Source: a virus. Taken from it: a DNA stretch of 27,735 nt. This document shows positions 1-27,735 of the stretch, in pieces. The notes beneath the pieces were generated by a model. That model was not told the origin of the DNA. It did no database searches and saw only the letters and a list, made by a program, of their open reading frames with translations. The position numbers and the translations under genes are program-made. Where the stretch lies: positions 1 through 27,735 of the IMG/VR virus record IMGVR_UViG_3300043449_001735, one strand, 5' to 3'. Positions within the stretch are counted from its first letter, which is position 1. Each line of letters begins with the position of its first letter.

Positions 1-139
1 CCGTCACCCGTCACCCGTCACCCGTCACCCGTCACCCGTCACCCGTCACCCGTCACCCGTCACCCGTCACCCGTCACCCGGAGCCCGGAGCCCGGAGCCC
101 GGCCAGCGGTGAGGCGGTGAGGCGGTGAGGCGGTGAGGC
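1..139. repeat. Three adjacent short tandem-repeat arrays
   Basis: Eleven head-to-tail copies of the 7-mer CCGTCAC (1-77) run into three copies of the 7-mer CCGGAGC (78-98). After a 9-base gap come four copies of the 8-mer GGTGAGGC (108-139). The copies are perfect. No reading frame with recognisable coding character crosses them. They could be slippage-generated noise, an iteron-like protein-binding array, or the edge of the mobile element. The window begins inside the first array, so its full length is unknown. Confidence 0.9.
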
Positions 140-265
140 CGGCCAGGCGTCTATCGAAATACCCTTACCGCCCCGCGACGGGGCGCCGGATTCTCACGTT
201 ACCAAGTGTCCATTGTGGCCGGCCGGCCAGAAGTGTAGGCGGAAAAAAATTTCCGACTCACCCCC
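140..265. other. Non-coding stretch upstream of the first gene
   Basis: No gene is supported here. It holds a perfect 7-bp GC-rich hairpin (CGCCCCG-CGA-CGGGGCG, 169-185) without a T-tract on either side. It also holds a perfect 14-bp palindrome TGGCCGGCCGGCCA (216-229), flanked by two copies of AAGTGT. An A/T-rich run (GGAAAAAAATTTCC, about 241-254) sits just upstream of the -35 box of the next promoter and resembles an UP element. An open frame from 133 runs into the gene at 301, but it crosses this promoter and its residues look non-coding. Confidence 0.55.
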
Positions 266-294
266 TTGACCCGTTGTGGCCGATCGGTTACAAT
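266..294 (+). promoter_or_regulatory. Promoter P1 with operator O1 (leaderless gene)
   Basis: The -35 box TTGACC (266-271) and -10 box TACAAT (289-294) are separated by exactly 17 bp. The 20-bp near-palindrome TTGTGGCCGATCGGTTACAA (274-293) fills the spacer and most of the -10 box, so a bound protein would block polymerase. Transcription should begin about base 301, which is the A of the ATG, so the mRNA is probably leaderless. The same dyad, in the same phase, recurs at 1652, 3123, 5545 and (variant) 5255. Confidence 0.8.
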
Positions 295-300
295 GCCAGC

Positions 301-873
301 ATGAACACGAACGAACACAAGCGGCGCGCGGCTGAGCTCGGCCTGGAATGGTCGGCCGTGCTGGCGTTGTATCGTGAGGCTCGCCAACTCGAATCGCAGG
401 AAGTCGAGCGGGTCGCAGCGTTCCGGCGCGACGCCGCCCGCGGCCAGTCCGGTGACGCTCACGCGGGCCGGTTCAAGGGCCGGCACCGGGCCGCGTTCGC
501 GGGCGGTGACGCTACCTATATCGCCGGGCTCGACGTCGTGGCCGCGGATCGCGGCCTCACCGCCGACGAGTTGTATGACGAGCTGGCCGCCGGCGCCGCC
601 GGGCTCCGGCCGGCCGATGAACTCATGGCCGAGATCATTGACCGCGCCGCCGCGGCCGCCGCGCCCGCAGACGATTCCGCCGACATGGTTCCGCTCGTGG
701 CCGCGGCCGCGGCCGCCGACATTACCGAACAATGGCTGCGCCAACTCGTGAAGGCCGGCCGCATCCGCGGCCGGAAGGCCGGCCGGAATTGGCTCGTGTC
801 ATCCGCCGACGTCGCATTTTTCACCCGCCACCCGACCGCCGGCCGGCCGCGCCGTGAGGCCGCACCTTTCTAG
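301..873 (+). CDS. HTH DNA-binding regulator, leaderless mRNA
   Basis: A 190-residue protein. Residues 130-175 form a helix-turn-helix of the excisionase/MerR-like (HTH_17) kind, with EQWLRQLVKAGRIRGRKAGRNWLV as the recognition-helix and wing region in abbreviated form WLRQLVKAGRIRG. The same pattern (WxRxLVxxGxxxG, then GRPR) appears in the 72-residue protein at 5283, so the two are probably related. The N-terminal 100 residues are helical and unrecognised, and an Ala-rich linker joins the halves. The start at 301 is chosen over an upstream in-frame start at 133 because promoter P1 ends seven bases before this ATG. The gene is first in the early block and sits under operator O1, consistent with an autoregulated repressor or activator. 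That role is inferred. Confidence 0.72.
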   Translation: MNTNEHKRRAAELGLEWSAVLALYREARQLESQEVERVAAFRRDAARGQSGDAHAGRFKGRHRAAFAGGDATYIAGLDVVAADRGLTADELYDELAAGAAGLRPADELMAEIIDRAAAAAAPADDSADMVPLVAAAAAADITEQWLRQLVKAGRIRGRKAGRNWLVSSADVAFFTRHPTAGRPRREAAPF

Positions 874-875
874 AC

Positions 876-896
876 TTATCCCCTATCGCCCACAAT
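876..896 (+). promoter_or_regulatory. Candidate sixth operator/promoter
   Basis: TTATCCCCTATCGCCCACAA (876-895) matches 12 of the 14 conserved positions of the O1-O5 family (TTRTnnCCGAnnGGnnAYAA). It ends one base before the end of a possible -10 box CACAAT (891-896), in the same phase as the others. The -35 box at the 17-bp position is poor (TTCTAG). It lies in the 44-bp gap between the first HTH gene and the gene at 918. It could be a weak promoter, a repressor side-site or chance. Confidence 0.4.
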
Positions 897-917
897 CCAC
901 CAACGGAGCCCGCGAAA

Positions 918-1175
918 ATGACGCTCGCCCAATTCGCTCGCCTGGCCGCCGAACTATCGGCCGCCCGCCCGGCCGCCCGCCGTGCTTTTGAATTCATGGC
1001 CGCTGGCGACTTGGCCGCGGCCGCCGACGCGGCCGGCGGCCGCTATTCGGACGATTGGTGGACGGCCGAATTTTTCGTCCGTCGCGTGAGCGACCACGGC
1101 GCGACCGACGCGCCCCGGTTCACGCCCGCCGCGCCCGCCCGCCGGGCGCCCGTGCTTCCAATGTTTGACGATTGA
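918..1175 (+). CDS. Small Ala-rich orphan protein
   Basis: An 85-residue acidic/Ala-rich protein of unknown function. A CGGAG Shine-Dalgarno precedes the ATG by about 10 bases. Residues 1-40 look helical. The middle holds the aromatic segment YSDDWWTAEFFVRR and the end is Pro/Arg-rich. No family is recognised. It lies 44 bases after the first HTH gene, possibly behind its own weak promoter with an operator-like site. Codon use is the same GCC/GGC/CGC-rich pattern as its neighbours, supporting a real gene. Confidence 0.6.
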   Translation: MTLAQFARLAAELSAARPAARRAFEFMAAGDLAAAADAAGGRYSDDWWTAEFFVRRVSDHGATDAPRFTPAAPARRAPVLPMFDD

Positions 1176-1250
1176 CAACGCACGCCCCCCATACAACCCG
1201 ACACGGCCGCGGGAAACCGGCCGCCGACGATTGACCCCGGAGCCTTGACC

Positions 1251-1634
1251 ATGCCCACCCCCGCCACCGCCTACCGAATCATCCGCCACCGCGACCGCCG
1301 CGAGGGGGTATGGTTCGACGTTGAAAGCCTAGACGCCGACGGCCGCCGCGCGACCGTCGCCACGCTCGACACTCGCGCCGAGGCTCGCGACCTCGTGCGC
1401 CGGTTGGAGATGCACGCCGCCCGCCACGCGGCCGCCGTCCGCAGCCTGGCCGAGTTTCGCGACACGGCCGCCCGGTTGCAGGACAAGCGCCGCGCCATCG
1501 CCAACGCGGGCGGCCCGCTGGCCTGGCTTGGCTTCCGCGACTGCGGCGCCTACTGCGCACGCCAGCTCTGCTACCAGCGCGGCCGCGCCGCCGCCAAGAT
1601 TCGAGCGGCCCGCGCCGCCCTGCGGAATTTTTGA
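1251..1634 (+). CDS. Small basic orphan protein
   Basis: A 127-residue, Arg/Ala-rich protein with no recognised family. The first 45 residues look like a beta-rich module (YRIIRHRDRREGVWFDVESL). Residues 45-90 form an amphipathic helix with heptad-like spacing and could be a coiled coil. The C-terminus has three cysteines near CGAYCARQLCYQRGR. The ATG at 1251 is preferred to an in-frame TTG at 1245 because GGAG (1239-1242) is 8 bases upstream of it. The gene ends 9 bases before the -35 box of promoter P2. A DNA- or RNA-binding role would fit the basic C-terminus, but this is only a guess. Confidence 0.6.
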   Translation: MPTPATAYRIIRHRDRREGVWFDVESLDADGRRATVATLDTRAEARDLVRRLEMHAARHAAAVRSLAEFRDTAARLQDKRRAIANAGGPLAWLGFRDCGAYCARQLCYQRGRAAAKIRAARAALRNF

Positions 1635-1643
1635 TTGACCCCC

Positions 1644-1672
1644 TTGCCCCTTTGTTGCCGATCGGATACAAC
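1644..1672 (+). promoter_or_regulatory. Promoter P2 with operator O2
   Basis: The -35 TTGCCC (1644-1649) and -10 TACAAC (1667-1672) have a 17-bp spacer. The dyad TTGTTGCCGATCGGATACAA (1652-1671) overlaps spacer and -10 exactly as in P1. It drives the ardC-like gene at 1723 through a leader of about 45 bases that contains a hairpin. Confidence 0.78.
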
Positions 1673-1681
1673 TACCCCAAC

Positions 1682-1698
1682 GCGGCCACGATGGCCGC
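1682..1698 (+). promoter_or_regulatory. 5'-leader hairpin, copy 1
   Basis: GCGGCCACGATGGCCGC is a perfect 7-bp stem with a CGA loop in the untranslated leader between promoter P2 and the AGGAG ribosome site of the gene at 1723. An identical 17-base hairpin occurs at 3153-3169 at the same place relative to promoter P3. The match continues for about 50 bases including the operator, so the regulatory unit is duplicated. Confidence 0.7.
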
Positions 1699-1722
1699 AC
1701 AACCTCAGAAGGAGCCCCAACC

Positions 1723-2682
1723 ATGCCCGCCAAGAAGACCACCACCGCCGCCCGCCCCGACGTCTACCAGACGGTTACCGACGCGATCGTCGCCCGGCTC
1801 GAATCCGGCCAGCTTCCCCCGTGGCGCCAGCCGTGGGCAGCCGGCCACGCCGCCGGCCCCGTCTCCCGCCCGCTGCGGCACAACGGCACGCCTTACCAGG
1901 GCGTGAATATCCTCTGGCTCTGGATGGCCGCCGAGGCCCACGGCTACGGGAACCCCTACTGGCTCACCTTCAACCAGGCCCGCGACGCGGGCGGCACCGT
2001 CCGCAAGGGTGAGCGGTGCACGCACGTCGTGTTTGCGTCCACGTTCGAGAAGCGCGAAACCGGCCCCGATGGCACGGTCTCGAAGCAGCGTATACCGTTC
2101 CTGAAAACCTATGCCGTCTTCAACGCCGCGCAGTGTGACGGCCTGCCCGCCCACTACTACCAGCCGGCCACCGTGCCGGCCGTTCCGGTTGACCCGCTGC
2201 CGGCCGTGCTCGACTTCGCCCGGCACACCGGCGCCGACATCCGCGAAGGCGGCGCCCGCGCCTACTACTCCCCTAGTGGCGACTTCGTGCAGATGCCCCC
2301 CGCAACCACGTTCGAGAGCCCCGAGGCGCACGCCGGCACGCTGACGCACGAACTCGCCCACTGGACGGGCGCGGCCGCCCGCCTGGCTCGTGACTTCTCC
2401 GGCCGATTCGGTTCCGAGGCTTACGCCGCCGAGGAGCTGGTAGCCGAACTCGCGGCCGCGTTCCTCGCGGCCGATCTCGGATTCGAGCCCCAGCCCCGCG
2501 ACGATCACGCCGCCTACCTGGCGTCGTGGCTCCGCGTGATGAAGGCCGACAAGCGCGCCATTTTCACCGCCGCCAGCGCGGCCAGCCGTGCCGCCGCCTA
2601 CTTGCACTCGCTGCAGCCGGGCGGCGCCCAGGTTGGCGACGAGGAGCCCGAAGCCACCGAGGCCGATCCCGTCGCCGCCTGA
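1723..2682 (+). CDS. ardC: ArdC-like antirestriction protein
   Basis: A 319-residue protein with the architecture of ArdC family antirestriction proteins. An N-terminal ssDNA-binding domain (about 10-140; DVYQTVTDAIVARLESG, PPWRQPW, NILWLWMAA, YGNPYWLTFNQA and the KGE/FLKTYAVFNAAQ strand) is followed by a C-terminal zincin-type metallopeptidase domain. Zinc ligands are visible in HELAHWTG (H209, E210, H213), with a downstream acidic helix AYAAEELVAELAAAF supplying a third ligand candidate. Length is typical of the family. ArdC-type proteins protect incoming DNA from host restriction, which suits expression from an early promoter with a strong AGGAG site. It is followed by a GC-rich hairpin (2701-2724). 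The antirestriction role here is by family only. Confidence 0.88.
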   Translation: MPAKKTTTAARPDVYQTVTDAIVARLESGQLPPWRQPWAAGHAAGPVSRPLRHNGTPYQGVNILWLWMAAEAHGYGNPYWLTFNQARDAGGTVRKGERCTHVVFASTFEKRETGPDGTVSKQRIPFLKTYAVFNAAQCDGLPAHYYQPATVPAVPVDPLPAVLDFARHTGADIREGGARAYYSPSGDFVQMPPATTFESPEAHAGTLTHELAHWTGAAARLARDFSGRFGSEAYAAEELVAELAAAFLAADLGFEPQPRDDHAAYLASWLRVMKADKRAIFTAASAASRAAAYLHSLQPGGAQVGDEEPEATEADPVAA

Positions 2683-2700
2683 GCCCGGCCGCCCCGGCCA

Positions 2701-2724
2701 CCCCTGCCGCCCGCCGGGCAGGGG
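2701..2724 (+). terminator. Terminator-like hairpin after ardC
   Basis: CCCCTGCC and GGCAGGGG form a perfect 8-bp stem around an 8-base loop, 19 bases after the ardC stop codon. It is followed by AAACC and then another GC palindrome rather than by a T-tract. It may attenuate, pause or protect the 3' end rather than terminate. In DNA this GC-rich some stems arise by chance, so confidence is moderate. Confidence 0.4.
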
Positions 2725-2787
2725 AAACCGGGCCGGCCCGGCAGACCGCCGGCCACCGCGACCCACCACCACGAGGAGCCCGAAACC

Positions 2788-3084
2788 ATGACCCGCCAAA
2801 CCATCGCCGCCACCGTCCGCGGCATCGAGTTTCGAATTCGCGCCGACTGGAGCGACCCCGCCGCCCCCGTCCAAATCGAGGCCGAGGACGGCTATGCCTG
2901 GCACGACACCGGAGACACGGTAGGCGATTGGAGCGAAGACACGCCCGCGATCGACGCCCCCCACCTACCGAGCCCGGCCGCGGCCGCCGCGATCGCCGGC
3001 ATCGTACAAGTCTTCTTCTGCCATCCCCGCTGGCCCGCACTGTCCGCGGGCGCGATTGTGGCCGCGGCCACCGTCGAGGATTGA
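2788..3084 (+). CDS. Small acidic orphan protein
   Basis: A 98-residue protein with no recognised family. A beta-rich first half (TIAATVRGIEFRIRADWSDP, then IEAEDGYAWHDTGDTV) is followed by an Ala-rich helix and a hydrophobic stretch around IAGIVQVFFCHPRWPALSAGAIVAAATV, which may be a buried core or a weak membrane segment. The ribosome site AGGAGCCCGAAACC directly upstream is the stereotyped early-block cassette also seen before 3191 and 4369. It lies between ardC and promoter P3 and presumably shares the ardC transcript. Confidence 0.6.
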   Translation: MTRQTIAATVRGIEFRIRADWSDPAAPVQIEAEDGYAWHDTGDTVGDWSEDTPAIDAPHLPSPAAAAAIAGIVQVFFCHPRWPALSAGAIVAAATVED

Positions 3085-3114
3085 CGCCCCCGCCCCGGAA
3101 TTTTCCCTCCCCCC

Positions 3115-3143
3115 CTGCCGGCTTGTTGCCGATAGGATACAAC
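3115..3143 (+). promoter_or_regulatory. Promoter P3 with operator O3
   Basis: A weak -35 CTGCCG (3115-3120), a 17-bp spacer and -10 TACAAC (3138-3143). The dyad TTGTTGCCGATAGGATACAA (3123-3142) differs from O2 at one central base. It drives the gene at 3191 through a leader holding the second copy of the 17-base hairpin. Confidence 0.75.
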
Positions 3144-3152
3144 TAGAGAAAC

Positions 3153-3169
3153 GCGGCCACGATGGCCGC
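3153..3169 (+). promoter_or_regulatory. 5'-leader hairpin, copy 2
   Basis: Identical in sequence and relative position to the hairpin at 1682-1698 (GCGGCCACGATGGCCGC). It lies between promoter P3 and the CAGGAG ribosome site of the gene at 3191. Conservation of the stem in two leaders, where surrounding bases differ, suggests a function at RNA level or a second protein-binding dyad. Confidence 0.68.
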
Positions 3170-3190
3170 CCAACCCAGGAGCCCGAAACC

Positions 3191-3808
3191 ATGAACCCTC
3201 GCCGATTCAAGACGCTTGGCATCACCGACGAGCCCGGCTACTGCGACCTTTGCGGCACGCGGTGCCCACGCCGCCGGGTCGCCGTCGAGTTGATCGACGC
3301 AGACGGCAGCACGACCGGAGACGTGCAGCTTTGGGGCGTGGTCTGCGCCGCCGAGGCCCGGCACGGCCGGCGGGATAGCACGCTGGCCCGGATGCTGCGA
3401 GCCGAGGCCGAGGAGGCCGGCGCCTACGCCGGCCCGGTGCCGGCCCGCCGCCGCCGGGCGGCCGCCACGCCCCGCCGGCAGACCCGGAAGGAGGCCGCCC
3501 GGCTCGCCGCCATCGCGGCCGCCGACGCCCGCGCCGTCTGGTTCCGCACCGCTTCCCCGGTGCCGGCCGAACTGGCCGCCGCCGAGGCTGACGGCCGGCC
3601 GTGGCTCGCCGCCGGGGCTCGCTACCTGGCCGCCGGCCACCCCCGCCACGCCGGCCACGGCTACCAGCACGAAGACGGCCGGCGCGCGATCGTGAACGCC
3701 AACGACCCCGCCGACGTGGCGCGGTTCGAGCGGCACGGCTTCCGGCCCGTGGCCGGGATCGCCCTTGCCAACTGGCCGACGCCGGCCGAGGAGCTCGCGA
3801 CCGCGTGA
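3191..3808 (+). CDS. Orphan protein with N-terminal Cys cluster
   Basis: A 205-residue protein. Near the N-terminus CDLCGTRCPRRR (C18, C21, C25) plus C52 and H58 could bind zinc, as in a treble-clef or ribbon fold. A basic, Arg/Ala-rich linker (about 80-110) follows. The C-terminal half contains the segment HGYQHEDGRRAIVNANDPADVARFERHGF, which resembles nothing I can name. The ATG at 3191 is preferred over an open frame reaching back to 3056 because it has an AGGAG site and lies downstream of promoter P3. Nucleic-acid binding is plausible from the Cys cluster and basic linker, but unproven. Confidence 0.62.
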   Translation: MNPRRFKTLGITDEPGYCDLCGTRCPRRRVAVELIDADGSTTGDVQLWGVVCAAEARHGRRDSTLARMLRAEAEEAGAYAGPVPARRRRAAATPRRQTRKEAARLAAIAAADARAVWFRTASPVPAELAAAEADGRPWLAAGARYLAAGHPRHAGHGYQHEDGRRAIVNANDPADVARFERHGFRPVAGIALANWPTPAEELATA

Positions 3809-3828
3809 GCCGGGGCCGCCCCCGCCCC

Positions 3829-3847
3829 TCCCGGCACGCCGCCGGGA
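3829..3847 (+). other. Intergenic GC hairpin
   Basis: TCCCGGC-ACGCC-GCCGGGA is a 7-bp perfect stem, 20 bases after the stop of the gene ending at 3808. No T-tract follows. It could act as a weak attenuator or RNA-stability element, or be a by-product of the GGCC/CCGG-rich composition. Confidence 0.3.
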
Positions 3848-3902
3848 TGGACGGGGCCGGCGCCGCCGACCCGTTGACCATCACCCCCAGGAGCTCGACA
3901 CC

Positions 3903-4265
3903 ATGACCACCACCACGCCCGCCACCGAATACGCCGCCGCCGTGAGGTACGCCGCTGATTCAGTCCTCGCGCAGATCGAAGACGGCCACGCCCCGCACCG
4001 GCAATACAACAGCCAGAGCGCCGACGGCCAGTATCGGCCCAGCGTGCGCGTCTACTTCGCTGACCTCCCCTGCCGGGCTCACCCCACGATCCCGGCCGGG
4101 GCCGTGCGTGTCGCGGTTGACCTCGACCCGACCCGCGGCCGCCGGCCGGTGCACGAGGCCCGCGTCTACTTCGAGCCCCACGACTACGACGCCGGCCAGG
4201 CGGCCGCCGACATCGCCGCCGCCGTGCTCGACATGATCGACAACACGGCCGAATACGCCCGCTGA
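3903..4265 (+). CDS. Small orphan protein, early block
   Basis: A 120-residue protein with no recognised family. It shows an N-terminal helix (YAAAVRYAADSVLAQIEDG), a beta-strand-rich centre (SVRVYFADLPCR, AVRVAVDLDP, EARVYFEPHDY) and a C-terminal amphipathic helix (AAADIAAAVLDMIDNTAEY). The regular alpha-beta-alpha pattern argues for a real folded protein. The CAGGAG site is 12 bases upstream of the ATG. An earlier in-frame start at 3765 lies inside the previous gene and is not supported. Confidence 0.6.
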   Translation: MTTTTPATEYAAAVRYAADSVLAQIEDGHAPHRQYNSQSADGQYRPSVRVYFADLPCRAHPTIPAGAVRVAVDLDPTRGRRPVHEARVYFEPHDYDAGQAAADIAAAVLDMIDNTAEYAR

Positions 4266-4368
4266 CCCGGCCGCCCCCACGCCGGCCACGGCCACCGCCG
4301 CGGCCGGCCAGGGGGATGCCGGCGACAACCGCCGACCACGCCCGCCACCACGCCAGGAGCCCGACACC

Positions 4369-4503
4369 ATGACCACCACGCCCACCGACCGCCGCCCGAT
4401 CCGCGCCGGATACGCCTACCTCGAAATCGCCGGCCAGCCCGCCCGCCGCAGGCGGCGCGGCCTGCTCGCCCGGCTCGCCGCCTGGCTCGCCGGCCGCCGA
4501 TAG
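4369..4503 (+). CDS. 44-residue basic peptide
   Basis: A very short gene with the same ribosome cassette (CAGGAGCCCGACACC) as its neighbours, immediately before the ATG. The product starts MTTTPTDRRPIRAGYAYLEI, then has a run of five arginines and an amphipathic/hydrophobic end (GLLARLAAWLAGRR). This could be a membrane-active or nucleic-acid-binding peptide. The first residues resemble the start of the preceding protein (MTTTTPATEYAA), hinting at duplication of the translation-start region. Support is the ribosome site and spacing only. Confidence 0.45.
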   Translation: MTTTPTDRRPIRAGYAYLEIAGQPARRRRRGLLARLAAWLAGRR

Positions 4504-4611
4504 CCCACGCCGCCCCCGCCCCCGCCGGCGCCCGAGGCCGGCGGCACCGGGGCCGACGTGGCGACTTCCGCCACGCACGCACGCCCGCCAACAACCCGGA
4601 GAACCCAGCCA

Positions 4612-4896
4612 ATGCCCGCCTACGCCGTCCAGCAGATCGACCACGCCGCCTACCCCCGCCGCTGCCGGAGGATGAGCGACTCGGAATTGCACTTCACAAT
4701 CTCAGACGCCCGCGCCGCCCTGGCCGCCATGCCGGACGGGCCGAAGGCCGGCTACTACGCCGACGAAATCTGCTACTGCGCCGACGAGCTCGAACGCCGC
4801 CGCCGGGGCGGCCGGCGGGACACCACGCACGCCGCTCGCGTGCACGCCGCCCTGGAGGCCGAGGCCGCCGCCCTGGCCGAACTGCTCGACCAGTAG
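4612..4896 (+). CDS. Small conserved-looking phage orphan
   Basis: A 94-residue protein. The central segment ELHFTISDARAALAAMPDG followed by KAGYYADEICYCADELERRRR is a pattern I associate with small proteins of unknown function in phages and plasmids: a helix-hairpin with a conserved PKAGYY(x)DE core. The C-terminus is a long Ala/Glu helix. The ATG at 4612 follows GGAG by about 10 bases. An upstream in-frame start at 4558 has no ribosome site. No function can be assigned. Confidence 0.65.
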   Translation: MPAYAVQQIDHAAYPRRCRRMSDSELHFTISDARAALAAMPDGPKAGYYADEICYCADELERRRRGGRRDTTHAARVHAALEAEAAALAELLDQ

Positions 4897-4932
4897 CCCC
4901 ACGCACGCCAACCCCAAAGGAGAACGCCACCC

Positions 4933-5226
4933 ATGCCCACGCCCGCCCCGCAGCTTGACCTATTCGACAAAGGCCCGCCCACGCCCCCGCCGGCCAAATG
5001 GATCGGCCACCGTGGCCCGTGGGGCCGGAGCCTAACGTGGACGCGGCCGGATATGCCGCGGATCATCGTGCGCCATTGCGGCCACGGCACAGCGCTCTAC
5101 CCCTACTACATCACGATCGGCGCCAGCCTCACGCCGGCCAGCCCAGGCCTATTCCGCACGCTGGCAGAGTGCCAGGCCGCCGCTGCCCGGCTCCACCAAG
5201 ACCTCTCACGCACGCCCGCACCATGA
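4933..5226 (+). CDS. Small protein with clamp-binding-like QLDLF motif
   Basis: A 97-residue protein with a strong AAAGGAG site. Residues 7-11, near the exposed N-terminus, read QLDLF. This matches the known consensus (QLxLF, with S or D at the third position) by which polymerases, repair proteins and some phage proteins bind the bacterial beta sliding clamp. The rest (GHRGPWGRSLTWTRPDMPRI, then YITIGASLTPASPGLFRTLAECQAAAARLHQ) is a small alpha/beta domain with no recognised family. Its stop overlaps ATG 5223, an alternative start of the next gene. Recruiting or inhibiting the host clamp is an attractive hypothesis, but a five-residue motif can occur by chance. Confidence 0.6.
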   Translation: MPTPAPQLDLFDKGPPTPPPAKWIGHRGPWGRSLTWTRPDMPRIIVRHCGHGTALYPYYITIGASLTPASPGLFRTLAECQAAAARLHQDLSRTPAP

Positions 5227-5247
5227 ACGCACGCACGCCCGCCGAGG

Positions 5248-5275
5248 TTGACACTTATTCCCGACCGGGGATAAT
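5248..5275 (+). promoter_or_regulatory. Promoter P5 with variant operator O5 (leaderless gene)
   Basis: A perfect -35 TTGACA (5248-5253), a 16-bp spacer and -10 GATAAT (5270-5275). The near-palindrome TTATTCCCGACCGGGGATAA (5255-5274) sits in the same phase on the -10 box as O1-O4. It matches the O2 sequence at 14 of 20 positions, with symmetric changes in both outer half-sites (G to A, C to T). Expected transcription start is about 5282, adjacent to the ATG at 5283. Confidence 0.75.
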
Positions 5276-5282
5276 GTCTCCC

Positions 5283-5501
5283 ATGGCACCCAAAATCGAC
5301 CCCGACAAATACATGACCGTTGGCAACGCCGCCAAGCTGGCGAACGTGTCGCGCGGCTGGATGAGGCGACTCGTCCAAGGCGGCCACGTTGCCGGCGTCG
5401 AAATCGACGGCCAGACGTTTGTGCTCCGCTCCGCGGCGGAAGCCTACGCCGAAACGATCCCGCCACTCGGCCGCCCTCGTGGCGGCAAACACGGCAACTA
5501 A
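5283..5501 (+). CDS. 72-residue HTH protein (excisionase/MerR-like)
   Basis: A compact DNA-binding protein that is almost entirely one HTH_17/excisionase-like domain: MTVGNAAKLANVSRGWMRRL, then the wing VQGGHVAGVEIDGQTFVL, ending in a GRPRG tail. The C-terminal domain of the protein at 301 shows the same layout. Two starts are possible. ATG 5283 lies seven bases after the -10 box of P5 and would give a leaderless mRNA. ATG 5223, in the same frame, overlaps the previous stop (ATGA) and would add 20 residues on a read-through transcript. It may be a Cox/Xis-like or repressor protein controlling the O1-O5 operators. This is inferred from size, fold and position. Confidence 0.75.
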   Translation: MAPKIDPDKYMTVGNAAKLANVSRGWMRRLVQGGHVAGVEIDGQTFVLRSAAEAYAETIPPLGRPRGGKHGN

Positions 5502-5536
5502 AAAGGAGCCCCCACCCGCCAAGCAAACTTCAGCCC

Positions 5537-5565
5537 TTGCCCACTTGTCGCCGATAGGATAGTAT
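5537..5565 (+). promoter_or_regulatory. Promoter P4 with operator O4
   Basis: The -35 TTGCCC (5537-5542) and -10 TAGTAT (5560-5565) have a 17-bp spacer. The dyad TTGTCGCCGATAGGATAGTA (5545-5564) keeps the left arm and core, but its right arm is degenerate (AGTA instead of ACAA). The leader to the ATG at 5612 holds a 5-bp hairpin (GCCGG-ACATCA-CCGGC, 5575-5590) and an AGGAG ribosome site. Confidence 0.72.
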
Positions 5566-5611
5566 CCATTACCCGCCGGACATCACCGGCCACACCCCAG
5601 GAGATTGAGAA

Positions 5612-5974
5612 ATGAACGACACCCGCACGACCGCCGAGATTCTCGCCGCCGACCCCGACGCGATCATCCTCGAAGCCTGCCCGCCCGAGGAGGCGACCAT
5701 CAGCCTTATCGGGATCGCTGGATGCCACCGCCTCACTCGCCCGGTGGCCGACGCCTTGATCGCCAACGCGGAGCTCCCCGAGGAGTTTCTGATTCTCGAC
5801 ACCTACGCCGACTGCGGATGGCCGCCTTCGGTGCACGACGTTGGCCGCATCCGCCACGAGGTTGCCGCCACGCTGCCGCTGCTCGGAGTCGCTCCGGCCG
5901 TGGCCAGGAAGATGCTCGCCCGCCTGCCGGCCGCGAGCCTGGAGGAGTCGCTTGTTTCCGCCGGCTGCATCTAA
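5612..5974 (+). CDS. Orphan protein, first gene under P4
   Basis: A 120-residue acidic protein, no family recognised. The order of predicted elements is helix (TTAEILAADPDAIILEAC), strand (ATISLIGIAG), helix (PVADALIANAELPEEF), strand (LILDTYADCG) and C-terminal helices (HDVGRIRHEVAATLPLLG). It has a strong CAGGAG site 10 bases before the ATG. It heads the last early transcript, which then runs through the genes at 6002, 6527, 7009 and 7248 with short gaps or overlaps. Its function is unknown. Confidence 0.65.
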   Translation: MNDTRTTAEILAADPDAIILEACPPEEATISLIGIAGCHRLTRPVADALIANAELPEEFLILDTYADCGWPPSVHDVGRIRHEVAATLPLLGVAPAVARKMLARLPAASLEESLVSAGCI

Positions 5975-6001
5975 CCCACCACCACCCCAGGAACCCACAC
6001 C

Positions 6002-6499
6002 ATGAACACGTTCAACCCAGGCCATATCTATTTCTGCCGGTCATCTTGCGACCACGACACGGTTTTCCGCTACACAGTCGTTTCCCGAACCCGCAAGCAA
6101 GTAATGCTCCGCGGGGACTGCGGCCAGCTTTGCCGCCGTGGCATCAAGATCGAAGACGGCACGGAAATCTGCTACCCCGAGGGACGGTACAGCATGGCCC
6201 CCGTGCTGCGCGCCGACCGATTCATCGGGCAGGGCACGCCCCTGCCCGGCCCCAACGGGCTGTATCCCATCGGGACGAAGGTCGTGGCGCTCGATGGCTT
6301 CACCATCCGCATCGGCCAGGTGGCCGACCACACGACCGACCAGTTCGGCCGCTGGCACGTCGTTGTCATGGGCGGCCAGTTCGAGACGGTTGGCAGCATC
6401 CGCGACAGTGATGCACTCGGCATCGGCTGGAGGGTCGCCAAGGCCGAGGAACTCGGCCGGCACGGCCAGACCGAAGGCCCGTGCTATTCCGGCGACTGA
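6002..6499 (+). CDS. Conserved-looking small phage/plasmid protein
   Basis: A 165-residue protein. Its N-terminal half follows a pattern I recognise from many small uncharacterised phage and plasmid proteins: a start like MNTFNPGHIYFCRSSCDHD, a strand FRYTVVSRTRKQVML, Cys/basic residues (CGQLCRRGIKI), then EGRYSMAPVLRA. The C-terminal half (IGTKVVALDGFTIRIGQVADHTTDQFG, VVVMGGQFETVG) appears to be an extra beta-rich domain. The ribosome site is AGGAACCCACACC before ATG. Function is unknown. Its presence supports a mobile-element origin. Confidence 0.68.
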   Translation: MNTFNPGHIYFCRSSCDHDTVFRYTVVSRTRKQVMLRGDCGQLCRRGIKIEDGTEICYPEGRYSMAPVLRADRFIGQGTPLPGPNGLYPIGTKVVALDGFTIRIGQVADHTTDQFGRWHVVVMGGQFETVGSIRDSDALGIGWRVAKAEELGRHGQTEGPCYSGD

Positions 6500-6526
6500 A
6501 CCACCACCACCAAGGAACCCGCCACC

Positions 6527-7012
6527 ATGAACACCCTCGCCCCCCTCGCCGCCGCCGGTTGCCGATTCGTCCGGCTCGCCCGTGGCGAAAAGCGCCCGCT
6601 CGGCGCCGCCTGGCAGCACCGCAGCGTCAACGACTTGACATATGTCAAGGAGTGGCTCGCCGCCCGCTCGAACGTCGGCATCCTGCTCGGCCCCGCCTCC
6701 GGCGTGGTGGACGTTGAATATGACGAGCCGGAAGGCCGCGACCAGCTCGCCGCGTTCGGGGTGCTCGACATACCCACGCCCACCTGGCGGTCGGCCCGTG
6801 GCGAGCACCGGCTATTCCGTTGGGAGCCGTGGATGCCGGCCGCCGCCGCCGTCAAGGCCGAGGCTATCGAAATACGGATCGGCGGCCGGGCCGCGCAATC
6901 CGTGCTCCCGCCCAGCCGCCACCCGACCGGCGCGGCCTACGAATGGCTGACCGACCCCGCGACGCCTATCGCCGGGTTCCCCGCCCAACTGCTCGCCGGG
7001 GTGCCCGCATGA
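6527..7012 (+). CDS. Stand-alone primase-polymerase (prim-pol) domain
   Basis: A 161-residue protein with the motifs of the bifunctional DNA primase/polymerase N-terminal domain (archaeo-eukaryotic primase superfamily). These are a lysine loop (RGEKRPLGAAWQH), NVGILLGPASG leading into the metal-binding strand VVDVEYD (D-x-E in place of the usual D-x-D), GEHRLFRW carrying the conserved His, and a closing IEIRIGGR with SVLPPSRHPTGAAYEW. These proteins usually continue into a helicase or regulatory domain, but this one ends after the catalytic core. It would synthesise primers or short DNA during phage replication, if active. Its stop overlaps the next start (ATGA). A perfect 16-bp palindrome lies inside the gene at 6634-6649. 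Confidence 0.82.
   Translation: MNTLAPLAAAGCRFVRLARGEKRPLGAAWQHRSVNDLTYVKEWLAARSNVGILLGPASGVVDVEYDEPEGRDQLAAFGVLDIPTPTWRSARGEHRLFRWEPWMPAAAAVKAEAIEIRIGGRAAQSVLPPSRHPTGAAYEWLTDPATPIAGFPAQLLAGVPA
6634..6649. repeat. Perfect 16-bp palindrome inside the prim-pol gene
   Basis: CTTGACATATGTCAAG is fully self-complementary. It forms an A/T-rich island in a gene otherwise saturated with G/C third positions, using unusual codons here (TTG ACA TAT). It contains TTGACA on both strands, but no -10 box lies at a suitable distance. It could be an internal operator or a protein-binding site. Confidence 0.6.
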
Positions 7013-7251
7013 CGCCCTACAAACTTCTGGATCGGATTGCCGTCGAAGTAGACCGCGGCCAGAACGACATAGCGCCTGGGTCTGGCAACGCTTTCGGCAT
7101 CATCTTATCCATCTGCGAACTACGGCATGGCACGGATGGGGCATGGCGAGGAACCGATCCGAAATACGAGATCGTTTTCCGGCTTGATAAAGGCACGACA
7201 TATCACTGCTACGACACCGACGTTATATGCAACCTTGGGCACAGCACATGA
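7009..7251 (+). CDS. Small orphan coupled to prim-pol
   Basis: An 80-residue protein starting at the ATG that overlaps the prim-pol stop (ATGA) and ending in the TGA that overlaps the next ATG. That double coupling is the main support. Residues run MTPYKLLDRIAVEVDRGQND, then GNAFGIILSICELRHG, then strands YEIVFRLDKGTTYHCYDTDV. The base composition is clearly less GC-rich than its neighbours, suggesting separate acquisition. No family is recognised. Confidence 0.58.
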   Translation: MTPYKLLDRIAVEVDRGQNDIAPGSGNAFGIILSICELRHGTDGAWRGTDPKYEIVFRLDKGTTYHCYDTDVICNLGHST

Positions 7252-7499
7252 TCCGCGACACGCTCCGCGCCATCCTCGTGGTCGCCACCCTGGCCGCCGC
7301 CGCCGGGATCGTGGTCGAGGCCCGATTCCAGCTCGCCGCCATCGACGCCGCCCACCGGGCGACGGTGGCCGGATATGCTCCCGCCCCGCTCCCGCCCGCC
7401 CAGGCTGCAGCCGTGCCCCCGCCCCAGCCCGGCCGGCTCCGCAGCTTCGGCCGCGCGGCCATCGACCTGGCCGACGCCGCCATCGGGATCGTGCGCTAG
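7248..7499 (+). CDS. Small single-span membrane protein
   Basis: An 83-residue protein: a hydrophobic N-terminal span (LRAILVVATLAAAAGIVV, about 5-24), then a helix, a Pro/Ala-rich linker (APAPLPPAQAAAVPPPQPG) and an amphipathic C-terminal helix (FGRAAIDLADAAIGIVR). The start at 7248 is chosen over ATG 7227 because it overlaps the previous stop (ATGA). It is the last early gene. Its TAG stop shares the palindrome CTAG (7496-7499) with the stop of the opposing late gene. An envelope role is plausible, but no family is recognised. Confidence 0.6.
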   Translation: MIRDTLRAILVVATLAAAAGIVVEARFQLAAIDAAHRATVAGYAPAPLPPAQAAAVPPPQPGRLRSFGRAAIDLADAAIGIVR

Positions 7500-7903
7500 G
7501 GCCGCGCCTGCCGGCGCGACATCGCCCGCAGGCCCGCCCGCCAGCGATCATCCGACGCCCACAGTTCGAGGATGACGTGGGCGATCGCGGCCGTGGTGTG
7601 CGTCAGCACGAGGTCGTACATCGGGGAAACACCCTGCCGCGCCTCCCATTGCTCCCGCACCTGCGCCCGGCAAAGCGTTACCGCGTGTTCCAGTGCCTTG
7701 TGGTTCTTGCCACCGGCCGACATCGCGGCTTCGAGGTGCTTGTGCGGCCAATGCCGGACGGTCAGCCGGGTGAGCTCATCCACACGCCACGGCGCGGCGA
7801 GCTTCGCCTTGTGGCCGAGCTGGTAGCGAACGTGCTGCTGGAGTTTTTCCAGGGCGGCATCGGCCATGACGGCTATCTCGTGGGGCATTTTCCATCCGGG
7901 CAT
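7496..7903 (-). CDS. Last late gene, orphan helical protein
   Basis: A 135-residue, mostly helical protein (LEKLQQHVRYQLGHKAKL, WRVDELTRLTVRHWPHKH, HAVTLCRAQVREQWEARQG, TTAAIAHVILELWASDDRW). No family is recognised. The ATG at 7903 has AAGGGA 9 bases upstream and overlaps the preceding gene by 31 bases. An internal ATG at 7867, just past the preceding stop, is the alternative start. It is the final gene of the cluster around the papain-like protease and ends in the stop shared with the early block. Confidence 0.6.
   Translation of the reverse strand: MPGWKMPHEIAVMADAALEKLQQHVRYQLGHKAKLAAPWRVDELTRLTVRHWPHKHLEAAMSAGGKNHKALEHAVTLCRAQVREQWEARQGVSPMYDLVLTHTTAAIAHVILELWASDDRWRAGLRAMSRRQARP
7503..7518. 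other. Hairpin at the convergent gene junction
   Basis: CGCGCC-TGCC-GGCGCG forms a 6-bp stem immediately after the early-block stop and inside the last codons of the late-block gene. There is no T-tract on either strand. It is the only stem seen at the junction where the two transcripts converge, so if any terminator for the early transcript exists it is either this or Rho-dependent. Confidence 0.3.
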
Positions 7904-8184
7904 GGCTGCGTTCCCTTGGCTCGCTCGGCGACACACCGCGGGCACCCGCACCCGCATTTCTGCTCGACGCGACCGTCCGGCTTCCAGATGCCCCGCACGC
8001 ACGTCGCGCCGCAATCGCATTCGGTTGGAGCCGGCGCCGGCGGCGTCGGCCCCGCCTCCCGCGCCATGCTCGCCCGCGCGGCCGCCACGGCCGCCGCCGC
8101 CTTGGGCTGCTCGGCGTCGATCGCCGCTGGGTCGGCCGACAACCACACGAGCATCGAGATCAGCCACTTATAGAACGCGGCCAT
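7873..8184 (-). CDS. Membrane-anchored cysteine-rich protein
   Basis: A 103-residue protein. The N-terminus is hydrophobic (FYKWLISMLVWLSADPA), consistent with a signal anchor. It is followed by an Ala-rich helix and a Pro-rich linker. The C-terminal third has nine cysteines in CxC, CxCxCxxC and CxxxxC spacing (C56, C58, C62, C77, C79, C81, C84, C95, C100), which could bind metal or form disulfides outside the membrane. The start follows the previous stop by one base. It sits just downstream of the small membrane protein and papain-like protease, suggesting an envelope-acting module. No family is recognised. Confidence 0.62.
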   Translation of the reverse strand: MAAFYKWLISMLVWLSADPAAIDAEQPKAAAAVAAARASMAREAGPTPPAPAPTECDCGATCVRGIWKPDGRVEQKCGCGCPRCVAERAKGTQPCPDGKCPTR

Positions 8185-8185
8185 T

Positions 8186-8437
8186 TCACCACCCCCGTGC
8201 GTTGTCGATGATCGGGTAGCCGTCCTCGCCGATGGCCGAATGGGCAAGCCGGTGATCGGGCTGCGGCCCCTCGGGCGGCTGCTCGGCCACGAGCGCGACC
8301 CACAGGAAAGCCTTCGCGGCCTTGGCGATGAACCGCAGCACCGGCCGATCGTTCGCCTGGCTGGTCTGCCAGTTCGCCACGCAGTAGCCGCACGCAAGCG
8401 CCACGACCACCACCGCCACAGTCTTCCGGTCGATCAT
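8186..8437 (-). CDS. Small membrane protein after the protease gene
   Basis: An 83-residue protein with an N-terminal membrane span (KTVAVVVVALACGYCVANW) and a second, weaker hydrophobic/amphipathic helix (VLRFIAKAAKAFLWVALVAEQP). It starts in the ATGA overlap with the protease stop, with an excellent GGGGAGGG site, so translation should be strong and coupled. Size and layout fit a holin, pinholin or spanin-like partner, but no sequence family is recognised. The C-terminus (GEDGYPIIDNARGW) is conserved in style but unassigned. Confidence 0.62.
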   Translation of the reverse strand: MIDRKTVAVVVVALACGYCVANWQTSQANDRPVLRFIAKAAKAFLWVALVAEQPPEGPQPDHRLAHSAIGEDGYPIIDNARGW

Positions 8438-9531
8438 CGTCCCTCCCCTGCGATAGTCTCCGGCGGTGCCGGCTGAAGGAATCCACCGTTGTCGAGCTCC
8501 CGCCACCCGAACCCCTGGACGCTGCCCACGGCGAAACTATCCCGCTGTGCGAGCATCCGCTCGACGGTTTTTCGCGATACCCAAAACGACCCATCGGGTT
8601 GGTCGGCTGGAAACTTGCCCTTGTAGGTCAGCCACTTTGGCCCCCAGCTGTTCAGGCACAGAAGCGCGTCCTCGGGGCTCCCGTTGCGCTGGTAGCGCAC
8701 CGCGCAAAACAGCATTTCGTGATTCCACGTCGGGCCGGCGACCGCGTACCCATGTTCATCGGTGACGGACTGAAATCCGACGTTGCTCGCAACCGGGATC
8801 GGGAACCCGGCCTCGATCGCGGAACAGGCTTCCTCCCAGGTCGTGACCATCGCGATGTGCGCGGCCGGGTGCTTCTTGGCGAGCTTGTCGAGCCGGCCCT
8901 TGTCGCCCTGGCCGCCCGCGCCATACGCCCCCCATTGCTTCGCGCGCTCGGCCGAGTAGTTCGTGAGGTCGTATCCCAAATCTGGGAAGGGTTCGCGGTA
9001 GACCACGCCCCAATCCCGCACCCAACGGGCCGCCGCTGCGCCATAGCTCCCGTCCGACCACCCACCCACCGGGCTCGCACCATCGCCCGGCTTATTGCGA
9101 CTTTCGACGCGCGATCCGCCATAGATGGCGGTCGTATCGGGCATCAGCGGTGGCTCGGCCAGCCGGCCCGTTTCCCAATCGACCGCTTGCGCGATCCAAA
9201 TTCCGTGCATCCACCCCCAGGAAACGCAGTCCCCAATTCCCTGCCGGCCGCAGACCCACGGCTTCCCGTACCGGGCAACGTGCGCCCGCACCGCCGACCG
9301 ATACAGGAACGTATCGACGCCGCGGGCCTCGCGGATGGTTTCCGCTCCCGCCTGGGCGAACATCGGCTGCGGCAGCTCGGCCAGGAACCGCTCGACGCCG
9401 GCCGGGTTTGGCGTCCAGCCGAATTCCCCGTCGCCCGGCCCAATCGACGGCCGCCGCTCGAACACGAGCATCGCCGCCAGGCCAACGAGGAACACAACCA
9501 CGAACAGGCGGATAGCGTTACCGTGCGGCAT
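8434..9531 (-). CDS. Membrane-anchored papain-like (C1) cysteine protease
   Basis: A 365-residue protein. An N-terminal membrane span (IRLFVVVFLVGLAAMLVFE, 7-25) is followed by a C1-type peptidase domain. The catalytic Cys is in GIGDCVSWGWMHG (C102), the His in GPTWNHEMLFC (H271) and the Asn in LCLNSWGPKW (N294), in the papain order with the usual NSWG signature. The ATG at 9531 is preferred to a GTG at 9555, since both lie inside the previous gene but 9531 gives a clean signal anchor. It would act on proteins at or outside the cytoplasmic membrane. In a late-gene cluster without a muramidase or amidase, it may replace an endolysin or process an envelope or virion protein. The enzyme class is well supported. 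The role is inferred. Confidence 0.85.
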   Translation of the reverse strand: MPHGNAIRLFVVVFLVGLAAMLVFERRPSIGPGDGEFGWTPNPAGVERFLAELPQPMFAQAGAETIREARGVDTFLYRSAVRAHVARYGKPWVCGRQGIGDCVSWGWMHGIWIAQAVDWETGRLAEPPLMPDTTAIYGGSRVESRNKPGDGASPVGGWSDGSYGAAAARWVRDWGVVYREPFPDLGYDLTNYSAERAKQWGAYGAGGQGDKGRLDKLAKKHPAAHIAMVTTWEEACSAIEAGFPIPVASNVGFQSVTDEHGYAVAGPTWNHEMLFCAVRYQRNGSPEDALLCLNSWGPKWLTYKGKFPADQPDGSFWVSRKTVERMLAQRDSFAVGSVQGFGWRELDNGGFLQPAPPETIAGEGR

Positions 9532-10087
9532 CGGCTGCAGCCCTCGCGACTTCACGGAACGCCGACACCCACGCCGAACGCTGCTCCGGCGTCAGCGGCC
9601 CGCCGGACGTGCCGGCGTGCGTGTCGAGGTAGTTCTTGATCGCCTCGCGGGCTCGCGGGTGCTTCTCGCCCAGGCTGACCCCCTTCGTCCGCAGCTCGCG
9701 GGCGCGAATTCGCAGCTCATCGAGCATCACGCCCGTCTTGAAAAAGGGATCGGGCTGCATCCCATCCCATTCAAGCTCGGCCGCCACTTCATCGAGGTAG
9801 GCCGCCGTGGTTGCGGCATCGGCACTGGCATCGGGGCCGACGAACGTGCCCCGGAGATCGAGCGCACCGGGGGCCGGGCCGGGGGCCGGGGTCGGCGCCG
9901 CCTCGTCCCGGCCGGCGTTCCAGAGCACCGCGGCCGCCGCCAGCGCGGCCGCCGCGGCCAGGTGCCGCCGCTCAATCTGCGGCTGGCCGACCAGACAGGC
10001 GGCCTTCTTCAACTGCTCCAGTATTTGCGGGCCGGCAATCGCGTAGGCTGCGAACGCCACGAGCACAATCAGCAGGAGGTTATTCAT
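9518..10087 (-). CDS. Membrane protein with unknown soluble domain
   Basis: A 189-residue protein. A strongly hydrophobic N-terminus (NNLLLIVLVAFAAYAIAGP, 2-20) and a second hydrophobic stretch (HLAAAAALAAAAVLW, about 42-56) precede a Pro/Ala linker (APTPAPGPAPGA). A soluble helical domain follows (LDLRGTFVGPDASAD, LDEVAAELEWDGMQPDP, MLDELRIRARELRTKG, LTPEQRSAWVSAFREVARAA). It starts in an ATGA overlap with the previous gene and overlaps the protease start by 14 bases, so it is tightly coupled to the protease. It may be a chaperone, anchor or holin-like partner. No family is recognised. Confidence 0.62.
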   Translation of the reverse strand: MNNLLLIVLVAFAAYAIAGPQILEQLKKAACLVGQPQIERRHLAAAAALAAAAVLWNAGRDEAAPTPAPGPAPGALDLRGTFVGPDASADAATTAAYLDEVAAELEWDGMQPDPFFKTGVMLDELRIRARELRTKGVSLGEKHPRAREAIKNYLDTHAGTSGGPLTPEQRSAWVSAFREVARAAADAAR

Positions 10088-10461
10088 GCGGCCCTCACGA
10101 GAGGCAGGAGTTGCTCGATCGCCCCGCCGGCCACCGCCACGAGCAGGGAACGGATAGCGGGCCGAGCGAGCATCCATAGCGGCCACGCGGCCACCGGCAC
10201 GCACTTGTCGGCCACGGCGTCGAAAAGCCGGCCGGCGGCCGCCATGACCGCGGCTTTCTTTTCCGCCCCCGTCATGATCGAAATATCGTCATAAAGCGAA
10301 ATGGCGAGCCGCAGGAACGCTACCAGCAGCTCCCCGAACTCGCCCCACGTCAGCCCGTTGGCGGCGGAAGTCTGCGCCGCCTCAATGAACGAGTAGATTT
10401 TCGACAACACCCCGCCGGGCGCGGCATCCGCGACTTGGGTGGCTGCAACCGCAATGCTCAT
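10084..10461 (-). CDS. Hydrophobic helical protein, holin candidate
   Basis: A 125-residue protein with several amphipathic or hydrophobic helices (WGEFGELLVAFLRLAISLYD, AAWPLWMLARPAIRSLLVAV, GGAIEQLLPLV) and the polar segment TGAEKKAAVMAAAGRLFDAVADK. The pattern resembles small late-phage membrane-associated proteins often called holin-like, but I cannot place it in a named holin family. Both ends overlap neighbours by ATGA, so it is translated in step with the membrane proteins around the protease. Confidence 0.55.
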   Translation of the reverse strand: MSIAVAATQVADAAPGGVLSKIYSFIEAAQTSAANGLTWGEFGELLVAFLRLAISLYDDISIMTGAEKKAAVMAAAGRLFDAVADKCVPVAAWPLWMLARPAIRSLLVAVAGGAIEQLLPLVRAA

Positions 10462-10694
10462 CGCTGGGCCTCCGCTAGTACGGCCCGCACTTCGGCCAGT
10501 GTCAGGCCGTGCTGCAGCGCCAGAAATTCCTCGTCAGTCAGGGAGCCCGGCGGCCGGCTTGTGACGCAGCCAAGGCCGACCCGCTTCATCCCCGTGTAGT
10601 GGACGTGGGTGCCGCCCTCGCTGGGCGGCGCGAGCGCCTCCCGGCCGTGCGCCGTCGTGCGAAAAAGCGTTTCGTTTATGCGCGCACGTCCCAT
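10458..10694 (-). CDS. Small orphan, first gene of the protease cluster
   Basis: A 78-residue soluble protein: a basic/beta N-terminal part (ARINETLFRTTAHGREALAPP), a Gly/Thr/His centre (GGTHVHYTGMKRVGLGCVTS) and a short C-terminal helix-rich part (LTDEEFLALQHGLTLAEVRAVLAEAQR). A GAGGTAGGTG ribosome region lies just upstream in a 31-base gap after the kinase gene. This is one of the few late genes not overlapping the gene before it, so a new translation or transcription unit may begin here. Function is unknown. Confidence 0.55.
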   Translation of the reverse strand: MGRARINETLFRTTAHGREALAPPSEGGTHVHYTGMKRVGLGCVTSRPPGSLTDEEFLALQHGLTLAEVRAVLAEAQR

Positions 10695-10709
10695 TAGTCA
10701 CCTACCTCT

Positions 10710-10715
10710 ATTGTA
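10710..10715 (-). promoter_or_regulatory. Possible -10 box before the protease cluster
   Basis: TACAAT on the minus strand lies in the 31-bp gap upstream of the gene starting at 10694. It has no acceptable -35 box at 16-18 bp and no extended -10 TG, and the resulting leader would be only about 9 bases. Weak support. Confidence 0.22.
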
Positions 10716-10725
10716 CGGCTGTTCA

Positions 10726-11664
10726 CTAGCCGCCCTTGGCGGCCGCCGCCACCAATCCGCGCGTCTGCTCCGGCGTGCCGGTGTTGTCGATCGTGCGGTC
10801 GATCAACTCCGGCGGAATGCCCTGCTCGCTGGCATGCGCCGACGCCTGGGTGGCAGGCTCCCGCACGATCCGCCAGACCTCGCCACCCTGCGCGCGAATC
10901 CATTCCGCCTCGTTTGGGAATCTCACGTCGGCAATCACAACCGCCGTTGCCCCGGCCGCCTGGAGCGAAGCAATCCGCCGGCCGGCGATCCGCAGCCACA
11001 CGTCTTCACCGACGTGCCCACGCCCCCATTCAGTTCCGAGGGTTTGCAGCAGTTGCCGCGGCGACCGGCCGAGGCCCGGCAGCGGCGATTCCTTGCTAGC
11101 GCGGTTCCGCAGGATGGACTCGTCCACTCCCAGCATCACCGACAGGCCGGCATAGAGGGGGTCGGCCAACTGAATGACAACCCCGCCCTCGACCATGCCG
11201 GCCACCGTGGTCTTCCCGCAGCCCGCCGGGCCGCACAGCCCGATGATCGTCACCGGCCGCCGGGCCTTGAACTCCTCGACCTTGATCGGCTCGGCCGGCA
11301 GCTCGCCACGGATGCGGGCATGGAGCGCGGCCTGCTTTTCACGGTACGGCCCCCACACGGCTTCCAGCTGGTCGGGCGTCATGCTCGCCCCGATTTGCTG
11401 AATCTCGAACTTGGCCGGCTCCTGCGTCTCGGCCGGGATGAACGTGACTTGCCCGTGCTTCGCCAGGAACTCGGCCGGCAGGCCCGCCTCCCGCAATGCC
11501 GCGTTGACCCTCTCCAGCTCGTCAATCGTGTTCAACAGCTCTCTCCTCTCAAGTTGCAACCGCATGGAATCCGCCGCCACCGCCCCGCACGTCCCCGTCC
11601 ACTGGCCCTGCCACTTCCTGGCTCGCCGCTCGCACTCCTTGATGTATTCGTCGGTCAGCCTCAT
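10726..11664 (-). CDS. Deoxynucleoside monophosphate kinase with N-terminal extension
   Basis: A 312-residue protein. Residues 138-310 match phage deoxynucleotide monophosphate kinases (T4 gp1-type P-loop family). Key segments are the Walker A GPAGCGKTT (145-153), ADPLYAGLSVMLGV, SPRQLLQTLGTEWGR, and the strand VVIADVRFPNEAEWI before VWRIVRE. Such enzymes phosphorylate dNMPs for phage DNA synthesis and sometimes for modified bases. The first 130 residues are extra: a helical, coiled-coil-prone region (DSMRLQLERRELLNTIDELE) plus a segment with TPDQLEAVWGPYREKQ. The extension may be a fused independent module. The start overlaps the metallophosphoesterase stop (ATGA). Confidence 0.82.
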   Translation of the reverse strand: MRLTDEYIKECERRARKWQGQWTGTCGAVAADSMRLQLERRELLNTIDELERVNAALREAGLPAEFLAKHGQVTFIPAETQEPAKFEIQQIGASMTPDQLEAVWGPYREKQAALHARIRGELPAEPIKVEEFKARRPVTIIGLCGPAGCGKTTVAGMVEGGVVIQLADPLYAGLSVMLGVDESILRNRASKESPLPGLGRSPRQLLQTLGTEWGRGHVGEDVWLRIAGRRIASLQAAGATAVVIADVRFPNEAEWIRAQGGEVWRIVREPATQASAHASEQGIPPELIDRTIDNTGTPEQTRGLVAAAAKGG

Positions 11665-12851
11665 GCCTTCATCCGCGGCCCGGCGACGTGCATCGCCGTG
11701 AGCCCGCCCGCGTGGTCGTAGATAAACAACTCCATCGCCTGCCGATTCCCCACATAACCCTCGACCGCGTGGTAATCGTCCGGCGGGCATAGCGCCGGCG
11801 CTATACGAACCAGCACGCCGTCCAGCGTTTCGATCGGCCGGCTCCACTCGGCCGCCTGGTGGTGAAGGTGGCCGGTGTGAATCTCACGATAGGGGCACCG
11901 TGCCCACTCGCGCGCCGCCTCGATCGCCATGAGTTGCGGCAGCTTGCGTTTGGCCTTGTGCCCGTGGCAGAACCCCAACAGGTTCCGGCCGTGGGCGAGG
12001 TACTTGCGGGGCGTGTATTCCTGCTCGACCGTCACCCTCGCGTCACCCCGAAACCGCTCGGTGAGGATTCGCAACCAGGCCCAGGTCAGGGTTTCGTCAT
12101 GGTTGCCGTTGCACACGAGCGTGTCGGTGGCCGCCACGTCGCCGGCAGCATCCACGAGCGCCAGCAGGGAATCCGTGCCCACTTGGATCATCTTCTGAAT
12201 GCGGCCGTCCCGCTCCAGTGGCGTTCCCTTGGTGGTTGTGCCGCTCGGCGTGTCGTAGTGGTAGACATCGCCCAGCATCGCCACCGTTAGCCGGCCCGGC
12301 TTGTAGCGGGTGGCCGTGTCGAGCAGCTCTGCCGAGGCATCCGCCACGAGCCTGGCGGCAATGTCGAGGTCGTAGTCATCCCCCGCCGTCTTCCGCCACG
12401 AGTATTTCCCGAAATGCGGATCGGCCACGACCAGCACCGCCCAGGAGTCGCCGGCCGGCGGCTTGGCCTTCTTCTTCGCCGGCCGCACAATCTCGCCCTT
12501 GGCCGCCTCGATCATGGCCTCGACGCATTCCCGCACGCCCGGCCCCGGCCGCGGCCTGAGTCGAACGAACACCCGGAACAGCTCGGTCACGACCGGCTGG
12601 CCGGTGGCACGATCGACCGACGCACACTCCCACTTGGTCGCCTCGCTGGCCGCGACTTCATAGACCGACAGGTCGGCCTCAATGTGCCGCAGCAGATCGT
12701 CCACCGTGCGGATCGTGCGCGAGACGCTCCGCGCCTCCAGCGCATCGCCATCGGTGCGCCTGGTGACTTGCTCGGCGTCGGCCGGCGGCTTTGGCTCCGG
12801 CAGCTTGCCGGAGACGCGGGCCGCTAACCCTTTGCGCTTCTTCGCATCCAT
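11661..12851 (-). CDS. Calcineurin-like metallophosphoesterase
   Basis: A 396-residue protein with all core motifs of the calcineurin-like phosphoesterase fold: ADPHFGK (D144, H146), LGDVYHYD (D195), GNHDE (N250, H251), CHGHK (H298 region) and HTGHLHH (H328, H330). The N-terminal 135 residues are a non-catalytic extension containing a helix (TVDDLLRHIEADLSVYEVAAS) and a strand/helix pair (ELFRVFVRLRP, VRECVEAMIEAAKG) ending in a basic KKKAK patch. Related proteins in phages lie near packaging genes, and nuclease or phosphatase roles are proposed. It overlaps both the small HTH-like gene before it and the kinase after it, so the three form a coupled set. Confidence 0.85.
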   Translation of the reverse strand: MDAKKRKGLAARVSGKLPEPKPPADAEQVTRRTDGDALEARSVSRTIRTVDDLLRHIEADLSVYEVAASEATKWECASVDRATGQPVVTELFRVFVRLRPRPGPGVRECVEAMIEAAKGEIVRPAKKKAKPPAGDSWAVLVVADPHFGKYSWRKTAGDDYDLDIAARLVADASAELLDTATRYKPGRLTVAMLGDVYHYDTPSGTTTKGTPLERDGRIQKMIQVGTDSLLALVDAAGDVAATDTLVCNGNHDETLTWAWLRILTERFRGDARVTVEQEYTPRKYLAHGRNLLGFCHGHKAKRKLPQLMAIEAAREWARCPYREIHTGHLHHQAAEWSRPIETLDGVLVRIAPALCPPDDYHAVEGYVGNRQAMELFIYDHAGGLTAMHVAGPRMKA

Positions 12852-13078
12852 GCCTGGACTCCACGAATGCCGATGTTCACGCCCAGCTCGTTCAAGGACT
12901 CGGTGATCGCGTTGGCGAACCCGTTCGGCGTGCCGCGGAGCCCCTGGCTGAACGCGGCAAACTCAGCTTCGAGCTCGGCCTTGAGCTCCGGGTCGATGTG
13001 CGTTTCCCAGATGGGCGGGCCGCGCTTCGGAATCCGGCTCGACACCAAATCCGACAGGGATTTCCGCTTGGGCATCAT
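12824..13078 (-). CDS. Small HTH-like protein before the phosphoesterase
   Basis: An 84-residue basic protein. The C-terminal half (NGFANAITESLNELGVNIGI, then RGVQAWMRR) looks like a helix-turn-helix of the kind found in small phage DNA-binding proteins that precede metallophosphoesterases. The N-terminus is basic (PKRKSLSDLVSSRIPKRGPP). Two adjacent ATGs are possible: 13078 overlaps the preceding TGA, while 13075 has better spacing from the GAGGAGG site. A DNA-recognition role, perhaps in packaging or guiding the phosphoesterase, is possible. Confidence 0.6.
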   Translation of the reverse strand: MMPKRKSLSDLVSSRIPKRGPPIWETHIDPELKAELEAEFAAFSQGLRGTPNGFANAITESLNELGVNIGIRGVQAWMRRSAKG

Positions 13079-13374
13079 TCCTCCTCGTGGTCATCCGGCT
13101 GCTTGAACCCCTCGGCATCGAGCACGGCAGACAGCACTTCGCCAGCCTCGTCAATCGCCGCCTCGTCTATGTCCCACAGGCGGGCATGGAGGATTTCGTG
13201 GATCAGCACCCGCATGAGGTCGCGACCGTCGAGCGTGTGATGCACCCGAATCCGCCGCAAATCCCAGTTGCAATCGCCATCCCGGTCAGCCGGGCATTTC
13301 GTGTGCTGTATCCGCCATCGGCGTTCCCCGATGAACACTTGCCGGACTCGCTGGCGGCGGCGCCTCCGTGCCAC
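13075..13374 (-). CDS. Small zincin-like metallopeptidase
   Basis: A 99-residue protein with the zinc-binding helix LIHEILHARLWDIDEAAIDE: HEILH gives two His ligands and the catalytic Glu, and a downstream acidic residue gives a third ligand. It is preceded by a beta hairpin (WRIQHTKCPADRDGDCNWDL and IRVHHTLDGR). The layout resembles minimal phage zincins or SprT-like proteins. The start is a GTG (13374) with a perfect AAGGAGG site 7 bases upstream. The basic N-terminus (ARRRRRQRVRQ) could bind nucleic acid. It is the first gene after a 77-base gap and may start a sub-operon. The substrate is unknown. Confidence 0.72.
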   Translation of the reverse strand: MARRRRRQRVRQVFIGERRWRIQHTKCPADRDGDCNWDLRRIRVHHTLDGRDLMRVLIHEILHARLWDIDEAAIDEAGEVLSAVLDAEGFKQPDDHEEE

Positions 13375-13451
13375 AAAAGCCTCCTTGTACCGGCCAAGAT
13401 GCCATACCCCGCATGGGCGTCAACCCCGTTTTGACGGGCGATAGCACGCAA
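13375..13451 (-). promoter_or_regulatory. 77-base gap with two competing hairpins
   Basis: CGTCAA and TTGACG (13418-13423 and 13431-13436) can form a 6-bp stem. The overlapping CCCGT-TTTG-ACGGG (13425-13438) forms a mutually exclusive 5-bp stem. The gap also holds the AAGGAGG site of the next gene. TTGACG read on the minus strand resembles a -35 box, but no -10 box lies 16-18 bp downstream. It may be an attenuator or processing site at the boundary between tail genes and the zincin-phosphoesterase-kinase set. Confidence 0.35.
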
Positions 13452-14183
13452 TCACTTCTCGGATGGCTGCACACCGATGCCTAACTTGCGGCCCAAAGAA
13501 TTGAGCGCGGCTTGGCGACCAGAGCAGCCACAGTCCTTGACCCCGATTGCCGCCGCTACCCGCTGCATTCGAGACTTCGTAATACCGATTGCGGCCAGGC
13601 GCTCCGCCACTAAATCACCAAGACCAACGCCCGCCGAAAGCCTCTGGCGCAGCAGCTCCAGCAGCTCGTTCTTCGCGGCGGCCTCGGGCACGTCCGGGCG
13701 ATACATCTTGTCCAAGTGAAGGAAGTGCCGGCCGAGAACCTTGGCGTTGGCTCGCATGGCGGGCTCGCACAACTCAACAGGCAGCCAATCGGGGCAGCCG
13801 CCGTCTCTCACAAATCGCTGCGGCACGATCGCCACGGCAGGCTCACCGGCGTCCCGCATGATGGTCAAGCCCGGCCACGGCTGGCCGTGGTGGTTGCCTT
13901 GTGCCGCAACCAGGCGACCAGGGTACTCGTCAACACTCCACGGCCGCACCGGCACCATGTCCTCCTCAAGAAACATTCGCACCGGGCCGTCACAGTACCG
14001 GTCGATGGTCATGCCAATTACCTGGCTAACAGCAGGCACCTTGAGCGCGGCGCAGGAGCACTGCGGGTCTGCCCCGCTATAGAGCACCGTCGCCACATGC
14101 GGCGTGGTCAGGGTGGATGACACGGCCGAGCACCATACGCGGGCGATCTCGGCGCGGCCGGCGGTGGCGGTGAGAATGTTCAT
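13452..14183 (-). CDS. Orphan protein, end of the tail-gene series
   Basis: A 243-residue protein with no named family. The N-terminal half is beta-rich with regularly placed Cys residues (GADPQCSCAALKVPAVSQVIG, MTIDRYCDGPVRMFLEED). The central part contains WPGLTIMRDAGEPAVAIVPQ and a CPDWLPVELCEPAMR segment. The C-terminus has helices (KNELLELLRQRLSAG, GDLVAERLAAIGIT) and ends in a Cys motif with RQAALNSLGRKLGIG. The start overlaps the previous stop (ATGA). Its position after the distal tail genes suggests a virion-associated or tail-tip accessory protein. Confidence 0.6.
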   Translation of the reverse strand: MNILTATAGRAEIARVWCSAVSSTLTTPHVATVLYSGADPQCSCAALKVPAVSQVIGMTIDRYCDGPVRMFLEEDMVPVRPWSVDEYPGRLVAAQGNHHGQPWPGLTIMRDAGEPAVAIVPQRFVRDGGCPDWLPVELCEPAMRANAKVLGRHFLHLDKMYRPDVPEAAAKNELLELLRQRLSAGVGLGDLVAERLAAIGITKSRMQRVAAAIGVKDCGCSGRQAALNSLGRKLGIGVQPSEK

Positions 14184-14653
14184 CCGATAACCGCGCCGGC
14201 GGCGGTAACGCACGGAATTCCAAACTGATCGCCGAAGCAGACAAGGTTCACTGGCCCTGCCTCTGGGCAATAGAAGTTGGGCGGCTGCTCAGGCGCGGCC
14301 GCGAACGGGACCAGCGCCGTAAACGCATCGCTCGCGGCTTGATCGGTCGCGACGCAGAACGCGCACACGCCAAGGGAAACGGCCCAGCCGCAGGGAGTGC
14401 AGGAAATCTCCGCGCTCAGGATTAGGTACGAGCCGTCCGGCAACGCCTGGAAGCCGGCCGGAAAGAACAGCACTCCGGGTATAGGAATGCTCTCATTCAC
14501 CGTCATGCCGCAGAACGACACCGCGATAGACAGCTCGCCAGCGCATGCGGTTGCGCAGCACTTGCATGGTCGTGAGTCCCCTTCTTCACCGAAGAAGACA
14601 GCGCCGGAGCCGCGAAGCGGAACGGCGCCGTTCCGAACGAACATCTTCGCCAT
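14180..14653 (-). CDS. Cysteine-rich distal tail/virion candidate
   Basis: A 157-residue protein with many Cys residues (CKCCATACAGELSIAVSFCG near the start, then CTPCGWAVSLGVCAFC and two more). The mixed hydrophobic beta-strand pattern fits a compact virion protein rather than a membrane protein. ATG 14653 forms TGATG with the preceding stop. A GTG three bases earlier is the alternative. GGAG lies 8 bases upstream. No family is recognised. Context places it with distal tail proteins. Confidence 0.58.
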   Translation of the reverse strand: MAKMFVRNGAVPLRGSGAVFFGEEGDSRPCKCCATACAGELSIAVSFCGMTVNESIPIPGVLFFPAGFQALPDGSYLILSAEISCTPCGWAVSLGVCAFCVATDQAASDAFTALVPFAAAPEQPPNFYCPEAGPVNLVCFGDQFGIPCVTAAGAVIG

Positions 14654-15570
14654 CACGGGGACTCCGCGGGGCAGGCCTCGGTGTCAATCCACTTCAAGCA
14701 TCCGTAGTCGTGCCCAAGTAGCTGAAGTTTGGTTGGACTGTAGTTAGCGATCGCCGTAAGGTCGTGCCCCGCTATTACGGGCGGCTGGCAAGACGGGTCA
14801 TACAATCCTGCCGCCACCACATACCACTTGCCGTCTGGGGCGTTCCAGACAATCACCCACGAATCCTGCTTGATCGGATACAGAATCACACTTGCATCCA
14901 ACTGGCCGCCAGCAGCGGCCTCCAACGGCCCATCGTCGTACCTGTCAACCGTGATCGGCATTCCGCCAGGCGCCCCCGAAGAAGTCGCCTTGCCAAAGAA
15001 AAACCGCTGACCTGCATCGTCCAAGACAACTACGGCCCACGGGTCTGATCCGTCTGCCTTCCACAGAATCTGCGCGGGCGAGTCCGATTCCTCTGCCGTC
15101 TCCAGCTTTTGCGTGTCACCATCTATGGCACGCGCAAACCTGTGCTCTTGGTCGCGCACGTCCAGCTTGCAAACAACTGGCCCGGAAACGATGACGCGGC
15201 CGATTTTTCCCGCAGGGATCGGCTCCAGGGCTATGCCGATCTTCTGAGGTCGCGAAACACGGTCGCCGTCGATCTCTGCAATGTCAGGCGAGGTGCCGAC
15301 AAGGCACGGCATTTCCCAAAACTGCCGCTGTGCCGTGTCACCGCTTTCCGGGTCGATAACGATGCCCGTCATCTCTAAAACGCCGAACCTGTCGAGATCG
15401 GCGCCGGTGTCGTTGCGGGCCAGGACGATGTTCGTGCCCTGCGTCCAGCCCGACAGGCCGCCCGAGCCAAATCCCCCTCCCTGCCGCATCAGCCCGTTGA
15501 GGAAATTAATTTGCTGGGCCGCGATTTGCAGCTTTTGACCAGGCCGGACGTGTTGCCGCGGGTCTGGCAT
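14653..15570 (-). CDS. Distal tail/structural protein candidate
   Basis: A 305-residue protein. The N-terminus RPGQKLQIAAQQINFLNGLM is followed by a Gly-rich linker and beta-rich domains (GTNIVLARNDTGADLDRFGV, KIGIALEPIPAGKIGRVIVS, AVVVLDDAGQRFFFG, VIVWNAPDGKWYVVAAGLYD). The pattern of a short helix plus repeated beta modules fits a tail-tip or fibre-network component. It is joined to the previous gene by TGATG and lies three genes after the tape measure. No specific family is identified. Confidence 0.62.
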   Translation of the reverse strand: MPDPRQHVRPGQKLQIAAQQINFLNGLMRQGGGFGSGGLSGWTQGTNIVLARNDTGADLDRFGVLEMTGIVIDPESGDTAQRQFWEMPCLVGTSPDIAEIDGDRVSRPQKIGIALEPIPAGKIGRVIVSGPVVCKLDVRDQEHRFARAIDGDTQKLETAEESDSPAQILWKADGSDPWAVVVLDDAGQRFFFGKATSSGAPGGMPITVDRYDDGPLEAAAGGQLDASVILYPIKQDSWVIVWNAPDGKWYVVAAGLYDPSCQPPVIAGHDLTAIANYSPTKLQLLGHDYGCLKWIDTEACPAESP

Positions 15571-16484
15571 CAGTTGATTCCCGCGCCCGCTACGTTCGGC
15601 AGGGCGCCAGCGGCTCCTTGTTGGGCCGCACCGATAGTGCTGCCGATGAGCAGCCCCGACCAATCCTTCTTTTCGTAGACGGTTTCCTTGTAGGCGTAAA
15701 TCGGCCGCTGAACGAGCCGGCCGTTGTTGGCAGCTGTCTCGTACAGCACCCAGATGTATTGCCAGCCCTCACGCGGGATGACCTCCCCAAAACCTTCTGA
15801 ATACCAATCTCCATTTGGCCGCGCTTCAAACTCAAACGTGACGGCCACATACGGAAGATCGCCCTGCCACGATGCCCTGGCTCCCATAAAGAGAGCCTCC
15901 CCAGACTGAAAGGCGCGGAACGTGTTGAGGTTGACGGTTCCGGTGCGCTGATACACCGCGCCGAGAAAAGCTGGAGAAATCGCCACGCTGGCCGGGAAAA
16001 TCCACGTCTCGGAATACCGCAGGCACGGCCGCACGACATCGAGGCCGCCGACCGTGTTGCCGGACACGTTGATGGCACCCTCGAAGTCTGGCGCGCCTGC
16101 GGGGAAGCGTGCCGTCGCAAGAGACTGCGTTATGTGCTCCGTGTGCCCGGTCGTGTCCCAGGCGATAGCCCCTGGCACGGGATTGGTGCCGGGCGGGCCG
16201 CCTCCATCGCTCTTGGGCACCAGCGTGGCGTAGGTCGCGACCACTTGGAAATACTTGTTTCCGATTCCGTTGACTTCAAGCCGCGACCGACGCCAGTAGA
16301 TGCCCGCCCCGTCCGCGGTGACGTACTGCGGAGCATAGGCCTCTATCTGCGCCACGGCATCATTGAATCCTTCGCACTGCCCGATGACGTAACTGCGGCG
16401 CACCTCCCGCGTCTCGCCCTGCTCTAGGTCGTTCGACACGGAGCCGCTCATGGAGTCGAGCATCTCGTAGACAACAATGCTCAT
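15570..16484 (-). CDS. Distal tail protein candidate after tape measure
   Basis: A 304-residue beta-rich protein whose start overlaps the tape-measure stop (ATGA). Segments include RRSYVIGQCEGFNDAVAQIE, GIYWRRSRLEVNGIGNKYFQ, YVAVTFEFEARPNGDWYSEG and the closing Gly/Ala-rich tail. The first gene after the tape measure in siphoviruses usually encodes the distal tail protein, and the size and beta content agree. No recognised sequence signature confirms it, so the assignment rests on gene order. Confidence 0.65.
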   Translation of the reverse strand: MSIVVYEMLDSMSGSVSNDLEQGETREVRRSYVIGQCEGFNDAVAQIEAYAPQYVTADGAGIYWRRSRLEVNGIGNKYFQVVATYATLVPKSDGGGPPGTNPVPGAIAWDTTGHTEHITQSLATARFPAGAPDFEGAINVSGNTVGGLDVVRPCLRYSETWIFPASVAISPAFLGAVYQRTGTVNLNTFRAFQSGEALFMGARASWQGDLPYVAVTFEFEARPNGDWYSEGFGEVIPREGWQYIWVLYETAANNGRLVQRPIYAYKETVYEKKDWSGLLIGSTIGAAQQGAAGALPNVAGAGIN

Positions 16485-18622
16485 GCGAACACCAGCCCTC
16501 CGTTAGCGACTCCGGCGGCGATCTTTTGCAGGATGGGAGTCTGCTCGCTCACGGCATTCGTTTGCTTGGTGATTTGCGCGAGCAGCCGATCCAGCGACGT
16601 GGACAGGACGGCATTGGGAGCGCCGCCGGCCGCGGCGGCCGCGAGGCCGTTCATCGCGTCGGCCTTCCTCTGCCCCACGTCGGCTACGGGCCGCTTCAGC
16701 TCGATGCCAGCAAACTCCTTGATGGCGGCGGCGAGCTGCGGCCCGATCCCCATGCCGGCTCCGCTGCCGAATCCGCCCATCGACGGCCCAAACTCACGGG
16801 CCTTCACCTCGTTGGCCTTCTTGAGCGCATCCATGTCGGCCTCGAACTGCGCCTTGATCCGCTCCGCGAGCACCTTGGCACCCTCGGGGTTGAGGATGCC
16901 GGCCTCGATTTGCCGGATCACTTCGCGCAGGTCGCCCTGCATATTGGCGGCAGCGTTGAAGGCCGACTCGCCCAGGTTGCCGATGTTGCCTTCGAGCTTG
17001 TCGCTCAAGTCCTTCATGGCCTTATCGAGCTCGCCCACGACCGAGTTGCTCATCTCTTGGATCGTGACGATGGCCTTCTGCTGGGCTTCCTCGAACGCCA
17101 GGTCTTCCTGGGCGAGCTGCTCGGCCGCCTGCTTCCGCGCGAGAACCTCCGGGTCGAGCGGCGGTCGGTCGGCGGCCGGGTTGACGTTGTTTTTTGGCGG
17201 CGGCACCACGCCGCCCTTCAGCGCATCCGCTTCCTCCCTGGCCTTCTGGATAGATGCTGCCACGTCATCAAACGTGCCAGTGAGGTAGGCCGCCAAACCG
17301 CCCAGGCCCACGATTGCCAGGCCGATCCAGCCCTTCGGCCCCGAAAGCGCCTGCACCACCATACTGACGCCGGCAAACGCGCGCATCGCGAGGGCCGCGG
17401 CCAGCGTGGCCGCCCCGACCGCCACCATGCCGACCGCGATCCCTGCGGCCGCCTGGGCGATGGCAGGGAAATCCTCGGTCAACTGCCGCACGATCGCCAT
17501 GAGTTCGCGCAGCATGGTTACGGCGTCGTTCATCGGGCCGGCCACGGCCTCACCGAACGCGATCGACATGCGCTCGACGCTGGAGTTGAGCTTTTCGAGA
17601 TTGCCGCTGATGCCGCTCATCATTATTCGGAACTGCTCAGACACGGGCAGGGCCGATGTCATTTCGTCCGCGACCGCCTGGAAGCCTTCGACGCCGGCAT
17701 TGGCGAAAGCCGTCATCACCTTGATGCCGCGTTGCTCGAACACGTCTACGAGCGCCCGCTGCGACTCCATGATGGCGGCCGGGTCGCCACCCATCTTGCC
17801 GAGAGCCTGCTGGAACACGCCGGCAATCTGCTGCATCGGCAAGACGTTGCCAGCTTGGTCGCGGAAATCGGCCATCGTCAGGCCGAGGGTCGCGAGCGCT
17901 TCCTGGGCGTCATCGGTCGGCGCGACGAGCTTGGTGAGCATCGTCTTGACCGCCGTGCCGGCTTCCTCGCCCACGATCCCGGCTCGCGCCAGCACGGCCA
18001 GCGATTGCGATACGTCAAAGATGCTCTGGCCGAAGTTGGCTCCAGCGGAACCCACCTGAGAGAACGATTCAACCAGCGTTTCAATCGACGCCGGGCTGGC
18101 ATTGGCGGCCGCCACGAGCGTATCGACGGCCTCGTTGGCCGACGCTCCGAAGATGTTCATGGCCGAGAACATGAAGTCGGCGGCCCGTGTCACTTCGACC
18201 CCGCCAACCTTGGCAAACTCCACCGCCGCGCGGCCCGCCCCGCCAAGGACGTCCTCGACCGTCACGCCGGCCTTGGCGAGCGCCAGGAACGAGTTGGCGA
18301 TCTTGGTGGGCGAGATGCCCATTTCATCGCCCAGCTTCTTGGCCTCGGCGTTGAGGGCCGCCACTTGATCCGCCGAAAGGTTGGCCGCCGCCCGCATCCC
18401 CAGGACGGCATCCTCGAACCCTGCCGCCTGGCGGCCGGCCAGCACCAGCGGCGCACCGAGCCCGGCCCCGGCGAGCGACATACCCGTCCCGATCCGCTGC
18501 ATCGTCTGGCTGACAGCACGAATCTTGTTCGTGACGCGCGTCATCGCCTGCTGGAATTTGGAGTCGTTCGCGAAGATTTCAACGAACGCACCGCCCGCAC
18601 GCACTGCGCCTGCACTACTCAC
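16481..18622 (-). CDS. Tail tape measure protein
   Basis: A 713-residue protein of the TP901-type tape-measure family. It has an Ala/Gly-rich helical N-terminus (FANDSKFQQAMTRVTNKIRA) and the family-typical stretches FEDAVLGMRAAANLSADQVA, TRAADFMFSAMNIFG and FSQVGSAGANFGQS, then a membrane-type hydrophobic domain around residues 385-450 and long coiled helices to the end. Tape measures set tail length at roughly 0.15 nm per residue, so a tail near 105-110 nm is predicted. The start is a GTG with GGAGG 6 bases upstream, overlapping the chaperone extension by 8 bases. With no sheath gene present, a non-contractile tail is indicated. Confidence 0.93.
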   Translation of the reverse strand: MSSAGAVRAGGAFVEIFANDSKFQQAMTRVTNKIRAVSQTMQRIGTGMSLAGAGLGAPLVLAGRQAAGFEDAVLGMRAAANLSADQVAALNAEAKKLGDEMGISPTKIANSFLALAKAGVTVEDVLGGAGRAAVEFAKVGGVEVTRAADFMFSAMNIFGASANEAVDTLVAAANASPASIETLVESFSQVGSAGANFGQSIFDVSQSLAVLARAGIVGEEAGTAVKTMLTKLVAPTDDAQEALATLGLTMADFRDQAGNVLPMQQIAGVFQQALGKMGGDPAAIMESQRALVDVFEQRGIKVMTAFANAGVEGFQAVADEMTSALPVSEQFRIMMSGISGNLEKLNSSVERMSIAFGEAVAGPMNDAVTMLRELMAIVRQLTEDFPAIAQAAAGIAVGMVAVGAATLAAALAMRAFAGVSMVVQALSGPKGWIGLAIVGLGGLAAYLTGTFDDVAASIQKAREEADALKGGVVPPPKNNVNPAADRPPLDPEVLARKQAAEQLAQEDLAFEEAQQKAIVTIQEMSNSVVGELDKAMKDLSDKLEGNIGNLGESAFNAAANMQGDLREVIRQIEAGILNPEGAKVLAERIKAQFEADMDALKKANEVKAREFGPSMGGFGSGAGMGIGPQLAAAIKEFAGIELKRPVADVGQRKADAMNGLAAAAAGGAPNAVLSTSLDRLLAQITKQTNAVSEQTPILQKIAAGVANGGLVFA

Positions 18623-18926
18623 TGGCGGCCTCCGCGGGAGGCTGGCGTTTCAGCGATTGCAGAAGGCTTGCCAGCATGGCCGGCGGCATTTCTGGCGTCT
18701 TGGGCTCCGGCAGATACGGGTGATAGTGCCCCAGCTGCGGCTTGTTGGCGGAATCGGGATCGCTGTGGATGGATGCCAGAATCCACAGGAGTGATGCGGT
18801 GTGATTCCATCGCTCGTTACTCTTGCCCCACGACATCCAATACAGTTCGCGGAGCGTGAAGTTCCAGGGTTCTACGCCGCACTGGCCGGCGAGCTCGAAG
18901 CCGAGCTCGTATGGGTCTGGGCAACT
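18615..18926 (-). CDS. Tail assembly chaperone C-terminal part (-1 frame)
   Basis: A reading frame lying -1 relative to the gene at 18872-19345 and open well upstream of it. The translated residues (SCPDPYELGFELAGQCGVEP, then WNFTLRELYWMSWGKSNERW and HTASLLWILASIHSDP) match the usual tail assembly chaperone core FTLREL.WM..G. There is no ATG, GTG or TTG in this frame before the conserved core. The only in-frame ATG (18836) would remove about 30 conserved residues. Expression therefore probably needs a programmed -1 frameshift from the upstream gene, as in lambda G/GT. No canonical slippery heptamer was found. An SD-like AAGGAG at 18953-18958 in the overlap could stimulate slippage. Confidence 0.75.
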   Translation of the reverse strand, partial: SCPDPYELGFELAGQCGVEPWNFTLRELYWMSWGKSNERWNHTASLLWILASIHSDPDSANKPQLGHYHPYLPEPKTPEMPPAMLASLLQSLKRQPPAEAASE

Positions 18927-19345
18927 AGCCTGTCGAAGTCGATCCTCTCCATCTCCTTCTCCACGGCGAGGGTGCCGGCGTTGATAAGCCGCTCGTTCGC
19001 GCTCCGAAACTCCTCCAGCACCCGCCGAACCATCGTCCGGCGGGGTTCGCGGAAAAAATCGGTCATTGCCTCCAGCAGCGCGTCGGCGGCTTTCGCCAGA
19101 ACCGTGTCATCCATGCCGGCCAGGAAGTCCTCGAACGACTTGCCGAGCTCTGCGGCCTGCGGCTTCAAGGCCGAGAACATGATTTCCATGAGCTTGAAGT
19201 TGTCGGCCAGGATGGCCGCCGACACCGAGCTGTCAAAGAAAATGTCGGTCAATTTGAGGCCGGTGTCATCCAGCACGGTCTTGACGGTGCCGTAGGTGAT
19301 CGCGAACGACCACCTTGTCCCGTCTATCGTCTCGAACGAGTGCAT
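18872..19345 (-). CDS. Tail assembly chaperone, zero-frame product (gpG-like)
   Basis: A 157-residue protein between the tail-tube genes and the tape measure: beta hairpin N-terminus (FETIDGTRWSFAITYGTVKT), DIFFDSSVSAAILADNFKL, then helices (SFEDFLAGMDDTVLAKAADA, TMVRRVLEEFRSANERLI). The ATG at 19345 has AAGGA 9 bases upstream. An earlier in-frame start in the gap is not supported. The last dozen residues (Ser/Thr/Ala-rich) lie in the overlap where the -1 frame becomes the conserved one, so most ribosomes should end here and a minority continue into the extension. Position and pairing identify it. Confidence 0.78.
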   Translation of the reverse strand: MHSFETIDGTRWSFAITYGTVKTVLDDTGLKLTDIFFDSSVSAAILADNFKLMEIMFSALKPQAAELGKSFEDFLAGMDDTVLAKAADALLEAMTDFFREPRRTMVRRVLEEFRSANERLINAGTLAVEKEMERIDFDRLVAQTHTSSASSSPASAA

Positions 19346-19355
19346 CGGAGAATCC

Positions 19356-19721
19356 TTATGCCACGTTATAGGAGTGCATTCGGAGCGTGGCTTCCCAGCC
19401 GAGCACGCCGGCAATCGGCTGCGTGATGCTCACGCTCATTGGCAGGCAGTAGATGGTGCCGACGTTACTGATACTCACCGCCAGCGGCGCTGGCGGATGC
19501 GCCGTCAATTTGGGGTGCAGCACGTCGTAGTCTTCCTTCCAGTAGATCACGAGCTTCAGCGTGGCATCGAACGTAGTGCCGAGCGTCGATGCGTACTGAT
19601 GATCCCAAGACGTGATCTCTGTGGTCTTGAGATCGAAAGAGACATCGACCTCGCGAGTGCCTTCAAGCACCTCGCCGTCAATCGAGATCGTTTGATCTTT
19701 GCCCAGCTTTACCTTTGCCAT
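19356..19721 (-). CDS. Tail-tube-like protein C
   Basis: A 121-residue beta-rich protein (KVKLGKDQTISIDGEVLEGT, EVDVSFDLKTTEITSWDHQY, TFDATLKLVIYWKEDYD). The opening LGKDxT motif and the following strand order resemble the two preceding genes, so the three look like paralogues. It lies directly before the chaperone. In siphoviruses this slot is taken by tail tube proteins. At about 120 residues it is short for a major tail protein, so one of the three may be the tube and the others terminator or cap variants. Confidence 0.68.
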   Translation of the reverse strand: MAKVKLGKDQTISIDGEVLEGTREVDVSFDLKTTEITSWDHQYASTLGTTFDATLKLVIYWKEDYDVLHPKLTAHPPAPLAVSISNVGTIYCLPMSVSITQPIAGVLGWEATLRMHSYNVA

Positions 19722-19735
19722 GAGGCGACCTACCC

Positions 19736-20092
19736 TCAGGCGCCGGCACCAGTCTCAACCAGGCCGTAGGTCACAGTGAACTCGGCCTTACCCTGCGGGT
19801 TGGCCGACTCCTTCACTTCGAGCACGATTGCGTCGAACGCAGTTGGAATGTCGGCCACGCCGCACGTCCCCCGGTCGCCAATGCCCGCGGTGGTTTCGGT
19901 ACACATCACGTCAATCGAAATATCTACGAGGCCGGCCATGAAGACCGGCTCCGTGAGGGCCGTGGCCCCGTAGGTGGTCACATCGAGCTGGTCGGCCGAG
20001 ACGTTGACGGTCACGTCGATTATGTCGCAGTTTGCCATGCCGGGAAGGTCAGTGACGGCATCGCGGCCCAGCTTGTATGTCGTGGTCGGCAT
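19736..20092 (-). CDS. Tail-tube-like protein B
   Basis: A 118-residue beta-rich protein starting MPTTTYKLGRDAVTDLPGM. Its centre (QLDVTTYGATALTEPVFMAG, then LVDISIDVM) aligns by eye with RIDVTTRCAGKPIKQTDTG in protein A, and its end (KAEFTVTYGLVETGAGA) is a typical closing strand. The AGGAG site is 7 bases before the ATG. It is part of a tandem set of three related small proteins, probably all virion tube or tube-adjacent components. Confidence 0.68.
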   Translation of the reverse strand: MPTTTYKLGRDAVTDLPGMANCDIIDVTVNVSADQLDVTTYGATALTEPVFMAGLVDISIDVMCTETTAGIGDRGTCGVADIPTAFDAIVLEVKESANPQGKAEFTVTYGLVETGAGA

Positions 20093-20108
20093 CCATCAGC
20101 TCCTATAT

Positions 20109-20486
20109 TCACCTGTAGTCACCGGGGCCAATCGTGATTTGGTTGGCGGTTTCGCTTTCGACGCCCGGCTTGAGCGTGAGCTTGAAGTTGATGACGCCGG
20201 CCTGCGGCTCCTCGCGGTTTGCCGTCATGCAGATGAGCTCTCCGAGCGACTCGTCCTTGACCGTGACGGTGTAGCCCTTGCCAATGACGAAGGTGGTCGT
20301 GGCCGTCGCCAGCACCGTGCACTCGAACGTCTTGTCTTCGAGCCCGGTGTCGGTCTGCTTGATCGGCTTACCGGCGCACCGCGTGGTCACGTCGATCCGC
20401 TCGCCGGACTTCGTGACGGTCAGCTCCGAAACGCCCGCAAGGCCGGCGACCGTGTAGTCCTTGCCGAGTGAGTAGGTGGATGGCAT
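20109..20486 (-). CDS. Tail-tube-like protein A
   Basis: A 125-residue beta-rich protein (MPSTYSLGKDYTVAGLAGVS, RIDVTTRCAGKPIKQTDTG, CTVLATATTTFVIGKGYTV, VINFKLTLKPGVES). The first of the three related proteins and the one with an extended -10 promoter candidate just upstream (20537-20545), so it may be the abundant tube protein. Tube proteins stack as hexameric rings around the tape measure. The family call is from gene order, size and beta pattern. Confidence 0.7.
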   Translation of the reverse strand: MPSTYSLGKDYTVAGLAGVSELTVTKSGERIDVTTRCAGKPIKQTDTGLEDKTFECTVLATATTTFVIGKGYTVTVKDESLGELICMTANREEPQAGVINFKLTLKPGVESETANQITIGPGDYR

Positions 20487-20536
20487 TTCGGCCTCAAGGT
20501 GGCGGTGCCGTGCGATCCTCGTCGCACCTATACATC

Positions 20537-20545
20537 AGTATACCA
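20537..20545 (-). promoter_or_regulatory. Candidate extended -10 promoter for tail-tube genes
   Basis: On the minus strand TGGTATACT fits an extended -10 (TGnTATAAT-like). It lies in the 65-bp gap before the first tail-tube gene, with transcription expected near base 20530 and a leader of about 45 bases. The -35 region is G/C-rich and poor, but extended -10 promoters do not need one. A nearby second TATAGG is also visible. Moderate to low support. Confidence 0.35.
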
Positions 20546-20551
20546 GCCGGA

Positions 20552-21295
20552 CTACTGCGGCCCGCGCACGAGACCGGCGGAAAACGCCCCCTCGAACATC
20601 TGGGCGAGCTTCGGCATCGACTTGGCGAGCGCCGGCTTCATGTAGGGACGGGCCGGGTAGCGGAACGTCTGCCGCTGGCCGGCTGGAATCCAGTTCGAGC
20701 CTGGCGTCTCGTTAGCCGAGAACCATCGAACGATGGGCTTCGTGTACCGCGGGTAGCGGGGTTGCCAAACGTACTGAACGAGGGTTTTCTTGCCCCCGAA
20801 CTCGTGCAGCATCGGGATCGTCCAATCGTTGCCCTTCTTGGACGGCCCCACAACGGCCGAATGCGTGCCGCGGTCGTATGCGTTGTAGAGATTCCGCCGG
20901 AACCCGAGCATGTGGCTGCTGGGGACGTGGGTGAAGGGCGGCGTGCCAGGCGGCGAGGCTTCGGGGAACTGGATTTCTCGAATCCGCATTTCCACCGCCT
21001 GCCGCGTGGATTTACGCAATCCCGGCATCTTTACGATCTGCCGGAGCGACAGGCCGGGGTTGGCCTTCATCACCTTCAGTCGTGGCTTCGCGCTGCCCAC
21101 CTTCCGAATCGACTTCGCTGCCGTGCGCCGCACGAGAAGGCTGGATTTGGTGAGCGCCTTGTATTCCATCGCCGTCAGTGCGTCCTGCACCGACTTGCGA
21201 TCGAAAAACATATTGACGTTGATCGTGGTCGGAATCTTTGGGATTCCGCCGGACAGACCGGGGAGCAGCCTGGCTCGCCGCAGGAAGATGCCCAT
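20552..21295 (-). CDS. HK97 gp10-like neck/head-tail joining protein
   Basis: A 247-residue basic protein. The core follows the HK97 gp10-like (minor tail/neck) pattern: helix FDRKSVQDALTAMEYKALTK, SSLLVRRTAAKSIRK, SPPGTPPFTHVP, then LYNAYDRGTHSAVVGPSKKG, the hallmark LHEFGG, and a C-terminal ARPYMKPALAKSMPKLAQMF helix. Such proteins sit between portal and tail tube. The basic middle segment (RKVGSAKPRLKVMKANPGLS) seems longer than usual. The gene lies between another neck-type gene and the tail-tube set, in agreement with the call. Confidence 0.78.
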   Translation of the reverse strand: MGIFLRRARLLPGLSGGIPKIPTTINVNMFFDRKSVQDALTAMEYKALTKSSLLVRRTAAKSIRKVGSAKPRLKVMKANPGLSLRQIVKMPGLRKSTRQAVEMRIREIQFPEASPPGTPPFTHVPSSHMLGFRRNLYNAYDRGTHSAVVGPSKKGNDWTIPMLHEFGGKKTLVQYVWQPRYPRYTKPIVRWFSANETPGSNWIPAGQRQTFRYPARPYMKPALAKSMPKLAQMFEGAFSAGLVRGPQ

Positions 21296-21304
21296 GCCCT
21301 TACC

Positions 21305-21793
21305 TCACGGGGTCGGGGTCGGGGCCGCAACCTTCTCGATGCCCACCATCCACACGACGTTTATCTCGGCCAGGAACACCTTCCGCTCGTTGAGCATCTC
21401 GCGGTCGAACGGCACGGGCACCGCAATCTCCAGCCAATCGGTCGAGTTGTCGAACGACTCCAGGCCGACGTGGTAGCTGCGGATCGCGTCAACGATGTGC
21501 TGCACCAGCTCGTCTAGGTCATCCACCTCGGCGTCGGTCGCAACACTCTTGGCAATCACGATCCCCAGCGACGGGTAGAAGAAATCCATTTCCCGCGTCG
21601 GCTGATCCCGCTGGTTGATTTCCATGGTGCCCGGCGTCACCGAAACCTTGAGCGCGCCCAGGTCATCGGCCGTATAGTCCGGCACCCGCCGCCACTCCGC
21701 AGCCACGGACGGGATTGCGCCCGGGAACGTATGTGCCGACAGGGCCGCGGCCAGGTCGGTGCCGGCGAGACGCTGGACGTTGAGGGTTGGCAT
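21305..21793 (-). CDS. Neck / tail-completion protein candidate
   Basis: A 162-residue protein with alpha-beta layout (NVQRLAGTDLAAALSAHTFP, WRRVPDYTADDLGALKVSVT, DFFYPSLGIVIAKSVATDAE, LDELVQHIVDAIRS, DWLEIAVPVPFDREMLNERK). Position just before the gp10-like gene and size fit a tail-terminator or head-completion protein. ATG 21793 is chosen although its ribosome site is poor. A TTG at 21820, nine bases after the fibre stop, would add nine residues. A hairpin at 21823-21840 lies immediately upstream. Confidence 0.62.
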   Translation of the reverse strand: MPTLNVQRLAGTDLAAALSAHTFPGAIPSVAAEWRRVPDYTADDLGALKVSVTPGTMEINQRDQPTREMDFFYPSLGIVIAKSVATDAEVDDLDELVQHIVDAIRSYHVGLESFDNSTDWLEIAVPVPFDREMLNERKVFLAEINVVWMVGIEKVAAPTPTP

Positions 21794-21822
21794 TTGGGTA
21801 AAGGCACTCAAGCCGGGCAACT

Positions 21823-21840
21823 GGATCGCTCACGCGATCC
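21823..21840 (-). other. Hairpin with GNRA-type loop at the fibre stop codon
   Basis: GGATCGC-GTGA-GCGATCC on the minus strand is a perfect 7-bp stem whose loop GUGA is a stable GNRA tetraloop in RNA and contains the TGA stop of the fibre gene. No T-tract follows. It may pause or terminate ribosomes cleanly, protect the 3' end of the fibre message, or reduce translation of the next gene. Confidence 0.5.
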
Positions 21841-24166
21841 TGCGAACCACGAACCATGAACCGGACTGCAAATCCACCGTTGTCCCAGACGAGCCGCTCC
21901 TGCCGAAGTAGACCCCGAGCGTTGACGATGAAATCGCTCCGGTCAGCACAAGAGCCTTGAATCGCACTGTATATGCGCTGCCTGTGTTCGTAGAATCGAA
22001 CCCTCCGACACCAACAGTCGTGGACTGATCTGTAATCACACCCGTTATCATCTTGGCGTTGTATGCGTCGTAGTGATAGTCGTAAGACGTGTATACAGCC
22101 CCGTCGGAAGTTCCGGCAGACAGTTGCAAGCCAAACTCGATGTATTCTCCGCTGGCGTTGATGTCGGTGTAAAAAATAGCCATGCCCTCAACTTCGTATG
22201 TCGCGCTTCCTGCAACGACAGTTTGGAGATTGGCTGAAATCGCCGCGCTGCCACTGTTCGACTCTTGGCTTGCGACTACTCCGTATGCGGCGGGCCAGAC
22301 GGCACTGGGAGCCTGCGACTCCCATGCTGAGTTCGTCGCGTTGTAGGTCAGAACGTCGCCATTGTTTCCAGACGGCAGGGGCGTGACCGGGGCAGCCGTA
22401 AGCGGCGTCCAGTACGTCGATTCGATTGACGGTGTATAGCCCATACCGCCTGGGGACGCGCGCCAGATTTGGCCGTTGGAATGGACCAGATCGTTCGTGA
22501 GATACGAAATGGACTGGCTCCAATCGGCGACCGTGACGCGGCCATTCGTCCACGACGAGCCGTTCCACTGAACAATGTCGAACTCGTTTGGGCCAGTTGG
22601 TAGCGGGCTATTTCCAGCGACCCAGTTCGTGCCGTCATAGGTCAGGTATTGACCCGTCGAGCCAGACGGCAGGCCGGGCGTTGACGGCAGGACGGCAACC
22701 CACGATGAGCCGTTCCAAGAGAGAATGTCGTTGGTGCTGGCACTGGTCGGCACTTGGGCGGGGATGCCCTGCGCAGACCACGAACTTGTTGCACTGCTCC
22801 AAGTCAGCACCTCGCCTTCGGCATTTCCAGACGGCAATCCTCCGCTTGGCGCTTGGGCGATCCACGTTCCTGCGCCCGAGTCATACGTCAAGACGTCGCC
22901 ACCATTCGGCGTTGCGGGTTGAGCGATGCCAGCCGTTTGTTGAATGGAGTTGTCTGGAAACACTAGCCCGACCGTGCTGATTTCCATTGCGTTGCTGTTG
23001 TTCATGTCGCCGCCGTCTTCCAGCCGAATCGCCAGCACTCCATAAGTCGGAGCGTCGGTCACGATCACGCGAGTGTTCGCATCATTCTGGTGAAGCACGA
23101 CCTTGCCGAGATTCATAGCGTCATCAGATGTAGTCCATGCGGACAGGCTCGATGAATAGACGGCCAGAGCCCCGTCAAGCGAGGTTGATGGAAATGAGCC
23201 GCCGCCGCCAGAAGGCGCAGCCGCAACCCACGATGAAGTGCCTGTGTCATAGGTCAGAACGTCGCCATCGCTTGCGGTTGATGGAAGTTCAGAAGGCAGA
23301 CCTGCAATATCCGCGCCAGCGATGTTGATTGAATAGCCCGGGCCGACGAGAGCCCAGTACGACGTATCTCCAACAACGATGCTGTCGTTGGTTGCTATGG
23401 CGCGATAAATGTTTCCGCTGTAATACACCAAGTCGCCAATGTTGTATTGCGTTCCATTCGCGCTGGTGTGGCCGCTCGTCCAGTGCGGGGCCGACGAAAC
23501 CTTGCCATCGAGACTCGTCTGCAAGTTTGTGACGTCGCCGATCGAATGCGTATGGCTCGCCGCAGCATACGAACCACTGGCTTGCTTTCCGTCGAGGGCG
23601 GTCTGCAATCCGGTGACGTCGCTGATCGCATGGGCGTGGCTCGCATCCGCATAGGAGCCGCTGGCCTGCTTTCCGTCCAATGCGTCTTGAAGACCCGTAA
23701 CGTCCGCGACCGCGTGGTCGTGGCTTGCAGCGGCATAAGACCCTGACTCTTGCTTGCCGTCGAGGGCCGCCTGGAGTCCGGTTACTTGGCTGACGGCCAG
23801 CGTGACGGCATCCGCGCCTCCCGATCCGTGCGCGGCCGCGTGGGCCGAAGGGGCGAACGTGGAGGGCTTCCCAGAGAGCGATGACCAATCCGGCGTAATG
23901 TCCGCCAAGATGACGTAGCTGGCGGGGTCGGTCTTAGAGCCGGCACCAGAGTAGACGTACCGATAGCCGTCAGTCGTTACGACGATTGTGCCTTGCCCGA
24001 CCTCGCCCTGCTGAATGCTCGTGAGATCGGCAATCCCGCCGGAAGACACGATCGTCTTGCCTGCACCGGATGCCACTGCCGCGTTGGTGACAGTGACGGT
24101 GACGCTGGCGCCGGCCAGGGCATTGGACTCGCTGACAGTGACCGTGACGGGGTTGGACACAGGCAT
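21830..24166 (-). CDS. Modular tail fibre / receptor-binding protein
   Basis: A 778-residue Ser/Gly/Thr-rich fibre. Residues 1-90 are beta-rich. Residues 128-224 hold about three and a half copies of a 28-residue repeat (VTGLQxALDGKQxSGSY, then AxASHxH). Two short modules resemble CBM5/12 (chitin-binding-type) folds: W229 to W271 with NIGDLVYYSGNIYRA, and a later one with LTNDLVHSNGQIWRA. At least five GDVLTYD...W repeats separated by APSG/LPSG linkers alternate with them. The C-terminus is a beta sandwich ending GSWFVVRRIA. This is typical of trimeric receptor-binding fibres. The DNA is visibly less GC-rich than its surroundings, suggesting recent exchange. It is unusually placed among head/neck genes. 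Confidence 0.85.
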   Translation of the reverse strand: MPVSNPVTVTVSESNALAGASVTVTVTNAAVASGAGKTIVSSGGIADLTSIQQGEVGQGTIVVTTDGYRYVYSGAGSKTDPASYVILADITPDWSSLSGKPSTFAPSAHAAAHGSGGADAVTLAVSQVTGLQAALDGKQESGSYAAASHDHAVADVTGLQDALDGKQASGSYADASHAHAISDVTGLQTALDGKQASGSYAAASHTHSIGDVTNLQTSLDGKVSSAPHWTSGHTSANGTQYNIGDLVYYSGNIYRAIATNDSIVVGDTSYWALVGPGYSINIAGADIAGLPSELPSTASDGDVLTYDTGTSSWVAAAPSGGGGSFPSTSLDGALAVYSSSLSAWTTSDDAMNLGKVVLHQNDANTRVIVTDAPTYGVLAIRLEDGGDMNNSNAMEISTVGLVFPDNSIQQTAGIAQPATPNGGDVLTYDSGAGTWIAQAPSGGLPSGNAEGEVLTWSSATSSWSAQGIPAQVPTSASTNDILSWNGSSWVAVLPSTPGLPSGSTGQYLTYDGTNWVAGNSPLPTGPNEFDIVQWNGSSWTNGRVTVADWSQSISYLTNDLVHSNGQIWRASPGGMGYTPSIESTYWTPLTAAPVTPLPSGNNGDVLTYNATNSAWESQAPSAVWPAAYGVVASQESNSGSAAISANLQTVVAGSATYEVEGMAIFYTDINASGEYIEFGLQLSAGTSDGAVYTSYDYHYDAYNAKMITGVITDQSTTVGVGGFDSTNTGSAYTVRFKALVLTGAISSSTLGVYFGRSGSSGTTVDLQSGSWFVVRRIA

Positions 24167-24182
24167 CCTCGATGTTGCAGGG

Positions 24183-24524
24183 TCAGGGGTTGTACGGCCG
24201 CACCTGGCCGGAAAGGACGGTGCGAGTCACGCCAGTGGGCGACACCCACCGGAAATACCAGCGGTAGCGGGTGGTCAGCGACAGGCTGGTCGTTTGGGTT
24301 TCTGTCCAGTTGAAAGACACAGTGGACGTCGTGACGCCGCCGCTGGTCGCCGTCACCATACTGATAGTCGGCGCGGCCACAGACGCCTGGGTGCTCTCAT
24401 TGAAGATCGCGGCGCTCAGTGTGTAGCCGGTCAGGTCTACGTTGAACGTGGCCGAAATCGGCATCTCGTCGCCGCGAACCAGCCACAGGTTGAGCGTGCC
24501 CGGAAGCTGCGAGTAGTCAGCCAT
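24183..24524 (-). CDS. Small beta-sandwich protein, BppU-N-like
   Basis: A 113-residue protein (LPGTLNLWLVRGDEMPISAT, VDLTGYTLSAAIFNE, VSFNWTETQTTSLSLTTRYR, WYFRWVSPTGVTRTVLSG). The pattern of DLTGYTL strand, central polar strands and a closing YRWYFRW...SGQV pair recalls the N-terminal domain of baseplate upper protein-like fibre adaptors. It directly precedes the fibre gene, so it may anchor the fibre. The ATG at 24524 overlaps the previous stop by 8 bases. Confidence 0.6.
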   Translation of the reverse strand: MADYSQLPGTLNLWLVRGDEMPISATFNVDLTGYTLSAAIFNESTQASVAAPTISMVTATSGGVTTSTVSFNWTETQTTSLSLTTRYRWYFRWVSPTGVTRTVLSGQVRPYNP

Positions 24525-24897
24525 GTTCGTACCGTGCCGTTTCCATAGTGTGAATGCGTCGTACCGTGTGCGACCGATCACTCCACCGCCATGCCTGGTC
24601 GGTGCCGTCAGGGATCACGACCTTGCAGACCGCCTCGACCGGCCCCTCCTTCAGCGTGATCGTGTCTCCCCGCACTGGCGTGTGTCGCAGTTCGTTGTCC
24701 GCGATGATGAAATCCCGAGTCTCCATCCGCACGACCTGGCCGGCCGAGTTGACGCCCTCCCACCGCCCGATGGCGACGGTCGCCCGACACTCGATCGGAT
24801 GGCCGGCCCCGGCGATCCGGTACTCGACCGGCACGGTCAGGTGCGCCTGCCGCTGGCTCTCAAACCACGATGCGGCAGTAGCCATGATGTCGGCCAT
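24517..24897 (-). CDS. Head-tail joining protein candidate
   Basis: A 126-residue protein with an N-terminal helix (ADIMATAASWFESQRQAHLT) followed by beta strands (VPVEYRIAG, HPIECRATVAIG), a METRDFIIADNEL segment and RGDTITLKEGPVEAVCKVVI. This order is common in small head-tail adaptor proteins following the major capsid and decoration genes. GAGGG precedes ATG 24897. Upstream in-frame starts overlap no better site. No named family is certain. Confidence 0.62.
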   Translation of the reverse strand: MADIMATAASWFESQRQAHLTVPVEYRIAGAGHPIECRATVAIGRWEGVNSAGQVVRMETRDFIIADNELRHTPVRGDTITLKEGPVEAVCKVVIPDGTDQAWRWSDRSHTVRRIHTMETARYEHG

Positions 24898-24983
24898 CGA
24901 AATACCCTCGCCACCGTGGGCCGGGCGGGCCTGTCGAGCACTTGCCCGCAAGGCGCCGCCCGGCCCCCATGCCGGTCAGCCGC

Positions 24984-25307
24984 TCAACCGATGTTGAGCA
25001 GCACCTTGACGGTCGTGTCGGCCGACGCGGCGGCGTAGGCCGCCTTGCCGGCCCGCTTGTTGCCCGTCGCGGTGGTGGTCACGTTCGAGTTGGTGCTGTC
25101 CCAGTAGACGATGGCACCCTGCCCGATCGCGCCCGACGCCTTGGGGAGCGTGTAGACCCCCTCGACCGCCACGGCCCCGAGCGTGTTCGCCGGGATCGCC
25201 CGGTCGGCCACGGTCACGAGGTCGTTGAGCACCACCACGTCGCCGGCCGCAACCGCGGACGAGGGCGTGTAGTCGAGCGTGTGCCCGTGCTGATGAAGAC
25301 TCGCCAC
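24984..25307 (-). CDS. DUF2190-like capsid decoration protein
   Basis: A 107-residue protein (HGHTLDYTPSSAVAAGDVVV, LNDLVTVADRAIPANTLGAV, AVEGVYTLPKASGAIGQGAI, VYWDSTNSNVTT) matching the DUF2190 pattern: an AGDVV strand, a VAVEGVYTLPK strand and a closing KVLLNIG. DUF2190 proteins accompany the major capsid gene and are thought to decorate or cement the shell. The start is a GTG (25307) with a GGTAGGTGA site. It lies right after the capsid gene and its hairpin, as expected. Confidence 0.8.
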   Translation of the reverse strand: MASLHQHGHTLDYTPSSAVAAGDVVVLNDLVTVADRAIPANTLGAVAVEGVYTLPKASGAIGQGAIVYWDSTNSNVTTTATGNKRAGKAAYAAASADTTVKVLLNIG

Positions 25308-25316
25308 GAATCACCT

Positions 25317-25346
25317 ACCTTTCTGGTTCTGGTTCTTGGGTTCTGG
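25317..25346 (-). repeat. AGAACC-type micro-repeats in the decoration-gene leader
   Basis: Read on the minus strand, four copies of AGAAC(C) or a near variant lie between the 13-bp hairpin and the ribosome site of the decoration gene. On the plus strand they appear as GGTTCT repeats. The stretch is purine/A-rich and unstructured, in contrast with its surroundings, and could keep the ribosome site accessible. Confidence 0.5.
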
Positions 25347-25365
25347 AAGTTGGTTGCTGCGTCAT

Positions 25366-25398
25366 GCTGGCGGGCGGGATGGGCTCCCGCCCGCCAGC
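25366..25398 (-). terminator. 13-bp perfect hairpin after the capsid gene
   Basis: GCTGGCGGGCGGG pairs perfectly with CCCGCCCGCCAGC around a 7-base loop, 18 bases after the capsid stop codon. It is the strongest stem in the window. No T-tract follows on the minus strand, so it is probably a 3'-end stabiliser or partial terminator that keeps the capsid message more abundant than downstream genes. Confidence 0.6.
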
Positions 25399-25416
25399 GT
25401 CGATGCCACGTCAGGG

Positions 25417-27306
25417 TCAGGCCGTCGCCATGCGGTAGCAGGACAGGCTTTCGGCCTTGGTCACGCCGAAATCCATGTACCCCCGCATTGCCACGCCGAG
25501 GAGCTGGTAGTCGGCCTGCACCTGCTCGATCGTCGGAACCTGCTGCCCGTTGAGGAACACCACGTCCAGGGCGTTGAGGTCGGCGGCGTCGGCCATCAAC
25601 CACCACGTCGAGGCCGACGTGAGGTAGTTGCTGGTCACGACGCGATACCGACCGGCCAGGACGTTGGCCGAGGGCTCGACGGTCTTCGAGCTCGTGCTTG
25701 CCAGACCCGAGGCGATGAGCAGCGATTGCGTCATCAGCTGGGCCGCGGTCAGTTCGAGCTCCGGCGGAACGAGCAGCACGCGCGGCGTAATGCCGAGCGG
25801 GTTGCCATCGGGATCACTGAGCTTGCGGAACGCCGTAGTGGCGGCCGACAGGCTGGAGAAACTCAGGGCATTGCCCGAGCCAGCGGTCGCAGCCTGGTAG
25901 TAGCTGCTATTGCTGGACAGGAACTCGCCCCAAATCACCTCGTTCAGCGACAGGGCCGCGCCGCGACCGATCCGCTGCGGGATCAGACTCAGCGCGTTCA
26001 GGTCATCGTTGATGATGTCCTGCCGGGTCAGCTGCGTGGTGATGCCGTAGGTTTCGGCCGACAGGCTCCGCTTGCTATCGGAACCGGCCGCCACCTTGAG
26101 CTCACCCGCGTTGCCGACCTTCGCGAACTTGAACGACCCGTTGAGGCGGTACATATTCACCGCCTTGAAGTCGCTCACGCTCCGCACGGCCGAAATCTGC
26201 TGCCAGACCTGTTCGACCGCGTTGAAGCCCGACAGGAGGAACTTGTTGACCGCCGCCTCCAGCAAGTTGCTGATGGTGTGCGTGGCAAACGCAGCCATCA
26301 GGATCGGCTGGAGGGTGCCGGTCGAAATCCGCTCCGATCCCGTGTAGCCATTGGCCTTGGCGGCACGAACGAGCACCTCGCCGAGCGACGTGGACTTCTT
26401 GGCCTTGTGGGCCGCTTCCAGCGTCCGCTCATCGAAGTGCTTCTCGACGGCGGGGAGGCCGGCCTGGAGGCACAGGGCCGCCTCGACCACCTTCTCGCCG
26501 TCCACCGACTCGGCGGCGACGTGAATCGCCGGGCCACGGGCCGCACGATGGGCCTGGAGCTTCATGTCCTCGATCTCCTTCTTGAGTCCGGCGATCGTCG
26601 CCTCGATGGCGGGGTCGGCGGCCTGGGGGGCTTCCACGGCGACGATCGCCGGGGCTTCCGTCGAGGGGGCCAACACGGCCTCCACGGCGGGCGTCTCGTT
26701 CGTGGCGTCATGCGCCATGGCGAAATCCTCAGTCGCTTCCGCAGCGATCGCGGCCGATGTTTGGGCGTCGGCACCCATCAAGACGATCGAGACTTCGCGG
26801 AGAGCGGAGCCCCGAACAACGGAAATCGGCCCCGAGAACTCACGGCCGTTCACGGCCACGATGTCCCCAGGCCCGTAAGACTCGATTCGGCCGGCGTCGG
26901 CCCCGATGCTTGCCTGGAACTTCATGCCACGGCGGGCGAGCGCCAGCACCTTCTGGGCGGTGTCACCTTCCCCGATCAGTTCGCCGGAGAGCACGAGCTG
27001 CTGGCCGTCGTTCGTGATGGCCTGCGACTGACCGAGCACGCTGTCGATGCTCGAATCGTGCCCCCACAGGATCGGGATGCTCTGCCGGGCCGTGTCCATG
27101 CCGGCCAGGTCAACCACCAGCGGGTTGCGGCTCCACGACTGCCGGATGGCCCGGCCCGTGTAGGCGACCAACTCGAAGGTCGGCGTGGTTTCCTCGCCGG
27201 CCGCGGCCTTCAGCGCGAACTCGGCATCCATCGCCACGATCTTCGGAGCGACCGGCTCGCGAGACGCCTTGATCTTGCTGCTGGCGGGGCGGTTCTTCTG
27301 CTTCAC
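25417..27306 (-). CDS. Prohead protease-scaffold-major capsid fusion
   Basis: A 629-residue polyprotein. Residues about 40-182 are a prohead protease of the S78/U35 type (FELVAYTGRAIRQSWSRNP, IPILWGHDSSIDSVLGQ with H83, RRGMKFQASIGAD with S133, LREVSIVLMGA). Residues 190-255 are an Ala/Pro/Glu linker and coiled coil (AIEATIAGLKKEIEDMKLQA), fitting a scaffold or delta domain. The remainder is an HK97-fold major capsid domain (HTISNLLEAAVNKFLLSGFN, TYGITTQLTRQDIINDDLNA, GITPRVLLVPPELELTAAQL). The start is a GTG (27306) with GAGGAGG 7 bases upstream and overlaps the previous stop (GTGA). Self-cleavage during maturation is expected. Protease-capsid fusions are known but uncommon. Confidence 0.9.
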   Translation of the reverse strand: MKQKNRPASSKIKASREPVAPKIVAMDAEFALKAAAGEETTPTFELVAYTGRAIRQSWSRNPLVVDLAGMDTARQSIPILWGHDSSIDSVLGQSQAITNDGQQLVLSGELIGEGDTAQKVLALARRGMKFQASIGADAGRIESYGPGDIVAVNGREFSGPISVVRGSALREVSIVLMGADAQTSAAIAAEATEDFAMAHDATNETPAVEAVLAPSTEAPAIVAVEAPQAADPAIEATIAGLKKEIEDMKLQAHRAARGPAIHVAAESVDGEKVVEAALCLQAGLPAVEKHFDERTLEAAHKAKKSTSLGEVLVRAAKANGYTGSERISTGTLQPILMAAFATHTISNLLEAAVNKFLLSGFNAVEQVWQQISAVRSVSDFKAVNMYRLNGSFKFAKVGNAGELKVAAGSDSKRSLSAETYGITTQLTRQDIINDDLNALSLIPQRIGRGAALSLNEVIWGEFLSSNSSYYQAATAGSGNALSFSSLSAATTAFRKLSDPDGNPLGITPRVLLVPPELELTAAQLMTQSLLIASGLASTSSKTVEPSANVLAGRYRVVTSNYLTSASTWWLMADAADLNALDVVFLNGQQVPTIEQVQADYQLLGVAMRGYMDFGVTKAESLSCYRMATA

Positions 27307-27735
27307 GGCTGCGCCTCCTCGTGAACGTCCTCGGACTGCCAATTGGCCTTGGCTCGACGCCACACCGATTCAGCGAACCGGCGGCCGGAATCTCCGCCCC
27401 ACAAACTCCACGCAATTCTTCCGGCAGAGGGATACCCCTCGGTGCCCGGCGCCCAGCCCTTGCCCTTCTTGTCGATCTCGTGGCGGGCGAAGTACGAAAC
27501 CATCCGGCCGATCGTGTCGAGCGAGAGGGCGCGGCCGTTCGCGATGTCGCGAGCGCGGGCCACACCGACCTCGGTGCCGCCACGGCCGTACTCGCGCCGC
27601 CACTCAAGGCCGCGCCGGGCTTCCTCACGGGCCGCCTGGGGAGGCACATAGCCGTCCTCGGCCGTCACGTCTTCCGCTTCCGGATCGTTTTCGAGCGCCG
27701 CGCTCCGACGCTTGGTGCCACTGGTCGCCCCTTCG
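27303..27735 (-). CDS. Head-region protein, 5' end outside window
   Basis: A partial coding region, open to the right edge. It contains ARRGLEWRREYGRGGTEVGV, ARARDIANGRALSLDTIGRM, SYFARHEIDKKGKGW and GYPSAGRIAWSLWGGDSG. This pattern recurs upstream of prohead protease and capsid genes in many phages. A GTG at 27668 could start a 121-residue version, but the frame continues beyond 27735 without a stop, so the true start may lie outside. It could be the C-terminal part of a portal/minor head protein or a separate small head gene. It is translationally coupled to the capsid fusion. Confidence 0.65.
   Translation of the reverse strand, partial: EGATSGTKRRSAALENDPEAEDVTAEDGYVPPQAAREEARRGLEWRREYGRGGTEVGVARARDIANGRALSLDTIGRMVSYFARHEIDKKGKGWAPGTEGYPSAGRIAWSLWGGDSGRRFAESVWRRAKANWQSEDVHEEAQP

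Follow-up and report, generated by a model that had tools for sequence, protein, structure and literature searches.

The question raised by this locus is which protein reads a family of near-palindromes that recurs on the early promoters of a virus. In the window, the whole 27,735-nucleotide stretch analyzed here (positions 1 to 27,735 of IMG/VR record IMGVR_UViG_3300043449_001735), an earlier note had described five 20-bp near-palindromes at 274-293, 1652-1671, 3123-3142, 5255-5274, and 5545-5564, and all five were present exactly there. Their proposed common form, TTRTnnCCGAnnGGnnAYAA, was exact in the first four copies and slightly over-strict for the family because the copy at 5545-5564 departs from it at two outer bases of the right arm (AGTA instead of AYAA). 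With up to three mismatches allowed, the consensus gave 15 strand-hits in the window against 3.2 expected, and 15 was reached in 0 of 100 shuffles. The core of the 20-bp inverted repeat is CCGATCGG.

A position-matrix scan was run on the window with a held-out matrix of 30 training sites, all taken from other phages, with the window's near relatives excluded. Four plus-strand copies scored 25.5-31.6, compared with a top score of 15.1 in 100 shuffled windows: operator B (274-293, 25.5), which lies over the promoter of gene 301 and is conserved in relatives; operators D (1652-1671, 31.6) and E (3123-3142, 30.7), over the promoters of the ArdC operon and the 3191 operon; and operator G (5545-5564, 25.7), over the promoter of the replication operon, a site that nearly all relatives retain directly downstream of their 5283 homolog. 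Two additional plus-strand sites were found beyond these and the 5255 copy. Operator A (TTGTGGCCGGCCGGCCAGAA, 213-232, score 10.4) is located upstream of the 301 promoter, and relatives have a site at the same place. Operator C (876-895, score 8.1) is located immediately 3' of the 301 stop and upstream of gene 918, where relatives carry a strong site. The 5255 copy (putative operator F, plus strand), over the promoter of gene 5283, scored 7.3, a value for which 0.4 sites would be expected by chance; its acceptance rests on its conserved place in relatives, the score by itself being low. Across relatives, class F was weak as a whole, with a mean score of 9.8 versus 23-26 for B, C, and G.

The placement of the sites relative to the promoters was just as the earlier note had it. 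The fifth base of the -10 hexamer is the last base of every copy, and the spacers are 17, 17, 17, 16 (5255 copy), and 17 bp. On the plus strand, the consensus scan placed the -35 and -10 boxes of promoter B at 266-271 (TTGACC) and 289-294 (TACAAT) and those of promoter F at 5248-5253 (TTGACA) and 5270-5275 (GATAAT). The corresponding boxes are TTGCCC (1644-1649) and TACAAC (1667-1672) at site D, CTGCCG (3115-3120) and TACAAC (3138-3143) at site E, and TTGCCC (5537-5542) and TAGTAT (5560-5565) at site G, again on the plus strand. In relatives, a -35 box with at least four of six matches accompanied 28/30 B, 17/17 F, and 17/21 G sites, versus 8.7% at random, and the best-scoring spacers were 16-17 bp in most of these sites when lengths of 16-18 bp were tried. 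About half of the C sites had no recognizable -35 box; thus, the picture of a covered promoter does not fit every site.

The site family is found on more than 60 related IMG/VR contigs. The note had proposed scanning related genomes; in dozens of these phages, the sites recurred at matching places. In each of five records of 41.8-45.4 kb, all matches scoring at least 20 were confined to one early region no longer than 5.2 kb. These phages form a little-known, temperate-looking group. No cultured member was found in this analysis, protein 301 had no match among named phages, and named phages gave weak Prim-Pol and head-protein matches only. Scans of genome contigs gave no host assignment; a 42% relative of 301 was present on one 5.7-kb contig of an alphaproteobacterial metagenome-assembled genome (MAG), too thin a basis to name the host.

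Symmetry was evaluated over the relatives by comparing left-right matches with shuffled sites. The observed and shuffled counts were 214 versus 172 for class B, 176 versus 145 for C, 123 versus 114 for G, and 85 versus 84.5 for F. Half-site positions covaried symmetrically, a result equaled in 0-1 of 2,000 shuffles at three arm positions. The note had taken the symmetric outer change in the 5255 copy as a sign of dimer binding. The change is real in the window, but it is weak evidence for a dimer, as the symmetry of class F across relatives was at the chance level, and the argument from this copy was dropped. With symmetric covariation, a constant promoter register, and recurrence in relatives, an operator family that is phage-encoded, two-fold symmetric, and located on early promoters is well supported.

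The note had left open whether one or both of the HTH proteins encoded here act at these sites. A comparison of about 40 relatives was used to assign the reader. The C sites of six loci were set by hand (again for L034), and poor picks of the automatic site picker were dropped. Gene 301 lies between operators B and C, which are 4 kb away from 5283. Nevertheless, their divergence followed that of the 5283 protein (Mantel r = 0.86, n = 25, 0/3,000 permutations, where permutation p-values overstate independence because the phages are related), with r = 0.85 after correction for Prim-Pol and 0.73 with further phages added. The corresponding values were 0.15 (not significant) for protein 301, 0.13 for its HTH, and 0.07 for p4612, the gene adjoining 5283; p5612 gave 0.54, which fell to 0.06 once corrected for 5283. 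In the added phages alone (n = 11), the partial r was 0.48 for 5283 given 301 (p = 4e-4) and -0.13 for 301 given 5283; in all phages (n = 36), these values were 0.72 and 0.00. A double dissociation was also evident. Of the 20 site positions, 10.3 (B) and 11.7 (C) differed in 26 pairs with 75-90% identity in 301 and 39-43% in 5283; in 15 pairs with 59-63% identity in 301 and 94-97% in 5283, the corresponding counts were 5.0 (B) and 1.9 (C). In addition, both the picker and reading of the flanks, the latter included because the picker favors the CCGATCGG core, found no sites in MAG contig L070 or in six contigs with 301 in which no 5283 homolog was detected. Thus, protein 301 was rejected as the specificity determinant, and the note's pair of candidates was narrowed to 5283. 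From comparative sequence data, we put at roughly three in four the probability that these sites serve as operators for an early-gene regulator encoded by the phage itself, namely the 72-aa product of 5283-5501.

Protein 5283 (plus strand) is proposed as a winged-helix, operator-binding repressor on the basis of its covariation with the operators, its model, and its fold. The AlphaFold2 model (pLDDT 83) has a MerR-like winged helix with no coiled coil, effector domain, or dimerization helix; the last helix covers residues 49-58 and is followed by a low-confidence tail, in which the family conserves a GRP(R) motif. The nearest folds were BldC and Pukovnik Xis. The top match, BldC (6ama), had a Z of 6.7 over 53 residues, and because this is below 8, a common fold is shared while kinship is not proven. 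The protein fell below curated excisionase cutoffs (TIGR01764, 22 bits versus 28.8; HTH_17, 21.9 versus 27) and gave only subthreshold HTH_17/HTH_31 matches; no HTH_3 domain was matched anywhere in the window. Residue 28 of the recognition helix tracked the outer core base. With Arg28, this base was C in 175/190 half-sites, compared with 9/30 for Leu, a contrast for which the Fisher test likewise overstates independence; in L103 and L104, Arg28 was kept and the outer base was nevertheless lost at some sites. L108 is an example of a natural Leu28 protein. The 5283 proteins fall into types, represented by the window (type 1), L013 (type 2), and L006 (type 3).

The preferred reading suggests a simple switch. 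Two 5283 subunits would bind each 20-bp inverted repeat directly and dimerize on it, and RNA polymerase would be kept off because the occupied site spans both the spacer and the -10 box. Protein 5283 would thereby repress the replication, ArdC antirestriction, and 3191 operons along with the excisionase-like gene 301, and the weaker, lopsided copy on its own near-consensus promoter would fit mild autorepression. The operators on early promoters described in the note stood; repression over activation is what we infer from ordinary 16- to 17-bp spacers and near-consensus hexamers lying under the site. A role of 5283 in lysogeny or immunity is likewise something we infer. Protein 301 (190 aa, 301-873, plus strand) has a helical N-terminal part and a C-terminal winged helix (PHROG excisionase, 2.9e-7; Pfam HTH_17 below cutoff; model pLDDT 89). 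Together with the tyrosine integrase found upstream of its homolog in relatives, this fits an excisionase-type protein with a putative role in excision. The ArdC-type antirestriction protein (ArdcN plus MPTase-PolyVal; 1723-2682, plus strand) was assigned by Pfam (9e-39 and 7e-50) and PHROG (3e-93), and the Prim-Pol domain DNA primase/polymerase (6527-7012, plus strand; Pfam, 5e-24) is located downstream of site G.

Other readers were considered. Proteins 301 and 5283, as homologous winged helices, might compete for the same sites in the manner of Cro and CI, with 5283 dominating specificity. In tblastn comparisons across phages, the two HTH domains hit each other (to 7e-9), and both proteins end in a GRPR-type tail. 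This reading is unlikely, however, as the 301 HTH is nearly invariant among phages and across operator types, and 301 is kept in the six site-free contigs. Somewhat less probable is that 5283 is a MerR-like activator working from within the spacer, as its fold and a site between the -35 and -10 boxes might suggest. Classical MerR promoters have over-long spacers of 19-20 bp. The spacers here are mostly 16-17 bp, the weakest site class (F) sits on the strongest, near-consensus promoter, and the coiled-coil dimerization helix is missing from the predicted structure.

Relatives also carry a divergent regulator upstream of the integrase, either of the HTH_3 type or an 80-aa HTH protein, and the lysogeny repressor usually sits beside the integrase. 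It is very unlikely that this regulator binds the sites: the 80-aa proteins are nearly identical in L021 and L030/L031 despite strongly different operators, both kinds of regulator are found with type-1 operators, and full records were without a strong site near that gene. Divergent regulators were rejected as site readers. The window is cut off short of the gene of this regulator, which is itself a candidate lysogeny repressor and, as such, counts against the 5283 reading. The chance that the motif is explained by a regulator of the host, or by a special sigma factor reading the spacer, is slimmer still. The motif is tied to promoters, but it has two-fold symmetry with symmetric covariation, occurs off promoters (A and half of C), and tracks one phage protein.

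In line with the note, a literature search of limited scope found no published repressor that uses this operator, and the CCGATCGG core string returned unrelated papers only. As reported previously, the repressor and stoperator motif of Cluster A mycobacteriophages (L5 group) diverge together among relatives (PMC6550527), and the stoperator is asymmetric and read by a two-domain monomer (PMC9283540). The system here is similar in its single phage regulator, several dispersed sites, and protein-site co-divergence. It differs in its inverted repeat and in having 4-7 sites, the strong ones all in one early region, rather than many sites genome-wide. Lambda-type CI and Cro bind symmetric operators arranged as tandem triplets over early promoters. 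The 5283 sites share this symmetry and position; unlike those of lambda, they are single and dispersed, and the fold is BldC/Xis-like rather than lambda-repressor-like. Like BldC of Streptomyces, 5283 is a small MerR-like winged helix that lacks both a coiled coil and an effector domain. BldC multimerizes head to tail on direct repeats (PMC5859096), whereas the putative 5283 sites are inverted repeats with symmetric covariation. Both of the nearest folds, BldC and Xis, use head-to-tail direct repeats, which counts against 5283 as an inverted-repeat reader.

The fold of 5283 is also common to winged-helix excisionases and recombination directionality factors (Pukovnik Xis 4j2n, RdfS, lambda Xis, P2 Cox 4lhf, and Pf4 XisF4). 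Several of these also regulate transcription of their own phage or element (PMC11963761, PMC7379572), and RdfS has no consensus motif (PMC11963761). Unlike them, 5283 has a palindromic, promoter-centered putative regulon and a gene near the primase gene. Here, several site copies lie on early promoters and specificity follows one phage protein, as in a multioperator phage regulon; the mode of control is known, and what looks new is the protein family together with its inverted-repeat site. A single switch would control antirestriction, excisionase-like, and replication genes. The operator was matched to its regulator from comparisons of sequence, and the result suggests that the small winged-helix proteins commonly classed as excisionases can act as dedicated repressors on palindromic sites. 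More tentatively, and less likely than not, immunity in a large, undescribed group of temperate phages might depend on a repressor that is a 72-residue winged helix of the excisionase type, has an AT-hook-like tail, lacks a dimerization domain, and reads inverted repeats, with its natural variants forming a specificity code (e.g., residue 28 versus the outer core base) that sorts immunity groups. The natural protein-site pairs are offered for working out DNA recognition.

An invariant element, TTCTCACGTTACCAAGTGTCC (191-211, plus strand), adjoins site A. In 23/24 scanned loci, each phage had it once, upstream of the 301 homolog; an attP core or a site for the 301 protein are our guesses for it.

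In the 27.7-kb viral window, the plus strand carries early genes for a protein with a helical part and a winged helix (301-873, protein 301; PHROG excisionase, 2.9e-7), ArdC (1723-2682), a 72-residue winged-helix protein (5283-5501, the 5283 protein), and a primase/polymerase (Prim-Pol) protein; capsid/protease and tape-measure genes lie on the minus strand. The five near-palindromes described in the earlier note were found at the coordinates claimed, and, as it had also proposed, base 5 of the -10 hexamer is the last base of every copy; spacer lengths are 17, 17, 17, 16, and 17 bp. Its consensus form fits four of them, but the copy at 5545-5564 deviates at two outer bases. With a matrix of 30 sites from other phages, excluding the window and its nearest relatives, sites D (1652), E (3123), G (5545), and B (274) scored 25.5 to 31.6, and 100 shuffled windows peaked at 15.1. 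Sites F (5255; 7.3), C (876-895; 8.1), and A (213-232; 10.4) were weaker; as putative operators they would not stand alone and are supported by relatives' sites at matching places.

To gather relatives, the 301, 5283, and ArdC proteins served as the first queries, followed by alignments. More than 60 site-bearing contigs were recovered, with site picking that was biased toward the core and needed hand corrections. In relatives, B precedes the 301 homolog and C immediately follows its stop; F precedes the 5283 homolog and G immediately follows it. In five records (41.8 to 45.4 kb), all matches scoring at least 20, by matrices that include the phage's own sites, were confined to one region no longer than 5.2 kb.

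Among 93 distinct sites, left and right halves agreed above re-dealt right halves (0 to 1 of 2,000 shuffles at three arm positions). This symmetry was present in classes B, C, and G (mean scores, 24.9, 23.0, and 25.6) and absent in F, the lowest scoring (9.8). Thus, at the 5283 gene a weak site lies on a near-consensus promoter, a combination that mild autorepression would predict.

The operator arms vary among phages, yet change together inside one phage: TTGT-CCGATCGG-ACAA in most, GTATTG-CGATCG in L013, L019, L021, L028, and L035, and ATTCTG-CCGATCGG in L006 and L023. A protein that reads the sites should diverge in step with them. Although B and C flank gene 301, their divergence followed the 5283 protein (r = 0.86, n = 25, in phages related to one another) and not protein 301 (0.15), its HTH (0.13), Prim-Pol (0.23), or p4612, the neighbor of 5283 (0.07). 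The value for another comparison protein, p5612, was 0.54 (n = 17), falling to 0.06 once corrected for 5283. For 11 later-fetched phages, the partial values matter because uncorrected 301 correlates there (0.63): r was 0.48 for 5283 given 301 (p = 4e-4) and -0.13 for the reverse. Across all 36 phages, these values were 0.72 and 0.00.

Natural swaps agreed in direction. In 26 pairs with 301 75 to 90% and 5283 39 to 43% identical, 10.3 of the 20 operator positions differed for B and 11.7 for C; in 15 pairs with 301 59 to 63% and 5283 94 to 97% identical, the corresponding figures were 5.0 and 1.9. On six 301-bearing contigs with no detectable 5283 homolog (L161, L164, L165, L168, L171, and L173; about three lineages, possibly incomplete), no operator-type sites were found around 301, and L070 agreed with this. 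In all of these six but L164, ACCCCCGAACGTGGAAAC stands right before genes in place of the operator and could be a leader or a site of another regulator.

The 5283 protein was modeled (pLDDT 83) as a winged helix, with BldC (Z 6.7) and Pukovnik Xis (Z 6.6) as its closest folds and a predicted recognition helix at residues 24 to 32. Most phages have Arg at residue 28, whereas type-2 phages (one operator and 5283 variant) and L108 have Leu. Of 190 half-sites paired with Arg28, 175 had C as the outer core base, versus 9 of 30 paired with Leu28, half-sites not being independent, a hint that residue 28 may contact this base; L103 and L104 retain Arg28 though some of their sites lost the C. An invariant G-R-P in the tail resembles an AT-hook core and, as a guess, could reach the A/T-rich arms. 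BldC binds head to tail on direct repeats (PMC5859096), and no consensus motif is seen for the excisionase RdfS (PMC11963761), whereas the putative 5283 site is an inverted repeat, an unusual point for a BldC/Xis-like protein.

Since B, D, E, F, and G overlie promoters with 16- to 17-bp spacers, repression would be the simplest reading there. Roughly half of the C sites have retained the operator but no -35 box, and these may act as a transcription roadblock, as stoperators do. C sites directly after the 301 stop with a poor or lost -35 box occur in L009, L022, L029-L033, L039, and the window.

Relatives carry a tyrosine integrase about 0.6 to 2.5 kb upstream of the 301 homolog and, farther upstream, a small divergent regulator; the group is therefore probably temperate. 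The window begins downstream of both. The 5283 protein may be the immunity repressor; alternatively, it may serve as an early off-switch while the divergent gene beyond the integrase encodes the lysogeny repressor. In L009, L022, L006, L034, and L039, the divergent regulator is of the HTH_3 type and, like the 5283 protein with its G-R-P, has a GGRPR/GGRPQ motif, here N-terminal. Tandem pairs of 5283-type genes occur at L034:13959-14387 and L044:10346-10810.

Upstream of 301, the contig end (1-139) holds three successive tandem arrays, CCGTCAC x11, CCCGGAG x4, and GCGGTGAG x4; in relatives, the equivalent position between integrase and 301 is occupied by period-7 arrays with different units (e.g., GATGGTC and CTGACCG). 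The repeat CTATCGAAATA (151-162), also found upstream of 301 in L005-L008, L011, L012, L017, L022, L030, and L031, usually has two to three copies about 32 bp apart in this interval, possibly integrase arm-type sites. Of 24 loci, 23 carry the element TTCTCA-n-CCAAGTGTCC (191-211 in the window) upstream of 301, once in each phage; as a guess, it could be an attP core or a 301-protein site.
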